From Breoghania sp. L-A4 (GTDB lineage Bacteria > Pseudomonadota > Alphaproteobacteria > Rhizobiales > Stappiaceae): a stretch of DNA of 64,000 nucleotides. The translations under genes were made by a program, and so were the position numbers. Positions 1 through 64,000 of this stretch are shown here, one piece after another. The notes under the pieces were generated by a model. The model was not told the DNA's origin and searched no databases. It saw only the letters and a list, made by a program, of their open reading frames with translations. The stretch's first letter is position 1; every line of letters starts with the position of its first letter. Where the stretch lies: contig NZ_CP031841.1 of assembly GCF_003432385.1 (NCBI RefSeq), forward strand, positions 2,085,579 to 2,149,578. The letters are read 5' to 3'.

Positions 1-1264
1 GGCCCGTTTCGATCAGGTTCCATGCGTGTATGTGTGTCATGGCCAGCGCCCGTGGGTGGAACACCCGCCGCGCCACCCGCAGATGCGCACCTATGCCGCG
101 GTTTCGCGGAAGCTGGCGACGCATATCGCCACGAAATTCGATCTGCCGGCCGGTCAGGTGCGGGTTGTTCCCAACTTCGTGGACACAGACCGCTTTTCGC
201 GTGTGAGGCAGCCCGGCGCGGGGGCGCCGTCCCGCGCCGTGTTGTTCGGGCAGTCCGGTTTCTCCGTTGACGAAATAGAGGCACTGGATCACGCCTGCGC
301 CCAGAATGGCATCACGCTCGACAAGGTCGGCTATGCCTATGGCAACGTCCGGCACAATCCCGAACTTTTTCTTCCCGATTACGATATCGCCTTCGCCATC
401 GGACGCAGCGCGCTCGAGGCGATGGCCTGCGGATGCGCCACGATCCCGATCGTTCCGAGCCTTGCCGGCAGCATGGTGACATCTGAAACGCTGCAGCCCT
501 GGGCGGATACCAACTTCAGCCCGCGCTATTTCTCTGGCGCCGATCAGGTGAACGAGGCGTGGCTGGCCGGGCAACTCGAGGCATACGATCCGCAAGACGT
601 TGCCGAGGTCACGAAGCGCGTGCGCGAGGACCACGCGATGAGCCGCGTCGTCGGCACGCTCGAGGCGTTGTACCGCGAAGCCGCGGCGGCGGCGCCCGTC
701 ACGGGAGCGGCTGAGGCGCTGGCGAGAGAACTCAACCGTATCGCGCGCGAGGTTGACGAGATCTGGGACGCCCCGCCGGCGCAAAACACAGAACCGTCCT
801 ATGCCGCCGCATTGGAAAATCAGTCCGCCACGCTGAGCGACATGGCGCGAAGCTTCAAGACGCTGACGTCACATCTCATCGGCCGGGAGAAACGTGGACG
901 CGAAGGCGGGTCCGGGGAAATGTTGCTGAAGACGATTGAAGCATCGGGTCTGTTTCAACGGGACTGGTATCTCGATCAGAACCCCGATGTCGCCCGAGCC
1001 GGGATTGATCCCCTTCGCCATTACCTGTCGTTTGGCGCGATGGAGGAAAGAGATCCCGCCGCCTTCTTTGACGGCAAAGGCTATATGGCCGCGAATCCGC
1101 ATCTGAACGGCGTGGCGCTTGCGCCGATCGAGATCGTGGTTCGGGAGGCGGTCCGATCCGCCCGGTGGAGCGACAAAGTGTGGTGGCGCTGCCCGGACAG
1201 GGTACGTAAAATATTGCGCCGGTTCGGTGTTTTTGTTGCTGGTATGAAACGGAGATCCAACTAG
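1..1264 (+). CDS. Glycosyltransferase family protein, 5'-truncated by window edge
   Basis: The reading frame is open from base 2, so the start lies outside the window; the GTG at 26 is probably internal. The visible N-terminal half (HPQMRTYAAVSRKLA, then VRVVPNFVDTDRF) resembles the linker and C-terminal nucleotide-sugar domain of GT4-like glycosyltransferases, followed by an ALEAMACG segment typical of the donor-binding region. The last ~110 residues carry a motif of the form DWYLDQNPDVA..GIDPL.HY...G..E.RDP, a short module often found at the C-terminus of alphaproteobacterial glycosyltransferases and surface-polysaccharide proteins. The TAG stop is followed directly by the ATG of the next gene, so the two are probably co-transcribed. 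The sugar donor and acceptor cannot be told from sequence. Confidence 0.75.
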   Translation, partial: ARFDQVPCVYVCHGQRPWVEHPPRHPQMRTYAAVSRKLATHIATKFDLPAGQVRVVPNFVDTDRFSRVRQPGAGAPSRAVLFGQSGFSVDEIEALDHACAQNGITLDKVGYAYGNVRHNPELFLPDYDIAFAIGRSALEAMACGCATIPIVPSLAGSMVTSETLQPWADTNFSPRYFSGADQVNEAWLAGQLEAYDPQDVAEVTKRVREDHAMSRVVGTLEALYREAAAAAPVTGAAEALARELNRIAREVDEIWDAPPAQNTEPSYAAALENQSATLSDMARSFKTLTSHLIGREKRGREGGSGEMLLKTIEASGLFQRDWYLDQNPDVARAGIDPLRHYLSFGAMEERDPAAFFDGKGYMAANPHLNGVALAPIEIVVREAVRSARWSDKVWWRCPDRVRKILRRFGVFVAGMKRRSN

Positions 1265-1846
1265 ATGGGACATATTGCGCCGCTGGATCCGCGGCTTGAA
1301 ACGCTCACCGTTGGGTCCGACGAGCGTGTCCTGCGCGCGCGCCTGAGCGCCGTGGAGCCGGAAATGGCGAACCGTCAGTGTGTTGCGCTCGTCAAGGCGG
1401 CTGTCGGCGATCACCGCAGTGTGCGCCAATGGCAACGGGGTGCGAACGTGCTGTCCTGCCGCCTGCCAATCGGCACGCCCATCGCGACCTTTCTCGATCG
1501 TGAAGGCGGCGACAGTCATCTGTACGATGGAGGGGTGGGTGTCGGCGCGCCGGGCAACTTGACCAGCCATGCGGCCGTTCTGATCGACTACATCGACGGA
1601 CCGGACGGCAGACCGGAGGCAATTCTGGTTTTCGACCAGCACGCGCTTCTCACCGAAATACGGCGGATGATCTATCCGGTTGATGACACCGCGTTCGGAA
1701 CCGGCAACGCCGCCAATTATCATGCGATACTGACGTCGGAGCTCACGCCGATCGGTGGAACGGCGAACCCCTATTGGAAGACTTGGTCCCGAACGGCTCC
1801 GCCGCGCGGCGCGCACGTCCGTGATGTCGAAGCCATGCGCGGGTGA
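1265..1846 (+). CDS. BPSL0067-family protein
   Basis: A 193-residue protein starting immediately after the stop of the glycosyltransferase. Residues ~38-85 contain QCVALVKAA, a W..G..V spacing and GTPIATF, followed by a SHAAVLIDYI segment. This Cys...His arrangement matches the BPSL0067 family, which is NlpC/P60-like (papain fold). The Cys of QCVALV and the His of SHAAV would be the catalytic pair. Family members are small and often lie near secretion or surface loci; a peptidoglycan-amidase role is an inference. No signal peptide is visible. The family call is by motif recognition only. Confidence 0.65.
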   Translation: MGHIAPLDPRLETLTVGSDERVLRARLSAVEPEMANRQCVALVKAAVGDHRSVRQWQRGANVLSCRLPIGTPIATFLDREGGDSHLYDGGVGVGAPGNLTSHAAVLIDYIDGPDGRPEAILVFDQHALLTEIRRMIYPVDDTAFGTGNAANYHAILTSELTPIGGTANPYWKTWSRTAPPRGAHVRDVEAMRG

Positions 1847-1869
1847 CGCCCGCGCGTTGAGCGGGATAC

Positions 1870-2553
1870 CTACCGTCCCTCAAGCACATTCAGAACAGCC
1901 GCGCCGGAGATTTCTCCCGAGGCAGGGTCGCCCATGCGGTGAAAATCGCCCTCGATCCGCATGGCGGTCTCCAGCACGGATGCATAGGCGCGCTTGTCGA
2001 GCTCCACGGCGCCGAAGCGCTTCAGGTGCTCGGTGACGAACTGCGTGTCCAGCAGCGAAAAGCCGCCCGCGATCAGCCTTGCCGCGAGATGGGTCAGCGC
2101 CACCTTCGAGGCGTCGCGCTCCAGCGAGAACATGCTTTCCCCGAAGAACGCCCCGCCCAGCGCGATGCCGTAGAGCCCGCCGACCAGATGTCCGTCGCGC
2201 CAGGCCTCCACCGTGTGGCAGTGCCCCAGCTCGAACAGCTCGCCATACAGCCGGCGGATCGGCCGGTTGATCCAGGTCTTGCGGCGTCCCGGTGCGGGGG
2301 CCGCGCAGCCGTTGATGACCGCGTCGAAGTCGTGATCGACGCGGATCTCGAAATGATCGGCGCGCACCGTGCGGCGCAGCCTGCGCGGCACGTGAAAGGC
2401 GTCAAGCGGCAGGACGCCGCGCAGGTCCGGCTCGATCCAGAACAGCTCGGGATCGTCGGCTGATTCCGCCATCGGAAAAATGCCGCAGGCATAGGCTTTC
2501 AGCAAAACCTGCGGCGTGATTTCCAGAAGAACGTCGTCGTTGGAGCGGCTCAT
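1870..2553 (-). CDS. aat: Leucyl/phenylalanyl-tRNA--protein transferase
   Basis: A 227-residue protein that adds Leu or Phe from aminoacyl-tRNA to N-terminal Arg/Lys of proteins, making them N-degron substrates for ClpS/ClpAP in the cytoplasm. Diagnostic segments are the N-terminal [28 protein letters not shown], the central GHCHTVEAW with [21 protein letters not shown], and [16 protein letters not shown]. Length is normal for the alphaproteobacterial form. It lies 12 bp downstream of accC on the same strand and is probably the last gene of the aroQ-accB-accC-aat run, an arrangement common in Rhizobiales. Confidence 0.95.
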
Positions 2554-2565
2554 TCTTGGCCTACA

Positions 2566-3915
2566 TCAGATATCGACGGGATCCGCGAGATATTTTTCCA
2601 GCCAATGGATGTCGTACATGCCGTTGGCGATATCCTGATTGTCGACCAGCTCGCGGAACAGCGGGATGGTCGTCTCGATGCCGTCGACCACGAATTCGTC
2701 GAGGCAGCGGCGCAGCCGCATCATGCATTCGACCCGGTTGCGCCCGTGCACGATCAGCTTGCCGATCAGGCTGTCATAATGCGGCGGGATCGAATAGCCC
2801 TGATAGACGCCGGAATCGACGCGCACGCCAAGGCCGCCGGGCGGGTGATAATAGGTGATCTTGCCGGGCGAGGGCACGAAGGTGCGCGCGTGCTCGGCGT
2901 TGATCCGGCATTCGATGGCGTGGCCCTCGAACGTGATGTCATCCTGGGTGAAACCCAGATCGCCGCCCGAGGCGATGCGGATCTGCTCGTTGACCAGATC
3001 GATGCCGGTGATCATCTCGGTCACCGGATGCTCCACCTGCAGCCGGGTGTTCATCTCGATGAAGTAGAATTCACCGTTCTCGTACAGGAACTCGATGGTG
3101 CCGACGCCCGAGTAGCTCATGTCGGCCATCGCCTTGGCGCAGATGTCGCCGATCTTCTTGCGGTTGGCGGCGTTGAGCGCGGGCGAGGGGGCTTCCTCCA
3201 GCACCTTCTGGTGGCGGCGCTGCAGCGAGCAGTCGCGTTCGCCCAGATGCACCGCGCGGCCCTTGCCGTCACCCAGGATCTGAACCTCGATGTGACGCGG
3301 CTTCTGGAGATATTTCTCCATGTACAGCGTGTCGTCGCCAAACGAGTTGCGCGCCTCCACGCGGGCCGTGGAATAGGCGGTTTCGATCTCGCCCTCGTTG
3401 AGCGCCACCTTCATGCCGCGTCCGCCGCCGCCGGCCGCCGCCTTCAGCAGCACCGGATAGCCGATCTCGGCAGCGATCCGCTTGGCTTCGGTGGCGCTCG
3501 TCACGCCGCCTTCCGAGCCGGGAACCACCGGGATGCCGAGCCGCTTGGCGGTCTGCTTGGCCTCGATCTTGTCGCCCATGATGCGGATGTGTTCCGACGA
3601 CGGGCCGATGAAGGCGATCTTGTGCGCCTCCAGGATCTCGGCGAAACGGGCGTTCTCGGACAGAAAGCCGTAGCCCGGGTGCACGGCGTCGGCGCCGGTG
3701 ATCTCGCACGCCGCCATCAGGGAGGGAATGTTGAGGTAGCTGTCGCGGGCGGTATGCGGGCCGATGCACACGCTTTCGTCGGCCAGCCGCACATGCATGG
3801 CGTTGGCGTCGGCGGTGGAATGAACGGCCACCGTCGCGATGCCCAGCTCCTTGCAGGCGCGCAGGATGCGTAGCGCGATCTCGCCGCGGTTGGCGATGAG
3901 AATCTTGGAGAACAT
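2566..3915 (-). CDS. accC: Acetyl-CoA carboxylase, biotin carboxylase subunit
   Basis: A 449-residue ATP-grasp enzyme that carboxylates biotin on AccB, the first half-reaction of malonyl-CoA synthesis. It begins MFSKILIANRGEIALRI, the standard biotin carboxylase N-terminus. The glycine-rich ATP-binding loop KAAAGGGGRGMK and the catalytic EMNTRLQVEHPVTE are intact, and length equals the family norm. It follows accB by 11 bp and is followed by aat. Confidence 0.98.
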   Translation of the reverse strand: MFSKILIANRGEIALRILRACKELGIATVAVHSTADANAMHVRLADESVCIGPHTARDSYLNIPSLMAACEITGADAVHPGYGFLSENARFAEILEAHKIAFIGPSSEHIRIMGDKIEAKQTAKRLGIPVVPGSEGGVTSATEAKRIAAEIGYPVLLKAAAGGGGRGMKVALNEGEIETAYSTARVEARNSFGDDTLYMEKYLQKPRHIEVQILGDGKGRAVHLGERDCSLQRRHQKVLEEAPSPALNAANRKKIGDICAKAMADMSYSGVGTIEFLYENGEFYFIEMNTRLQVEHPVTEMITGIDLVNEQIRIASGGDLGFTQDDITFEGHAIECRINAEHARTFVPSPGKITYYHPPGGLGVRVDSGVYQGYSIPPHYDSLIGKLIVHGRNRVECMMRLRRCLDEFVVDGIETTIPLFRELVDNQDIANGMYDIHWLEKYLADPVDI

Positions 3916-3926
3916 GGCGCGCGCCT

Positions 3927-4379
3927 TTATTCGATGATGACCAGGGGCTCGCCGAATTCGACCGGCTGGCCGTCGTCGACCAGAATGGCCTTGATCGTGC
4001 CGGCCCTGGGCGACGGGATCTGGTTCATGGTCTTCATCGCTTCCACGATCATGATCGTCTCGCCTTCGCGCACGCTCTGGCCCACGTCGATGAACGGCCG
4101 CGCGCCGGGCTCGGCCGCGTGATAGGCGGTGCCGACCATCGGCGAGGGGACCGCGCCGGGATGGTTCGCCGGGTCGACGGGGACCGGGGCCTCGCTGACG
4201 GCTGCTGCCGCGGGTGCCGCGGGCGCGGCGGCCACGGGCGCGGTGACGCTCATCTGGCGGGCGACGCGAATGCGCAGGTCGTTCTGCTCGACTTCGATTT
4301 CCGACAGGTTGGTCTCGTCGAGCAGGCCGGCGAGCTGGCGAATCAGATCGTGGTCGATGGTGGATTTCTTGTTGGACAT
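3927..4379 (-). CDS. accB: Acetyl-CoA carboxylase, biotin carboxyl carrier protein
   Basis: A 150-residue BCCP. The N-terminal ~45 residues ([19 protein letters not shown]) form the usual helical part, then comes an Ala/Pro-rich linker (~48-72) and the C-terminal lipoyl/biotinyl domain. The biotin acceptor is Lys116 in EAMKTMN. The start MSNKKST was chosen because the family begins there and the longer open frame upstream is only antisense of the neighbouring coding sequence. It sits between aroQ and accC. Confidence 0.97.
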
Positions 4380-4405
4380 GTTGCTTTTCAATCGCTGTCT
4401 AATTT

Positions 4406-4846
4406 TCAGGTCCGGATCACATCGGAAAGCGCTTCGATGGCGAGGCGATAGCCGGTCGCGCCAAAGCCGCAAATGACGCCGTGCGCCACCGGCGATACGA
4501 AGGAATGGTGCCGGAAGGATTCTCTGGCGAAGACGTTCGAAAGATGGATTTCGACCGCCGGGATCTCCGCTGCGCGGATGGCGTCGTGAATCGCCACGGA
4601 GGTGTGCGTATAGGCGGCGGGGTTGATGATCAGCCCTTGCGCCACGTCGCCGGCCTCCTGGATCCAGTCGACCATAAGGCCCTCGAAGTTCGTCTGGCGG
4701 AATTCCACGTCTAGTCCCAGGTCCTCGCCCGTTTCCCGGCACAGTCTCTCGATGTCGGCCAATGTGGTCCGGCCGTAGTGCTCAGGCTCGCGGCTGCCGA
4801 GACGGTTCAGGTTCGGCCCGTTCAAGACGAAGATGGTGGATGCCAT
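4406..4846 (-). CDS. aroQ: Type II 3-dehydroquinate dehydratase
   Basis: A 146-residue enzyme that dehydrates 3-dehydroquinate to 3-dehydroshikimate in the shikimate pathway. Present are [17 protein letters not shown] with the catalytic Tyr24, [15 protein letters not shown], and [17 protein letters not shown] with the catalytic His. It is the first gene of the minus-strand operon with accB-accC-aat, so the promoter should lie in 4847-5027. Confidence 0.97.
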
Positions 4847-4925
4847 TCAAACCCCAATGGCGGCCCGTGCCCGGCACGCGCCGCCTGCGCATAGTCCCGC
4901 CCGTTATAGGGGTTCGGCGTGGGGA

Positions 4926-4950
4926 GGAAAAGCCCCGATGGGGCTTTCCC
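4926..4950. promoter_or_regulatory. GC-rich hairpin in the aroQ leader/promoter region
   Basis: AAAGCCCC (4929-4936) and GGGGCTTT (4940-4947) form a perfect 8-bp stem with a 3-base loop, about 80 bp upstream of the aroQ start. There is no long T-tract on either strand, so it is not a clear intrinsic terminator. It may be a leader hairpin or the 3' end of a transcript from beyond. Confidence 0.35.
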
Positions 4951-5027
4951 GGGCGATGATCGTGCGCGTGTCGCCCGATCGTCTCCCGAGCCACGGCCGT
5001 CCGGTTGATCCGCAATCACAGTTGATT

Positions 5028-5146
5028 GTCATCCCGGCTGCAGCGAAGCGGAAAGCCGGGACCCAGTAGCCGTTAACGCCGGTGGGGTGGCTCGGGCTGT
5101 GGCGGCATCAGGGCACGATCAGTTCGGCCGTTGGTTACTGGGTCCC
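5028..5146. repeat. Left part of a palindromic intergenic repeat interrupted by the IS110 element
   Basis: The segment starting GTCATCCCGGCTGCAGCG and ending TTACTGGGTCCC matches the reverse complement of the complete copy at 10195-10355 at both its outer and inner blocks. The matching remainder (GATCTCGCGATGCTCGCCCGGG...) is found at 6263-6290, beyond the IS element. The middle, roughly 5075-5130, has diverged from the other copy. Confidence 0.8.
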
Positions 5147-5310
5147 TGTGTATTGTCGATGTGTCAGAATGGGTGCGGACGGGAGATCGTTGGGTCCCAG
5201 GTTTTGCAGACCGAGAACCGGCACGGATCCCCGCCCGCGCAGACAGATCCAAACCTGAACAGTTGATCGAGGCCGCCGCAACCGGACCTCGCAGCACAGG
5301 GACAGGCGCC
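5147..5310 (+). ncRNA. Candidate IS110 bridge-RNA region (left non-coding end)
   Basis: The 164 bp between the deduced left IS boundary and the transposase start contain no convincing gene. In IS110-group elements this interval encodes the bridge RNA that pairs with donor and target DNA. The repeated GGGTCCC-like blocks here (5141-5146 and near 5191-5197, TGGGTCCCAGG) resemble the target flank GGGTCCC, as expected of a target-binding loop. I infer the RNA; its folding was not computed. Confidence 0.4.
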
Positions 5311-6240
5311 ATGAGGATACACCCTGGCTTCATTGGAATCGATGTTTCCAAGCATCATCTCGATATTTTTGATGGGCTTTACGACACCCATCGGCGCGTT
5401 GACAACACGGCCGAGGCCATCGAGGCATGGCTCGCAGGCCTTGGTGAGCGTCAGCTCTTCGTCGTCTTCGAGGCGACGGGCCGCTTTGACCGCACGCTTG
5501 CCCGGGCGTTGGCCGGACACGCGCTGCGCTTTGCCCGGGTCAATCCCTCCCGTGCCCGCGACTTTGCCCGCTCACTCGGCCTCATCGCCAAGACGGATGC
5601 CATCGACGCCCGCATGCTCGCCGCCATGGGGCAGTGCCTCGATCCGCAGGCCACGCCGGCGGCCGACGAGGCGCGTGACCGGCTCTCCGGCGTACACAAG
5701 CGCCGCGACCAGTTGGTCGCCATTCGCCAGCAGGAAAAGCTTCGTCTTGCCGAGGCCCATGAGTGCGAGCGGTCGAGCCTGGAGCGCCACCTTGCCTGGC
5801 TGAATGAGGAGATCGCCGCTGTGGAGGCCGAGCGCGCCGCCCTCATCCGGGCCAATGCGACGTTCGCGGGGATGGAAAGGCTGCTGCGCTCCATTCCCGG
5901 TATCGGCCCGGTCGCCGCCACGACGCTGATCGCGCTGATGCGTGAGCTCGGCACCACATCGCCCAAGGCGATCGCGGCGCTTGCGGGTCTTGCGCCCTTC
6001 AATGTCGACAGCGGCCGTTTCCGGGGCCACCGCGCGATCAAGGGTGGGCGCAAGCGGGTGCGCGACGCCCTCTACATGGCCGCCGTCACCGCGGCGCGCT
6101 CCAACTCGCGTTTCAAGGCCTATGCCCGGGCCCTGGTCGATCGCGGAAAACCCTTCAAGGTCACCATGATCGCGCTGGCCAGAAAAATCCTCGTCACCGC
6201 AAACGCCATCCTAAGAGACGGTGTCCCGTTCCACGCATGA
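5311..6240 (+). CDS. IS110-family transposase (DEDD)
   Basis: A 309-residue recombinase starting MRIHPGFIGIDVSK. The N-terminal RuvC-like domain shows Asp11, Glu54 in FEATG, and Asp96/Asp99 in KTDAIDAR, the DEDD set. The C-terminal Transposase_20 domain has LLRSIPGIGPVAATTL and DSGRFRGHRAIKGGRKRVRDALYMA, with the expected catalytic Ser at 234. ATG 5311 was preferred to an in-frame upstream extension because the family begins just before GIDVSK and the upstream part overlaps the element's non-coding end. It appears intact. Confidence 0.93.
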   Translation: MRIHPGFIGIDVSKHHLDIFDGLYDTHRRVDNTAEAIEAWLAGLGERQLFVVFEATGRFDRTLARALAGHALRFARVNPSRARDFARSLGLIAKTDAIDARMLAAMGQCLDPQATPAADEARDRLSGVHKRRDQLVAIRQQEKLRLAEAHECERSSLERHLAWLNEEIAAVEAERAALIRANATFAGMERLLRSIPGIGPVAATTLIALMRELGTTSPKAIAALAGLAPFNVDSGRFRGHRAIKGGRKRVRDALYMAAVTAARSNSRFKAYARALVDRGKPFKVTMIALARKILVTANAILRDGVPFHA

Positions 6241-6262
6241 CACACTCAACAACACAGTTGCC

Positions 6263-6290
6263 GGATCTCGCGATGCTCGCCCGGGATGAC
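6263..6290. repeat. Right part of the repeat split by IS110
   Basis: GATCTCGCGATGCTCGCC followed by CGGGATGAC restores the distal arm of the palindromic repeat whose left part ends at 5146. The intact copy at 10195-10355 (reverse complement) has the same sequence directly after GGGTCCC, with one mismatch. Confidence 0.75.
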
Positions 6291-6415
6291 AATTGCATTT
6301 GATTTCCGCGCGCACTGCTCAGATTTCAGCGACCGGCGAATATGCGGACACTGCGAAGCTCCATTGGGACGATCCCGTTTGCTATCGCAACGCCGCACGG
6401 TTTCCGCATCGCGCC

Positions 6416-7195
6416 CTAGCAGCTCGTCGAGCCGCACTGACGGAAGTCGGAGATCCGCTTCTTGAGCTGGTCGTAGCCGACCGCGCCGAACACCACCTCG
6501 TTGCCCACCACGTAGGACGGCGTGCCGGTCAGCCCAAGGCCGTTGGCAAGGCCATAGACCTCCTCGATGGTCGCCGCCACTTCGGAATCCTTCATCGCCG
6601 TGTCCAGCGCATCGGCGTCCGCGCCGACGTCCAGCGCCACCTCGCGCGCCCGGGCGGCGTTGGCCTGGCCCCGACCGGAAAGCAGCTTGTTGTGGAACGC
6701 GCCGTAGAGTTCGGGAGTGGTGAGATTGAGCGCCACCCCCACCTTGGCGGCCTCCACCGAGCCCTGACCCAGCACCGGGAACTCCTTGAGCACGACGCGC
6801 AGCTGATCGTCCTCCTCGATCAGCCGGTTCATGTCGCTGAGCGAACGCTTGCAGTAGCCGCAGTTGTAGTCGAAGAACTCGACCAGCGTGACGTCGCCTT
6901 CCGGATTGCCGAGCACCACCTGGCGGGTGGAGTTGAACAGGATGTCGGCGTTGCTGGCGATGGTGCCCGCGCGCGCCGCGTTCTCTTCTTCCTTCTGCCT
7001 GCGCTCGAGTTCGATGAAGGCGTCGCGGACGACTTCCGGATTGCTGAGAAGGTAGTTGCGGATGATCTGCTCGATCTCGCCGCGCTTGGCGGCGTCGAAC
7101 GGCTCGGCGCTGGCGGTCCCGGCGGCGAAGGGGGCGGCGATCGTCATGGCGGCGCCGATGGCAAGGCCCGCGGCCGCGCGAAGGATACGCTTCAT
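6416..7195 (-). CDS. DsbA-family periplasmic thiol:disulfide oxidoreductase
   Basis: A 259-residue thioredoxin-fold protein. Residues 1-30 are a Sec signal peptide with an Ala-rich core ending TASA. A helical region (~36-78) precedes the thioredoxin domain, as in ScsC/Com1-type DsbA proteins. The active site CGYC is at 112-115 in FFDYNCGYCKRS, and the cis-proline loop GTPSYVVG is near 225. It probably oxidises or isomerises disulfides in exported proteins. The M48 protease gene ends 51 bp upstream on the same strand; both act in the envelope. Confidence 0.88.
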   Translation of the reverse strand: MKRILRAAAGLAIGAAMTIAAPFAAGTASAEPFDAAKRGEIEQIIRNYLLSNPEVVRDAFIELERRQKEEENAARAGTIASNADILFNSTRQVVLGNPEGDVTLVEFFDYNCGYCKRSLSDMNRLIEEDDQLRVVLKEFPVLGQGSVEAAKVGVALNLTTPELYGAFHNKLLSGRGQANAARAREVALDVGADADALDTAMKDSEVAATIEEVYGLANGLGLTGTPSYVVGNEVVFGAVGYDQLKKRISDFRQCGSTSC

Positions 7196-7246
7196 GGTGT
7201 GCTCCTGGTGGCTGCCGGGCCTCTGCGGCCGCGGTGCGCATTCATA

Positions 7247-8728
7247 TCAAAACTTGGGTGGCTTATAGGACACGATGTCGTCCGCTTGTAGCCATTGCGG
7301 CGATCCACGCTTCAATTTCTGTTGAGCGCGGGCCGCGTACCGGCGCGCGTTGTCGAAGTCGCCGCCCGCCATCATGGATTGCGCGGTCGCCAGATCGGCC
7401 GCCGCCGTGTCGCCCAGGCGCGCTTCGGCGATCGCCAGCTGGGCATAGCCGAGCGGCGAATTGGGTTCGCGCTGCAGCCCCTTGGTTAGCGACTGCACGG
7501 CCGCGCGCAACGCGCCGTTGTCGCCCGACGCCACCAGCGCGTAGCCGTGCCAGATGTGCAGCAGCCCTTCGTTCGGCGCCAGCGAGACCGCCTTGGCGAA
7601 GGGCGCCACGGCCTCCCTCGGCTTGCCCGATTCCAGCCGTGCCTGGCCCTTGAGTTCCCAGAAATAGGGATTGTTCGGCTGCTTGGCGATCAGCGCGTCG
7701 ATGGCGCGGTCGGCGTCGCGCGGGTTGCCGCTGCGCATCTTGACCACGGCGCGCGCGTATTCGGCCGGCAGGCTGCGGTCCTTTTCGCCATAGGCGCGGA
7801 ACACCGTCTGCGGATGGGACGTGAAGGCCAGCAGCTTGGCGCGCACCAGATCGTGCCGGGCCTGCAGCGCGGGAGAATCTTTCTTGCCGAAATTCTTGCT
7901 GCGCTTGGCGAGGTTTTCCAGCTGCGACAGGCGTTCGCGCGCCATCGGATGGCTCTGCACGTAGGGGTCGGTGTATTGGGCTGAGAAAAGCTGCTGGTCG
8001 GCGAAGCGTTCGAAGGTGGTCACCATGCCCTTGGCCGACTGGCCGGTGCGGTCGAGGTAGGTGACCGCGGCGCGGTCGGCGGAGGCCTCCTCGGTGCGCT
8101 GGTAGGCCAGCAGCGAGCGCTGGGCGATGCCGCCGCCCGCGCCGGCGATGGCCGCGCCGCCCTGGGCGACGCCGCCCGAGCCGGCGCTGGCGCCCGCCGC
8201 CATCACGCCCGCGCCCAGCAGCGCGCCGATCACCGCCATGATCTGCGCGCGGGCTGCGGCGGTGCGCAGCCGCGCCATGTGGTTGCCCGCGATGTGTCCG
8301 GTCTCATGCGCGAGCACGCCGATCACCTCGTTCGGCGTCTTGGCGTCCATGATCACGCCGGTGTTGATGAAGATGCGGCGGCCGTCGACCACGAAGGCGT
8401 TGAAGCGCTTGTCGTTGATCAGAATGACGTCGACCGAATCGCCCGCAAGCCCCGCCGCCTTGAGGATGGGCCGGGCGTAGTCGCGCAGCAGCGTCTCGGT
8501 TTCCGCGTCGCGCACCAAAGGCAGCTTGCGTCCCTGCGCCAGCGCCGGAAGGCATGCCGCCTGCAGGCCCATGACCATCGCCAGCGCGCCGGTTGCCAGC
8601 CTTGGCGTGAGACGCCGCAGCCGCGCGGCCGGCTCGCCGCCGGAGCCATGCGCTTCCGGTCTCACGGCGGTGCGAGGCGTCAGGTGAGGCTGGCATGCGG
8701 CGCGCAAACGGGTTAGGGCAGTCGTCAC
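7247..8728 (-). CDS. M48-family metalloprotease with TPRs (BepA-like)
   Basis: A ~493-residue exported zinc protease. The zinc motif HETGH (in LAHETGHIAGNHMARL) is at about residue 138, and the third ligand Glu lies in the EEASADRAAVTYL segment. The C-terminal ~200 residues form TPR-like helices (NNPYFWELKGQARLESGKPREAVAPFAKAV...). A hydrophobic stretch ending LPALAQ is a signal peptide. I placed the start at the GTG at 8728, giving a basic N-region before it; an internal ATG near 8575 would shorten it. BepA/YfgC homologues assist outer-membrane protein quality control. Confidence 0.85.
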   Translation of the reverse strand: MTTALTRLRAACQPHLTPRTAVRPEAHGSGGEPAARLRRLTPRLATGALAMVMGLQAACLPALAQGRKLPLVRDAETETLLRDYARPILKAAGLAGDSVDVILINDKRFNAFVVDGRRIFINTGVIMDAKTPNEVIGVLAHETGHIAGNHMARLRTAAARAQIMAVIGALLGAGVMAAGASAGSGGVAQGGAAIAGAGGGIAQRSLLAYQRTEEASADRAAVTYLDRTGQSAKGMVTTFERFADQQLFSAQYTDPYVQSHPMARERLSQLENLAKRSKNFGKKDSPALQARHDLVRAKLLAFTSHPQTVFRAYGEKDRSLPAEYARAVVKMRSGNPRDADRAIDALIAKQPNNPYFWELKGQARLESGKPREAVAPFAKAVSLAPNEGLLHIWHGYALVASGDNGALRAAVQSLTKGLQREPNSPLGYAQLAIAEARLGDTAAADLATAQSMMAGGDFDNARRYAARAQQKLKRGSPQWLQADDIVSYKPPKF

Positions 8729-9007
8729 GGTCTGGCGGTCCTCTGTCTGGCGGTTCGAAAACGGGCGGTCGAAATACGGGCCATCCACAAACGGGCCGCC
8801 GGTTTTCGGGCGCGAAGCGAGCGTATCGCGCCCGGCGACGGTATGGATGGTGTGACCCGCGGTCAACCGTCTGGCCGGCGCGGCCGACGCGCGCGCTCGG
8901 GATCGAAGATCACAGCAGCGCGCGATTGCGGCAAGACGACGGCACGGCGGATACGGAATGCAACGCAACACAGCGCGCGGCCGAGCGGCGGCAGAGACGG
9001 AGAGCCC

Positions 9008-10159
9008 ATGTTGAAACCCTCGAGGCGCAGCGACGTCGAGCCGTTTCTGGCAATGGACGTGATGAGCGATGCCATGGAGCGCGAGGCGGCCGGCGCCCGC
9101 GTCGTGCATATGGAAGTCGGCCAGCCCGGCGCCCCGGCGCCCGCGCCCGTGATGGCGGCGGCGCGCGCCGCCCTGGACGATGGCCGCATCGGCTACACCG
9201 AAGCGCGCGGGCTTTCCTCTCTGCGCCACCGTATCGCCGCGCATTACCAAGCGGCCTATGGCATCGACGTGCCCGAGCGCCGCATCATGGTGACAACCGG
9301 TTCTTCCGCCGGCTTCAATCTGGCGTTCCTCGGCGCCTTCAATCCAGGCGACCGGATCGCGCTGCCCGCGCCGGGCTATCCCGCCTACCGCAACATTCTC
9401 AAGGTGCTGGGGCTGGAAGCCGTCGAGATCGAGGTCTCCGCCGACACCCGCTGGGTGCTGACGCCGGAATTGCTTGCCCGCGCGCATGCGGAGAAGCCCA
9501 TCCAGGGTCTGCTGGTCGCAAGCCCCGCCAATCCCACCGGCACGATGATGCAGCCCGACGCGCTCAAGGCGCTGGTGGAGGCCGCGCGCGACATGGGCAT
9601 CGTCTTCGTCTCCGACGAGATCTACCATGGGCTGGTCTACGAGGGCCGCGCCGATTGCGCGCTGCAGTACGACGACAACGCCATCGTCATCAACAGCTTC
9701 TCGAAATACTACTGCATGACCGGCTGGCGCATCGGCTGGATGATCGTGCCCGAGCCTCTGATCCGTCCCTTCGAGCGCATCTCGCAGAGCCTTTACATCT
9801 CCGCGCCGTCGCTGTCGCAGCGCGCGGCGCTTGCCGCGTTCGACGCCACAGAGGAGCTGGAGGCGATCAAGGCGGGCTACGCGCGCAACCGCGCCTTGCT
9901 GCTCGCGCGCATGCCGGCGCTGGGGTTCGACGAGCTGCTGCCCGTCGACGGCGCCTTCTACGTCTATGCGAGCGTCCGCCGCTTCACCAATGATTCGATG
10001 GATTTCGCCAGGCGCATGCTGGCGGAAGCCGGCGTCGCCGCGACGCCGGGCGCGGATTTCGACCACGCCCGTGGCCACAATTACATGCGCTTTTCCTTCG
10101 CCGGCACCGAGGCCGACATGACCGACGCGCTGGACCGTCTGGGCGGCTGGCTGAAGTAG
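9008..10159 (+). CDS. Class I/II pyridoxal-phosphate aminotransferase
   Basis: A 383-residue fold-type I aminotransferase. Conserved marks are the N-terminal ARVVHMEVGQPGAPAP, TTGSSAGFNLAF, SPANPTG, SDEIYHGLVY and the PLP-lysine motif NSFSKYYCMTGWRIGW, plus the C-terminal Arg in NYMRFSFAG. It resembles the broad group of aspartate/alanine/aromatic aminotransferases, so the substrate is left open. ATG 9008 was chosen because it begins the family's conserved N-terminus and the upstream in-frame extension lacks similarity. It is divergent from the M48 protease gene. Confidence 0.9.
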   Translation: MLKPSRRSDVEPFLAMDVMSDAMEREAAGARVVHMEVGQPGAPAPAPVMAAARAALDDGRIGYTEARGLSSLRHRIAAHYQAAYGIDVPERRIMVTTGSSAGFNLAFLGAFNPGDRIALPAPGYPAYRNILKVLGLEAVEIEVSADTRWVLTPELLARAHAEKPIQGLLVASPANPTGTMMQPDALKALVEAARDMGIVFVSDEIYHGLVYEGRADCALQYDDNAIVINSFSKYYCMTGWRIGWMIVPEPLIRPFERISQSLYISAPSLSQRAALAAFDATEELEAIKAGYARNRALLLARMPALGFDELLPVDGAFYVYASVRRFTNDSMDFARRMLAEAGVAATPGADFDHARGHNYMRFSFAGTEADMTDALDRLGGWLK

Positions 10160-10194
10160 GGGGCACTTGTCACTGTCGTCACGTTCCCCACGAT

Positions 10195-10355
10195 GTCATC
10201 CCGGGCGAGCATCGCGAGACCCGGGACCCAGTAAACGCATGCCTTCGCGATCACGTCGCGGTCGTTGCTCCAGGACGATCTCGACCTCTCGGCAGGAGCC
10301 GGGCAGCCAACGGCTACTGGGTCCCGGCTTTCCGCTTCGCTGCAGCCGGGATGAC
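10195..10355. repeat. Complete palindromic intergenic repeat (REP/BIME-like)
   Basis: The outer arms are GTCATCCCGGGCGAGCATCG at the left and a reverse-complementary CCGGGATGAC at the right, with inner CCGGGACCCAGTA and TACTGGGTCCCGG arms around a variable core. The same element in the opposite orientation is split by IS110 at 5028-6290. It lies between the convergent aminotransferase and YHS-domain genes. Confidence 0.8.
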
Positions 10356-10390
10356 AATCGTGGGTTTATCGAATGGCGGCATCCAACCCC

Positions 10391-10879
10391 TCACAGCTTG
10401 TCGGCCGGGATCTGCTTGATCTTCGGCCAGGCCTCGTCCGCGCGGGAGATGGTGCCCTCAACGTCCTCGCGGAAGCGTTTGTCGGCGCCCTCGTTGGCGT
10501 TGAGATAGAGCTTTCCGTCGACGATGTGCCACTTGTTGGGGTCGATGGGGATCTTCACGCCGAAACTGGCGCCCGTCGCGCAATAGCCGCCGTAGGCGGG
10601 AGCGTATTTCTCCGGCTCGGCGACAAAGGCGTCGCGGTTGGCGGCGGAGGCGAATTTCCATGTCACCCCGTCGTAGGTGGCGGTGAACTCGTCGGAGCCC
10701 GCCACCGGCTTGCCGTCGGTGAAATAGGCCACCGGATCGGTGCCGCCGATGGCGGCGCCGTGGGTCACATAGGTGGTGACCTCGTCGGCCATGGCGGGAA
10801 ACGCGGTGGCGGTGAGGCCTGCGCCGCCGGCAATCACGGCGACGGCGGCGAAGGTCCGGCGCAATGCGGTAAAGGTCAT
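10391..10879 (-). CDS. YHS-domain-containing exported protein
   Basis: A 162-residue protein with a signal peptide (~1-31, ending PAMA). The body GGTDPVAYFTDGKPVAGSDEF, then WKFASAANRDAFVAEPEKYAPAYGGYCA is a YHS-type module, a putative metal-binding domain found in exported proteins and metal ATPases. One Cys is kept in GGYCATG. A periplasmic metal-related role is possible but not shown. No partner gene is adjacent. Confidence 0.85.
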   Translation of the reverse strand: MTFTALRRTFAAVAVIAGGAGLTATAFPAMADEVTTYVTHGAAIGGTDPVAYFTDGKPVAGSDEFTATYDGVTWKFASAANRDAFVAEPEKYAPAYGGYCATGASFGVKIPIDPNKWHIVDGKLYLNANEGADKRFREDVEGTISRADEAWPKIKQIPADKL

Positions 10880-11060
10880 GATGCGTCCTCATAAATGCCA
10901 GATGACGGGGATGCCAAACGGGCGGGATGCCGAGACGGCGGCAGCACGCTCGCCATACCAGATGACGCGATCGCGGCCCGGGCGCCAATCAATCCTCGCT
11001 CACAGTGGCGTCAGGCTTCGGTGAGGCGGCGGTTTGCCCGCATCGGGCGCGGCTGGCGCA

Positions 11061-11090
11061 TTGCGCGGCGCGGACGGGCGATGCTATATG
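11061..11090 (+). promoter_or_regulatory. Putative sigma-70 promoter for gatC
   Basis: TTGCGC (11061-11066) and TATATG (11085-11090) are separated by 18 bp, 112 bp upstream of the gatC ATG. They lie in the 322-bp divergent region between the YHS-domain gene and gatC, where I see no other gene. Confidence 0.4.
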
Positions 11091-11201
11091 CAGGTTTCGC
11101 CAAAGCCCGCGGCCCGTCTCCGGGAGCCCGCAGCCTTCGCAAAAACCGCCGTCCACTTCGATGAAGAATGGCTCACTCCGAGCAAGAATGGAAAGACGCG
11201 C

Positions 11202-11489
11202 ATGTCCGTCGATACCCAGACCGTGAAACGCGTGGCCAAACTGGCGCGCATCGCCGTCTCCGATGCCGAGGCCGAGACCATGAAGGGCGAGCTCAACGCC
11301 ATTCTCGGCTTCGTCGAGCAGCTTGATGAGGCCGATGTCAGCGGCGTCGAGCCGATGACATCCGCGGTCGAGACGACCATGCGCCTGCGTGCCGACGTGG
11401 TGACCGACGGCGGCAAGGCGGCCGATATCGTCGCCAACGCCCCGGCCAGCGAGGACAATTTCTTCGTGGTGCCGAAGGTCGTCGAGTAG
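11202..11489 (+). CDS. gatC: Asp-tRNA(Asn)/Glu-tRNA(Gln) amidotransferase subunit C
   Basis: A 95-residue GatC, the small clamp of the GatCAB transamidosome, which converts Glu-tRNA(Gln) and Asp-tRNA(Asn) to the correct amide forms. [23 protein letters not shown] and the C-terminal RADVVTDG...[13 protein letters not shown] match the family along its whole length. The start is the ATG at 11202, matching the usual N-terminus. It is followed after 5 bp by a GNAT gene and then gatA. Confidence 0.96.
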
Positions 11490-11494
11490 ACCTC

Positions 11495-11965
11495 ATGAGC
11501 GTGTCGATCGCCCTCGAGACCCCACTGCAGGACGAGGTGCGCGCCATGGTCGAGGCGCTGAACGCCACCATGCGCCCGCTGTCGCCGCCTGAGTTTCAGT
11601 TTCAGATGACGGCGGAGCAGATGGCGGGTCTCGACACGGTGGTGTTCGTGGCGCGCGGCGACGACGGCAAGGCGGTTGGCATGGGCGCGCTCAAGCTGCA
11701 CGACACGGGCTTTGGCGAGGTGAAGCGCATGTACACCGATCCCGCGATCCGCGGCAGCGGCGTGGGCGGCGCGATTCTCGCGGCCATCGAGCGCGAGGCG
11801 GTGATGCGCGGCGTGCCCGTGCTGCGGCTGGAGACCGGGTCGACGCCGGGGTTCGAGGCCGCCTGGGCCGTCTACGAGCGCGCGGGCTTCGTGCGTGGCG
11901 AGGCCTTCGCCGACTATCCGGATTCAGAATTCAACGTTTTCTATGAGAAGAAGCTCACCGCATGA
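11495..11965 (+). CDS. GNAT-family N-acetyltransferase
   Basis: A 156-residue acetyltransferase. The acetyl-CoA loop is [20 protein letters not shown] (R-x-x-G-x-G form), followed by the strand [10 protein letters not shown] and [12 protein letters not shown] near the C-terminus. It is inserted between gatC and gatA and overlaps the gatA start by 4 bp (ATGA), so it is translationally coupled to gatA. Its substrate is unknown. Confidence 0.9.
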
Positions 11966-13433
11966 CCGATTTGACCGACCTGACGATTGCCGAGGCCCGC
12001 GACGGGTTGACGAACAAGCAGTTCACGGCCACCGAGCTCACCGACGCCTATCTCGGCGCGATTGCCGGGGCGGCCGCGCTCAACAGCTACGTGGCGACGA
12101 CGGCGGACAAGGCGCGGGTGATGGCGCAGGCGTCTGATGTCCGCATCGCCGAAGGCAAGGCCGGGCCGCTTGAGGGCATTCCGATCGGCGTCAAGGATCT
12201 CTACGCCACGAAAGGGGTGCACACCCAGGCCTGCAGCCACATTCTCGACGGCTTCAAGCCGGCCTATGAATCCACCGTCACGGCCAACCTGTGGGCCGAC
12301 GGCGCGGTGCTGCTGGGCAAGCTCAACATGGACGAGTTCGCGATGGGCTCGTCCACCGAGTCGAGCCACTACGGGCCGACCGTGAACCCGTGGCGTGAGA
12401 CCGGCTCGACGACGGCGCTGGTTCCCGGCGGCTCCTCGGGCGGCTCGGCGGCGGCCGTCGCCGCGCATCTGTGCGCGGGGCCACGGCCACCGACACCGGC
12501 GGCTCGATCCGCCAGCCGGCGGCGCTCACCGGCACGGTCGGCATCAAGCCGACATATGGCCGCTGCTCGCGCTGGGGCATCGTCTCCTACGCCTCGTCGC
12601 TGGATCAGGCCGGCCCGATCACCCGCACCGTGCGCGACGCGGCGATCCTGCTGAAATCGATGGCCTCGGTGGATCTCAAGGACACCACCTCGGTGGACGC
12701 GCCGGTGCCCGACTATGAGGCCGCCATCGGCAAGTCGCTCAAGGGCCTGAAGATCGGCCTGCCGCGCGAGTATCATTCCGACGGCATGTCCGAGGAAATC
12801 GACGCCCTGTGGCAGCGCGGCGCCGACTACCTGCGTGACGCCGGCGCCGAGGTCGTCGAGATCTCCCTGCCAAACACGAAATTCGCTCTCGCGGCCTATT
12901 ATATCGTGGCGCCGGCCGAGGCCTCGTCCAACCTCGCGCGCTACGACGGTGTGCGCTACGGGTTGCGCGTCAACGGCTCCGACATCACCGACATGTACGA
13001 GAAGACGCGCGCGAGCGGCTTCGGTCCCGAGGTCAAGCGCCGCATCCTGATCGGCACCTATGTGCTCTCGGCCGGCTATTACGACGCCTATTACCTCAAG
13101 GCGCAGAAGGTCCGCACGCTGATCAAGCAGGATTTCCATGATGCTTTTGATGCCGGCATCGACGCGATCCTTGCGCCGACCACGCCGTCCGCGGCCTTCG
13201 CCTCGGGCGCCATCACCGATCCGGTGAGCATGTACCTGCAGGATATCTTCACGGTGCCGCTGAACCTCGCAGGCCTGCCGGGCATCTCGGTGCCCTCGGG
13301 CCTCAGCGCCAAGGGTCTGCCGCTCGGCCTGCAACTCATCGGCCGCCCGTTCGGCGAGGAGACGCTGTTCCAGGCCGCTCAGGTGATCGAAGAGGCCGCC
13401 GGCCGCTTCACGCCGGAGAAATGGTGGGGCTGA
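11962..13433 (+). CDS. gatA: Asp-tRNA(Asn)/Glu-tRNA(Gln) amidotransferase subunit A, with frameshift
   Basis: The amidase-signature glutaminase of GatCAB, 490 residues once repaired. Lys78 (in GVKDLY) and the Ser pair in PGGSSGGSA (156-163) belong to the Ser-cisSer-Lys centre. At 12477-12481 the sequence GCGCGGGGCCACGG lacks one base. Restoring a G joins AAHLCAG to [18 protein letters not shown] in the other frame, exactly as in the family, and the repaired length is a whole number of codons. GatA is normally indispensable where GatCAB makes Gln-tRNA, so I regard the deletion as a likely sequence error. Confidence 0.92.
12477..12481 (+). other. Single-base deletion in gatA
   Basis: A run of four G before CC stands where the conserved frame requires five. 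Both halves of GatA are otherwise intact. Confidence 0.85.
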
Positions 13434-13562
13434 GTGGCTGCCTCCCGCGACGCGTCAGGGTCGCGGGCGTTAAATCTTGAAGAGACGTTGAGCGGACAGG
13501 GGCCCTCCGGGCGCCGGTCTGTTTCTCCAGTCCGCACGAATGCACCGGGTTTGCGCCCGGTG

Positions 13563-13698
13563 CCGATGCTTCGAGACGCCGTCTTCGACGGCTACGCAGC
13601 ATGACGTTATCGTATTGATAAAAATACGAAATTACAAAAACTATCCAAAAATTCAACGTCATGCTGAGGAGGGCCGAAGGCCCGTCTCGAAGCATCGG
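13563..13698. repeat. Inverted-repeat intergenic element
   Basis: CCGATGCTTCGAGAC at the left pairs with GTCTCGAAGCATCGG at the right, and CAGCATGACGTT pairs with AACGTCATGCTG inside. An AT-rich spacer of about 50 bp (13608-13657) lies between the arms. Each arm carries a small internal hairpin. This resembles widely dispersed alphaproteobacterial palindromic units. No gene is seen in 13434-13859. Confidence 0.8.
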
Positions 13699-13859
13699 CC
13701 ACACGTGCCGCCTGCACGCCTCCGAGGGATTCCGTCGCCATGCCGACGGACCTCAAAAACAGCCAAAACACCATACCTTGCCGAGGCGGCGCATCGCGCC
13801 GTCTCGAAACATCGGCGGCAGGGGCGTATGTCGCCCCGCAGGTCTGCTCGTCCGCGAAC

Positions 13860-14105
13860 TCACCGGGCGGCGATATGGTCCGAGAAGCGGCGGCTGTTGG
13901 GGCAGAAGGTCGGCGGCGTGTCGTGCTCTTCCGTCATCCACTGCTTGCATTCGGTTACTGCGCCGCAGTGCATGCAGGCGGAAATGCTCCGGCGCAGGAA
14001 GGATTCCTCGCACGGACCCGCGCCGGTCGAGAGGTCGACGCCGGTTCTCTCCATCATCTCGCCCATCAGGCTCATGCGCTCGTCGGCGCGCTTGAAGAAT
14101 GACAT
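13860..14105 (-). CDS. DUF6455-family protein
   Basis: An 81-residue cytoplasmic protein with four Cys in the order GPCEESFLRRS..ACMHCGAV..ECKQWM..FCPNS.RF. The spaced Cys residues and the terminal CPN..F motif are the marks of the DUF6455 family, whose function is unknown; metal or redox sensing is an inference. A GGAGAG ribosome-binding site precedes the ATG. A FnrL/FixK-type box lies about 62 bp upstream, suggesting control by oxygen. Confidence 0.8.
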   Translation of the reverse strand: MSFFKRADERMSLMGEMMERTGVDLSTGAGPCEESFLRRSISACMHCGAVTECKQWMTEEHDTPPTFCPNSRRFSDHIAAR

Positions 14106-14144
14106 CGCTTCTCTCCTGGGTTGCCTTGTCTGCGTCCCATGCTA

Positions 14145-14158
14145 GTTGCATTTGCAAC
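14145..14158. promoter_or_regulatory. Inverted repeat GTTGCA-TT-TGCAAC
   Basis: A perfect 6-bp dyad with a 2-bp centre, between the FnrL-type box and the DUF6455 start, in the likely core-promoter position. It may be an operator. Confidence 0.35.
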
Positions 14159-14166
14159 GGTTTGAA

Positions 14167-14180
14167 TTGATCTCGGTCAA
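14167..14180. promoter_or_regulatory. FnrL/FixK-type box
   Basis: TTGATCTCGGTCAA fits the CRP/FNR-family consensus TTGAY-N4-RTCAA exactly. It lies upstream of the DUF6455 gene (minus strand) and about 115 bp upstream of the FliK-like gene (plus strand), and so could serve either. Confidence 0.55.
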
Positions 14181-14295
14181 GCGGCCGTTCAGGGGGGCGA
14201 AATTCGTTTAGCTTGTGGAAGGCATTTGGCCGATACTCTGGGAGCTGACGTTTCGGAAAGCCTGTCGCGGTCCGGGCGTCATTCGGAGAGCGCCA

Positions 14296-16828
14296 TTGGT
14301 CACCGCCGTATCAACAACCCCGTTGCCGGTCTCGGGCGAGGCGCGCCTGCCGCCGTTGAACGCAGGCGAAACCGTGTCCGCGCGCGTCCTGTCGCAAGGC
14401 GCGGACGGCGCGACGAAACTCGCCATCGGCAAGGCCACGGTGGAGTTGCGCCTGCCGGTGACGGTCAAGGCCGGCGAGACGGTGCAGTTCAAGGTGACTA
14501 GCGGCGGCGCGGAACCGAAGCTGGCGCTGCTGCTGGATGCCTCCGGCAAGCCGCTTCCGCCGCAGCCGTCTCCCCAGACGCCGCTTGCGCAGACGGGCCA
14601 ACCCCGGACCTCTCTTCCCTGGCGGGCCAGATCCCGGCCGGTCAGCCGGCACCGCAGCAGGCCGCCGCCGCGGGCGGCTCGGTGATCGTCGATACGGCCG
14701 CCCAGGCCACCGTCGAGGCGAAGGTCCTGGCGCAACTGCCCGACGGCAAGGTGCGCATTGAACTGAACGCCATGAAGCTCGAGTTGCGGCCGCCACAGCC
14801 CGTGCCCACCGGCGCCACCGTCAGGCTGACGGTGCAGGGCGAGGGCGCGGCATTGCGCGTGCAATTCGCGCCGCCCGCCGCACAATCCACCGCCACGGGG
14901 CAGGGCGTGCCCACGGCAGCCTCGTCCGCGCAACCGGCTTCCGGCCAGTCCGTGACCATCCAGACGGTCGCAACGCTGCCCGCGTCCGCCGGTCCGGGCC
15001 CGATCGCGCAGCCGGGGCAGCCGGCTCCGGGCCAGATCCCGTCCGCCGCGTCTGCCTCCGCGCAGCCGGCCCCGGCCCTGGCTGGCCAGCCAGTCCCTGC
15101 CGGCCAGCCGGTCGCCGTCGGCCAACCCGCCACCGGAGTGCCGGCCGGCGCGCAACCGGCCGTTGCGCTCGCACAACCAGGAACGCAGCCCTCCGTCCAG
15201 CAGCCGGCGACGGCTCAAACGCCGATCACGCAAATCCCGGGTCCTCAGACGTCCCAAATCCAGACGCCCCAAATTCAGACGTTCCAGACGCCGACAGCCC
15301 AGGCGCTCTCGACGGCCGGCGCCACCCAGGCCGGCGCGCCGCAGCCGCTCGCCATTGACGCCACCGTCCTCGCCCAGGGCCAGAACGGCAGCGTCAAGCT
15401 GCAACTGCCCGCCTTCACCGCCGATATCCGCAGCGCGGTCACGCTCGCGACGGGCGAGACGCTCCGCCTGCAGCCGCAGGTGGAGCCCTCCGGCGCGCGG
15501 CTGATCGCGGCGCCTGCGGCTCAGAGCGGGACATCCGCGCCCTTGCCGGTGCTCAACGCGCGCAATCTGCCTCTCCTGCAGCCCGGCGCGGAACTCGTGG
15601 CGCGCGTCGTCGGGCAGACGCCTGCGGGCACCACGCAATTCCAGTCCGGGGCCGCGACGTTCGAACTGCGCCTTCCCGCCGGCGCGCCGCAGCCCGGAAC
15701 GACCGTGTCGCTGAAGGTTGCGGTCGGCGGACCCGCGCCGCAGGTCACGCTTCCGGCCCAGGCGGCGCCCGGCGCGCGCGAAACCCTGCCGCCGGACATG
15801 CTCAAGATGCTCAGGCAGGTGGCCGAGGTGGCCCGCCCGCTGGCCGCGACAAAGCAGGATTCCATGACGCCGCTGTTCGCCAATGTGGCGGGCCTCGTGC
15901 GTTCGGGCGGCGGCGGGTTGCCCGCCACCGTGCAAAAGGCGCTGCAGGATCTGCTGGGCTTCCGCATGTCCGCAAGCGACGCCTCCCAGCCCGCGCCGTT
16001 GAAACAGGCCGTGCAGCGTTCGGGCATCTTCCAGGAAGCCAATCTTGTGCAACGCGCGTCAGGACAGGCGCAGACCGCCCAGGCCGGCGCGAAGGCGGCG
16101 CTGCCGCAGGGCGCGGGCCAAGCCGCGGTTCAGGTCGCGGCCCAGCTTGGCCTGCTCGGTGGCACCGATCTCAAGACCTCGCTGATGCAATTGCGCGGCG
16201 CGCTGCTGTCGTTCCTGGGCGAACATGCGGCCCCCGCAACCCGAAAAGGGGCGGGCGAGCCGCCGCCGCGCGCCGGCGGTCTGCCGCGCGGCCAGATGCC
16301 GTCTCAGCCCACGATCCCCGAGAGCGCCACGCCACGCGAGGCCGCGCGCATTCTTCTGTCGGACACCGATGCGGCGCTCGCCCGGGTCCGCCTGTCGCAA
16401 ATGGCCTCCATGGGCGGCTCCGAACATGCGGGCGCCGCCCACCGCGCCGCCGCCCAGACGCAGGAGTGGAATTTCGAGCTGCCGCTGGCGCTGGGCAACC
16501 AGACGGCGGTGGCGCAGTTCCAGATTGCCCGCGACGGCGGCACCCCGGCGCGGAGGGCGCGGGCGAGACGGGTTGGAAAATCCGCTTCTCCGTCGATCTG
16601 CCGCAGACCGGCGCCGTCGATACGCTCATGACCCTGCGCGCCGACAGCGTGGCGGTGACGCTCTGGGCGGAGAGTGGTGAGACGGCGGCCCGTTTCCGCG
16701 CCGACGTCGACGCCCTGCGCGAGGCGTTTGGCGACGTCGGGCTGGAAGCCACCCGCATCGACATTCGCCGCGGCCGCCCCTCGGCCGAGCCGCAGAAGGC
16801 GGGCTATTTCGTGGACTGGCGCACATGA
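14296..16828 (+). CDS. FliK-like hook-length control protein, two frameshifts
   Basis: About 844 residues after repair. The protein is rich in Ala, Pro and Gln (~100-330), with repeated beta modules of the form LP.LNAGETVSARVLSQ...GATKLAIGKATVELRLP that recur near 160 and 430. The C-terminal RFRADVDALREAFGDVGLEATRIDIRRGRP resembles the FliK/Flg_hook C-domain. One base is missing in the C-run at 14602-14605 (PLAQTGQP to PDLSSLAGQ) and one in the G-run at 16543-16546 (DGGTP to GAEGAGETGWKIRF). The TTG start at 14296 follows a GGAGAG sequence by 5 bases; other starts are possible. It overlaps the next gene by ATGA, as expected for a FliK/FlhB-tail pair. Confidence 0.72.
14602..14605 (+). other. 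First single-base deletion in the FliK-like gene
   Basis: CAACCCCGGACC reads through in the conserved frame if a fifth C is restored. The downstream frame has no good start before the GTG at 14682. Confidence 0.7.
16543..16546 (+). other. Second single-base deletion in the FliK-like gene
   Basis: CCCCGGCGCGGAGG needs one more G to join the long frame to the frame encoding the Flg_hook-like C-terminus. Without it the protein ends at 16631. Confidence 0.75.
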
Positions 16829-17093
16829 GCGGCGCGCGCGACGACGCCGGCAAGAAGCGCATCGCCGTTGCGTTGTCCTACGATACCAAGGGCGCGCCGC
16901 GCGTCACCGCCAAGGGTGAGGGGTTTCTCAGCGACCAGATCCTGAAGATCGCCGCCGAGCATGGCGTGCCGATCGAGGAAAACCCGCTGCTCGCCCAGGC
17001 GCTGGCCCAGGTGGCGCTCGACGAGGAGATCCCGAGGAACTGTACCAGGCCGTCGCGGTCATCATCGGCTACATCCTGCGAAGCGCGAAATAG
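16825..17093 (+). CDS. FlhB C-terminal-domain-like protein (EscU/YscU/HrcU family), frameshifted
   Basis: An 89-residue protein after repair, equal to the cytoplasmic autocleavage domain of FlhB without its membrane part. KRIAVALSYDTKGAPRVTAKGEGFLSDQILKIAAEHGVPIEENPLLAQALAQVALDEEIP matches FlhB-C, but the NPTH autocleavage motif is absent; the equivalent segment reads SYDTKGAP. One base is missing at 17031-17036 (ATCCCGAGGAAC). With a G restored the tail reads ELYQAVAVIIGYILRSAK and stops at 17091-17093. It forms a coupled pair with the FliK-like gene. Stand-alone FlhB-like proteins are known in flagellated proteobacteria. Confidence 0.82.
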
Positions 17094-17130
17094 GCGGCGG
17101 CGGAAAAGAGAAGAGACCGGTGCCTGGTGG

Positions 17131-17207
17131 GCGCTTTCCTCCTGGATTCCGGCTCGCGTGATGCGGCCTTGCCGCACACGGGCCGGAATGACGCGGAGGG
17201 TTGAAGC
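17131..17207. repeat. Repeat unit alpha, copy 1
   Basis: It runs from GCGCTTTCCTCCTGGATTCC to GGAGGGTTGAAGC. The second copy is at 17435-17509, with identical outer blocks and a diverged internal hairpin. Confidence 0.75.
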
Positions 17208-17268
17208 CCGACGGAGGGGCCGGTGCCGGGCTGATCCTGCTGGCGGCATTCACAAGTGCTCGTGTGAC

Positions 17269-17408
17269 GCTTCAACTCTCAACGTCATTCCGGACCGAGC
17301 GCGCCGCAGGCGCGTCGAGAGATCCGGAACCCAGGAGAGACTCGCCGGAGGCGTCTGACACCTCGCAACAAAGCCCAAGGCCGTCATCCTCGGTCGCATT
17401 CCCCCGCA
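17269..17408. repeat. Repeat unit beta, copy 1
   Basis: About 140 bp from GCTTCAACTCTCAACG to CGGTCGCATTCC, including a palindromic core around GTCATTCCGGACC and GAGAGATCCGGAA. It matches 17596-17736 except in the hairpin arms and a few single bases. Confidence 0.85.
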
Positions 17409-17434
17409 GCGGTGAAGATACATGTGCCCTCCGG

Positions 17435-17509
17435 GCGCTTTCCTCCTGGATTCCCGATCACGCGACGCGCTTCGCGCACGCTGCCGGGAATGACGGGGAG
17501 GGTTGAAGC
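17435..17509. repeat. Repeat unit alpha, copy 2
   Basis: Second copy of the unit at 17131-17207. Together they give the order alpha-beta-alpha-beta. Confidence 0.75.
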
Positions 17510-17595
17510 ACCACATGGCGCTTTGTGCGAGCGGCACCAGTCTTCGCCTCCGACTGCCAACGATGGCCGCCGCGCCCTCCGTCGCCCGCTGCCGG

Positions 17596-17736
17596 GCTTC
17601 AACTCTCAACGTCATTCCGGACCGAGCACGGGCGCAGCCCGTGTCGAGAGATCCGGAACCCAGGAGGGACTCGCCGAAGGCGTCTGACACCTCGCGACAA
17701 AGCCCAAGGCCGTCGTCCTCGGTCGCATTCCCCGCA
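17596..17736. repeat. Repeat unit beta, copy 2
   Basis: Second copy of the 17269-17408 unit. The stem differs by paired changes (GCGCGCCGCAGGCGCG against CACGGGCGCAGCCCGTG), which keep the hairpin. I see no credible gene in 17094-17920. Confidence 0.85.
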
Positions 17737-17920
17737 TGGCGCTTTCGGACCTTTCCTTCACCTCCTTCAGCGCTCCAACCACACCTTGCCTCTTGCGAAG
17801 GCGCGCAATTCCCACTACCCAACAGGCACATGATATTCAGCGCCGCGATCCGTGCTCCGGATCGCCCGGACGCGCTTCCGCGACGCGCGGAAACCGACGC
17901 AGCACAGGACCTTGAGACGC

Positions 17921-19402
17921 ATGAGCCTCGTTGACACCCGTACCCCCGATCCGAAGAAATTCATCAAGGGCGCCATGGGCGACTGGGAGATGGTCATCGG
18001 TCTCGAGGTGCATGCGCAGGTGACCTCCAACTCGAAGCTGTTCTCCGGCGCCTCGACCGAATTCGGCAACGCGCCGAACGACAACGTGTCGCTGGTCGAC
18101 GCTGCCATGCCGGGCATGCTGCCGGTGATCAACGAGGAATGCGTCCGTCAGGCCGTGCGCACCGGTCTGGGGCTGAAGGCCGAGATCAACCTCAAGAGCG
18201 TCTTCGACCGCAAGAACTACTTCTATCCCGATCTGCCGCAGGGCTACCAGATCTCGCAGTTCAAGCAGCCGATCGTCGGCGAGGGCATCGTCTATCTCGA
18301 CATGCCGGACGAGCGCGTCGAGGTCGGCGTCGAACGGCTGCATCTGGAGCAGGACGCCGGCAAGTCGATGCACGACCAGCATCCCACCATGTCGTTCGTC
18401 GATCTGAACCGCTCGGGCGTCGCGCTGATGGAGATCGTCTCCAAGCCGGACATCCGCTCGTCCGACGAGGCCAAGGCCTATCTCACCAAGCTGCGCACCA
18501 TCCTGCGCTACCTCGGCACCTGCGACGGCAACATGGAGCAGGGCTCCATGCGCGCCGACATCAACGTTTCCGTGCGCAAGCCCGGCGGTGACTTCGGCAC
18601 CCGCTGCGAGATCAAGAACGTCAACTCGATCCGCTTCGCCGGCCAGGCGATCGAATACGAGGCGCGCCGCCAGATCGGCATTCTCGAGGATGGCGGCTCC
18701 ATCGACCAGGAAACCCGCCTGTTCGATCCGGGCCGTGGCGAGACGCGCTCCATGCGCTCCAAGGAAGAGGCGCACGACTACCGCTACTTCCCCGATCCCG
18801 ACCTGCTGCCGCTGGTCTTCGACCAGGCCTTCGTCGACGATCTCGCGTCCCATCTGCCGGAACTGCCGGACGACAAGAAGGCGCGGTTTGTCGCCGACTT
18901 CGGCCTGTCGGCCTATGACGCGGACATTCTGGTGGCGGAAAAGATCTCGGCCGACTTCTTCGAGGCCGTGGCCAAGGGCCGCGACGCGAAACTGTCCGCC
19001 AACTGGGTGATCAACGAGCTCTTCGGACGGCTGAACAAGGAAGGCCACGACGTCACCACCTCGCCGGTTTCCGCCGACCAGCTCGGCGGCATCATCGATC
19101 TGATCGTTGCGGGCGAGATTTCGGGCAAGATCGCCAAGGATTTGTTCGAGATTGTCTGGTCCGAGGGCGGCGATCCGGCCGCAATCGTCGAGACGCGCGG
19201 CATGAAGCAGGTCACCGATCTCGGCGCCATCGAGGCGATCGTCAACGAGATCGTCGAGGCCAATCCCGAGAAGGCCGAACAGGCGCGCGAGAAGCCGGGC
19301 CTTCTGGGCTGGTTCGTCGGTCAGGTGATGAAGGCCAGCCAGGGCAAGGCCAACCCCAAGGCCGTCAACGATCTTCTGCGCAAGAAGATCGGCATCGATT
19401 AG
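17921..19402 (+). CDS. gatB: Asp-tRNA(Asn)/Glu-tRNA(Gln) amidotransferase subunit B
   Basis: A 493-residue GatB, the tRNA-binding and kinase-like subunit of GatCAB. It has [57 protein letters not shown], and the C-terminal YqeY-like tail ending [12 protein letters not shown]. The ATG at 17921 was chosen because family members start with a short [18 protein letters not shown]-type leader before the catalytic domain. It is separated from gatA by about 4.5 kb containing unrelated genes and a repeat array, so it is not in one operon with gatCA. Confidence 0.97.
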
Positions 19403-19919
19403 CTCCGCCCGTTATCGCGCCGCAATGATCCGCCATCGCGCATTGCGGTGCGGATTGCGTCATTCTGCCGCATCGGCAGTCACATTGACGCTGCGGAGCG
19501 CACATCTGCGTGAGCCTGCGGCTGCGGTATTCCGCTCCCCATCCAAGTGTGGCTAGAATTGGCGCGTGGGCGGATGTGTGCCGCCCCAACACCTTGCTTG
19601 TGTTGCTAATTTAATGGTCGCGGGCGTCAAGATGCCGGCGCAATTCGGCCCCGTTGCCGCCGTCTTTCCTGATCAAATTGCCGTGGTCGGTATTCCCGAT
19701 CCGGCACCGGACGATGCGGCCCGCGCCCGACGTGCGCGGAAATTGCATGAATTGCTGCACTGCGGGGATCTTTTGCGCCGCTGGGGCGTTCCTCGTGCAG
19801 ACCCGGATACCGGAAGATGGTTTTCAAGCCTTCCCGGGCGCCCCTCCCAGGTGCCTGAGCGAGGGGCTTCGCGCGGCCCATGCGGGTTGAATGATGCGTC
19901 AGAGAGGTTGAGTTTGGAC
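19403..19919. other. 517-bp intergenic region upstream of the glucan gene
   Basis: No gene or clear promoter is seen. The glucan gene frame stays open to 19566, but that extension is compositionally unlike the protein and would hide the Tat signal. Confidence 0.5.
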
Positions 19920-21500
19920 ATGAATCGCCGCGAATACCTGCAAGCGACGGGTGCTCTCATTGCTGCCATCGCCGGCGGCATGCCGCTGGCGGCGCTGGCG
20001 CAAGCGCCGGCCGCCGATGAGTCCGGGTCCGCCGTGCAGAGCTTCAGCTGGGACGAACTGGTTGCGCGCATGAAGCAGCGCGCCGCGGAGCCCTACGAGC
20101 CGCCGTCTGCGACACTGCCCAAACCCCTGGCGGATCTCGATTACGACCGCCGCCGGCTGATCAATTATCGTCGCGAGCGATCCGTCTGGCGCGGCCAGGA
20201 CCGCGGTTTCCAGATGCAGGCCTTTCATCCCGGCGGCATTTACGATGCGCCGGTGCAACTGTTCGAGGTGGCTGACGGCGCCGCCCGGCCGATCACCTTT
20301 TCGGCCGCCGATTTCGAGTATCTCGCCCCGCTCGATCCGGCGGAGTTCGAGGCGTTGGAGTTCCCCGGCGTCGCCGGCATCCGGCTTCTGTATCCGCTCA
20401 ACCGCTCCGATCATCACGACGAGGTGGTGAGCTTTCTGGGCGCCAGCTATTTTCGCGCACTGGGCCGCGGCAACCGTTACGGGCTGTCGGCGCGCGGGCT
20501 GGCGGTGGACACGGCCGCCGGCGCGCCGGAGGAGTTCCCCGTCTTCACCCGGCTGTACATCGAGCGTCCGGAGATCGACGCGCGGCAGATCCGCGTTTGG
20601 GCGGAGCTTGAGAGCGCACGGGTTTCCGGCGCCTATGCCTTCACCATCGCGCCGGGGACCGAGACCATCATCGATGTGAGCATGGCCATCTTCCTGCGCG
20701 GCGACGTCTCGCGGCTCGGCATCGCGCCGCTGACGTCCATGTATCTGTTCGGCGAGAACGACCGCACCGGCTTTGACGACTTCCGTCCCGAGGTGCACGA
20801 CAGCGATGGCCTGGCGATCCTGCGCGCCAACGGCGAGCGTGTCTGGCGACCGCTGGTCAACCCCGGCCAGTTGCAGCTTTCGTTGTTCTCCGAGGTCGAT
20901 CCGGGCGGCTTCGGCCTGCTGCAGCGCGACCGCGCCGGAGACGCCTATCTCGATACGGAAGCGCGCTACGAGCGCCGTCCGTCGGTGTGGATCGAGCCTG
21001 TGGGCAATTGGGGCAAGGGGGCTGTGTGGCTCGCCGAGATCCCCTCTTCGGCCGAAATCCACGACAACATCGTGGCCTTCTGGATGCCGCGGGAAGGCCT
21101 GACGGCAGGGTCCGAGCATCACCTGCAATACCGGATGATCTGGGCTTTGAACGTCGAGGAGGATCATCCGCTGGGCCGCGTGACCAGCACCCGTACGGGC
21201 CACGGCGGCGTCTCGGGCGTTGAGCCCGATCCGCAGGCGCGCAAGTTCGTGATCACCTTTGCCGGCGGTTCGCTGCCGGAAATCGGTCCCGACGATCAGG
21301 TGACCGCGGGCATCGGCGTGGACAACGGCACGCTCCTTCACAGCGATTTGCAGAAACTTGAAGGCAGCGATGACTGGCGGCTGGTGCTTGATGTGAAGCG
21401 TGGCGGCGAAAGCCGGCCGGTCGAGCTGCGCGCGGACCTGCATCTCGAGGGTCAAAGCCTGACCGAAACCTGGACCTATCAATGGGGAACGCTGCTATGA
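19920..21500 (+). CDS. Periplasmic glucan biosynthesis protein, OpgD/OpgG family
   Basis: A 526-residue exported protein. The N-terminus MNRREYLQATGALIAAIAGG, ending LAALAQA, is a Tat-type signal (RR followed by a hydrophobic core), as in OpgD. The mature part has the MdoG beta-sandwich domain with FSWDELVARMKQRA, DLDYDRRRLINYR, FFLGASYFRALGRGNRYGLSARGLA-type and SMYLFGENDRTGFDDFRPEVHDSDGL segments. It shapes the backbone of osmoregulated periplasmic glucans. The Tat signal favours the OpgD type, but it may be the only G/D protein here, so no symbol is fixed. It overlaps the next small gene by ATGA. Confidence 0.92.
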   Translation: MNRREYLQATGALIAAIAGGMPLAALAQAPAADESGSAVQSFSWDELVARMKQRAAEPYEPPSATLPKPLADLDYDRRRLINYRRERSVWRGQDRGFQMQAFHPGGIYDAPVQLFEVADGAARPITFSAADFEYLAPLDPAEFEALEFPGVAGIRLLYPLNRSDHHDEVVSFLGASYFRALGRGNRYGLSARGLAVDTAAGAPEEFPVFTRLYIERPEIDARQIRVWAELESARVSGAYAFTIAPGTETIIDVSMAIFLRGDVSRLGIAPLTSMYLFGENDRTGFDDFRPEVHDSDGLAILRANGERVWRPLVNPGQLQLSLFSEVDPGGFGLLQRDRAGDAYLDTEARYERRPSVWIEPVGNWGKGAVWLAEIPSSAEIHDNIVAFWMPREGLTAGSEHHLQYRMIWALNVEEDHPLGRVTSTRTGHGGVSGVEPDPQARKFVITFAGGSLPEIGPDDQVTAGIGVDNGTLLHSDLQKLEGSDDWRLVLDVKRGGESRPVELRADLHLEGQSLTETWTYQWGTLL

Positions 21501-21862
21501 CGCGCTCTACGAATTCGTCCACCTCCCGTTTGACGCCCGCGCCGGGCTTTGAGGCGCTTCGCCGTACGGTGCGCCGCCCGGATCTTGATGATGCGGCGCT
21601 CGCGCTGTGTCTTGAGGCGGCGCTGCATGATCTCTGCGGCGCGGATGCGTCCGAAGGCATCAAGCGCGATATCCTGCGCGGCAGCGCGCGGGCGGATCTG
21701 AGCTCCCGCGTGCTGGCGAGCCTCTGCCTGCCGCCGCCCGCCTCTCCGCTCGCCATGCCGGTTCATACGCTCGAGCGGCCACGCGGGCGCATGCTGGCGC
21801 GGCTTTCGGCCGGTGTGCGCCGGCTGCGCGGTGGCCGGCGCGTGCCGGTCAGGGTGGAGTAG
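21497..21862 (+). CDS. Hypothetical protein between the glucan genes
   Basis: A 121-residue Arg/Ala/Leu-rich protein starting at an ATGA overlap with the glucan gene and ending 3 bp before the opgH start, so it is translationally linked to both. The middle (DLDDAALALCLEAALHDLCGADASEGIKRDILRGSARADLSSRVLASLCLP) is predicted helical; the C-terminus is basic. No family is recognised. The coupling suggests a role in OpgH assembly or control, an inference only. Confidence 0.6.
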   Translation: MTRSTNSSTSRLTPAPGFEALRRTVRRPDLDDAALALCLEAALHDLCGADASEGIKRDILRGSARADLSSRVLASLCLPPPASPLAMPVHTLERPRGRMLARLSAGVRRLRGGRRVPVRVE

Positions 21863-21865
21863 CGC

Positions 21866-23676
21866 ATGGCCGCGCGCCCCGGATCCGAGATCCTCTCGCG
21901 GGTGAGCCTGTACGTGCGCCGCGGCGGCGCGGTGCTGCTGACGCTTGGGCTGACGGCCGGCGCCGCGGCGATGTTCGGATCCGTGGCGGTGGCCGACGGG
22001 TTCGACTGGCTCGACGTTCTGCGCGTCACCCTTGTCGCCTTCGGCGCCTTGTGGCTGTCGTGGGGCGCCTGCACGGCGCTTCTGGGCCTGCTGTTCGCGC
22101 CCGATCCGGTGCCGCGTTCCACGTCGGCGCTCAAGGGCCGCACGGCCATCGTCATTCCGGTCTACAACGAGGCCGCGGACGCCGTCTTCGCCCGGCTGCA
22201 CGCCATGTATCGCGCGCTCGAGCGGCTTGGCGCGCTGGAGACGTTTGATTTCCACGTGCTCTCGGATTCGACACGCCCCGAGTGTGTGGAGTCCGAACGC
22301 GCGCTGCATCGGCGTGCGGTCGTTCAGCTTGGCGGCGGCGGTCGCCTCTACTATCGCCATCGCAGCCCCAATGTGGGCCGCAAGGCGGGCAATGTGGCCG
22401 ACTTCATCCGCGCGAGCGGCGGCGCCTACGACCACATGCTGGTGCTGGATGCCGACAGTCTGATGCGCGGGAGACCATCGTCGAGATGGTCCGCCGCATG
22501 GAGGCGGACCCGCGGCTGGGACTGCTGCAGACCGTGCCGCGCATCATTGGCCGGCGCACGCTGTTCGGCCGCATGATCCAGTTCTCCTCCTTCTTCTACG
22601 CGCCGGTGTTCTCGCGCGGTGTCGCGGCGCTTCAGGGCGCGGAAGGCCCGTTCTGGGGCCACAACGCGCTGGTGCGCGTGCGCGCCTTCGCCCAGAGCTG
22701 TGGCCTGCCCAAGCTCCAGGGCGCGCCGCCCTTTGGCGGCGACATTCTCAGCCACGACACCGTGGAGGCGGCCATGCTGGCGCGCGGCGGCTGGCAGGTG
22801 CGTCTGGATCCGGATCTCGACGGTTCGTACGAGGAAGCCCCCGCCAACATGATCGACTACGCCAAACGCGACCGGCGCTGGTGCCAGGGAAACCTGCAGC
22901 ACACCCGCGTGCTGGCCGCGCCGGGGCTGCATTTCTGGAGCCGGCTCAACCTGCTGCAGGGCGTCTTCGGCTATCTGGCGTCGCCCATCTGGCTGCTTTT
23001 TCTGCTCGCCAGCATCATTGCGCCGCAGGTGGCGCCGGCACCCGTCTATTTCGTCTCCGGCTCGCCGTTTCCGCGTTTTCCACACCCTGAGACCGAAATG
23101 GGACTGGCGCTGCTCTTCGGCGTCTTCGCGCTGCTGCTGCTGCCAAAGGTGCTTTTGGTGCTGCGCGCGGTGCTTGTCGGAGAGGCCCAGTCCTTCGGCG
23201 GCGATGCGGCCGCCTGCGGCAGCGCCGTCCTGGAGTTCCTGCTCGCCTCGCTATTGGCGCCGATTCACATGATGTTCCAGAGCCGATCGGTCGCGCAGGT
23301 GCTCACCGGCGCGGATTTCGGCTGGCCTGCGGCCGAACGCGCCGACGGATCGCTCGCGCCGCTCGATTGCCTGCGCGCGAGCTGGTGGATGGTTGTCTTC
23401 GGCACCGCAAGCCTGGGGATGGCCTACTGGGCCGCGCCCATGCTGGTCGGCTGGCTGCTGCCGGTGATGCTGCCGCTTGTCGCCGCGCCGCTGCTCATCT
23501 GGTGGACCGCCTCGATCAGCGCCGGCCATGGCGCGCGGCGCGCCGGCATCTTTCTCACGCCCGTCGAGATTTCCGGTGAGCCGGTGATTGCTGCCGCCGC
23601 CGCCGCGCTGGAAACCTATCGCCTGCCGGAAGACGAGCAGGCGCCACGCGCCGTCCCCGCGCCGGAAGCTGCCTGA
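21866..23676 (+). CDS. opgH: Glucans biosynthesis glucosyltransferase, frameshifted
   Basis: An inner-membrane family-2 glucosyltransferase that polymerises UDP-glucose into the backbone of periplasmic glucans; 603 residues after repair. Two N-terminal membrane segments are followed by the catalytic domain with TAIVIPVYNEAADAVFARLHAM, FHVLSDSTRPE, LVLDADSLMRG and RDRRWCQGNLQH (QxxRW-like), then several C-terminal membrane segments. One G is missing at 22469-22471 (CGCGGGAGACC), where LDADSLMRG should continue ETIVEMVRRMEADPRLGLLQT. Both parts are otherwise well conserved. Confidence 0.93.
22469..22471 (+). other. Single-base deletion in opgH
   Basis: A GGG run stands where GGGG would keep the catalytic domain in frame. 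Confidence 0.8.
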
Positions 23677-23778
23677 TACCTGCCGCCGGAAGCCAGCCTC
23701 GCATCCCTGTCCGCGCCGCACTGCGTGCGATGACGCGGAGGGTGTGGGAGGCCGCCGATATCGACAGCGCCGCCGTAT

Positions 23779-23895
23779 CCGCACCCTCTCCCATGGGGAG
23801 AGGGTTGGGGTGAGGGGCTTCACGCTCAGGATGATACGGCGGGTCCTGCGCCCCTCACCCGCGCCTGCGGCGCGACCTCACCCCATGGGAGAGGT
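23779..23895. repeat. Inverted-repeat intergenic element
   Basis: CCTCTCCCATGGGGAGAGG with GGGGTGAGGGG at the left is opposed by CCCCTCACCC and CTCACCCCATGGGAGAGG at the right. This is a nested palindromic unit of a type common between genes of high-GC alphaproteobacteria. I see no gene in 23677-24141. Confidence 0.75.
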
Positions 23896-24141
23896 GAAGA
23901 CACCGCGCGCCCGGTCATGCCGGATTAAGCCACGGCCGCGATTGAAGCGGCGATCAGCAGCAAACGGTGCCGCATGAGTGCTCGCGACGAGCCCTGGCAT
24001 GACGAATGAGCGTCCGGGGGCTGTGCCATCGAGCTCTTGGCGCGCAAGCGCCGTCCAAAGCGCACCTGGCGCCGCACAGGTGCCGTCTTGCACCTCCGGT
24101 CAAATGCTGGCACAGAGCAAGGACCCCGTCCTGGTCCGCCC

Positions 24142-24606
24142 ATGGAGCCGCCCTTGCGCATCGTCGAAGCCGACCGCCAGCACCTCGGCGCCCTTGTCGC
24201 GATGCTGCATGACGATTTTCTCGGTCAGGGGCGCGAGGACCTGTCCGACGCGGCGCTTGACGGCTATCGCGCCGCCTTCGCCGCCTTATCGGACGATCCC
24301 AACAACACGCTCTTCGTGGCGCTGGATGAGACCGACGCGCCCGTCGGCATGTTTCAGCTCACCTTTCTTCCTGGGCTGTCCTACGGCGGCCAGTGGCGCG
24401 CCCAGATCGAAGGCGTGCGCACGCGGGCGGATCAGCGCGGCAAGGGCATCGGCGCGCGGATGATGGCCTTCGCCATCGAGCAGGCGCGGTCGCGAGGCTG
24501 CGTTCTGGTGCAACTGGCCACCAACAAGGCGCGCGGCGACGCGCACCGTTTCTACGAGCGGCTTGGTTTCAAAGCCTCGCACATCGGCATGAAGATGATG
24601 CTGTAG
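24142..24606 (+). CDS. GNAT-family N-acetyltransferase
   Basis: A 154-residue acetyltransferase, PPLRIVEADRQHLGALVAMLHDDFLGQGRED at the N-terminus. Acetyl-CoA motif A is RTRADQRGKGIGARMMAFAI, followed by VLVQLATNKARGDAHRFYERLGFKASHIGMKM. The start was placed at ATG 24142; the upstream in-frame extension is Arg-rich and lies in non-coding-like sequence. Substrate unknown. Confidence 0.9.
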   Translation: MEPPLRIVEADRQHLGALVAMLHDDFLGQGREDLSDAALDGYRAAFAALSDDPNNTLFVALDETDAPVGMFQLTFLPGLSYGGQWRAQIEGVRTRADQRGKGIGARMMAFAIEQARSRGCVLVQLATNKARGDAHRFYERLGFKASHIGMKMML

Positions 24607-24808
24607 GACTCATCCTCAGCCGGATTGGCGGCTTGATCCGAATCCGCGCCGGGCTCATGTCCGATCGTGACGCCAATCGTAAGCCTGCGATGCGTAGCGG
24701 GGATAAGTTTTTTGGCTGGCTGGGACAGAGGGGAGCGGGCGGGGCGCGTCACGGCGTGATGCCAGATCGGCGAGCGCACCTTCACGGCGGACGCAAGTCG
24801 AATTCGAA

Positions 24809-24830
24809 TTTGATTCAAATTTGAATCAAA
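24809..24830. repeat. Perfect 22-bp AT-rich palindrome
   Basis: Perfectly self-complementary, with half-site TTTGATTCAAA and its reverse complement. It lies between the convergent GNAT and DUF2147 genes, in a locally AT-rich stretch (24800-24845). Confidence 0.7.
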
Positions 24831-24896
24831 ATTCATTCAAATAACCATCAACAACCGCTCGAAATTCGAGAAAGTTGACAGTCGTGGAGCGCCCTG

Positions 24897-25346
24897 TCAG
24901 GGCACGCGGGTCCAGTTCACGTTCTCGCATAGCACGTACAGGATGCAGCCGCGTATCGTCAGCTTGTCCTCGCCGTTCAGTGTGACCGTGGCGTCGGCGG
25001 CGATGCCGCGCTCGGGATCGTATCCCCGCCCGCGCCACGTTCCGCCCTCCTGCTTCAGTCCCGACAGCACCTCGATGCCGAGAATGGGCCGGTCGCGCTT
25101 GTCCGGGTCAGGGTTGTTGACGTCGCGGGCGCTTTCCTGGGTCATACCGGCGGGCGGATCGAAGGCGATGACGTGGCCGCACAGGGCGTCGCCGCACGGC
25201 GCGATGCGCACCGTGCCGGGGTAGGGCGTGCGCCAGTCGCCCTGCAAATCCGCCGCCCGGGCCGTCCCGGCGTCGAGCGCCAGATACATTCCCACAGCGC
25301 ACAGGGCGGCGAGGACTTGTCCGCGTTGGCCGTTCTTGAGCTCCAT
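24897..25346 (-). CDS. DUF2147 exported protein, copy 2
   Basis: A 149-residue protein with a signal peptide (~1-31, ending TARA). Body: DLQGDWRTPYPGTVRIAPCGDALCGHVIAFDPP, DKRDRPILGIEVLSGLKQEGGTWRGRGYDPERG, LTIRGCILYVLCENVNWTRV. This is the DUF2147 fold, with paired Cys in CGDALCG and GCILYVLC. Function unknown; the family is periplasmic. It lies 8 bp downstream of a second DUF2147 gene, from which it has diverged strongly. Confidence 0.88.
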   Translation of the reverse strand: MELKNGQRGQVLAALCAVGMYLALDAGTARAADLQGDWRTPYPGTVRIAPCGDALCGHVIAFDPPAGMTQESARDVNNPDPDKRDRPILGIEVLSGLKQEGGTWRGRGYDPERGIAADATVTLNGEDKLTIRGCILYVLCENVNWTRVP

Positions 25347-25354
25347 CGCGCGTC

Positions 25355-25798
25355 CTATCGGTAGCGGTTCCAGGTCTCGCCCTTGCAGATCAACCCGCCC
25401 AGAACGCAGCCTTCAAGCTTCAGCTTGTTGGGCGCGGTCAACTCCATGACCCCCTTGTAGGTCTTGCCGTCCTCGGCATTGTACACCTTGCCCTTCCAGC
25501 TGTCGTCGCCGCTGGGAACCATGTTGATGACGGTTTGAACCCCCAGCAGCGGCCGGTCGCGCTTGGACTTGTCGGGGTTCTTGTCGTCCTTGCGCGGGTT
25601 CTTCAGCCACACAAGCTTGCCGCACAGGGCCTTGCCGCACGACGAGATCTGTATCCGCGACGTTCCGCTCGGACGAGCCCAGACGCCCTTCGCATCCGCC
25701 GCCGCCGCCGGCTGCGTCGTCACAAGAACGGCTGCGGCGATGACCACCGGCGCAGACAATATGGCGGCGGCGCGCAGTCCACGTTTCAAGACACTCAT
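25355..25798 (-). CDS. DUF2147 exported protein, copy 1
   Basis: A 147-residue protein with a signal peptide (~1-34, ending PAAA). It shares the paralogue's plan: KGVWARPSGTSRIQISSCGKALCGKLVWLKNP, KRDRPLLGVQTVINMVPSGDDSWKGKVYNAEDGKTYKG, LKLEGCVLGGLICKGETWNR. ATG 25798 was chosen because it begins the signal peptide and follows a GGGAGG-type site; the longer frame adds no signal. First gene of a two-gene operon, with its promoter in the AT-rich region 25799-26233. Confidence 0.88.
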   Translation of the reverse strand: MSVLKRGLRAAAILSAPVVIAAAVLVTTQPAAAADAKGVWARPSGTSRIQISSCGKALCGKLVWLKNPRKDDKNPDKSKRDRPLLGVQTVINMVPSGDDSWKGKVYNAEDGKTYKGVMELTAPNKLKLEGCVLGGLICKGETWNRYR

Positions 25799-26233
25799 GA
25801 TATTCCCTCCCGTGTTTTTGGTCGTTGCTATAGTAAGGTAGCTGCTTTCGGGGCGCTGGCAAGCGTCCTCGCGCGCCGCTTTTTGGCTCTGAGAGGCCGT
25901 CGACACATGGTCAATTGGGTGGCCGTGTCCGCCACTACGTTTATCTACTTGGGCCTCAATACGACGTGTATCGTGTCGTATGGTTACGGAAGCGTGTTGA
26001 TTAACTCTTTCTCTTAAGGATCAAAGTATTGAAATTTATAGGTTTTTTCCGCTTTGTCGGTTAAGGAACCTGAAATTTTACCGAACGTTTTTAATTCGTT
26101 TTGTTCTTGTTAACCATAAACATTAATCCTCGGTCAAAGCTCAGGCTGGAATACTCTCTACGTAACGCGGAGGTGCCTCGGTCGCGAAAGAAGCATCGGG
26201 ACCAGGACCTTCGGAAATCATAGGAGAATGACA
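25799..26233. promoter_or_regulatory. AT-rich divergent promoter region
   Basis: 435 bp, much richer in A+T than the surroundings, between the DUF2147 pair (minus) and the Sel1-like gene (plus). A dyad ATACGAC-N9-GTCGTAT lies at 25959-25981. No gene is seen. Exact promoters could not be assigned. Confidence 0.5.
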
Positions 26234-26502
26234 ATGGCTCGCTTTGAAATACCCGTCGAGGGCATGGCCGGAATGGGATCGGCCCCGCCAATGCGGAAAT
26301 GCTGTTTGAACTCGGCATGACCTATGCCACCGGTCGCGACGTGCCGGCGGATCTCGTCTCGGCGCACAAGTGGTTCAATCTGGCCGCGATGAAGGGCAAC
26401 CGTGATGCCGTGCGCTATCGCAAGGAAATCTCTGAGGAAATGACCAGCGCCGATATCGCCGAGGCGCAGCGCGCGGCTCGCGAATGGCTGACCATGCAGT
26501 GA
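26234..26502 (+). CDS. Sel1-like repeat protein, frameshifted
   Basis: An 89-residue protein after repair: MARFEIPVEGMAGMGS, then PANAEMLFELGMTYATGRDVPADLVSAHKWFNLAAMKGNRDAVRYRKEI, a Sel1-type TPR, and EMTSADIAEAQRAAREWL. An AGGAG ribosome-binding site at 26222-26226 fits ATG 26234. One base is missing near 26281-26286 (GATCGGCCCCGCC); with a G restored the frame continues as GPANAEML. Small single-Sel1 proteins of this kind are frequent in alphaproteobacteria; their partners are unknown. Confidence 0.82.
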
Positions 26503-26724
26503 TCGGCGTTCCCGCGCTGATCCCTGCGGCCTCCAGGGGCTGCGCTCCCGCAACCGTGCGGTTTGCGGGCGCACGACGCGAAAGGTCGTCCGGCGGACGG
26601 CGCTGACCGCGCGCTCATCGCGCCGCAGTCAGCCGCCACACGGCCCGCCGGATGACGACCCTCCTGACCGGCCCAAGGTCTCGCGACCCGGGTACGGCAC
26701 ATTTTCTGACGAGATTTCAGTTCG

Positions 26725-27654
26725 TTAGCCGGCCTGTGCGCGAAAGCCGCCGGCCACTTCACGGATCGTGTTCATCAGCAGCTCCGCCAGCGGCGAGGGC
26801 GCGATGTCCGATCGCGTCGTGATGCCGATGGACCCCATCATCGCCGATCTGTCGATCGGCAGCTCCACGAGCGTTCCAGCCGCGATGTCTCCGTCGATGG
26901 CGCCGCGCGGCACCGCCCAGACGGCGTCCGACGCCAGCGCATAGGCGCGCCCGAAGGTCACCGAAATGGTCTCCACCTGGTCGGAAGGCAGCCGGATGCC
27001 GTTGGCGATCAGGAACCGGTCCACCTCCTTGCGGATCACCGTTCCCTCCGGCGGCAGCGACGCGGGAAAGCGCGACAGGGCCGCCAGATCGAAAGGCTCG
27101 GCGGCGCTCAGCGGATGGCCCGCGCGCACCACCAGCGTCATCGGCTCGGAATAGATATGCTCAAACGCCAGCCCGGTCATCTGGTCCGGCTCCACCAGCC
27201 GCCCCACCACCACGTCGAGGTCCCCCAGCCGCAGTTGCGCCAGAAGCGAGGCATTGGATCCGGTCGACACCCGCACCACGGTTTCCAGCGCGGTCTGCTT
27301 GAACAGGTTTAATGCCCGTGGCATCAGTCTCGCCGCCACATTGGGCAGCACGCCGGCGCTGACGATATATCCGCCCTTGGATTGCGCCCGCGAGACGCTG
27401 TCGATGCCCTGATGCAGCGCCATCACGCTGGCCGCGGCGTGCCGCATGAAGATTTCCCCGAAGCGCGTCAGCCGCACGCCCTTCTTGGAGCGGTCGAACA
27501 ATCTCGCGCCCAGCGATTCTTCAAGTTCTTTCAAGGTCTTGGAGACGGCGGGCTGCGACACGCTGAGCGCTTCCGCCGCCCGCACGATGGAGCCTTGGCG
27601 GGCGGCCTCCAGAAAGCACTGCAAATGGCGGAACTTGATGCGCGTGTCGATCAT
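26725..27654 (-). CDS. pcaQ: LysR-type regulator of protocatechuate catabolism
   Basis: A 309-residue LTTR. The helix-turn-helix is in FLEAARQGSIVRAAEALSVSQPAVSKTLKELEESLGARLFDR (~14-55), followed by the effector domain. It is divergent from pcaHG, 235 bp away, with a dyad operator between. In Agrobacterium and Sinorhizobium PcaQ activates the pca operon with beta-carboxy-cis,cis-muconate or gamma-carboxymuconolactone as co-inducer. The assignment rests on position and the N-terminal sequence. Confidence 0.85.
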   Translation of the reverse strand: MIDTRIKFRHLQCFLEAARQGSIVRAAEALSVSQPAVSKTLKELEESLGARLFDRSKKGVRLTRFGEIFMRHAAASVMALHQGIDSVSRAQSKGGYIVSAGVLPNVAARLMPRALNLFKQTALETVVRVSTGSNASLLAQLRLGDLDVVVGRLVEPDQMTGLAFEHIYSEPMTLVVRAGHPLSAAEPFDLAALSRFPASLPPEGTVIRKEVDRFLIANGIRLPSDQVETISVTFGRAYALASDAVWAVPRGAIDGDIAAGTLVELPIDRSAMMGSIGITTRSDIAPSPLAELLMNTIREVAGGFRAQAG

Positions 27655-27696
27655 GCGGTCGGCCTGATGGATGAGGATACAGATCTATAATCTGTG

Positions 27697-27735
27697 GGTT
27701 ATGTAATATGGCATGAAAGGTTATTTTACATAACC
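27697..27735. promoter_or_regulatory. Putative PcaQ operator
   Basis: GGTTATGTAA (27697-27706) and TTACATAACC (27726-27735) are perfect inverted 10-mers. The right-hand half also forms GGTTAT-N5-ATAACC (27719-27735), close to the published PcaQ half-sites ATAACC/GGTTAA. It lies in the pcaQ-pcaHG intergenic region. Confidence 0.65.
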
Positions 27736-27889
27736 GTTGCGCCGATGCATTTTGGCGCCGGCTATTCGAAATGGAGAGGCTCCGGACCATCTTGTGCTCG
27801 GACGGGCGCGCTTGCCGGAGCTTCGGAATAGATCAGCAGCTTGCGGCTATGGCTCGGCTCGAGACCGCATGTTGATCCAGGAGGGAAAT

Positions 27890-28591
27890 GTGACCGACCA
27901 GTATCGCCCCAGGGATTGGGATTCGCATCCGCCGTATCTGCACGCGGGCTACAAGTCGACCGTGCTGCGCTCGCCGACCAAGCCGCTCATTCCTATGAAG
28001 CAGACGCTGTCGGAAATGACCGGCCCGGTCTACGGTCACGAATATGTCGGCGCGCTGGATGCGGACCTGACGAAGAACGGCATGGTCAACGGCGATCCGC
28101 TGGGCGAACGCATCATCGTCACCGGTCGGGTGCTCGACGAGGACGGCCGCCCGGTGCGCAACACGCTGGTGGAAGTCTGGCAGGCCAACGCCGCCGGACG
28201 TTACATCCACAAGACCGACCAGCATGAAGCGCCGCTTGATCCGAACTTCTTCGGCGGCGGCCGCTGCGTCACCGACGATGAGGGACGCTATACCTTCCGC
28301 ACCATCAAGCCGGGCGCCTATCCCTGGCCGAACCACTACAACGCCTGGCGGCCGAACCACATTCACTTCTCGCTGCTCGGCCCCTCCATCGCGACCCGTC
28401 TGGTCACCCAGATGTATTTCCCCGGCGATCCGCTGCTCGATCTCGATCCGATCTACCAGGGCACGCCGGAAAGCGCGCGCGAGCGGTTGATCTCGCAGTT
28501 CGACATTGGCGTCACCGAGCCGAACTTCGCGCTCGGTTACAACTTCGACATCGTCCTGCGCGGCCGCAAAGAAACACCGATGGAGGCCTGA
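27890..28591 (+). CDS. pcaH: Protocatechuate 3,4-dioxygenase beta subunit
   Basis: A 233-residue intradiol dioxygenase subunit that opens protocatechuate to beta-carboxy-cis,cis-muconate with PcaG. The iron site lies in IKPGAYPWPNHYNAWRPNHIHFSLLG, supplying the two Tyr and two His ligands. RPRDWDSHPPYLHAGYKSTVLRSP is the typical PcaH N-terminus. I chose GTG 27890 because a GGAGGG site precedes it by 5 bases; ATG 27869 would add 7 residues. pcaG follows after 3 bp. Only pcaHG is here; the other pca genes must be elsewhere. Confidence 0.95.
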   Translation: MTDQYRPRDWDSHPPYLHAGYKSTVLRSPTKPLIPMKQTLSEMTGPVYGHEYVGALDADLTKNGMVNGDPLGERIIVTGRVLDEDGRPVRNTLVEVWQANAAGRYIHKTDQHEAPLDPNFFGGGRCVTDDEGRYTFRTIKPGAYPWPNHYNAWRPNHIHFSLLGPSIATRLVTQMYFPGDPLLDLDPIYQGTPESARERLISQFDIGVTEPNFALGYNFDIVLRGRKETPMEA

Positions 28592-28594
28592 GCG

Positions 28595-29185
28595 ATGACC
28601 TTGAAGCAGACCCCGTCGCAGACGGTCGGACCGTATTTCGCCTATGGGCTGACGGCCGGACAATACGGCTACAATTTCTCGCAGATCGCCGGATCCGAGC
28701 TCACCGATGAAGACACCGAGGGCGAGCGCATTCGCATTGAGGGCCGCGTTCTGGACGGCGAGGGGGCGCCAATCAGCGATGCGATGATCGAGATCTGGCA
28801 GGCGGATGCGGATGGCCGCTTCGCGCACCCGGACGACCCGCGCCGGCCCAACGCCCGCTTTACCGGCTTCGGCCGCTGCGGCACCGGCACAGACCCTCAG
28901 AACCGCTTCTTCTTCGACACCATCAAGCCGGGCGCGCCGGCCGAGGGCGAGGCGCCGCATTTCAACATGATCGTGCTGGCGCGCGGCATGCTGGTGCACG
29001 CGTACACGCGGATCTATTTCTCCGACGAGGCGGAGGCCAACGCCGCCGATCCCGTGATGCAGCTTGTCCCCGAGGAGCGCCGCGGCACCCTGATCGCCGA
29101 GCGCGTCGAGACGCCGACGGGCGTGCGGTATCGCATCGACATCCACATGCAGGGCGATGCGGAGACGGTATTTTTCGACGTCTGA
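28595..29185 (+). CDS. pcaG: Protocatechuate 3,4-dioxygenase alpha subunit
   Basis: A 196-residue non-iron partner of PcaH: LKQTPSQTVGPYFAYGLT, GRVLDGEGAPISDAMIEIWQADADGRFAHP, TIKPGAPAEGEAPHFNMIVLARGML. The iron ligands of PcaH are not conserved, as usual. It directly follows pcaH and is followed by a strong intrinsic terminator. Confidence 0.95.
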   Translation: MTLKQTPSQTVGPYFAYGLTAGQYGYNFSQIAGSELTDEDTEGERIRIEGRVLDGEGAPISDAMIEIWQADADGRFAHPDDPRRPNARFTGFGRCGTGTDPQNRFFFDTIKPGAPAEGEAPHFNMIVLARGMLVHAYTRIYFSDEAEANAADPVMQLVPEERRGTLIAERVETPTGVRYRIDIHMQGDAETVFFDV

Positions 29186-29223
29186 GATTGCGGATTGAAA
29201 GAGCCCGCTTGAGACCGATCAGA

Positions 29224-29258
29224 GCCGCCCGCCGGGATACCCGGCGGGCGGCTTTTCT
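29224..29258 (+). terminator. Rho-independent terminator after pcaHG
   Basis: GCCGCCCGCCGGG (29224-29236) pairs with CCCGGCGGGCGGC (about 29240-29252), followed by TTTTCTTT. It ends the pcaHG operon 39 bp after the stop. Confidence 0.85.
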
Positions 29259-29462
29259 TTGGCCGGAGAAGGCATGTGGCCAGCAACCAATCCCGCAGGA
29301 GTAAGTAACAGTCCCAAGGCGGCCCGGTTGACTGGAGAGGGCCGATCGAGGCAGCTAAACTTTGGCCTTGTGCCAACCTGCCGCGATCATTGGGGTTCTT
29401 GCGATCGGTAGTGCACCGGCTGTCGATTTGCGGAGGACGGGTTTCCTGGCTTGGGAGCGAAA

Positions 29463-29735
29463 ATGACGGCTGGAGACGGTGTCGTAACTCCTGATGTGAT
29501 GGCCAAATTGCGGATTCGGGGCTTTTTGGAAGGGTTAAAAATTGGTTATCCACATGGAATATCCGGGCAAAAAAGAAAGATTGACGATTTTATATATGGA
29601 AAACAATTAGTTAATGAATTGAGTCACATAAGTCATCCACAGTACGGATTTTTTCGGTGGATTATTTACTTTTTCATGTGGATCACTTCTCCTAAAGTAA
29701 GGGTCTGGCCATCCTGTGGAGACTGTTATGTTTGA
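29463..29735 (+). CDS. Hypothetical protein in an AT-rich patch
   Basis: A 90-residue frame with a hydrophobic aromatic segment (FFRWIIYFFMWI) near the C-terminus. Its composition differs sharply from neighbours. It overlaps three DnaA-box-like sequences. No family is recognised and no strong ribosome-binding site is seen; it may not be a gene. Confidence 0.3.
   Translation: MTAGDGVVTPDVMAKLRIRGFLEGLKIGYPHGISGQKRKIDDFIYGKQLVNELSHISHPQYGFFRWIIYFFMWITSPKVRVWPSCGDCYV
29546..29685. other. Cluster of DnaA-box-like 9-mers in an AT-rich patch
   Basis: TTATCCACA (29546-29554) is a perfect DnaA box. TCATCCACA (29633-29641) and TGTGGATCA (29677-29685, reverse orientation) each differ by one base. They sit in a ~300-bp patch of low GC. 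No origin-associated gene (hemE, parAB, repABC) is nearby. Confidence 0.4.
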
Positions 29736-30015
29736 CAATATTGAAGGCCCCGAAAAAGCTGCGGTCGATGAAAAGCTGCGTCAAAATCTTCAAAAATTCA
29801 ATCGGGACAGTTTGAGGATACTTCATCCGGTCTTCGTTGATGCGCTCCGGCTTTTGGCCCGCCGCGATCACCCTGATCGCACGGATACGCTTTTGCTGCC
29901 TCTCGCCTGGCCCGGCGCCGCAAGCGCGAGCGGCGCCGGGGCCGCGCGGACGGACTATTATCCGCCCACCGGTCAGGATCCCTTCCAAATGGTCCGGCTG
30001 CACGGCAGCGTCTGA
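29728..30015 (+). CDS. Hypothetical protein
   Basis: A 95-residue frame from ATG 29728. Its first ~45 residues (MFDNIEGPEKAAVDEKLRQNLQKFNRDSL...) look protein-like and helical; the rest is Ala/Gly/Pro-rich. No family recognised. A hairpin with 12-bp arms (CTGAAGCGCCGG at 30072-30083, CCGGCGCTTCAG at 30108-30119) follows it and may be a terminator. Confidence 0.35.
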   Translation: MFDNIEGPEKAAVDEKLRQNLQKFNRDSLRILHPVFVDALRLLARRDHPDRTDTLLLPLAWPGAASASGAGAARTDYYPPTGQDPFQMVRLHGSV

Positions 30016-30071
30016 AGGCAGCCGCCCAAACGTCATGGGCCGCGGGTCTTCGGCCGACTCCACCGGGTTGT

Positions 30072-30119
30072 CCTGAAGCGCCGGACGTTGTGATTTCATC
30101 ATGACGCCCGGCGCTTCAG
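30072..30119 (+). terminator. Possible terminator hairpin
   Basis: Perfect 12-bp arms with a 24-base loop, followed by TGTCTTGTTT. The T-tract is weak. Apart from this, 30016-30350 shows no gene. Confidence 0.4.
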
Positions 30120-30350
30120 TGTCTTGTTTAAGTAACGCCATGCCAGCGGATGGCGCGAGCGGCACGGCGCAAGGCGGTGCCGGTTAACATCTCGTAAGGA
30201 ACTTGCGGCGACACTGGTCGGGTTCGTCCGTCGCCGCGCACGCGATACGGACAGACCGGGCCGGAAGGTGCGGTCGGGATACTTGTGATTGTTCAGCGTT
30301 CCGGCATCCAGGGTCACGCACCCCGCGCCGGTTGGACCAGGAACCGCGTC

Positions 30351-30803
30351 ATGTCGAGCCGTATCATCCGCCAGGCCCAGGCGTTTCTTCGCGCTGCCCC
30401 CGCATCCGCCATCGCATCGACCGCGTTTCTCGCCATCGCCGGCATTGCCTTGGGTGTGGTGTTTTCCACGGGCCTCGGCCACCCCTTCGACAAGCTTTTT
30501 CACGGCGTGTTCTTTGCGCTGCTGACGGTTTCGCTTTCCGGATTTTTCGGCGGACGCGTGCTCCCCGCCGCACTCATCGCCGTTGCTCTGGGCTGCGGCG
30601 GCGAACTTGTGCAGGCGCTTGTGCCCCATCATGAAGCGTCCATGGCCGATGCGCTCGCCGACATTGTCGGCGTGCTTGCCGCGGCCGGCGTCATGCAGCT
30701 GCGGCCGAGCGGCGCTTTGATCCCTTGGCACAAGCTGGGTTTCACGGATGTGATGCCCGCCGAGCCGGCGCCCATTCCTGTGCGCGTCACCCGCAAGGGC
30801 TGA
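30351..30803 (+). CDS. VanZ-family-like membrane protein
   Basis: A 150-residue protein with about four hydrophobic segments. The core GHPFDKLFHGVFFALLTVSLSGFFGG, followed by a GGELVQALVPHHEASMADALADIVGVLAAAG segment, has the D-K..H and D...N/D-x-x-G plan of VanZ-like proteins. VanZ itself is linked to low-level teicoplanin resistance, but most homologues are uncharacterised. The start at 30351 fits the family N-terminus. Confidence 0.7.
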   Translation: MSSRIIRQAQAFLRAAPASAIASTAFLAIAGIALGVVFSTGLGHPFDKLFHGVFFALLTVSLSGFFGGRVLPAALIAVALGCGGELVQALVPHHEASMADALADIVGVLAAAGVMQLRPSGALIPWHKLGFTDVMPAEPAPIPVRVTRKG

Positions 30804-30951
30804 GCATCCTCTCAGGACGCCGTTGCGCGCGCCGCGCCGCTCATGCGAGGAGATGCGTGACCGGGTCCGCAACAATGCCCGAGCATTGCGTCATCCCGGA
30901 ACAATCGGGCGCCTGAACCGCCGCCGCTTCGCCGGCCGCGTTAGAGTTCCC

Positions 30952-32136
30952 TCAGACCGCCACGGATTGGCCGAGCCAGTCGACGGCGGCCTGCACGCCG
31001 CCCCTGCCGTGCGGGATCCCGAGCGCAATGAGTCCGATCTCGATCGCGCCCAGCGTGCCCAGGACGGATGGAGCGTTGACGTGGCCCATGTGGCCGATGC
31101 GGAGTCCCTTGCCCTCGAGATCGCCGATCGCGCCGCCGATGGTCACGCCGCAGGTCTCCGCGCAGAAGGCGCGCAACGTTGCGGGATCGAAGCCTTCGGT
31201 CAGAATCGTGGTGACGGAATTGGCGCGTTCGGCAGCGCTTTCGATGTTGAAGGCAAGGCTGCCACCCTCGGCCCAGACCGCGACGGCGCGACGCACGGCT
31301 TCCGCCAGCAGCGCATGGCGATGCTGCGCCTTCTCGACGCCTTCGTCGAAAAGAATGTCGAGCGCCTTGCGCAGGGCGAACAGCAGGTGTTCAGGCGGCG
31401 TGCCGCAGTATTTCTGGTAATGGATGTCGCCCAGCCGCGCCGTCCAGTCCCAGTAGTGGGTGACCAGATCGGCCTCCTCATGCGCCGCCATCGCCTTGTC
31501 GTTGGCCGCCAGAAAGGTCAGGCCAGGGGGCGTCATCAGCCCCTTTTGGGCCGCCGAGACGCACACGTCGACGCCCCACGCGTCCATGGTGAAGGGCACG
31601 ATGCCGAGAGAGGCAATGGTGTCGACCATGTAAAGCGCGCCATGGCCGGCGTTGGTGATGGCCTGGCGGATGGCGGGAATGTCGTTGATGACGGACGATG
31701 CCGTGTCGATCTGAACCACCAGGACGGCCTTGATCTCGCCTTCGGTGTCGGCGCGCAGACGCGCTTCCACGGCGGCGGGATCGACCGCGCGGCGCCAGCT
31801 TCCCGGAAGCACCTCGATCTCGACGCCCATCTTCTCCGCCATCATGCCCCAGCCAAGCGCGAAACGGCCCGATTCCAGAATCAGAACCTTGTCGCCGCCC
31901 GACAGGACGTTCGACAGCGCGGCCTCCCAGCCGCCATGTCCATTGGCGATGTAGATGAAGCTGTGCCCTTTGGTGCCGAACAGGGTCTTGAGATCGGAAA
32001 GGCAGCTGTCCGTGGTGGCGACCAGCGGGCCGGAGTAGATGTCGATCGCCTGCTGATGCATGGCGTTGAGGACGTCATCGGGCACGGTGGTGGGACCGGG
32101 GATGCTCAATACGGGGCGGCCATGGCGAATGCTCAT
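30952..32136 (-). CDS. Class V aminotransferase, serine/alanine-glyoxylate type
   Basis: A 394-residue fold-type I PLP enzyme. PGPTTVPDDVLNAMHQQAIDIYSG, ANGHGGWEAALSNVLSGGDKVLIL and DTIASLGIVPFTMDAWGVDVCVSAAQKGLMTPPGL contain the PLP lysine (AAQKGL). This matches serine- or alanine-glyoxylate aminotransferases, which move amino groups to glyoxylate. ATG 32136 was chosen because MSIRHGRPVLSIPGPT is the family N-terminus. It lies 184 bp downstream of the GMC oxidoreductase on the same strand; whether it is co-transcribed is unclear. Confidence 0.88.
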   Translation of the reverse strand: MSIRHGRPVLSIPGPTTVPDDVLNAMHQQAIDIYSGPLVATTDSCLSDLKTLFGTKGHSFIYIANGHGGWEAALSNVLSGGDKVLILESGRFALGWGMMAEKMGVEIEVLPGSWRRAVDPAAVEARLRADTEGEIKAVLVVQIDTASSVINDIPAIRQAITNAGHGALYMVDTIASLGIVPFTMDAWGVDVCVSAAQKGLMTPPGLTFLAANDKAMAAHEEADLVTHYWDWTARLGDIHYQKYCGTPPEHLLFALRKALDILFDEGVEKAQHRHALLAEAVRRAVAVWAEGGSLAFNIESAAERANSVTTILTEGFDPATLRAFCAETCGVTIGGAIGDLEGKGLRIGHMGHVNAPSVLGTLGAIEIGLIALGIPHGRGGVQAAVDWLGQSVAV

Positions 32137-32321
32137 GCGACGGATCCTTGCGAGGAATTGTGTGATGGGCATGCGGCAGGAAACGGCGCGCGCCGTCTAT
32201 CCGTTTGCACCAGATCGGCGCGTCCGGCAAGCGGATTGCGGCGAGGCGCGCCGGGAGCGGTGCGGCTCCCCTGGCGCGACGTCAGGATTCCGCGACGGCC
32301 GTCGGAGCCATACGGCCGTCG

Positions 32322-34231
32322 CTAGCGGCGATCCTTCAGGATCACATCGGCGGCCTTTTCGGCGATCATGAACACGGCACAAAGGATGAAGAAGCCCGGA
32401 ATTTTCGGAAACACCGAGGCGTCGACCACCCGCAGGCCCGTGACCCCGCGCACCCGGAAGGCGCTGTCGAGCACGGCGTTTGCGTCGCCGTCCCTGCCGA
32501 TGGCGCAGGTGCACGAGGCGTGATGGCCCCAGGCGTTGTCGTGCACGAACGTGCTCAGCGCCGCGTCATCCGTGGCCCGCGGGCCGGGGCTTTCCTCTTC
32601 CGCGATCAGATGCCGGATGGTGCCTGCTGCCTCGTGCACGAACTTGACGCCCTCGACCACGGAAGCCAGATCCTCGCCGCTGGCATCGGTTCCCTCCTCG
32701 AAGTATCGGAAGTTGATCTTCGGCCGCTTGCGCGGGTTCGTGGGATCGTCAGGGTCGAGTTCGACCGAGCCGCCGGTGTTGTGCGTGTGCGCCTTGAGCA
32801 CGGTCCAGGTGAGATAATCGGGGCGGATGGAATCGCGCGAATAGCCCGGCTGATAGCCCATGAAGCGGCCGAGCACGGCGAAACAGAACAGATCAGGCAG
32901 GGGACGGGAAGGGGCGGACCGGCGCACCACGGCAATCGCCGCGCCGTTGGTGGTATAGGCGCCGCGGCGGTTCTGCCATTGCCGGTAGACGCGGTCACCC
33001 TTGCGCAGTTCCACGCCGCCGAGTGCCCCCAGTCGCTCTTCATGCGGTTGACCTGGGTGACCTCGTAGCGGTCCTGCAGGTTCTTGCCCACGCCCGGCAG
33101 ATCGGCGCGCACGGCAATCCCGTGAGCCTCGAGCGCCGCTCTGTCACCAATGCCCGAGAGCATGAGGAGCTGCGGCGTGTTGAAGGCGCCGCCGGCGAGG
33201 ATCACCTCGCGCGAGGCGAAGACCTGGCGCGCCTCACCGTCATGGCCGCTTGGCCGCCAGTGGGCCTCGTAGAGCCGCTTGCCCTTCTGGTAGGCGACGC
33301 CAATGGCGCGGTTGTCGTCATCAATCAGCACGCGGGTGACCAGAGCGTCGAGTTCGATGGTGAGCCTGTCCGGATGCCTGTGCTGGACTTCCAGCAGCCG
33401 CTCGCGGGTGCCCATGCGCGCGTGGCCTCGGGTGGTCAGCGGCGGATAGCGAATGCCGATGGCGTCTTCCTCCACCAGCCGCCAGTCGTTGGGATCTCCC
33501 TTGCCCTCGAACGCCCAGGTGAAGCGGTTGACCGGGTCGTCGTTCTTCTTGAGTGCGTATTTCACGGCGCGGGCGAGCGTATGCACCAGGACGAAATCCC
33601 ACAGCGCGCGACGCGGGAACGCCTTCTCCGTGCGCAGCCAGCCATTGAACCCGTGCCGGGTGGGATTCCATCCCAGCAGTTTGCCGATCCAGCGCCAGGG
33701 CGGCCAGAGGCGATGCCGGCAATCCTCCATGCGCTCGAAATAGCCGCGCATGGCGTCCGCCTTCCAGCTTTTGTCGCCTGTCAGCGCCGCGATATCCTCC
33801 CAGTCCTTGTTGTGCGGATACAGCAGGATCATGGCGTTGTGCGCCGTGCAGCCGCCGAGCGCGCCGGCGCGCGGATAGTACACGCCATCGACCGTCTCGC
33901 CGTTGAACGTCTCGCGATACTTGGGATCACGCTTCTGTTTCGCCGTGTCGCCGTAGTGGCGGACCCAGAAATCCCAGCGAAGCGCGTGGTTTTCGGTCGA
34001 CAGGGCGTGGAACGCCGGGACCTCGTAGTCCTGCGCCAGGCGTTCGGCTTGGGGAAACAGCGGATTGCCTCCCTGGAGCCGCTTGGGATCGCCGCCCGCC
34101 TCCAGCACCAGCACGCGCGCGCCCGCTTCCGCCAGCCGTGCCGCGACCGTGCCGCCGCCCGCGCCGGAGCCGACGACGATGTATTCGTATTCCGCTTTCG
34201 CGGGGTCCGCCGCTTTCGTGCCGTCCGTCAT
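32322..34231 (-). CDS. GMC-family FAD oxidoreductase, frameshifted
   Basis: 636 residues after repair. The FAD Rossmann motif is YIVVGSGAGGGTVAARLAEAGARVLVLEAGG (~17-47). GGCTAHNAMI is the first GMC signature region and ILAGGAFNTPQLLMLSGIG the second. The C-terminal domain has DNAWGHHASCTCAIG, with the catalytic His, and LRVVDASVFPKIPGFFILCAVFMIAEKAADVI. One G is missing near 33026-33030, joining QVNRMKSDWG to GVELRKGDRVYRQW. No signal peptide or RR motif is seen, so export would need a partner. It starts 22 bp after the di-heme cytochrome gene. Substrate unknown: an alcohol, sterol or similar. Confidence 0.88.
33026..33030 (-). other. Single-base deletion in the GMC oxidoreductase
   Basis: On the coding strand GACTGGGGGCACTCGG needs one more G to connect both conserved halves. 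Confidence 0.8.
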
Positions 34232-34253
34232 GCGCGTTCCTTTCCGCGCCGCC

Positions 34254-36950
34254 TCAGAATGTCTTGAGGAACTCGATCAGCGCCCATTTCTCCTCGTCGG
34301 TCAGTTTGCTTCCGAAATAGTGGCCGCGATTGACCACATAGTCGGGACACTTGTTGATGCTCATCAAGGGATCGACGAGCGGCGCGAAGGCTGCGCGCGC
34401 GTCTTCATCGGAGGCGTCTTTGGGCAAATCCTTGAGCACGGAGACCGCCTGTTTCAGCACGCGCTTGACCTTGACTGCATGGGCAAGCCGGGACTTGATG
34501 TCGGTCTCGCGCGACACGGGCTGGATGTTGGCGACCAGGTTGACCGGCGTGCCGGCCGGGATCGGTCCCAGCTCGAGCAGACCCGTTTCCACCTCGCTGA
34601 AGGCCCAGGGAAACAGCCGTGGCAGCCAGGAACTCATGCCGACGATGTTGTTCAATGGATCGGGCAGGTAGGTTGCGGGCACCCGCAGGTAGCTGCGCGT
34701 GGTGGTGCGCTGGATGTAGCCCGGAACCGTGTCGCCCAGCTTTGCGTCAACGCGGCGCTTCTCCGGCCACAGCATCTTCTGGATGGAATCGTTGAACGAG
34801 GCCATGCGGGCCTCGAGCGACGGCTCGCCGTAGAAATTGCCGACCGAATTGTTGAGCAGATAGGGCGCGCTTGACCACAGGCTGACGAGGGACGCGGGGC
34901 GCGTGTACCCGCGCCCGCCGCCCGGCATGTCGTACTGCCACGGTTCGCCGGTGACCGGGTGGTGCACCGTGATCTTGCCCACCGCGGGCAGCTGCTTGTA
35001 GGTGGTGGAGGTGAAGTTGTCCCAGATGTCGCCCGCGATCCCGTTGGTGGCCAGCGGGCTGCAGGCATTGGTCTGCAGGATCGTCACCGGAATGCGGCGG
35101 TCTGTGGAGAGGAAGTTGTTTTCCAGAAAATCCGGTTTTTGCACTTCCGCGCGCATCCAGTCCTTGTAGGCGTCGGAATTCCAGGCAATCGAGCCGTCTC
35201 CACAGGTCTCGCCCGGCGCGCAGAAGTTGTCCGGCTGTTTTGAGGAATGGCACGCCGCGCAATTCTCGGCGAACAGCCGTTTTCCCTCGTTGAGCTGCGC
35301 CGTGTCGGAACCGAGATAGGCCTCGCCGCCGGGGGTGTCGGCGAGCTTGTCAGGCGGCGCGCTTGTCAGGAAGAACAGCGCCAGATCCGGCGTCTGCAGC
35401 GTATTGGCGTTCCAATAGGCGGAGTTCCTTTCCGCCACAGCGATCTCGAACGGCGTGATGTGGCCGCCGAGCAGCGGCTTGAAGTGCGTGAGCCACTCCT
35501 CGCTGAACAGCCCGATGTTGACATAGACCCGGTTGAGCGCTCCGAGGACCCCGACGGAATCCGCCCCGTCCTTGAGCACATGCGGAGTGAACACCGTGTC
35601 GGGCTGCTCGAAGAACTGCCCAAGCACCCGCGTCTGCTCGAAATCGTTGAGCTGCTTGTTCAGCATCTCGCCGCCGCTGAGCTTCTCCTTCGCGGATTTG
35701 GCCATCTGCATCCGCGCGGCCAGGGAATAGACCGCGTTCATGGTGCGCGGATTGTTGATGTTGTCGGAGGAGACGAGCGAGGTGTCGAGCGTTCCGGGCA
35801 GCCACGAATGGGCGATCTGGTAGATGAAATTCTCGTGCCGTGCCTTGGGATTCCAGGTGAACACCCGATCGATCCAGGCGTATTGCGCGCCGGGATTGGA
35901 GGTCATGTGCTCCCACTCGGGCTTTTCGGGATCGGGTGGCGGATTGACCGGATTTGGCCCCACATGGCAGAAGCCGCAACTCATGCCGACCCGGTAGGGC
36001 CGCACCAGATCCCTGTCGAGGAAATAGCCGGGATCGGTGTAGTAGCGCTCGGGGTCCCAGCGGGCCCGCGCCGCTTCATCGAAGTCCGGGTTCGGAAACA
36101 GCCGCAACCCGACGATGCCCGTCGGCTCGCCGTAGTAGGAGCCCACCGGCAGGGTGCCGTCGCCCCGCGCGCCGATCTTCACGCCGGGATATGTCTGTTC
36201 ATCGGCGAAGGGATCGTCGCCGGGGCAGTCCGGGCCGTAGGTGCGCACGTCGAGCCACAGGCCGAAATGCTTCGGGTCGCCGCCCTTGGGCGGCCGGAAA
36301 CAGGGCTCGTTCATCAGCCCGTAGTATTTCCAGCGGTTCTCACGGCCGACGCGATACCACGCGCGGTCCGCGCCCTCGCACGCGTCGTCCTCATAGAGCA
36401 GGTAGCCCGGCGGATAGGGGGTGGCGCGTCGCGCCGGCGCATCGCCTGACGCCGTGCGCAGGGGTTCGACCGGCCGGCTGCCCGCCGGCGGCTGCCCGTC
36501 GTAGCTGTAGACGGGCCCTGAGTTGCCGCAATAGCGGATGGCGTCGTGGCTGGAGATGATCTTCAGCAGGTCGAAGGCGCCATAGGTGTGATCCGCGAGA
36601 TGGTCCCACAACCGGTCGTTGCCGCCGGTCCACACCACCCAGTTGTTGCGGCCGCGGTTGTAGGCCTTCCATACTGCGTCCCGGGAAAACATCCGGCCGA
36701 GCGCGCGCGGCTCCATGTCGAGCGCGCGGGCGAGCTCTGCGAACACCCGCTGCTTGTCCCAGCCGTGATCCATGTCCTTGAGATAGTCGCTGTCCGAACC
36801 TGGCATGCTTTCCGGCGTGCGCCCCGCGCGCATGGCCTCGCCGAGCACCGCGCCGCTTTCCGGCGCGGTGAGCGCGCGCACGACCACGGGGCCAAGCAGG
36901 ATGGCGATACCGGCGAGGATCGAAAGGGTGATGATGCGCGGCTTGTACAT
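34254..36950 (-). CDS. Large di-heme c-type cytochrome
   Basis: An 898-residue exported protein. Residues ~5-27 (IITLSILAGIAILLGPVVVRALT) are a signal peptide or membrane anchor. Two heme c motifs are present: CGFCH at ~324 and CAACH at ~563. The second half recalls di-heme peroxidase/MauG-like and RoxA-like proteins but is much longer than either. Cys-rich loops (CAPGETCGDG) may add disulfides. Lying between the patatin and the GMC oxidoreductase with 15- and 22-bp gaps, it probably takes electrons from the GMC enzyme or oxidises the same substrate. A RoxA-like oxygenase function is also possible. Confidence 0.8.
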   Translation of the reverse strand: MYKPRIITLSILAGIAILLGPVVVRALTAPESGAVLGEAMRAGRTPESMPGSDSDYLKDMDHGWDKQRVFAELARALDMEPRALGRMFSRDAVWKAYNRGRNNWVVWTGGNDRLWDHLADHTYGAFDLLKIISSHDAIRYCGNSGPVYSYDGQPPAGSRPVEPLRTASGDAPARRATPYPPGYLLYEDDACEGADRAWYRVGRENRWKYYGLMNEPCFRPPKGGDPKHFGLWLDVRTYGPDCPGDDPFADEQTYPGVKIGARGDGTLPVGSYYGEPTGIVGLRLFPNPDFDEAARARWDPERYYTDPGYFLDRDLVRPYRVGMSCGFCHVGPNPVNPPPDPEKPEWEHMTSNPGAQYAWIDRVFTWNPKARHENFIYQIAHSWLPGTLDTSLVSSDNINNPRTMNAVYSLAARMQMAKSAKEKLSGGEMLNKQLNDFEQTRVLGQFFEQPDTVFTPHVLKDGADSVGVLGALNRVYVNIGLFSEEWLTHFKPLLGGHITPFEIAVAERNSAYWNANTLQTPDLALFFLTSAPPDKLADTPGGEAYLGSDTAQLNEGKRLFAENCAACHSSKQPDNFCAPGETCGDGSIAWNSDAYKDWMRAEVQKPDFLENNFLSTDRRIPVTILQTNACSPLATNGIAGDIWDNFTSTTYKQLPAVGKITVHHPVTGEPWQYDMPGGGRGYTRPASLVSLWSSAPYLLNNSVGNFYGEPSLEARMASFNDSIQKMLWPEKRRVDAKLGDTVPGYIQRTTTRSYLRVPATYLPDPLNNIVGMSSWLPRLFPWAFSEVETGLLELGPIPAGTPVNLVANIQPVSRETDIKSRLAHAVKVKRVLKQAVSVLKDLPKDASDEDARAAFAPLVDPLMSINKCPDYVVNRGHYFGSKLTDEEKWALIEFLKTF

Positions 36951-36965
36951 GCGTTCACTCGACAG

Positions 36966-39900
36966 CTATGCGGGTTTGGTGGCGGCTTTCCGCGATCTGG
37001 TTCCAGTCTTGGTGGCCGGCTTGGCGGATCGCTTTTGCGCGGCGGTCTTCGGGGCGGCCGCTTGAGCCGGACCGCCGGAGGACGGCCCGTTCGGCATCGT
37101 GCGCAGCGCGGCAAGCGCCGGGCGCGCGCCGCCGGCGAACTTCGTGCCGAGATCGAGTTCCTCGATCATTTGCTCGGCGATGGCGTAGCCGACCGAGCGA
37201 TAGGCTTCGAACTGGGGTTCGGCGAAGAACTGGTCGGCGGTGGTCTCGTCGGGGAAATCCGGATTGGCGCCCTTGTAGCCCTTCGCCACCATGTCCAGCG
37301 GCTCGATCATCGCGGTCTTCATGTAGATGACGAGGCCATATTCCGGCCACGGTCCGCCGCCGCGGCCGTTGTAGTCGACGCGGGCGAGGAAATAGCCCTT
37401 GTCGGAGTATTCGGCGCCCTTGGGATAGAGAGTGTCTTTTGGGGGGCGGGGGATCAGATGCTTGGGATCGGATGTCACGCCGTGGACGTCCAGATCGAAT
37501 TTCACGGTGGCGCCGAAATCCTGGCCGATGCGTTGCAGCGCCGTGACGAAATCCGAGTAGGACGCCTGGGTATCCTGGCCGCCGTCGCAGATGATGATCA
37601 GACCGCACCGCCGCCGCACAAGTTCGTAAAGCGCAAGGTTTTCGAAGTGGCCGCCGTCGCTGAGTTCCTGGAACGTCGAGTCCTCGGTGTAACCGGCCCA
37701 CGGCAGGACATAGGCGCCTCCGGGCACGAAGTGGTTGGGGCGCACGCGGGTGGGCCTCTTTCGGTCCGGCCGCCGCACGTAGTACCCCAGCCGGAGGTTC
37801 AGGAACGTCATGGCCAGGGACACGAAGCGGTTGCGGGTGACGCCTTGTCCGCCGACGCCGGCGCGCGGGTTGGCGGCCGCGCCCGAGATCGCCATCGCGG
37901 TGGCGAGCGTCATGCCGCCCAGAATGAAGTCGCGCGTGGCTTGCCAGCCGGTGGCGCGGGAACCGCAATACAGCGGCGAGAGGATGAAGTTGTCGCCGCC
38001 GCGCAACGCGAATTTGCGGACTTTTGAATTCACCAGCACGGCGTTGGTGTTGATGATGTGATAGGGGCCGGGGCACGGACCCTGTCCGACATCCTTCAGG
38101 TGGAAATCGTCGGCGAGGCTGGCAGGCCGACGCAGGTTGTCGTGCGCGGTGCGGTAGTCGGGCAGGAAGGCTTCCATCAGCCTGTCGCGGTAGTAGCGAT
38201 GGATCGAGATGTAGTTGATGTTGACGAACCAGCCCACCACCGCGGAAAGGGCCGCGAGCGCCGTCAGCGCGACGACGTCGGGTCCCGTGGCGGAGAAGTT
38301 GATCGCCAGCCGGTAGGACAGCAAGAGCACCCCGTAGAGCAACAAGAGCGAGCCGATGATCAGCACGAGTTTGGTGCTGCCGCCGGGGCCGGATTTGCTG
38401 TGCGCCTTGAAATGTCCCCACAGGGCGGTGGCCGCGCCCGCGAGCACGCTGAGCGCGCCTTCGCTGCCGTTCAGCCGGTCACTGATCAGCGCCACGCTGA
38501 AGGGAATGCTCGCGACGATCAGCAACACGATGATGAGCGGCAACCACAGACCGTAGACACGCTCAAAGCGCCTGCGGCCGCTGTACTTCAGCGAGATGGA
38601 AGTGTCGCGCCAGGCGTGCTCGATAGTCAGCGCCAGCCAGAAAAAGAGCATTGCGGCCCCGCCCATGATGGCGAGAATCTCGCAGCCGAACGAGGCGATC
38701 ACGAAGACGTCCGACCAGAAGCCGGGCATCAGCCAGCCGGCAAGCCAGGCAAACAGGCCGTTCAACAGCCACAGAATGAAAAAGCCGGCGAAAACCAGGT
38801 AGAGACGGATGCTTTCCTGAGGATTGAGCCCCTTCAACCCTTCCGCGTTGATGAGCAGCAGAAGGTTGACGACGACGAAGCCTGCGAACAGTTTTATGTC
38901 AGCGAAGAGATTACCCGCAATCTGGCCCGAAGACGCATCGCCGATGGCATTGATTTTCGCGATCACCAGATAGATCAACACGAAGATGGCGGCGAAGATG
39001 GCCGTGACCTTGAGGAAGCTGAGTTCGCGTCGTGCGGCGGGAATCGCCTCGAATTGATCCGTCGCCTCTGCACGCGGGCCATCGGGTTTCGTGGCGCTTG
39101 CGAAGGACATCCAGGACAACAGCGAGAAGGCGACGGAGGAAAGGAAAAACAGGACCACGCCCAGGCCCGCGATCAGGAAGGGAATTGCGTAGAGCCCCGG
39201 AATGGCGCCGGCATCGCTCGCTTCCAGCGTGGGTATCGCACCGGCGACACGCGCCAGAAGCGCGTTCAGCGGCTCCAGCCCGATCCAGTGGTCGAGAAAG
39301 CGGTCCAGATAGTGGACGCACATGAAGCCGAAGGCGAGGATCGGGATCCAGACGAGCAGGTTGAGAAAGATTGCCCGCAGCACGATGGCAATACCTGAGA
39401 ACAGGGTAATGTCCCCGCCGGGCACCAGATAATTGCCGTTCTGGCGCAGGTAGGTGAGGATTTCGGTGGTGTTGGCGGGGTTGGCCGGTGTCCTGGTTCC
39501 ATAAGGAAACGTGTCCGGACCGAGATCGAGCGCCTCGGTGCTGCCGTTGTGCCCGCTCAGCCACCACGACAGCGCCGAGCCGATGTAACCGCCGCCTGAA
39601 ACGGTGGAGAGATAGTCGACGTGGCGGAGGATTCCCGCGCGTGCCAGCCGTTGCAGCACGCCGAGCGAAAACACCGCCGAGCGGATGCCGCCTCCCGACA
39701 GCGCCATGCCGAAGAGATACGGTTTATCACCGTCATCCTCGGGCGTTCGCTCCACGTCCGGATCCGGCGGATTGTGCCGCCGTGCCTCGTTGTCCGCCTC
39801 AACGGCCGCGCGGATGGCTTCCACGTGCTCCAGCGCACACTCAGGATTACATGCCTTGCGCCGCTGAGCGGCGATATAGGCCAGTTCGTTCTCGATCAGC

Positions 39901-40025
39901 GCATCGTCGCCGCAACGGTCCTCGTCACCAAAAGGAAAAACGTATGGCGCGGGCGGCTCCTCGCCGTCCTTTCGTGCTGCGAAATACGACTTGATCGCGT
40001 GAAAATCGAAACTGCCTGTCGCCAT
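36966..40025 (-). CDS. Patatin-like phospholipase with a large membrane insert
   Basis: A 1019-residue protein. The N-terminal patatin part has the oxyanion loop SGGGIRS (110-116) and the nucleophile motif LSTVSGGGYIGSALSWW with Ser143. About residues 210-630 contain many hydrophobic segments (roughly 8-10 membrane helices). The patatin fold then resumes, with the catalytic Asp in DGGHFENLALYELV near residue 788. The C-terminus is Ala/Lys-rich and basic. The catalytic dyad is therefore split by a membrane domain. It is the first gene of the operon with the di-heme cytochrome (15 bp downstream) and the GMC oxidoreductase. Lipid hydrolysis at the inner membrane is inferred. Confidence 0.85.
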   Translation of the reverse strand: MATGSFDFHAIKSYFAARKDGEEPPAPYVFPFGDEDRCGDDALIENELAYIAAQRRKACNPECALEHVEAIRAAVEADNEARRHNPPDPDVERTPEDDGDKPYLFGMALSGGGIRSAVFSLGVLQRLARAGILRHVDYLSTVSGGGYIGSALSWWLSGHNGSTEALDLGPDTFPYGTRTPANPANTTEILTYLRQNGNYLVPGGDITLFSGIAIVLRAIFLNLLVWIPILAFGFMCVHYLDRFLDHWIGLEPLNALLARVAGAIPTLEASDAGAIPGLYAIPFLIAGLGVVLFFLSSVAFSLLSWMSFASATKPDGPRAEATDQFEAIPAARRELSFLKVTAIFAAIFVLIYLVIAKINAIGDASSGQIAGNLFADIKLFAGFVVVNLLLLINAEGLKGLNPQESIRLYLVFAGFFILWLLNGLFAWLAGWLMPGFWSDVFVIASFGCEILAIMGGAAMLFFWLALTIEHAWRDTSISLKYSGRRRFERVYGLWLPLIIVLLIVASIPFSVALISDRLNGSEGALSVLAGAATALWGHFKAHSKSGPGGSTKLVLIIGSLLLLYGVLLLSYRLAINFSATGPDVVALTALAALSAVVGWFVNINYISIHRYYRDRLMEAFLPDYRTAHDNLRRPASLADDFHLKDVGQGPCPGPYHIINTNAVLVNSKVRKFALRGGDNFILSPLYCGSRATGWQATRDFILGGMTLATAMAISGAAANPRAGVGGQGVTRNRFVSLAMTFLNLRLGYYVRRPDRKRPTRVRPNHFVPGGAYVLPWAGYTEDSTFQELSDGGHFENLALYELVRRRCGLIIICDGGQDTQASYSDFVTALQRIGQDFGATVKFDLDVHGVTSDPKHLIPRPPKDTLYPKGAEYSDKGYFLARVDYNGRGGGPWPEYGLVIYMKTAMIEPLDMVAKGYKGANPDFPDETTADQFFAEPQFEAYRSVGYAIAEQMIEELDLGTKFAGGARPALAALRTMPNGPSSGGPAQAAAPKTAAQKRSAKPATKTGTRSRKAATKPA

Positions 40026-40396
40026 AGTCTTGAGGTGCTTTTTCTAAAAATTTTGGGTTCTAAGACGCGGTTCACGGTTGGAAAATCGATCAAAAATCGG
40101 AAATTGAGCAACGGCGGCCGAAAACCGGCGGTCATGCACACTTGGCGCGGCGGCATTGTTCGAAATTGCGGCATGACGCCGGCGCGCGCTGGAAAAGTCT
40201 AATCCAAGCCTTGGGGTGACGCAAGGTAATCGGCTGCCGCCCCGCGGATGACGGCTGGAGCATCGGACTTTCATGCCGGGATGGGCTGGTCTAGATTTCG
40301 TGCGATGAATCGGTCCCCGCTCGCGCCGGCGGGGAATCAGGATGAAAAATGGTGGCGCACGATGCGCGCGGGCCGGCGCCGGTGGGGGAGACGACA
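40026..40396. promoter_or_regulatory. Divergent intergenic region
   Basis: 371 bp between the patatin operon (minus) and the FAH-family gene (plus). The part near 40030-40110 is AT-rich and probably holds the patatin promoter. No gene or strong dyad is seen. Confidence 0.45.
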
Positions 40397-41569
40397 ATGG
40401 TGGACGTGCGGCAGGCATTGCCCGAGGACGGATTGGCGGGGACGCTGGTGGGACGGGCCCATGTGCCGGGCGAAGGCCCGAGCGTCGTGCTGCTCGGCGA
40501 AGACGGCGTGTTCGATCTGTCGCGCAGCTTCGCGACGATGACGGATGTGATCAATTCGCCGGGCGCACCCGCGGTGCGCGCCGCGCTGGCATCGGCGACG
40601 CGCATCGGCTCCGTCGAGGAACTGCTGGAAAACACCGGAACGACCGAGGTGCCCGGCTCGGGCGACATGCCGCATTTCCTGTGCCCAGTCGATCTGCAGG
40701 CGGTGAAGGCCGCGGGCGTCACCTTCGCGGAATCCATGCTGGAGCGGGTGATCGAGGAGAAGGCCAAGGGGGATCCCGCGGCCGCCGAGGGCATCCGCCG
40801 CACCATCAGCGGCGACATCGGCGTGGATCTCGCCACTTTGGTGCCGGGATCGGACGATGCCGAGCGTCTCAAGGCCACGCTTCAGGCGCAGGGCATGTGG
40901 TCGCAGTATCTGGAAGTCGGCATCGGTCCCTACGCGGAGGTCTTCACCAAGACCCAGCCCATGGCGTCGGTCGGTCTGGGCGCCGAGATCGGCCTGCATC
41001 CCGAATCGTCATGGAACAATCCCGAGCCCGAGGTGGTGCTCGTCATCGACAGCACGGGAAAGATCGTTGGCGCGACGCTCGGCAACGACGTGAATCTGCG
41101 CGATTTCGAGGGACGCAGCGCGCTGCTGCTCTCAAAGGCCAAGGACAACAACGCCTCGAGCGCCATCGGTCCGTTCATCCGGCTGTTTGACGACACCTTC
41201 ACGCTGGACGATGTGCGCGCCATGGATGTGGCGCTGGAGATTTATGGCGAGGATGGCTTCGAGCTGAAGGGCGGTAGTTCGATGAGCCTGATCAGCCGTG
41301 ATGTGGAGGATCTGGCGCGCCAGACCCTGAACGCCAATCATCAGTATCCCGACGCGCTGGTGCTGTTCACCGGCACCATGTTCGCGCCTGTGACGGACCG
41401 CGACGCGCCGGGGCAGGGGTTCACCCACCACATCGGCGACGTCGTGCACATCGCCACGCCGAAACTTGGCCGGCTGATCAACCGGGTGACCACATCGGAC
41501 AGGATCGCGCCCTGGACGTTCGGCGCGTCCGCGCTGATGAAGAATCTCGCCGGGCGCGGCCTGCTGTGA
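40397..41569 (+). CDS. Fumarylacetoacetate hydrolase-family protein
   Basis: A 390-residue FAH-fold enzyme. The metal-binding region is seen in HPESSWNNPEPEVVLVIDSTGKIVGATLGNDVNLRDFEGRSALLLSKAKDNNASSAIGPFIRLFD; the E and D residues there are typical ligands. The ~390-residue size and this motif resemble the FAH members acting on 2-keto-3-deoxy sugar acids (KdaD-like dehydratases). It is not the homogentisate-pathway FAH, which is at 61272. ATG 40397 has a GGGGGAG site 7 bases upstream. Confidence 0.82.
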   Translation: MVDVRQALPEDGLAGTLVGRAHVPGEGPSVVLLGEDGVFDLSRSFATMTDVINSPGAPAVRAALASATRIGSVEELLENTGTTEVPGSGDMPHFLCPVDLQAVKAAGVTFAESMLERVIEEKAKGDPAAAEGIRRTISGDIGVDLATLVPGSDDAERLKATLQAQGMWSQYLEVGIGPYAEVFTKTQPMASVGLGAEIGLHPESSWNNPEPEVVLVIDSTGKIVGATLGNDVNLRDFEGRSALLLSKAKDNNASSAIGPFIRLFDDTFTLDDVRAMDVALEIYGEDGFELKGGSSMSLISRDVEDLARQTLNANHQYPDALVLFTGTMFAPVTDRDAPGQGFTHHIGDVVHIATPKLGRLINRVTTSDRIAPWTFGASALMKNLAGRGLL

Positions 41570-41676
41570 ATGCGCGTTGCCGGACGCGCTCCGGCGCGCG
41601 GCGATCCGGATCCTCGGCACATGGCCGGGGATGACGAGAGTCCTGCTTATCTTATTGGAAAACAACGAAATTCGTC

Positions 41677-41699
41677 ATGCTCGGGCTTGTCCCGAGCAT
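41677..41699. repeat. Short palindromic repeat
   Basis: ATGCTCGGG-CTTGT-CCCGAGCAT forms a 9-bp stem with a 5-base loop between the FAH-family gene and tRNA-Val. No T-tract follows. It looks like a dispersed palindromic unit. Confidence 0.6.
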
Positions 41700-41758
41700 C
41701 CATGCCGGACGTTTGGTCCCGCATGATGAAAGACGTTTGAACAGGACCACGGGGGGAA

Positions 41759-41833
41759 TGGTGGGCGATGCTGGGATTGAACCAGCGACCTTTCCGGTGT
41801 GAACGGAATGCTCTCCCGCTGAGCTAATCGCCC
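41759..41833 (-). tRNA. tRNA-Val (CAC)
   Basis: On the minus strand the acceptor arm starts GGGCGAT and ends ATCGCCC-A-CCA. The D-arm is GCTC..GAGC, and the anticodon loop TTCACAC gives anticodon CAC, reading GUG. The T-arm is CTGGT TCAATCC AGCAT-like. The 3' CCA is encoded. Confidence 0.93.
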
Positions 41834-41881
41834 GCGCAGCGTGCTGCGGTGGCGCGATATAAGGGGCGCGGGCGGATCAAG

Positions 41882-42565
41882 TCAAGAGCCTGTCGCGCGC
41901 GGAGCCAGCGTCTGCACGCTCGTCCACAGATCGTCGAAATGCGAAATGATCCGGTCGGGCGCCAGCTGGTCCACGGGCACCGGCGTGTAGCCGAATGTGA
42001 CCGCGACCACGGGGATGCCGGCGTTGCGCGCCGCGTCGATGTCGGTGCGGCTGTCGCCGACCATCACCGAGCGCACCGCGTCCCCGCCGCACAGTTCGAT
42101 CGCGCCGAGTACCGGCATGGCGTCCGGCTTGCGCCGCTCGAACGTATCCGCGCCGACGATGGCTTTGAAATGCCGGCTCATGTCGAGTTCATCGAGCAGC
42201 GAGCGGGCCAGATGCTCGAGCTTGTTGGTGCAGACGGCCAGATGCCAGCCCGCCAGGGCGAACCGCGCCAGCGCCGCTTCCACTCCGTCGAACGGGCGGC
42301 TATGGCGGGCAATATTGGCGCCGTAGTGGTCGATGAACGCGGCGAACAGCCGCGCCTCGCGCGCGTCGTCGAGAGGCTCGCCGGCAACGTCGAAGCCCTT
42401 CTGCAGCAGGGCCCGGGCCCCATGACCGATGAGCGAGCGCGCCACCTCGAGAGGCACCGGAGCGAGCTTCTCGCTTGCCAGAACGACGTTGAGCGTGGCG
42501 ATCAGATCGGGGGCGGTGTCGACGAGCGTGCCATCGAGATCGAGCAGCAGGACCGGTTCGGGCAA
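41882..42565 (-). CDS. gph: Phosphoglycolate phosphatase
   Basis: A 227-residue HAD phosphatase that dephosphorylates 2-phosphoglycolate. Motif I LLLDLDGTLVDTAPD carries the nucleophile Asp, motif II is VCTNK, and motifs III/IV are in RRKPDAMPVLGAI and SVMVGDSRTDIDAARNAGIPVVAVTFGY. Length and cap size fit Gph; other small-molecule HAD phosphatases cannot be excluded. It is about 95 bp downstream of the soluble chemoreceptor gene on the same strand. Confidence 0.88.
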   Translation of the reverse strand: MPEPVLLLDLDGTLVDTAPDLIATLNVVLASEKLAPVPLEVARSLIGHGARALLQKGFDVAGEPLDDAREARLFAAFIDHYGANIARHSRPFDGVEAALARFALAGWHLAVCTNKLEHLARSLLDELDMSRHFKAIVGADTFERRKPDAMPVLGAIELCGGDAVRSVMVGDSRTDIDAARNAGIPVVAVTFGYTPVPVDQLAPDRIISHFDDLWTSVQTLAPRATGS

Positions 42566-42659
42566 GGCGGCGTCCTCAAGGCATCAGAAGGCGGATGGAG
42601 GCCGATTGCTCTAGCGGCTTTCGCCGATCGGGGCAACCAGGGTCGCCGCGCCGGCGGCG

Positions 42660-44426
42660 TCACATTTTGTAGGCGGTCCGGAAGCCGCCCCAGTGGCGTC
42701 CGGCAACCATGATGGGCGCGTCGATCTCCCGCATCCAGACAATCTTGCCGTTGCCCATGTCGCGCGGATAGGACTGGATCAGGAAGGGCCGGGTGTTGCG
42801 CGCCGCACTGAGTCCGGCGCGGTCGTCGAAAATCCGCATGTTGCGGCAATTGGCCGTGTTCCACGCGGGGTCCTCGGGGTTTTGCGGCTTGGAATAGATC
42901 TTGTTGTGCACCGGCAGATAGCCGTTTCTGTCGACACAGGCGCAGAACACCATGTTGTGGCCGTGCGCCAGGATTTCCTCCTGCACCGGCGGCAGGATGT
43001 CCTCGAGAACCGCGAGCGCGCGCGTCGTGAACTGCACGGGATCGCTGCCGGCGACGGGCTGATACTCGGTGTCATAAAGGTCGTCGAGGGACAGGCGCCG
43101 TTCCTCGATGGCGCGCGCCATCGACTGGCTGATGCGCTCAGCCGCCTCGGTTGCCGTGGCGACAAAGCTCTCGTTTTCCCGTTTGACCTGGTCGATGACA
43201 GCCCCGAGCGCCTCATAAGCCGGGCCTTCGAGGGTCGTGAACGTGCAGTGGACGCCGGAGGCGCTTACATTGGCGACCGTCAGGTCGAGCTGACCGACGT
43301 TTGGAAGGTCGAGCGTCGCGCGCGCGCCGATGGCCGGAGCGGCGCCCTCCGCCTTCAACAGCGCGCCACCAGGAGAGATGTCGATGGTGCGGATGGCCAG
43401 CGGGTGCCCACCGGCCGCCAGCGTGCCGGGCATGTCGAGCGGAAAGCGGTCGTGGCGGCGACGGTTGCCGGCCTCGGTCTGCCGCAACAGCATCGTGAAG
43501 CGGTTGTTGAGGGCGTCGCACAGGCCGCCCATGTCGTCGCCGGCCCTGGTAATGTCACCGCCGGCGGCGTCGGCGCGGTCGGTGGCCGAGCCGATGGCGC
43601 TGACGCGTTCGCCCACTTCACCGACAAAGTCGGCTGTCATATTGGCGGCGCGTCCGATCTCGCCGGTGGTCGCGACCTGCTCCTCGACGGCTGCGGCGAC
43701 CGAGGTGAATGTCGGCCGGATCTGGCCGATGACGGAAACGATCCGGTCGACGGCGCCGATGCTGCTTTCCGCGGTCTGCTGCAGACGGGCGATATTGGAG
43801 ACGATTTCGTCGGTGGCCTTCTGGGTTTCGGCCGACAACATCTTCACTTCATTGGCGACGACGGCGAAGCCTTTTCCCGCATCACCCGCGCGCGCCGCCT
43901 CGATGGTGGCGTTGAGGGCGAGCAGATTGGTTTGTTTGGCGACGGCGGAAATCAGCGACACCACGTCGGCGATGCTCTGGATGGCGTCGCGCAAGTCGCC
44001 GACGCCCTTGCCGGCCTCGTCGGCGATGGCGCTGGCCTCATCGGTCATCTGGGTGGTGTTGGCGACCTGGGTGCCGATTTCGCGGCTTGTTTGATTCAGC
44101 TCCTCGATCGCGCCGGCAAGCGCCTGGGCGTTTCGCGTCGCTTCGCCGGACCGCGTGGCGAGCGACGCAGTGTCGCCGCGGATGGCGGAAATCGTGCTGC
44201 CTTGTTCGGCAATCCGGTCGCGCATGGAGGCCGCGCTGTCGACGATGCCGCGCGCCGCCGCCTTGAGGTCGGCTTCGATCAAGTCGAACGTGCCGTTCAA
44301 GACCTTGTTATCGCTAGCAGGTTCGGGGTCTGCTTGCACATTTTCGATAGCAGCGGCGACGTCGGGACAGTCATTGTCCGCGTCTGATTGCGATCCGAAT
44401 GCGAATAGCAAATGCTGCAGTGCCAT
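42660..44426 (-). CDS. Soluble methyl-accepting chemotaxis protein with PilZ domain
   Basis: A 588-residue chemoreceptor without transmembrane segments or HAMP. The signalling domain (~50-290) has the conserved tip [46 protein letters not shown]. It is followed by a PilZ-like domain (~320-420) with RRRHDRFPL and DISPGG, the two c-di-GMP-binding signatures. The C-terminus (~440-588) is a PAS/Cache-like sensor with [67 protein letters not shown] 44426 is preceded by a GGAG site. It may read cytoplasmic c-di-GMP together with a small ligand. Confidence 0.85.
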
Positions 44427-44845
44427 AGTACATCTCCGGAGGTCAGGAAATTGAGTTGACCGAGCCGGATGGTCGCCGATTGTAATGAATTGTTTGTAAA
44501 TTCCGCCAAAAAACTGGTGGGTATACACACATTCCGTAGAGTTATGGTTTGGAGCGGTGGCGGCCGGCGGCGTGGTGGAGCCCGGAACGGCAGACCCAGC
44601 GGCGCGGTTCGGGCGGACGCGTCGTCCCTGCGTCCTTAAAAAGCCGTGATCGGGCGGCACCAGAGGACGATTGTCGCCGTGGGCGGGTTGCGGATACCGG
44701 ACAATGCTGTGAAAACAGTGCCGCGAAGATCGCGCGGCGTTGGCAACGCGCTGTTGCTGGGGCTACACAATGCGCGGCGAAACGAATGGGATGACGAGCG
44801 TTTGTTGACACACGGAATCGGGCCGGACGCGGCGGCGGCGCTTCG
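44427..44845. promoter_or_regulatory. Divergent intergenic region (chemoreceptor / rpiA)
   Basis: 419 bp with no convincing gene. The part next to the chemoreceptor (44440-44545) is AT-richer and probably contains its promoter. Confidence 0.4.
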
Positions 44846-45544
44846 ATGAGCGACACCTACAAGAAAATGGCGGCCGAGGCCGCGTTGAACCACGTGAAGC
44901 CCGGCATGCGCCTCGGAATCGGAACCGGTTCGACGGCTGAGTTTTTTGTGCGTGCTCTTGCCGCCAAGGTTGCGGGCGGCCTGGCTGTGATCGGCGTGCC
45001 GACGTCGGAGCGCACCGCCGCGCTGTGCAGGGAGCTTGGCGTTCCGTTGACGACACTCGATGAGACGCCGGAGCTGGATCTGACGATCGACGGCGCTGAC
45101 GAACTCGATGGCCAGTTGCGCCTGATCAAGGGCGGCGGTGGGGCGTTGCTGCGCGAGAAGATCGTGGCAAACGCGTCGGCGCGAATGATCGTCATCGCGG
45201 ACGACGGCAAGCATGTGGACACGCTGGGCGCTTTCCCGTTGCCCATCGAGGTGATGCCCTTCGGCCTCGCGGCCACAAGGATCGCGATCGGCAGGGTCGC
45301 CGATGAGCTGGGCCTCGCGGGCGAATTGCGCTTGCGCATGGCCTCCGATGGCGCCCCGTTTGTCACCGACGGCGGGCACTACATCGTGGACGGTGACTGG
45401 AAGTCGCTTTCCGACCCCGATGCCCTCGCGAGCCGGCTCGCCGGCATTCCGGGTGTCGTTGAACACGGACTGTTTATCGGATTGGCCGATATGGCCTATT
45501 TGGGTGGCGCTGACGGTGTCACCGTCGTCGAGCCGTCCGCCTGA
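44846..45544 (+). CDS. rpiA: Ribose-5-phosphate isomerase A
   Basis: A 232-residue enzyme that interconverts ribose-5-phosphate and ribulose-5-phosphate. [44 protein letters not shown] and TDGGHYIVD are the family motifs, with the catalytic Asp/Glu/Lys in them. DUF2059 and gor follow on the same strand, as often seen in Rhizobiales. Confidence 0.96.
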
Positions 45545-45571
45545 TACAAGAACAAGTGAACGGAGAAAGAC

Positions 45572-46078
45572 ATGAAACGCGTGACCATGAAGCGGATTTT
45601 GGCGGGAGTGATCCTTGCCGGCTGTGTCGCCACCGGACCTGCGGCGGCCGCCGAGGATTTCACTGAGTCACACATCAATGCCGCCCGCGCGGCCATCATC
45701 AGCAGCAACTCGATACGCGCTTATGACGAGATCCTGCCGGTGATCGCGGACAAGACCCGCACGCTGTTCATTCGCTCCAACCCGGCGTTGACCAAGGAAA
45801 TCGACGAGGTCACCAACGCCGTGGCGCTCGATCTGGTCAGCAAGCGCGCCGAGCTTGACACAACGGTCATGGAAATCTGGGCCGTGCGCTTTTCCGAGGA
45901 AGAGCTGAAGGCGATTGCGGCGTTCTACACCTCGCCGGTCGGCGCCAAGCTGGCCGAATTGCGGCCGGAGATGAACGCGCTCAGCATCGGCGCCGCCAAG
46001 CAGTGGGGCGACGCGCTTTCGACCGTCATGGTCGGCCGCGTGCGCGACGAGCTGAAGAAGCGCGGCCACAACTTCTGA
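45572..46078 (+). CDS. DUF2059-family exported protein
   Basis: A 168-residue protein with a signal peptide (~1-26, ending PAAA). The body TESHINAARAAIISSNSIRAYDEILPVIADKTRTLFIRSNP is followed by FSEEELKAIAAFYTSPVGAKLAELRPEM, the recognisable DUF2059 core. Role unknown, probably periplasmic. A GGAGAAAGACATG site marks the start. It lies between rpiA and gor. Confidence 0.88.
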   Translation: MKRVTMKRILAGVILAGCVATGPAAAAEDFTESHINAARAAIISSNSIRAYDEILPVIADKTRTLFIRSNPALTKEIDEVTNAVALDLVSKRAELDTTVMEIWAVRFSEEELKAIAAFYTSPVGAKLAELRPEMNALSIGAAKQWGDALSTVMVGRVRDELKKRGHNF

Positions 46079-46191
46079 TCTTGCAGCGCAGACTGTCCGG
46101 CCTATCTGTGGGGCTCGCGTGCTCGCGAGGCGCGCGCACCATCACGACATGACACGGCCGTGCCGGGCGCGCGGTCAAGCGGGGGTATGAA

Positions 46192-47577
46192 ATGTCCGAA
46201 TTCGACTACGATCTGTTCGTGATCGGAGCGGGATCGGGCGGCGTACGCGCCGCGCGGATCGCGGCCACCCATGGCGCCCGCGTGGCGATCGCCGAAGAGC
46301 ATCGCTACGGCGGCACCTGCGTGATCCGCGGTTGCGTGCCCAAGAAGCTTCTCGTCTATGCCTCGCAGTTCTCGGAGAGTTTCGAAGATGCGGCCGGTTT
46401 CGGTTGGGACGTTGGCGCGCGTTCCTTCGACTGGAAAGCATTGATCGCCGCCAAGGATCGCGAGATCAATCGGCTGGAGGGCATCTACCGCGGCAATCTG
46501 GAGCGCTCCGGCGTGGCGCTTTTCGATAGCCGCGCCGAGCTGGACGGTCCCAACGCGGTGCGCCTGGTCAAGGACGGCCGGCGTGTCACCGCCGCCAAGA
46601 TCCTGATCGCCACCGGCGGCGCGCCGAACAACGACATGCGTCTTGAGGGTGTCGAGCACACGATCACCTCCAATGAGGTCTTTTATCTTCCCGAATTTCC
46701 CAAACGTGTGGTGATCGCCGGCGGCGGCTTCATCGCGGTGGAGTTCGCCGGCATCTTCAATGGTCTGGGCTCCGAGACGACGCTGATCTATCGCGGCGAG
46801 GAAATCCTGCGCGGCTTCGATGACGACCTGCGCCAGGCGCTGCACGCGGAGATGGAGAAGAAGGGCATTCGGGTGATCACAGAGGACGTCTTCTCCCGGA
46901 TCGAGAAGACCGATACCGGGCTGATCGGCCACACCAATGCCGGCGAGCAGATCGAGGCTGACCAGATCCTGATGGCCATCGGCCGCAATCCAAACACCAA
47001 GGGGCTCGGGCTGGAAGGCGCCGGCGTCAAGCTGGACGCGGCCGGAGCCATCCGCGTCGACGAACGCTCCCGCACCAACGTGCCATCGGTCTTCGCCGTG
47101 GGCGATGTGACCAACCGCGTCAACCTGACACCGGTGGCGATCCGCGAGGGCCACGCCTTCGCCGACACCGAATTCGGCGGCAAACCGGTTTCCGTGGACC
47201 ATTCCATGGTGCCTGCGGCCGTGTTTTCGCAGCCGGAAATCGGCACCGTCGGTCTGACGGAGACGGAGGCGCGCGCGCGGCATTCCTCGCTCGATATCTA
47301 TCGCGCCTCGTTCAGGCCGATGAAGCATACGCTGTCGGGCCGCGACGAGAAGATGCTGATGAAGCTGATCGTCGATGCGGACACGGACCGTGTGCTCGGG
47401 GTTCACGTGATGGGGCCGGATTCCGGCGAACTGGTTCAGGTGCTCGGCATCGCGCTGAAGATGGGCGCCACAAAGGCCGACTTCGACGCCACCATGGCCG
47501 TGCACCCGACCGCCGCCGAGGAACTCGTCACCATGCGCGAACCGAGCGAACGCGTCCGCCGCGAGGCCGCGGAATAG
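46192..47577 (+). CDS. gor: Glutathione-disulfide reductase
   Basis: A 461-residue flavoprotein disulfide reductase using NADPH to reduce GSSG. FAD motif [14 protein letters not shown] (~12-25), redox-active [24 protein letters not shown]-domain [17 protein letters not shown], and the C-terminal [11 protein letters not shown] with the catalytic His. Length is typical. Confidence 0.96.
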
Positions 47578-47599
47578 GGGCAATCCTCCGTTGCCGTCC

Positions 47600-47748
47600 G
47601 CAAGCGCCTTCACGAAGCGTTCGATCTCGTCTTCCGTATTGTAATAATGCACTGAGGCGCGGACCAGGGCGTCGAAGCCGCGTGTCGGCAGATCCAGTTG
47701 CGATGCGCGCGCCTGGGTGTGGGTGACGTTGATGCAGGAGGTGACGGG
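47600..47748 (-). pseudogene. C-terminal remnant of a class V aminotransferase/cysteine desulfurase-like gene
   Basis: Reading the minus strand, about 50 codons give [34 protein letters not shown], closely resembling the C-terminal end of the SufS-like class V aminotransferase family. No stop follows before gor and nothing upstream: the SDR gene begins at 47748. Only the tail of the gene survives, so it is a decayed fragment. Confidence 0.6.
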
Positions 47749-48515
47749 TGAGCACGGATCTGTTCAAACTCGAAGGCAAGCGGGCGATGGTGACGGGATC
47801 GTCGCAGGGCATCGGTTTCGCATTGGCGCGCGGCCTGATGGCGGCCGGTGCGGAGATTGTGCTCAACGGCCGTGATGCAGCACGGCTGGATGCCGCGGTG
47901 AAGCGATTGCGCGGCGAGGGCGGCACAGTGACCGGCCTGGCCTTCGATGTTACCGACCACGCGGCGGTGCGCGCGGCGGTGGACGGGGTCGAGGCTGGAA
48001 CCGGGCCGATCGACATCCTGGTCAACAATGCCGGCATGCAGCACCGGGCGCCGCTCGAGGACTTTCCCGCCGACGCCTTCGAGACGCTGCTGCAAACCAA
48101 TGTCGCCAGCGTCTTTCATGTCGGCCAGGCGGTGGCGCGGCACATGATCGGCCGTGGCGCCGGCAAGATCGTCAACATCTGCTCGGTGCAGACGGCGCTG
48201 GCCCGCCCCGGCATTGCCCCCTACACCGCCACCAAGGGCGCGGTAGCCAATCTCACTAAGGGAATGGCCACCGACTGGGCGAGGCACGGCCTGCAATGCA
48301 ACGGCCTGGCGCCGGGCTATTTCGACACGCCGCTCAATGCGGCGCTGGTCAGCGATGCGGATTTCAGCGCCTGGCTTGCCAAGCGGACACCGGCGGGACG
48401 CTGGGGCAGGGTCGAGGAACTGGTTGGCGCTTGCATCTTCCTGTCGTCGGAGGCGTCGTCCTTCGTCAACGGGGCGATCATCTATGTCGATGGCGGCATC
48501 ACCGCGTCCCTCTAA
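47748..48515 (+). CDS. Short-chain dehydrogenase/reductase, gluconate 5-dehydrogenase-like
   Basis: A 255-residue SDR. Cofactor motif [16 protein letters not shown], structural [10 protein letters not shown], catalytic Ser in CSVQTAL and [14 protein letters not shown], and the C-terminal [18 protein letters not shown]. The closest named group by pattern is gluconate 5-dehydrogenase (IdnO-like), acting on a sugar acid. The GTG start at 47748 has a GGAGG site upstream. Confidence 0.85.
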
Positions 48516-48700
48516 AGGCCCCGGATGCCGGCGCCCAGCCATGACGTCCATTCATTTGGTGCTTGTCCCAGGCCTGGGGGACGGGCTCCGCCGCGACGAA
48601 AACATCAGCACGGGCTTTGAGAATCTTCGCGCGATTTTCTATGTCTAGGGAGACCGGCTGCGCCCGATGAGCAGCCCGAGATCCGTACGTTTTGGAATCA

Positions 48701-49303
48701 ATGGCAATGACGGACACCATCTCCTATTTCGGCTACGGCTCGCTCGTCAATTGCGATACGCGGACGCCCGGCAGCATCGTCGCACGGGGCACCCTGTCCG
48801 GCTGGGTGCGTGAATGGCGCATCGCGGGGCCCACGCCGCGCGGCGGCGTGTGCAGCCTGACGGTGCGGCCGGAAGCAGGCACGGACATTCGCGGGCTGAT
48901 GGTGCGCGAACACAGCTCCGGACTGGCGGCGCTTGATGAGCGCGAAGGACGTTACGACCGCGTCGATCTCGATGAGGGCTCGTTTTGTGCGGACCCGGAC
49001 GCTCCGGCTCATGACGGGCGCGGGTTCGTTTACCGCGCCCGCTCGGAACACTACCGCTGGGGCGATGCGGATCATCCGATCCTGCTGAGTTACGTGGATT
49101 GCGTGCTGGCGGGTTTCTACCGGCACTGGGGCGAGGCCGGCGTGCGCCATTTCATTGAGACCACCCACGGCTGGCACGTGCCCATCCTCGACGACCGCGA
49201 AGCGCCGCGCTACCCGCGCGCGGTGGCGCTTGGCGAGGATTTGCTCGGATTGATCGACGCGGCGCTGGCGGACGCCGATGTTCGGTGGCTCGTGGCGGCT
49301 TGA
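48701..49303 (+). CDS. Gamma-glutamylcyclotransferase-family protein
   Basis: A ~200-residue protein beginning MAMTDTISYFGYGSLVNCDTR. The YGSL motif and the later LAALDEREGRYDRVDLDEG segment, which holds the catalytic Glu, identify the GGCT/AIG2-like fold. Members cleave gamma-glutamyl peptides or gamma-glutamylamines. Together with gor and YbdK nearby, a glutathione-related role is suggested. Start 48701 or 48707 are equally possible. Confidence 0.8.
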   Translation: MAMTDTISYFGYGSLVNCDTRTPGSIVARGTLSGWVREWRIAGPTPRGGVCSLTVRPEAGTDIRGLMVREHSSGLAALDEREGRYDRVDLDEGSFCADPDAPAHDGRGFVYRARSEHYRWGDADHPILLSYVDCVLAGFYRHWGEAGVRHFIETTHGWHVPILDDREAPRYPRAVALGEDLLGLIDAALADADVRWLVAA

Positions 49304-49313
49304 GTGCCCGGAC

Positions 49314-50446
49314 CTACGTACACCCCGCCATGGTCTCCGCGATGAGATGGTCGACGACGGCGCGCAGGGCTTCCGGCGTGCCGGCGCCGCTTTCCAGCGC
49401 CGCGTTGTAGACCGCCAGCTGCTTGTCGGCGGAGGTGCCGTGCGAGACCATGGCGCGGGCATGTTCAACGGCCGCGCGGCAGCGGAAGAAATCCGCGTCC
49501 TCGCCGATCAGCTCCATCAGTTCGTCGATCAGTTCCTCGAACGGCACCATGGCGCCGCGGCCGAAATCGATCAGCGCGCCTTGCGTTCCGTGCCGCTGCG
49601 CCTGCCAGCGGTTTTCCGCGATCAGAAAGCGGGAATACTCACGCCAGCGCTGATTGTCGATGCGCAGGCGATAGAGCATGCGGCACAGGCAACGGAAGAT
49701 CGCGGCAATCGCGATGGCGTCGTCGAGCGTGGTGCAGACGTCGGTGACGCGCATTTCCAGCGTCGGGAACCGGTCGGAAGGGCGCAGGTCCCACCACACC
49801 TTCGTGGCGTCCTGGATCTGGCCGGCGGAGACCAGCGTGTCGATGGTTCTGCGGTATTCGCCGGGCTTTCGAAGGTCTCGGGCAGACCGGTGCGCGGCAA
49901 CTCATTGAACACCGCCAGCCGGTAGGACTTCAGCCCCGAGGGCTGGCCGCGCCAGAACGGCGAGGAGGTGGAGAGCGCCAGCAGATGCGGCAGGAAATAG
50001 GTGAGCTGGTTCAGCAGGTCGATGCGCAGGTCTTCGTCCTCGATCGCCACATGCACGTGCATGCCGCAGATCAGCAGCCGCCGCGCCACCACCTGCATGT
50101 CGCGGGCGATGTCGTTGTAACGCGCCAGGTCGGTGTGCGACTGGCGCGTCCAGTCGGCGAACGGATGAGTTGAGGCGGCGATGGGCGCCAGCCCATGCGC
50201 GCTGGCCTTCTCGGCGATCGTCCGGCGCAGCAGGGCCAACTCGTCGCGCGCCTGGCCGAGCGTTTCGCACACCGGCGTGCCGATCTCGATCTGGCAGCGC
50301 AGGAATTCGGTCGACACCCGGTCCGACAGCGCCTCCTTGCAGGCGTCGAACAGCGCCTGTGGCGGATCATCCGCGAGATCGCGGGTTTCGCGATCAACGA
50401 GCAGGTATTCCTCTTCAATGCCGAGGGTGAAGGAGGGCGCGTCCAT
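49314..50446 (-). CDS. ybdK: YbdK-type carboxylate-amine ligase, frameshifted
   Basis: 377 residues after repair, in the glutamate-cysteine ligase 2 family, which makes gamma-glutamylcysteine weakly in E. coli. [50 protein letters not shown], and [34 protein letters not shown] carry the family signature. One G is missing at 49860-49865 (AAGCCCGGCGAA on the coding strand), joining LPETFESP to [13 protein letters not shown] 50446 was chosen as [14 protein letters not shown] is the usual N-terminus. Confidence 0.9.
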
Positions 50447-50509
50447 GATCCCAGCATCGGCTTTTGTGCGGAGGCTGGTCAAGCGCTTCCTGACGCGGGG
50501 GAGCCTGCT

Positions 50510-51232
50510 TCAGCCGACCAGTCCCTGCAGCAGATGGCCGATCGCCCACGCGATGCCCGCGGCGGCAAGGCCAATGCTCGTGGTTTCCAGTCCCGACCAG
50601 ACCCAGTGTTGAGTCGACCAGCGGCTCTTGATCGAGCCGATAGCGAAGAACACCATCGCGGTCATCACGGTGGCGATGAACGCCGAGGCACCGGTATGCA
50701 GCGCGAAGGGCAGCAGGGGGACCGTACCGCACAGGACGAAGGCGGCGAAGGTCGAGCCGGCGGCCTTGGCCGGCGAGCGCTGGGCCAGCGACACGCCATG
50801 CTCCTCGGTGAGCATGGTGTCTATCCAGTTCTCCTTGTGCGCCGTGACGAGTTTGACGATGCGCTCCAGTTCGTCGCCGACAAAGCCCTTGGCCAGGAAA
50901 ATCTGGCGGATTTCTTCCCGTTCGCCATCCGGATATTGGGCGATGTGGGTCTCTTCCATAAGCCTGAGGCGCTTGTAGTCGTCGAGTTCCGTCTTCGTGC
51001 CGGAGTAATTCGCCGCCGCCATGGAAAATCCGTCGGCCAGCAGATTGGCAAGGCCCAGAACCAGAATGACGCCCGCCGACAGATCCGCGCCGATCACGCC
51101 CGCGACGATCGCAAAGGTGGTCACCGCCCCGTCGATGCCGCCATAGACCCAGTCGCGCAGGTAGTTGACTTGCGGCCCCTTGCGGATACGCCGTGCGATG
51201 GCATCCCGCGTGTGTTCGTGCTCCAATTTCAT
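50510..51232 (-). CDS. VIT1/CCC1-family iron/manganese transporter
   Basis: A 240-residue inner-membrane protein. VYGGIDGAVTTFAIVAGVIGADLSAGVILVLGLANLLADGFSMAAANYSGTKTELD is the conserved first half of the VIT1/CCC1 family. A charged cytoplasmic metal-binding region follows (EREEIRQIFLAKGFVGDELERIVKLV), then three C-terminal membrane segments. It probably exports or sequesters Fe2+/Mn2+. ATG 51232 matches the family start. Confidence 0.9.
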   Translation of the reverse strand: MKLEHEHTRDAIARRIRKGPQVNYLRDWVYGGIDGAVTTFAIVAGVIGADLSAGVILVLGLANLLADGFSMAAANYSGTKTELDDYKRLRLMEETHIAQYPDGEREEIRQIFLAKGFVGDELERIVKLVTAHKENWIDTMLTEEHGVSLAQRSPAKAAGSTFAAFVLCGTVPLLPFALHTGASAFIATVMTAMVFFAIGSIKSRWSTQHWVWSGLETTSIGLAAAGIAWAIGHLLQGLVG

Positions 51233-51534
51233 GCGCGTTCCGATGTGACCTGGTGCTTTCTCTCTCGCTGAACAATGTCTGCTATAATCGCTTCGGTAAA
51301 TGCATCGGGCAAACCGGTGGCCTTGTACGGTTGCTGCGTGTATAAACGCGCCCGTGCTGGCAGGCTGGCGGGGCGCTTCCCATTTGGAAGGGATACCCGC
51401 ATGTTTTGGGCGAAACGGTCTTGCGGGACAGGTCCCGATTAGGGGATATGGAACGCTCGCGACGGCCACACTATCATGCAAGGCGGGACGAGGTGCCGGA
51501 CAAGGCACATTGGTTGCGTACCAGGGAGACGATC
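51233..51534. promoter_or_regulatory. Divergent promoter region, VIT1/CCC1 gene and DAHP synthase
   Basis: 302 bp with no gene. A leader peptide for the DAHP synthase is not evident. A GCTATAATCG block at 51282-51291 resembles a -10 element (TATAAT) for a plus-strand transcript. Confidence 0.5.
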
Positions 51535-52914
51535 ATGGCGGAGAAATGGACACCGAAAACCTGGCGCTCGAAGCCGGTTCAGCAGGTGCCCGAGTATCGG
51601 GATCAGGCAGCGCTCGAGGCCATGGAAGCTCGGCTTGCGAGCTATCCGCCGCTGGTTTTCGCAGGCGAGGCGCGCAAGCTGAAGAAGCAGCTCGCCGAGG
51701 TTGCCAACGGCAAGGCGTTTCTGCTCCAGGGCGGCGACTGCGCCGAGAGCTTCGCCGAGCATGACGCCGACAACATCCGCGATTTCTTCCGGGTCTTTCT
51801 GCAAATGGCGGTCGTGCTGACCTATGCAGCCGCCTCGCCGGTGGTGAAAGTGGGGCGCATCGCGGGACAGTTCGCAAAGCCGCGCTCCTCGTCGACCGAG
51901 AAGCAGGGCGATGTGGAGCTGCCGAGTTATCGTGGCGACATCGTCAACGACATCGATTTCACCCAAGCCGGCCGCGAGCCGGATCCCGCGCGCCTCGAGA
52001 TGGCCTACCGCCAGTCGGCGGCCACGCTGAATCTGCTGCGCGCCTTCGCGCAGGGCGGTTTCGCCAATCTCGACCACGTGCATCGTTGGATGCTGGGTTT
52101 CGTCAAGGACAGCCCGCAGGCGCATCGCTATCAGGTGCTGGCGGACCGCATCTCCGAGTCGCTCAACTTCATGCGCGCCTGCGGCATCGATCCGGACACC
52201 GCGCCGCAGTTGCGCTCGACCGATTTCTTCACCAGCCACGAAGCGCTGCTGCTTGGCTACGAGGAAGCAATGACGCGTGTCGATTCCACGTCCGGCGACT
52301 GGTACGCGACCTCCGGCCACATGCTGTGGATCGGCGACCGCACCCGCCAGCTCGACCATGCGCATCTGGAATTCTTCCGCGGCATCAAGAACCCGATCGG
52401 CATGAAGTGCGGCCCCTCGATCGAGCCGGACGAGCTGCTGCGCGCCCTGGACATTCTCAACCCGGAGAATGAGGCCGGCCGCATGACGCTGATCGCCCGT
52501 TTTGGCGCGGACAAGGTCTATGATCATCTGCCGGCGCTGGTGCGCGCGGTGGAGCGCGAAGGCCGCAAGGTGGTGTGGTCGTGCGATCCGATGCACGGCA
52601 ACACGATCAAGGCGACCTCGGGCTTCAAGACCCGTCCGTTCGACCGCATCATGAGCGAGGTGGAAGCCTTCTTCACGGTGCACCGGGCGGAAGGCACCCA
52701 CGCGGGTGGCATCCATGTGGAGATGACCGGCAAGAATGTCACCGAATGCACCGGCGGCGCGCGGGCGATTTCCGACGACGACCTGTCGGATCGCTATCAC
52801 ACCCATTGTGATCCGCGGTTGAACGCCGATCAGGCGCTTGAGCTGGCCTTCCTGGTTGCGGAAAACCTCAAGAAGGAACGCGACGGACGTCAGCAGATCG
52901 CGGCCGTGTCGTAG
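51535..52914 (+). CDS. Class II 3-deoxy-7-phosphoheptulonate synthase
   Basis: A 459-residue plant/mycobacterial-type DAHP synthase, first step of the shikimate pathway. Starts [21 protein letters not shown], the usual alphaproteobacterial N-terminus. [62 protein letters not shown] and [20 protein letters not shown] are the signature blocks. Ends in a rho-independent terminator. The symbol aroG/aroF is not fixed for this class. Confidence 0.96.
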
Positions 52915-52939
52915 CGTTCACCTTGCAAACTGCTTTCTG

Positions 52940-52970
52940 GACGGCGCCCGCGTGGCGCCGTCTTTGTTTT
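52940..52970 (+). terminator. Rho-independent terminator of the DAHP synthase gene
   Basis: GACGGCGCC (52940-52948) pairs with GGCGCCGTC (52954-52962), loop of 5 bases, followed by TTTGTTTT. Confidence 0.9.
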
Positions 52971-53096
52971 CCGGTTGCCTATTGTTTTCCGGTGTTCCCG
53001 CGGTCTCAACAGTGCGTTCAACGCATGCCGATTGACCGGCGGGCGTGCGATATGGGATTCCCGTTGCAGGAAACTCAATCATCTGGAGCGTTCGCC

Positions 53097-53894
53097 ATGT
53101 CGCGCTTGCCGCCGCTTTTCATTTCGCACGGATCGCCGATGCTGCTGCTGCAGAACACCGCCGCGCGGGCGTTTCTGGGCAGCTATGGCGCTCAGCTCGG
53201 AAAACCGGACGCCATCGTTATCGCCTCGGCGCATTTCGAGACCGAGCGGCCGTCCGTCGTCACCGACCCCGCGCCGGGCATGATCTACGACATGCACGGC
53301 TTTCCAAAGGAACTCTATCAGGTGCAATATCGGGCCCCTGGCGCGCCCGCTGTCGCCCAGCGTGTCGCGCGGTTGCTCGGTGACGCGGGGCTGGCGCCGG
53401 ATCTGGTTGCCGAGCGCGGCTACGACCACGGCACCTGGGTGCCCTTGTCGCTGCTCTATCCGGATGCAGATATTCCCGTGGTGCAGATCGCCGTGCAGCC
53501 GGACATGGGCCCCGCGCATCATCTGCGTATGGGCGAAGCGCTTTCGTCGCTGGCCGACGAGAACATCCTGGTGATCGGGTCCGGATCGCTGACCCACAAT
53601 CTGCACGAGTTGCGGGCGCCAGATGGCGGGCGCAGGGCGCTGGCCGACGCCGAACCGGCCTGGGTGAAGGAATTTGCCGACTGGGTAGGCGACAGGATCG
53701 CCGCGGGCGATGCTGAGGCGCTCGCCGACTATCGCGCCCGCGCGCCCCACGCCGTGCGCAATCATCCCACGGACGAGCACTATCTGCCCGTTCTCGTGGC
53801 GATTGGCGCAGCCAAGGGGAACCGCGCCGGGGCGTGCATTCACTCAAGCCATGAGTATGGCGTGTTGCGCATGGACGCCTTCGCATTCCAATAG
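53097..53894 (+). CDS. DODA-type class III extradiol dioxygenase
   Basis: A 265-residue LigB-family protein, close to plant DODA and E. coli YgiD. FISHGSPMLLL, IASAHFETERPSV, YDMHGFPKELYQVQY, YDHGTWVPLSLLYPDADIPVVQIAVQ and SGSLTHNLHELR keep the metal-binding His residues (in SHGSP and AHFE). It opens catechol-like rings or acts as a related zinc enzyme; substrate unknown. Start at MSRLPPLF; an in-frame ATG at about 53052 is possible. Confidence 0.88.
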   Translation: MSRLPPLFISHGSPMLLLQNTAARAFLGSYGAQLGKPDAIVIASAHFETERPSVVTDPAPGMIYDMHGFPKELYQVQYRAPGAPAVAQRVARLLGDAGLAPDLVAERGYDHGTWVPLSLLYPDADIPVVQIAVQPDMGPAHHLRMGEALSSLADENILVIGSGSLTHNLHELRAPDGGRRALADAEPAWVKEFADWVGDRIAAGDAEALADYRARAPHAVRNHPTDEHYLPVLVAIGAAKGNRAGACIHSSHEYGVLRMDAFAFQ

Positions 53895-54075
53895 AATCAG
53901 TCCGGGAGAAGTGGGAGCCGATTGCCCGTCCGGATTTGTTTTGAAACGATCCGGTGGATTTCCGCGAAACGGACCTCCTCCAGGTCACGGGTGACTCAAG
54001 TCGCCGTTCCTGCCGCCGTCCCCGGGTGTCGTAATATACTTATTTAGAATGCATATTTGAAAATGCGAGTGCGCT

Positions 54076-54081
54076 GTATAC
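54076..54081 (+). promoter_or_regulatory. Possible -10 element upstream of the response regulator
   Basis: TATACT in an AT-rich stretch (54030-54210), about 170 bp before the GTG start. A TTGAAA lies upstream but the spacing is short (14 bp). The leader contains a GTTCAT/ATGAAC dyad at about 54150-54174. Confidence 0.3.
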
Positions 54082-54251
54082 TGGGATGACGCCGTATTCG
54101 GTGACAAATCCGGAGGATTGGTGTCCGGGGCGCCCAAATATATATAAACGTTCATTTGATTTATTCTGATGAACATCGCTTATCGTTTAACAAATCAGAA
54201 ATATTACCATGGGATATGTACGTTATCCGTCGGGTGCGTGGGAGGCTGCTT

Positions 54252-54779
54252 GTGAGCGTGCGCATTTCCTTGAATAAGATTTCGGTCCTGGTGATTGACG
54301 ACAATCTGTTCATGCGATCGCTGCTGCGCGCCGTGTTGCAGGGGCTGGGCTGCGGCGTGGTGCATCTGGCGGAAGACGGGCGCATCGGCATGGAGCGCTT
54401 GCTCAAGTACCGGCCGGATATCGTTATTTGCGATTGGGTCATGGCGCCGGTCAACGGCGCGGACTTCATCAAGCGCCTGCGCAAAGACAAGGATCAGGCG
54501 GTCGCGACCACGCCGGTGATCATGCTGACGTCGTTCAACAAGCGCGCCTATGTGGTGCAGGCGGCGCGCCTGGGGGCCAATGAGTTCCTGGCCAAGCCGG
54601 TGTCGCCCACCCAGCTCTACCAGCGTATCGAGCGGATCGTCACCGAGACCCGGCCCTTCGTTCGCGTCCCCGGTTACTTTGGTCCGATGCCGCGCGGCGC
54701 GGAACCCGATTCCAAGACGCTGGCGAAAATCGCCGCGGTCATGGCGACGCCCTTGCCGCGCACCAGCACCTTGTTCTGA
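54252..54779 (+). CDS. CheY-like response regulator
   Basis: A 175-residue stand-alone receiver. ISVLVIDDNLFMRSLLRAVLQGLG has the acidic pair, PDIVICDWVMAPVNGADFIKRLR the phospho-Asp, and VIMLTSFNKRAYVVQAARLGANEFLAKPVSPTQL the switch Thr/Ser and Lys. The C-terminal ~40 residues are a short extension without output domain. The GTG start has a GGAGG site 6 bases upstream; the protein-coding frame runs further up but less convincingly. A cognate kinase is not adjacent. Confidence 0.88.
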   Translation: MSVRISLNKISVLVIDDNLFMRSLLRAVLQGLGCGVVHLAEDGRIGMERLLKYRPDIVICDWVMAPVNGADFIKRLRKDKDQAVATTPVIMLTSFNKRAYVVQAARLGANEFLAKPVSPTQLYQRIERIVTETRPFVRVPGYFGPMPRGAEPDSKTLAKIAAVMATPLPRTSTLF

Positions 54780-54977
54780 TATCCGGACGGCGCCGCGTTT
54801 GCCTGTTGCGCGCTTTCAATGCACTCCCGCACAGCCCCTCGCGTTGACTCCATGCGCCTTGCCGATCTGCGCGGTCAGCGTGGCGCCGTGTGAACGCCGG
54901 CCGAGCCGGATGGCGGAGGCCAGGCAGCCGGGATTGGAGACAGTATGTCGGCTTTCCCTCGAGCGCTGGATGCTCTC

Positions 54978-55245
54978 GAGCGTTTCCTTGTTAAATGGAA
55001 TCAATTCTGTTGGTCCAAGCCGGTTCGATCCGCGAGGAAACGGGCGAACGGCGTAGCCCATGCTACGGCAGAGGCCGTTGACGCGGCGGACGGCCGGTTT
55101 GGACCAACCCTTTGGGCGGGATGAATTTTCCCGAATATCGGCGAGGCCCGTCTCGGCCATATCCGCGATATGCCCTTCGCCAATCCTCTTGATCCTCGAC
55201 AAAATTCATCTCCGCAGAATGGTTCCATTTATCAAGGAAACGCTC
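54978..55245. repeat. Inverted-repeat element with nested dyads (MITE-like)
   Basis: GAGCGTTTCCTTGTTAAATGG at the left is the near-perfect inverse of the right end (...CCATTTATCAAGGAAACGCTC), about 30 bp each. Inside, TTGGTCCAAGCCGG (near 55010) pairs with CCGGTTTGGACCAA (near 55093-55106). Total about 268 bp, with a minus-strand reading frame that has no recognised family. No target duplication could be shown. It fills most of the 54780-55375 gap upstream of nadE. Confidence 0.65.
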
Positions 55246-55375
55246 TAGTGGTAGCCGTTCGGGGAACGCAGCCTTCCGCGTCGCCGTTCACGCTGATATC
55301 CAATTGAACCTTCGGATTGAATTGCCCCGATGGCGGCAACACGCCGTTGGGATTGATTCCGCCGGACGCCAGACC

Positions 55376-57052
55376 ATGACCCATTCGATTGCCGACCGAT
55401 TCCGCCTCGCCATCGCCCAGCTCAATCCGACCTTGGGCGACATCGCGGGCAATGCGGAAAAGGTGCGCAAGGGCCGGGCGCAGGCCGCGCGCGCCAACGC
55501 CGACCTGATCGTTTACCCCGAGCTGTTCATAGCGGGCTATCCGCCCGAGGATCTTGTGCTGAAGCCCGCGTTTGTCGAGGCCTGCCGCGAGGCTGTCGAG
55601 GCGCTTGCGGCGGAGACGGCGGACGGCGGTCCGGCCATGCTGCTCGGCGCGCCCTGGCGGATCGACGGAAAGCTCTACAACGCCGTGTGCCTTCTCGATG
55701 AGGGCAAGGTCCTTGCGGTGCGCACCAAGGTGGAACTGCCGAACTACGGTGTGTTCGATGAAAAGCGCGTGTTCGAGCCTGGCCCGATTCCCGGTCCGGT
55801 GTCGTTTCGTGGCGTGCGGCTGGGCGTGCCGATCTGCGAGGACATGTGGGTCGAGGAGATCGCCGAATGCCTCGAGGAGACCGGAGCCGAGATTCTCGTG
55901 GTGCCCAACGGGTCGCCGTTCTGGGGCAACAAGGCCGAGGAGCGGCTGCAGGTGATGGTCGCCCGCGTCGTCGAAACCGGTCTGCCGATGGTCTATGTCA
56001 ACCAGGTGGGCGGACAGGATGAGCTTGTCTTCGATGGCGGTTCCTTTGTGCTGCAGGCCGACCGCACCCTGGCGGTGCAACTGCCGCAGTTCGTCGAGGC
56101 GATCGAGGTGATCGGCTTCGAGCGCAATGCGGACAACGTCTGGCGCTGCGTCGACGACACCCGCGCGGCGCTTGCCGATCAGGCGGAAGCCAATTGGCGG
56201 GCCTGCGTCATGGGCTTGCGCGACTATGTGATCAAGAACGGATTTCCCGGCGTGGTTCTGGGCATGTCGGGCGGCATCGATTCCGCCGTCTGCGCCGCCA
56301 TGGCGGTGGACGCGCTGGGTGCTGACAAGGTGCATTGCGTGATGCTGCCCTACCGCTACACCGGCAGCGAGAGCCTGGAGGACGCGGCCGAGTGCGCCCG
56401 CCTGCTCGGCGTGCGCTACGATATCGTGCCCATCGAGGCCACGGTCGAAGGCGCGTTTGAGACATTGAAACCGGTATTCCACGGCCAGGCGCCGAACGTC
56501 ACTGAGGAGAACATCCAGGCCCGCGCCCGCGGTATGCTGCTCATGGCGATCTCCAACAAGTTCGGACCGATGCTGGTGACAACCGGCAACAAGTCGGAAA
56601 TGTCGGTTGGCTACGCCACTCTGTACGGCGACATGAACGGCGGTTTCAATCCGATCAAGGATCTGTACAAGACGGAAGTCTACCGGCTTGCGGAATGGCG
56701 CAATGCGCACTGGCCGGTGGACGCGCACGGTCCGAAGGGGGAAGTGATCCCGTCGCGGATCATCACCAAGGCGCCGACGGCCGAGTTGCGCGAGGATCAG
56801 AAGGACCAGGATTCCCTGCCGCCCTATGAGGTGCTCGACGACATGCTCGAATGTCTGGTGGAGCGGGAAATGAGCGTCGACGAGATCGCCGCGCGCGGCC
56901 ACGACCGCCAGGAGATCCACCGGATCGAGAACCTGCTTTATGTGGCGGAATACAAGCGCCGTCAGGCGGCCCCGGGCGTCAAGGTGACCGCGCGCAATTT
57001 CGGCCGTGACCGCCGCTATCCGATCACCAACCGCTTTCGCGACACGACCTGA
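55376..57052 (+). CDS. nadE: Glutamine-dependent NAD+ synthetase
   Basis: A 558-residue two-domain enzyme. The N-terminal nitrilase-like glutaminase has [14 protein letters not shown], the Glu in [15 protein letters not shown], the Lys in [17 protein letters not shown], and the Cys in PICEDMW. The C-terminal synthetase has the ATP-pyrophosphatase motif [22 protein letters not shown] (SGGxDS) and [30 protein letters not shown]. It amidates deamido-NAD using glutamine. ATG 55376 fits the family start. Confidence 0.97.
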
Positions 57053-57081
57053 CCCCAGGCCAGCAAAGACGTGACAAGACC

Positions 57082-58449
57082 ATGACACCGACCGTTCGCT
57101 TCGCGCCTTCGCCCACGGGCAATATCCACATCGGCAATGTCCGCACGGCGCTGTTCAACTGGCTCTATGCGCAAAAGGCCGGCGGCCGGTTCATCCTGCG
57201 CTTCGACGACACCGATGTGGAGCGGTCGAAAGCGGAATATGCCGACGGGATCGCGCGCGATCTGGCGTGGCTGGGTGTGACACCGGATCGCGTCGAGCGC
57301 CAGTCCGCCCGCGTGGCCCGCTATGAGGAAGCCGCGGCAACGCTCAGGGCCGCCGGGCTGCTGTACCCGTGCTTTGAGACGCCGGATGAGCTCGATCGCC
57401 GCCGCAAGCGCCGCCGCGCGCGCGGCATGCCGCCGGTTTACGACCGCTCGGCGCTGCTGCTGTCGGACGAGGAGAAGGCCGCGTTCGAGGAAGAAGGCCG
57501 CAAGCCGCACTGGCGCTTCCTGCTGCCCAATTTCGAAAGCGACCCGCAGGTGCCGGTCAAGACGGAAGTCGCCTGGGACGATCTGTGCCGCGGGCTGCAG
57601 AGCGTCGATCTGGCGTCGCTCTCCGATCCGGTGCTGATCCGCGGCGACGGCACTTATCTCTACACGTTGCCGTCCATCGTCGACGATATCGACATGGCCG
57701 TCAGCCACGTTATCCGCGGCGAGGATCATGTCGCCAACACCGGCGTGCAGATCGCGATTTTCAAGGCGCTGGACGCGATTCCGCCGGCGTTCGCGCATCA
57801 CAACCTGCTGACGACGTCGAGCGGCGAGGGGCTCTCCAAGCGGTCCGGCGCGCTGTCGGTGGCCAGCCTGCGCGAGGCGGGATATGAGCCGATGACCGTT
57901 GCGAGCCTTGCCGTTCTGATCGGAACGTCGCACGCGGTCGAGCCGGTCGCCACCATGGCGGAACTGGCCGAGCGCTTTGATCTCGGGTCGGTGTCGCGTT
58001 CGCCGGCGGCGTTCGATCCGGCTGATCTCGATGGCCTCAACGCCAAGCTGCTGCATCACATGGACTATGCGCAGGTCGCGCAGGCGCTGAGCGATGCGGG
58101 CGTGGAGGACGATCGTGCGCGGGCGTTCTGGGAGGCGGTGTGCGGCAACATCGCCAAACTCGGCGAGGTGCCGGACTGGTGGCGCGTGGTCGACGGGCCT
58201 GTTGAGCCGGTGATCGCGGCGGAGGACGCGGAGATGGTTGCTCAGGCGCGCGACCTGTTGCCCGACGAGCCTTGGGACGAGACGACCTGGAAGAGCTGGA
58301 CCACGGCGGTCAAGGACGCCACGGGGCGCAAGGGGCGGGGGCTGTTCATGCCCCTGCGCAAGGCGCTGACCGGCCTCGATCACGGGCCGGAACTTGCCCG
58401 CCTGCTGCCGCTTATTGGGCGACGAAATAGCTTGGCCCGACTATCCTGA
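57082..58449 (+). CDS. gltX: Glutamate--tRNA ligase
   Basis: A 455-residue class I synthetase. HIGH-type motif in [23 protein letters not shown], and KMSKS-type motif LSKRSGAL. Charges glutamate to tRNA(Glu) and, with GatCAB also encoded here, probably to tRNA(Gln) for transamidation. Alphaproteobacteria often carry two GluRS genes; which one this is could not be settled. Its 3' end overlaps the convergent DUF2865 gene by 38 bp. Confidence 0.93.
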
Positions 58450-59689
58450 CATCATCCGCGCCTTTGGGGGCCTTCTCGTCCGAGGCCCCGCTGTTGGCGG
58501 CCGAGGCGGTCTTGGTGATTTCCTTCGTCACCGCCGCGTTCATCGTCCTGAGCAGCGCTTGAGGCGAAAATCCGCCGCGCTGGTTGGCGAGCGTATCCGG
58601 GTCCGCGTCGAAGGGCAATTTGCGCAGGGGTTGCGGTATCTCCAGCGGCGCCAGGCGCGCGGTGCCGGTCGTCGGCGCCGTGACCTCCCGCAGTGTCCGC
58701 CAATCATCGTCGCCGCTCATGGTAACAGCGATCAGACGGCTGCTGCCCGCCGAAACCTGTCCCTGCGCATGGCAACTGCAGTCGGGATCGAATTCATCCC
58801 GGTAGCGGAAGGCGCTCTCGAGTTCCACATAGGGCTGACCGTCGAGTGCGACCATCTGTTTGCTGTCCTGTCCGGGATTGTGATGGATGAACAGCCGCGC
58901 ATCGGTGCCGGGGCACATGCTGTTGCACATGGCGCTGTCGCGCGAAAAGCTGGCTTCGGTGGTCGAGAAGCTGATCGGAAAATAGTAGCCGTCACAGGTT
59001 CTCACGCAGAGCGTGCGATAGGTGCCGGCAAAGCTGCCGCCCCAGTCGTTTTCATAGCGGTAGTCGCGGTCGCGGCGCGGGGATCCGCCGAACAGCAGGC
59101 CGAACAGGCCTTCCGAGCGGCGATCGGGCCGCGCATCGACAATACCGTTGCCGTCGGGCGCGACGCGCCTGAAAAGCCGTCCGCCGTTGCTCGGCACATA
59201 GCGGACGCGGCCGTTGCTGCTCTCCGCGTCGTTCCACTCCCGCGAACGGGCCTGATATTGCGGCGCGCCGCAGCGGTTCTGGCGCAGCTGGCTGCGAATG
59301 ACGGCAATGCGCCGTTCCGTGCCGGAACCCGAATTCGCCTTGCGTGCCACCCGGTCGCGGTCGCGCTCCATCTTGGCGAGCTTGGCGCGCATGTCGCGAA
59401 GCTGCCTGTCGCGGGCCTTGCACTGGACAGGATCGGCGTTGCGGAACAGGAAGGCGCCGCCGTCGCAGCCCGCGCGCCGCCGGTGTTGCTCGGAGCGTTG
59501 AACAGCCGTGGTTTGCGCGGCGATGGCCTGATCCCACTTGTCGAGCTGTGAGGAGGGTCCGCCGGCAAGGCTGGACAGCCGCGCAAGCTCGTTTTCAAGT
59601 CCGGCGCAGACATCGCCCTGCGCATGGGCGCGCGGGATGCCCATCGTGAGGGCGCACAGCGTCATGGCAATCAGCGGCCGGATCATCAT
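58412..59689 (-). CDS. DUF2865-family exported protein
   Basis: A ~425-residue protein with a signal peptide (~1-24, ending AHAQ). A coiled-coil-like region (~70-125: [26 protein letters not shown]) is followed by the Cys-rich core [37 protein letters not shown], the mark of DUF2865 proteins of Rhizobiales. Function unknown. The start ATG was placed at 59689 ([10 protein letters not shown]); ATG 59707 would add six residues. Convergent overlap with gltX. Confidence 0.85.
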
Positions 59690-59873
59690 CAAACTCTCGT
59701 CACGCAACGCAAAAAAACGAACCAGGGCTCATGAGGCGCACCTGCTACCGCGAATCCCCATTGCCGCAGATCAATGTGTCAAAGCCACGGCGCGGGCTGC
59801 AATACCATGGCTGGCATCGCCATGGTAGCACGACGGGCGGAAACCATGCACCGGTGCGAGCACGGCGCGCCTG

Positions 59874-60530
59874 TCACACGGCGTCCGGCTGGCGTGACGG
59901 ATGGGCCTTGGCGAAGGCGGGAATATCGGCGCAGGCGGCGTCCGCGGCGACAATGCGCGGATAGGCGTCGAGCGGCACGTTGAACCGCCGCGCGTTGAAC
60001 ACCTGCGGCACCAGATAGACGTCGGCGAGCGTCGGCAAGTCGCCGAAGGCAAAGGGTCCGGATGTCTCAGCCCGGCGCAGCAGCGTTTCGATGGCGGAAA
60101 AACCTTTGTAAACCCAATGCGCGTACCAGGCATTCACCGCGTCCTGGGTGCAGCCCAACGGGCCTTTCAGGTAGCCCATGACACCCAAATTGTTCAGCGG
60201 ATGAATGTCACAGGCGATGATCGCCGCGACGGCGCGAATGCGCGCGCGCGCCATTGTACCGGCGGGCAGCAGCGGCGGGGTCGGGTGCGTCTCCTCGAGC
60301 CACTCGAGGATTGCGGGCGACTGGATCAGCACGTCACCGTCGGCGGTTTCCAGGCTCGGCACCCGCGCCTGCGGATTGATGGCCCGGTAGGCGTCGCTGA
60401 GATGCTCGCCGCCGTCGCGGATGAGGTTGACCGCATGTTGCGTATAGTCGATCCCCTTGAGGTTGAGGGCGATGCGCACCCTGTAGGCGGCGGAAGAGCG
60501 AAAATAGTCGTGGAGCACGGGTCGAGGCAT
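59874..60530 (-). CDS. maiA: Maleylacetoacetate isomerase
   Basis: A 218-residue zeta-class GST-fold enzyme that isomerises maleylacetoacetate to fumarylacetoacetate (or maleylpyruvate to fumarylpyruvate) with glutathione. LHDYFRSSAAYRVRIALNLKGIDY carries the SSxxxRVR active-site motif. The C-terminal helical part has LPTLADVYLVPQVFNARRFNV. Its start overlaps the stop of the MarR gene by one base. Confidence 0.93.
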   Translation of the reverse strand: MPRPVLHDYFRSSAAYRVRIALNLKGIDYTQHAVNLIRDGGEHLSDAYRAINPQARVPSLETADGDVLIQSPAILEWLEETHPTPPLLPAGTMARARIRAVAAIIACDIHPLNNLGVMGYLKGPLGCTQDAVNAWYAHWVYKGFSAIETLLRRAETSGPFAFGDLPTLADVYLVPQVFNARRFNVPLDAYPRIVAADAACADIPAFAKAHPSRQPDAV

Positions 60531-61081
60531 CAGCTCTTGCCCTCCGGTTCAGATCCGCCGGGGCGCAGGGGGCGGCCGTTGGCGATGTCGTCTGCGAGCA
60601 CCAGCGCGTGATCGTTCAGCCGGGTCAGAATGGCTTCCAGATGCGCGCGTTCCGCGGCAGTCAACGCGCCGAGCAGCGCATCGGCGAATTCGGCCGCCGC
60701 CGGCGTGATCTGGCCGTAGATGGCGCGGCCGGTCTCGCTCAGCGTCACGAAAGCTTCGCGCATGTCGTCACTGTTGGCCGCCCGCTCCACCAGTCCCTTG
60801 TGTTCAAGCGTCGCAACCGCCCGGCTGACCTTGGTCTTGTGCATGCGCGAGCAGGCGCCGATCTGCTTGGCCGTCACGGTGCCGTATTGACCCAGGATGG
60901 CGATGACCCGCCACTCGGGAATGGCGATGCCGTAGCGGGCGTTGTAGAGTTGCGACAACGATTGGCTCACGGTGTCGGCCAGGATGCTGAGCCGATAGGG
61001 CAGGAACTCCTGCAGGTTCAACCGGCCATCGACGGTGGATGCGCGCCCGAGGGGCGATCCGGATTTGGCGTTTTCGCTCAT
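60530..61081 (-). CDS. MarR-family transcriptional regulator
   Basis: A 183-residue winged-helix regulator. The DNA-binding part is WRVIAILGQYGTVTAKQIGACSRMHKTKVSRAVATLEHKGLVERAANSDDMREAFVTLSETG. It precedes maiA and is divergent from the FAH gene with an 18-bp palindrome in the gap, so it probably represses both until a pathway intermediate binds. ATG 61081 was chosen; a longer frame begins over the operator. Confidence 0.9.
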   Translation of the reverse strand: MSENAKSGSPLGRASTVDGRLNLQEFLPYRLSILADTVSQSLSQLYNARYGIAIPEWRVIAILGQYGTVTAKQIGACSRMHKTKVSRAVATLEHKGLVERAANSDDMREAFVTLSETGRAIYGQITPAAAEFADALLGALTAAERAHLEAILTRLNDHALVLADDIANGRPLRPGGSEPEGKS

Positions 61082-61144
61082 GAGACTCGCGTTCGGCTCG
61101 GGTTGATGGGCGCCACCGGGATCATCTGACGGGACTTGTACGAC

Positions 61145-61162
61145 GATGGTTGCACATGTAAC
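61145..61162. promoter_or_regulatory. Putative MarR operator
   Basis: TGGTTGCACATGTAACCA is a near-perfect 18-bp palindrome (one mismatched pair) between the divergent MarR and FAH genes, 64 bp from the MarR start and 110 bp from the FAH start. Confidence 0.65.
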
Positions 61163-61271
61163 CAATTTGCCCTAGAGCATTGTGCGTATCAAGTGTGTGC
61201 GGACGCCCGGACCATGTTTTGGAGAATCCGGATTTCAGCGACGGCGGCCTCGACAGGGACATGACGCGGAT

Positions 61272-62291
61272 ATGAAACTCGCCAGCCTCAATGACCAAAC
61301 GCGCGACGGCCTGTTTGTCGTCGTCTCCCGGGATCTGAAGCGCTACACGCCGGCGGGCACCGTGGCGGGCAGCGTGCAGGCGGCGCTGGACGACTGGGCG
61401 CGCGCCGAGCCGGAACTGCGCGATCTCTCGACCCGGCTCGACATCGGCCAGATCAAGGGCGAGCCCTTCGACGAGGCGCTGTGCCTGTCGCCGCTGCCGC
61501 GCGCCTACCAGTGGGCGGACGGCTCCGCCTACGTCAATCACGTGGAGCTGGTGCGCCAGGCCCGCGGCGCCGAGATGCCGGAGACCTTCTGGACGGACCC
61601 GCTGATGTATCAGGGCGGCTCCGACAGTTTCCTGCCGCCGCACGCGCCGATTGCGCTCGCCGACGACGCCTGGGGCATCGATTTCGAGGCGGAAATCGCC
61701 ATCGTGACCGACGATGTGCCCATGGGCGTCAGCCGGGAGGCCGCGGCCGGCCATATCAAGCTGCTGATGCTGGTCAACGACGTGTCGCTGCGCAACCTCA
61801 TTCCCGGCGAACTGGCCAAGGGCTTCGGCTTCTTTCAGGCCAAGCCGTCGTCCGCGTTTTCACCGGTGGCGATCACGCCCGACGAACTGGGTGACGACTG
61901 GACCGGCGGCACGATCGCGCGCGCGCTGATGGTCGAATACAACGGCGAGGCCTTCGGCAAGGCGCGCTGCGACACCGACATGACCTTCGACATGCCGAGG
62001 CTGATCGCACACGCGGCCAAGACCCGGCCGCTGGGCGCGGGCTGCGTCATCGGCTCGGGCACCGTCTCCAACAAGCTCGACGGCGGGCCCGGCAAGACGA
62101 TTGCCGAGGGCGGCGTCGGCTACTCCTGCATCGCCGAGAGGCGCACGGTGGAGACCATCGTCGAGGGCGCGCCGAAGACCCCCTTCATGACGTTCGGCGA
62201 CCGCGTCCGCATCGAGATGAAGGACGATGATGGCGGGTCGATCTTCGGCGCGATCAGCCAGACCGTCACGCAATACGATCCGGCCGAGTAA
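61272..62291 (+). CDS. fahA: Fumarylacetoacetate hydrolase
   Basis: A 339-residue enzyme that splits fumarylacetoacetate into fumarate and acetoacetate, the end of the homogentisate pathway. MKLASLNDQTRDGLFVVVSRDLKRYTP is the usual N-terminus of the bacterial form. Metal and active-site residues lie in WGIDFEAEIAIVTDDVPMG, LMLVNDVSLRNLIPGELAKGFGFFQAKPSSAFSPVAITPDELG and GAGCVIGSGTVSNK. Divergent from the MarR gene, with maiA beyond it. Confidence 0.9.
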   Translation: MKLASLNDQTRDGLFVVVSRDLKRYTPAGTVAGSVQAALDDWARAEPELRDLSTRLDIGQIKGEPFDEALCLSPLPRAYQWADGSAYVNHVELVRQARGAEMPETFWTDPLMYQGGSDSFLPPHAPIALADDAWGIDFEAEIAIVTDDVPMGVSREAAAGHIKLLMLVNDVSLRNLIPGELAKGFGFFQAKPSSAFSPVAITPDELGDDWTGGTIARALMVEYNGEAFGKARCDTDMTFDMPRLIAHAAKTRPLGAGCVIGSGTVSNKLDGGPGKTIAEGGVGYSCIAERRTVETIVEGAPKTPFMTFGDRVRIEMKDDDGGSIFGAISQTVTQYDPAE

Positions 62292-62363
62292 CTTCACGAC
62301 GCTTTTTCAAGATACCTGTCGCGCGGGCGCGCCCGCTGCGAGGAAACGACAACGGAGACGACA

Positions 62364-63314
62364 ATGGCCAAGGAATTCGCGTCCGCAGGCGACATGGAAG
62401 AGAAGGAAATCTCCTTCGGTGAAATCGCCCCGGGCTGCTACGCCTTCACCGCGCAGGGCGATCCGAACACCGGCATCATCGTCGGCGACGACAGCGTCAT
62501 GGTGATCGACGCCCAGGCGACCCCGGTGATGGCGCAGAAGGTCATCGACCGCATCCGCACCGTCACCGACAAGCCGATCAAGCATGTGGTGCTGAGCCAC
62601 TATCACGCGGTGCGCGTGCTCGGTGCTTCGGCCTATGGCGCAAGCGAGATCATCGCCTCCGATCTGACCCGCCGGATGATCGTCGAGCGCGGCCAGCAGG
62701 ATTGGGACAGCGAATTCGGCCGGTTCCCGCGCCTGTTCCAGGCTGCCGACAGCATTCCCGGCCTGACCTGGCCAACGCAGACGTTCTCCTCCTCGATGAC
62801 CCTCTGGCTGGGCAAGCGCGAGGTGAAGATCATGCACCTGGGCCGCGCGCACACCATGGGCGACATCGTCGTCTGGGTGCCGGACGCGGGCGTCATGTTC
62901 TCCGGCGACATCGTCGAATACCACTCGGCGTGCTATTGCGGCGACGGGCATTTCGGCGACTGGCCGAAGACACTCGACCGCATCGCCGCCTTCGAGCCCA
63001 AGGCGCTGGTGCCGGGCCGCGGCGACGCGCTCGGCTCGCCCGAGATGGTCAATGAGGGCATTGCCCTGACCCGCGAGTTCCTCACCACGCTATACGGTTC
63101 GGTGTCCAAGTCCGCCGAGCAGGGCCGCACCCTGAAGGAAGCGTTTGATACCGTGCGCGAGCTGATGGCGCCGAAATTCGGCTCCTTCGCCATCCACGAG
63201 CATTGCCTGCCGTTCAACGTCGCCCGCGCCTACGACGAGGCCAAGGGGATGGATCATCCGCAGATCTGGACCGCCGAGCGCGACCGCGAGATGTGGAACG
63301 CGCTGCAGGGCTGA
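62364..63314 (+). CDS. MBL-fold protein with an altered metal site
   Basis: A 316-residue metallo-beta-lactamase-fold protein. The usual HxHxDH motif reads H79-Y-H81-A-V-R84, so the Asp and third His are replaced. The later His (GRAHTMGD) and the Asp of MFSGDIVE remain, but the terminal PGHG-type His is Arg (PGRGDALG). Zn1 ligands appear kept and Zn2 ligands lost. It sits between fahA and the flavin hydroxylase, so a hydrolytic or regulatory role in ring degradation is inferred. ATG 62364 fits. Confidence 0.82.
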   Translation: MAKEFASAGDMEEKEISFGEIAPGCYAFTAQGDPNTGIIVGDDSVMVIDAQATPVMAQKVIDRIRTVTDKPIKHVVLSHYHAVRVLGASAYGASEIIASDLTRRMIVERGQQDWDSEFGRFPRLFQAADSIPGLTWPTQTFSSSMTLWLGKREVKIMHLGRAHTMGDIVVWVPDAGVMFSGDIVEYHSACYCGDGHFGDWPKTLDRIAAFEPKALVPGRGDALGSPEMVNEGIALTREFLTTLYGSVSKSAEQGRTLKEAFDTVRELMAPKFGSFAIHEHCLPFNVARAYDEAKGMDHPQIWTAERDREMWNALQG

Positions 63315-63341
63315 GGGGCGTGAGGATCTCCGGGCAAGGGG

Positions 63342-63477
63342 CCCATCCTTCGCGACGACCGCGAAGGCGGCCTCCTCAGGATGAGGTTTTCGTGTTGATG
63401 GGCTGTGTAATGAAACACCTCGCACCTTGCAGGTCCTCATCCTGAGGAGCGCCATCTGGCGCGTCTCGAAGGATGGG
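63342..63477. repeat. Inverted-repeat intergenic element
   Basis: CCCATCCTTCG at the left pairs with CGAAGGATGGG at the right, and CCTCCTCAGGATGAGG with CCTCATCCTGAGGAG inside. Located between the MBL-fold gene and the flavin hydroxylase, so it must be transcribed if they form one operon. Confidence 0.8.
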
Positions 63478-63535
63478 CGGCATGCGCCGGCCGCAGATCG
63501 CGAGAGCCTGAAACATGCGTTTGGGAGGACGCTGA

Positions 63536-64000
63536 ATGACTGTCGACACCGCCGGCATCGGGGCCGGTGAGCGCAAGACGCTGTATCAATTCGGCTATCG
63601 CCGATCCGCTGATCAGGACGCGGGCGCGCCCGCACGCCATCCGGTGGTGATCGTCGGCGCGGGGCCCGTGGGCATGAGTCTCGCCATCGATCTGGCGCAG
63701 CGCGGTCAGAAGGTGGTCATCGTGGATGACGCCGACCGCATCGGCGAGGGTTCGCGCGCCATCTGCTTCGCCAAGCGGACGCTGGAGATCTGGGATCGGC
63801 TCGGTGTCGGCAAGCCGATGGTCGAGACCGGCGTCACCTGGCGCGTGGGCAAGAATTTTCTGCGCGACAAGCTGGTCTATCAGTTCGACCTGCTGCCCGA
63901 GGACGGCCACAAGATGCCGGCCTTCATCAACCTGCAGCAATATTACGCGGAGCTGTTTCTCGTCGAACGCATCGCCGAGATACCGGACATCGACCTGCGC
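63536..64000 (+). CDS. FAD-dependent aromatic hydroxylase, 3'-truncated by window edge
   Basis: The first 155 codons are in the window. VVIVGAGPVGMSLAIDLAQRGQKVVIVDDADRIGEGSRAICFAKRTLEIWDRLGVG is the FAD-binding fold of the PheA/MhpA-type flavin monooxygenases, with the GSRA segment typical of the MhpA/MobA group. ATG 63536 has a GGGAGGA site about 7 bases upstream. In this cluster it could make homogentisate or gentisate by ring hydroxylation; the substrate is open. Confidence 0.85.
   Translation, partial: MTVDTAGIGAGERKTLYQFGYRRSADQDAGAPARHPVVIVGAGPVGMSLAIDLAQRGQKVVIVDDADRIGEGSRAICFAKRTLEIWDRLGVGKPMVETGVTWRVGKNFLRDKLVYQFDLLPEDGHKMPAFINLQQYYAELFLVERIAEIPDIDLR

Follow-up and report, generated by a model that had tools for sequence, protein, structure and literature searches.

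A three-gene set recurring in distant bacteria looks like an undescribed route to oxidised fatty acids

To our knowledge, few bacterial oxylipin enzymes are known so far. The closest described systems include PA2077 and PA2078, two RoxA-like di-heme proteins that work in the periplasm as a fatty-acid dioxygenase and a diol synthase (PMC4496055 and PMC5155153); the words GMC and patatin are absent from the main text of PMC4496055. The linoleate 10S-DOX of Nostoc works with a catalase-related hydroperoxide lyase, as cited in PMC13049297. Among the papers listed in a search of largely non-subscription literature, we found none whose title or opening of the abstract joins the families reported below.

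In the window, that is the whole stretch of 64,000 nucleotides from Breoghania sp. L-A4 that was analysed, genes for a patatin, a giant cytochrome and a GMC oxidoreductase follow one another co-directionally on the minus strand. The gaps of 15 and 22 bp between them, given in a preliminary description of this DNA, agree with the coordinates of the ORF calls:

36966-40025, minus strand: patatin-like phospholipase, 1019 aa, Ser and Asp halves parted by a membrane region (ORF, Pfam PF01734, alignment A4)
39597-39599, minus strand: codon of patatin Ser143 in STVSGGG (invariant in alignment A4)
38217-39392, minus strand: membrane region of the patatin (residues 212-603) with nine strongly hydrophobic segments (hydropathy)
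37656-37658, minus strand: codon of patatin Asp790 in SDGG (invariant in alignment A4)
34254-36950, minus strand: giant di-heme c-type cytochrome, 898 aa, assigned to the RoxA-like superfamily, with a predicted N-terminal export signal or anchor (ORF, profile searches, hydropathy)
35964-35978, minus strand: cytochrome heme site 1, CGFCH, residues 325-329 (CxxCH at the equivalent place in 12 of 12 loci)
35247-35261, minus strand: cytochrome heme site 2, CAACH, residues 564-568 (CxxCH at the equivalent place in 12 of 12 loci)
34320-34322, minus strand: cytochrome His877 in NRGHYFG (aligned with NGGHDF of RoxA, 4b2n)
32322-34231, minus strand: GMC oxidoreductase gene, in two reading frames (ORFs, Pfam, tblastn, codon-position GC)
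33014-33031, minus strand: GMC frame-change stretch with a run of five G (ORFs, tblastn, codon-position GC)
32520-32525, minus strand: double histidine of GMC motif WGHHASC (second His aligns with the conserved GMC His)

The first protein belongs to the patatin family by its Pfam score (38.2 bits, E=2.3e-9, gathering cut-off 27.7), its oxyanion SGGG (SGGGIR, from residue 110) and its Ser/Asp dyad, with a Thr instead of a Gly two residues before the catalytic Ser. It is not one contiguous domain: the Pfam match is limited to residues 108-261, and S143 and D790, both invariant in A4, are split by the membrane region, whose nine segments were counted with a simple hydropathy threshold and not a topology model. 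The membrane-rich insert described earlier between Ser143 and an Asp near 788 is thus present, with the Asp at 790. Topology signals for this protein are mixed. A sequence search against solved structures, to E 1, returned no match for it.

Both heme sites claimed for the cytochrome, CGFCH and CAACH, were found, 239 residues apart, and two CxxCH sites occur in order in 12 of 12 loci compared. Hydropathy places a hydrophobic segment at residues 6-24, and each of the 12 cytochromes of the set has a hydrophobic, export-type N-terminus. As to its family, the window protein gave no match to Pfam PF21419 (RoxA-like_Cyt-c) at 1e-3, a model matched by two rhizobial partner cytochromes (cyt508 and cyt491). 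It scores 44.2 bits on NCBIfam NF040606 (CytoC_perox), below the cut-off of 150 that cyt508 and the G413 cytochrome exceed, and 21.5, 19.3 and 18.1 bits on the RoxA, RoxB and RoxC models, against cut-offs of 1000, 900 and 900. The assignment comes instead from profile comparison. Alone, the giant cytochrome profile reached RoxA at E=0.0012, with the heme subunit of cbb3 oxidase scoring better (E=0.00011). The partner cytochromes in alignment A5 matched RoxA (4b2n) at E=9.8e-26, and the giant family profile matched A5 over the C-terminal heme region with probabilities of 97.8 (107 columns) and 98.6 (185 columns); a forced global profile alignment set both heme sites and the terminal GH in register with the RoxA-like set (probability 99.5). 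Judged by these comparisons, the giant cytochrome is a divergent member of the RoxA-like di-heme proteins, so that the earlier RoxA-like lead pointed to the right superfamily, and His877 is the putative counterpart of the axial His641 of RoxA. Structure prediction from a two-row alignment only gave a mean pLDDT of 29.8, and no confirmed relative was present in the viral contigs scanned.

A frameshift near 33,014-33,031 breaks the GMC gene in two. Its N-terminal, FAD-binding half lies in one frame, in which the ORF continues through unrelated residues as far as 32606, while the C-terminal half, which carries the histidines of WGHHASC, lies in another (33014-32322). Accordingly, GMC_oxred_N and GMC_oxred_C are both found in the window, but in two frames, and they share one frame in L006. 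With the intact 623-aa GMC protein of Gilvimarinus as tblastn query, residues 3-386 (61%) and 391-622 (59%) matched separate open frames; the codon-position GC pattern switches frame at the break, at a resolution of 150-base windows, and the five-G run at 33,026-33,030 falls inside the frame-change stretch. A deliberately frameshifted gene was considered and rejected, given that the relatives in alignment A3 have a single open frame. Mutation and sequencing error are indistinguishable here because only one genome of the species is available.

We also observed that the subfamily departs from other GMC enzymes. The first catalytic His is conserved, but a Phe takes the place of the His/Asn that serves as second catalytic residue elsewhere (IPG[FYL]F, in the alignment rows covering this position), and the two-residue combination of His with His/Asn is absent; the call on the second residue also draws on an ungapped alignment to 8b7s and on the Asn that we take to be catalytic there. 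Hence, of the intact enzyme with FAD site and catalytic His in the preliminary description, the FAD half and first His stand, whereas the gene is in two frames and the second residue is Phe. Neither the window pieces nor the Rhizobium 3841 GMC protein reached an NCBIfam cut-off. The FAD motif lies close to the protein start (residue 10-45), and none of 13 GMC proteins has a twin-arginine pair in its first 45 residues; a hydrophobic N-terminus was found in G142 only, where it may reflect a misplaced start. Structure prediction of the Gilvimarinus protein alone gave a mean pLDDT of 33.5.

In each of the 12 loci opened across genomes, the cytochrome adjoins a GMC gene, always from a single subfamily; a lipase-type gene lies within the stretch in 10, and the other two (Sinorhizobium B11 and G332) hold no recognised lipase. 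The divergences of cytochrome and GMC are correlated (10 loci; Mantel r 0.94, p 1e-4). In a survey of 72,556 plasmid records the cytochrome occurs in 21, all among the 23 accessions with GMC and at neighbouring coordinates. In a sample of 398 genomes the GMC subfamily is found in the four that have the close cytochrome; all four fed the GMC profile, and the informative part is its absence from the other genomes. The patatin family is present in 31 of the 398, mostly without the other two, and window-type patatin loci in four genomes (G060, G014, G070, G087) and on plasmids of Paracoccus, Bradyrhizobium and Cupriavidus hold neither cytochrome nor GMC. Independent occurrence, which would have spoken against a shared function, therefore applies to the patatin, widespread alone (31 genomes versus 4 with GMC), and not to the cytochrome, accompanied by GMC in 21 of 21 plasmid records. 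A GMC of this subfamily occurs in Microvirga without either partner, and more distant giant cytochromes occur without an adjoining GMC of this subfamily.

GMC and patatin form a single fused protein in two rhizobial lineages (Mesorhizobium pOM4 and Rhizobium CCGE531/532). The type of lipase varies between loci (patatin, DUF900 alpha/beta hydrolase or another patatin architecture), and most rhizobial clusters additionally contain a reductase of the old-yellow-enzyme family plus two extra RoxA-like cytochromes. Recurrence, fusion and co-divergence counter chance adjacency. A role as LodA/GoxA maturation partner was also considered and rejected: among the annotated regions opened, a LodA/GoxA gene lies only near the Mesorhizobium locus.

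Three further contexts may bear on lipid oxidation. On a Calothrix plasmid, a GMC gene of the same subfamily and a patatin lie ~2.5 kb from a gene of the fatty-acid alpha-dioxygenase family (E=9.5e-121 to 4kvj); no cytochrome is annotated in that stretch, and a 303-aa protein upstream of the GMC had no match. With an ORF of 110 aa and a transposase gene in between, this apparent swap of the oxygenase may be due to chance, and our confidence in the reading given below was lowered slightly for this reason. In G332, the cytochrome-GMC pair is followed by a protein nearest, weakly (E=0.0035), to the coral catalase-related allene oxide synthase 1u5u, and a DyP-type protein also lies beside the cytochrome. 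The stretch opened in G413 has neither giant cytochrome nor GMC; there, a window-family patatin is accompanied by a RoxA-like cytochrome and by a protein of the catalase family closest to 3e4w (E=7.8e-7).

Our preferred reading, held tentatively and at a little less than an even chance, is that the cluster is a lipid-oxidation module of the oxylipin type. The membrane patatin would act on membrane lipid to release either a lysolipid or an unsaturated fatty acid, the exported di-heme cytochrome would use O2 (or peroxide) to form a hydroperoxy or hydroxy acyl chain, and the GMC enzyme, held at the membrane beside the patatin, would turn the hydroxyl into a keto group or an aldehyde; in most rhizobial clusters, the old-yellow-enzyme-family reductase and extra RoxA-like cytochromes could lengthen the route, for example by enone reduction. 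We infer the substrate, the step order and oxygenase rather than peroxidase chemistry. Given the frameshift in its gene, the GMC step may be missing in Breoghania. That the genes act as one lipid-processing unit, as first proposed, is backed by context (adjacency, lipase-type genes, GMC-patatin fusion and Calothrix); terpenoid substrates, though conceivable, are not favoured over fatty acids. The suggestion that GMC passes electrons to the cytochrome is not supported: the cytochromes are export-type, the GMC proteins, bar that of G142, are not, and the fusion joins GMC to patatin. The inner membrane apparently separates the cytochrome from the GMC enzyme, so the substrate would have to cross or sit in the membrane.

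RoxA superfamily membership, together with the two additional RoxA-like cytochromes and the old-yellow-enzyme-family flavoprotein of rhizobial clusters, would also suit RoxA-type cleavage of a polyisoprenoid or olefin (rubber-like polymer, squalene or carotenoid), with the other genes processing the ketone or aldehyde products for growth. We consider this unlikely: the window cytochrome scores 18-22 bits where the RoxA/B/C cut-offs are 900-1000, and the lipase-type genes and the fatty-acid dioxygenase-family neighbour in Calothrix indicate acyl lipids.

The invariant adjacency and co-divergence of cytochrome and GMC, and the c-type hemes, could alternatively reflect a membrane dehydrogenase resembling gluconate or fructose dehydrogenase, in which GMC would oxidise an alcohol and feed the electrons by way of the cytochrome to the respiratory chain, with the patatin as a loosely linked lipase. 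The cytochrome subunit of such dehydrogenases differs from the exported, di-heme, RoxA-like protein found here. Moreover, the GMC proteins lack twin-arginine pairs and, except in G142, a hydrophobic N-terminus, in Calothrix GMC and patatin persist in a stretch where no cytochrome is annotated, and the fusion partner of GMC is patatin and not the cytochrome, which makes a dehydrogenase distinctly unlikely. Least probable is detoxification of lipid hydroperoxides, in which the patatin would remove damaged chains, the cytochrome act as peroxidase and GMC clear alcohols for membrane protection with no signal, for although the cytochrome c peroxidase family annotation, the catalase-related and DyP-type proteins in G332 and the catalase-family protein in the G413 cluster fit it, the family of the Calothrix neighbour makes fatty-acid hydroperoxides (according to PMC13049297) and the close cytochrome is rare and patchy (4 of 398 genomes), unlike general protection.

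If the oxylipin-type module is correct, the cluster could be an undescribed bacterial pathway spreading between lineages, in which a lipase, a giant di-heme cytochrome replacing lipoxygenase and a GMC alcohol oxidase, joined in plant-associated rhizobia by an ene-reductase of the old-yellow-enzyme type, would act in a step order analogous to plant jasmonate-type synthesis, possibly yielding oxo-lipid signals at the plant interface; in this full form the proposal is a possibility on the doubtful side. The cluster spans proteobacterial classes and has a possible cyanobacterial version on a different oxygenase, which would offer a whole pathway with a set of substrates open to testing. Giant cytochromes mostly annotated as hypothetical on rhizobial plasmids, including that of Rhizobium johnstonii 3841, in which gene removal is routine, would also gain a likely function.

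Compared with known systems, the window GMC gene shares both Pfam domains, the FAD motif and the first catalytic His with GMC oxidoreductases (choline dehydrogenase and related enzymes; the fatty acid photodecarboxylase 8b7s), but belongs to a subfamily of its own with Phe at the second His/Asn, and is broken in this genome. The Nostoc 10S-DOX system, as far as PMC13049297 recounts it, likewise pairs a fatty-acid oxygenase of bacterial origin with another heme enzyme, the oxygenase being of a different family. With NF040606 the cytochrome shares a broad family while scoring under its cut-off. RoxA, RoxB and RoxC (4b2n; NF050033, NF050034, NF051462) are similarly di-heme c-type proteins with a C-terminal NxGH motif, whereas the window cytochrome exceeds the RoxA model by ~225 residues and has other gene partners. 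Finally, PA2077 and PA2078, proteins of ~65-67 kDa against the 898 aa of the window cytochrome, belong to the same RoxA-like superfamily and carry two CxxCH sites, with spacings of 245 and 235 residues there and 239 here, compared by published spacing alone.

The cluster lies in a genome assembled as a single contig of 5.03 Mb and, in agreement with the preliminary description, consists of three tightly spaced minus-strand genes, 15 and 22 bp apart:

36966-40025, minus strand: patatin, 1019 aa
34254-36950, minus strand: c-type cytochrome, 898 aa
34231 to 32322, minus strand: GMC oxidoreductase gene, split in two frames

Pfam recognised the patatin (38.2 bits vs a cut-off of 27.7) and both GMC domains; its cytochrome c signatures were confined to the second-heme region of the cytochrome. 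The window also holds, identified by eye from the sequence, an adjacent pair of protocatechuate 3,4-dioxygenase-like subunit genes (27737-29185) with a LysR-type regulator (26725-27654) and, upstream of the patatin on the opposite strand, a fumarylacetoacetate hydrolase family-like gene (40349-41569).

By opening twelve loci with the window cytochrome or a close relative (the window, Gilvimarinus, the sampled genomes G332, G142 and G810, and seven of 21 plasmid records, namely Sinorhizobium B11, Rhizobium johnstonii 3841, S. fredii, Mesorhizobium onobrychidis, Rhizobium Pop5, CCGE532 and WYJ-E13), we found that a GMC of one subfamily adjoins the cytochrome in all twelve, which are not independent since several rhizobial ones are near-identical. 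The divergence of the two proteins was correlated (Mantel r 0.94, p 1e-4; 10 loci, leaving out the window with its split GMC and WYJ-E13, whose GMC was not translated).

First, the GMC of a Calothrix plasmid, picked as query without regard to any cytochrome, matched 23 plasmid records at 1e-60, including all 21 cytochrome accessions at neighbouring coordinates; the other two were Calothrix and Microvirga. Second, a GMC profile at 1e-120 matched exactly the four close-cytochrome genomes of a 398-genome phylum sample, a result whose informative part is the absence from the other 394, as the profile was built with all four and scoring covered no more than the three best candidates of each genome. 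Third, the patatin profile matched 31 of the 398 genomes, and the patatin was present in two of the four cluster genomes, adjacent in both, which both contributed to the profile; therefore, the patatin is a recruited partner and not part of the core. Thus, of the three-gene unit proposed earlier, the cytochrome-GMC pair stays linked in other genomes (21 of 21 plasmid records), whereas the patatin mostly occurs without it. At window-type patatin loci opened elsewhere both partners were mostly missing: neither was present in G060, G014, G070 and G087 or on the Paracoccus, Bradyrhizobium and Cupriavidus plasmids, and six of seven further genomes, opened from the 29 other patatin-profile genomes, lacked both. 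In G251, a patatin-containing open frame of ~1481 aa (locus L114, 7424-11869) is possibly a further fusion or a chance read-through.

A lipase-type gene lies within the stretch in 10 of the 12 loci. It is a window-type patatin in the window and G142, a patatin with N-terminal membrane helices in 3841, Pop5 and WYJ-E13 (with a copy broken in two frames in S. fredii), in G810 a patatin of 512 aa encoded upstream on the opposite strand, and in Gilvimarinus a DUF900 alpha/beta hydrolase, another of which adjoins the G142 patatin. In Mesorhizobium (1562 aa) and CCGE532 (1537 aa) GMC and patatin are fused; the fused patatin domains align with the window patatin at 27-29% identity, that of Mesorhizobium falling slightly below the Pfam cut-off (26.6 vs 27.7 bits). 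No lipase-type gene was recognised among the subset of neighbouring genes scanned in B11 and G332. The B11, 3841, S. fredii, Pop5 and G810 loci also carry a flavoprotein of the old-yellow-enzyme family and two RoxA-like cytochromes; between these cytochromes lies a membrane protein of 143 aa that has four hydrophobic segments and no Pfam match (L059 6958-7389 in one locus). Two RoxA-like cytochromes are visible in WYJ-E13, and this set was not seen at the Mesorhizobium and CCGE532 loci. Genes with a Tle1-like (DUF2235) phospholipase domain are found close to RoxA-like cytochrome genes in both S. fredii (L060 2343-3728) and G797 (L090 1527-2636).

The preliminary description gave the GMC enzyme an intact FAD site and catalytic His; this needs correction, as the gene is split. 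Its N-terminal half lies in one frame, whose ORF continues as unrelated residues to 32606, and its C-terminal half in another (33014-32322); the intact Gilvimarinus GMC (623 aa) aligns to them separately (residues 3-386, 61%; 391-622, 59%), and the codon-position GC pattern also switches frame at the break, at a resolution of 150-base windows. Both halves are still 44-61% identical to ten relatives, so the break, judged from one genome, looks recent or is an assembly error. The GMCs of CP140805.1 and CP090115.1 also gave two-piece matches.

The cytochrome itself is rare. It matched in 4 of 101 genomes from its genus, family and order (its own, the distant G089 and G096, and weakly G019, over a 63-residue stretch only), in 5 of the 398 at 1e-20 (close: its own, Gilvimarinus, G332 and G142; distant: G177) and in 7 of 385 genomes of the class (close: its own and G810; five distant). 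All 21 matches among 72,556 plasmid records were rhizobial, and a scan of genome contigs for peptide patterns, sensitive to close relatives only, returned a single locus, in Gilvimarinus agarilyticus (54%). Beside the distant cytochromes opened (four of the class sample's five, leaving out G551, plus G177, G089 and two contig ends of G096), we found no GMC of the subfamily save a weak 60-residue match ~3 kb away in G638. RoxA-like cytochromes of the two kinds in rhizobial clusters (cyt508 and cyt491) lie nearby in G089, G797, G575 and G638; the G177 neighbour has two CxxCH motifs but gave no match, and none was seen in G727 and G096.

The window cytochrome fits no full-length Pfam or NCBIfam family. 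A profile of seven giant cytochromes matched a heme subunit of a cbb3 oxidase better (E=0.00011) than RoxA (4b2n, E=0.0012), the RoxA match falling where the last axial histidine lies. For the partner cytochromes of the rhizobial clusters, together with their relatives, the RoxA match has E=9.8e-26, and profile comparison joined the giant family to them with a probability of 97.8 (local), rising with more members to 98.6 local and 99.5 forced global, both heme sites being in register; with the distant giant cytochromes the match spans 661 columns (7.9e-80). Because of these comparisons, we place the giant cytochrome as a divergent branch of the RoxA-like superfamily, outside the curated RoxA and CytoC_perox families, so that the RoxA-like lead proposed earlier stands at superfamily level. 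The Mesorhizobium cytochrome (1032 aa; L061 8536-11634) has a four-segment hydrophobic block (~residues 824-922) missing from that of the window.

Among solved structures, the GMC comes closest to a chloramphenicol-inactivating oxidoreductase (8b7s), choline enzymes, patulin synthase and the fatty acid photodecarboxylase, a set that does not define its substrate. Both the FAD motif and WGHHA are retained in the subfamily, with Phe (IPG[FYL]F) in place of the second His/Asn of other GMC enzymes, presumably the catalytic Asn in 8b7s.

A hydrophobic stretch lies near the N-terminus in 12 of 12 cytochromes, that of Gilvimarinus resembling a lipoprotein signal (LISGC). In all 13 GMC proteins the FAD motif starts within 45 residues, without a twin-arginine pair, and only G142 has a hydrophobic N-terminus, ahead of a possible internal start. 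With exported-type cytochromes and GMC proteins that, G142 apart, show no export signal, direct electron transfer from GMC to cytochrome, as proposed previously, is unlikely. Positive-charge counts put the patatin N-terminal side inside for the window and G060 and not for Mesorhizobium, CCGE532 and G142, a mixed signal on its topology.

On the Calothrix plasmid, a patatin follows the GMC, which shares 55.9% BLAST identity with the G142 GMC. Upstream of this GMC on the same strand lie a 303-aa protein without Pfam or PDB match (L065 7966-8877), a transposase gene, a 110-aa ORF and, ~2.5 kb away, an animal-type heme peroxidase, almost all of which matches the fatty acid alpha-dioxygenases of plants (4kvj, E=9.5e-121). 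Because the transposase gene lies between, this neighbour may be accidental, which lowers our confidence in an oxylipin-type reading. After its cytochrome-GMC pair, G332 carries two unknowns, then a DyP-type peroxidase (TIGR01413, 80 bits vs a cut-off of 100.5) and a protein whose closest solved structure is the catalase-related allene oxide synthase of coral (1u5u, E=0.0035). In G413, a window-type patatin is accompanied by an SMP-30-type gene, a catalase-family protein (nearest 3e4w, E=7.8e-7) and a RoxA-like cytochrome (NF040606, 483 bits vs a cut-off of 150); neither giant cytochrome nor GMC was in the stretch opened. On the Microvirga plasmid (L066 7205-11752), the GMC, flanked by 582-aa and 299-aa ORFs without Pfam match, had no recognised cytochrome or patatin partner.

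Together, the loci hold the gene set of a proposed lipid-oxidation route, for which we infer substrate, order and direction: the patatin would free an acyl chain, the exported cytochrome would oxygenate it, the GMC would oxidise the hydroxyl formed, and further enzymes would reduce or cleave the product. Further members of the RoxA-like superfamily are PA2077, a fatty-acid dioxygenase, and PA2078, a diol synthase (PMC4496055), whose activity is periplasmic (PMC5155153). Among the publications listed by literature searches, no title or abstract start joins the patatin, giant cytochrome and GMC families. The kinds of enzyme are already known. None of the sources searched describes their combination as seen here, the fusion of GMC with patatin or the branch formed by the giant cytochromes.
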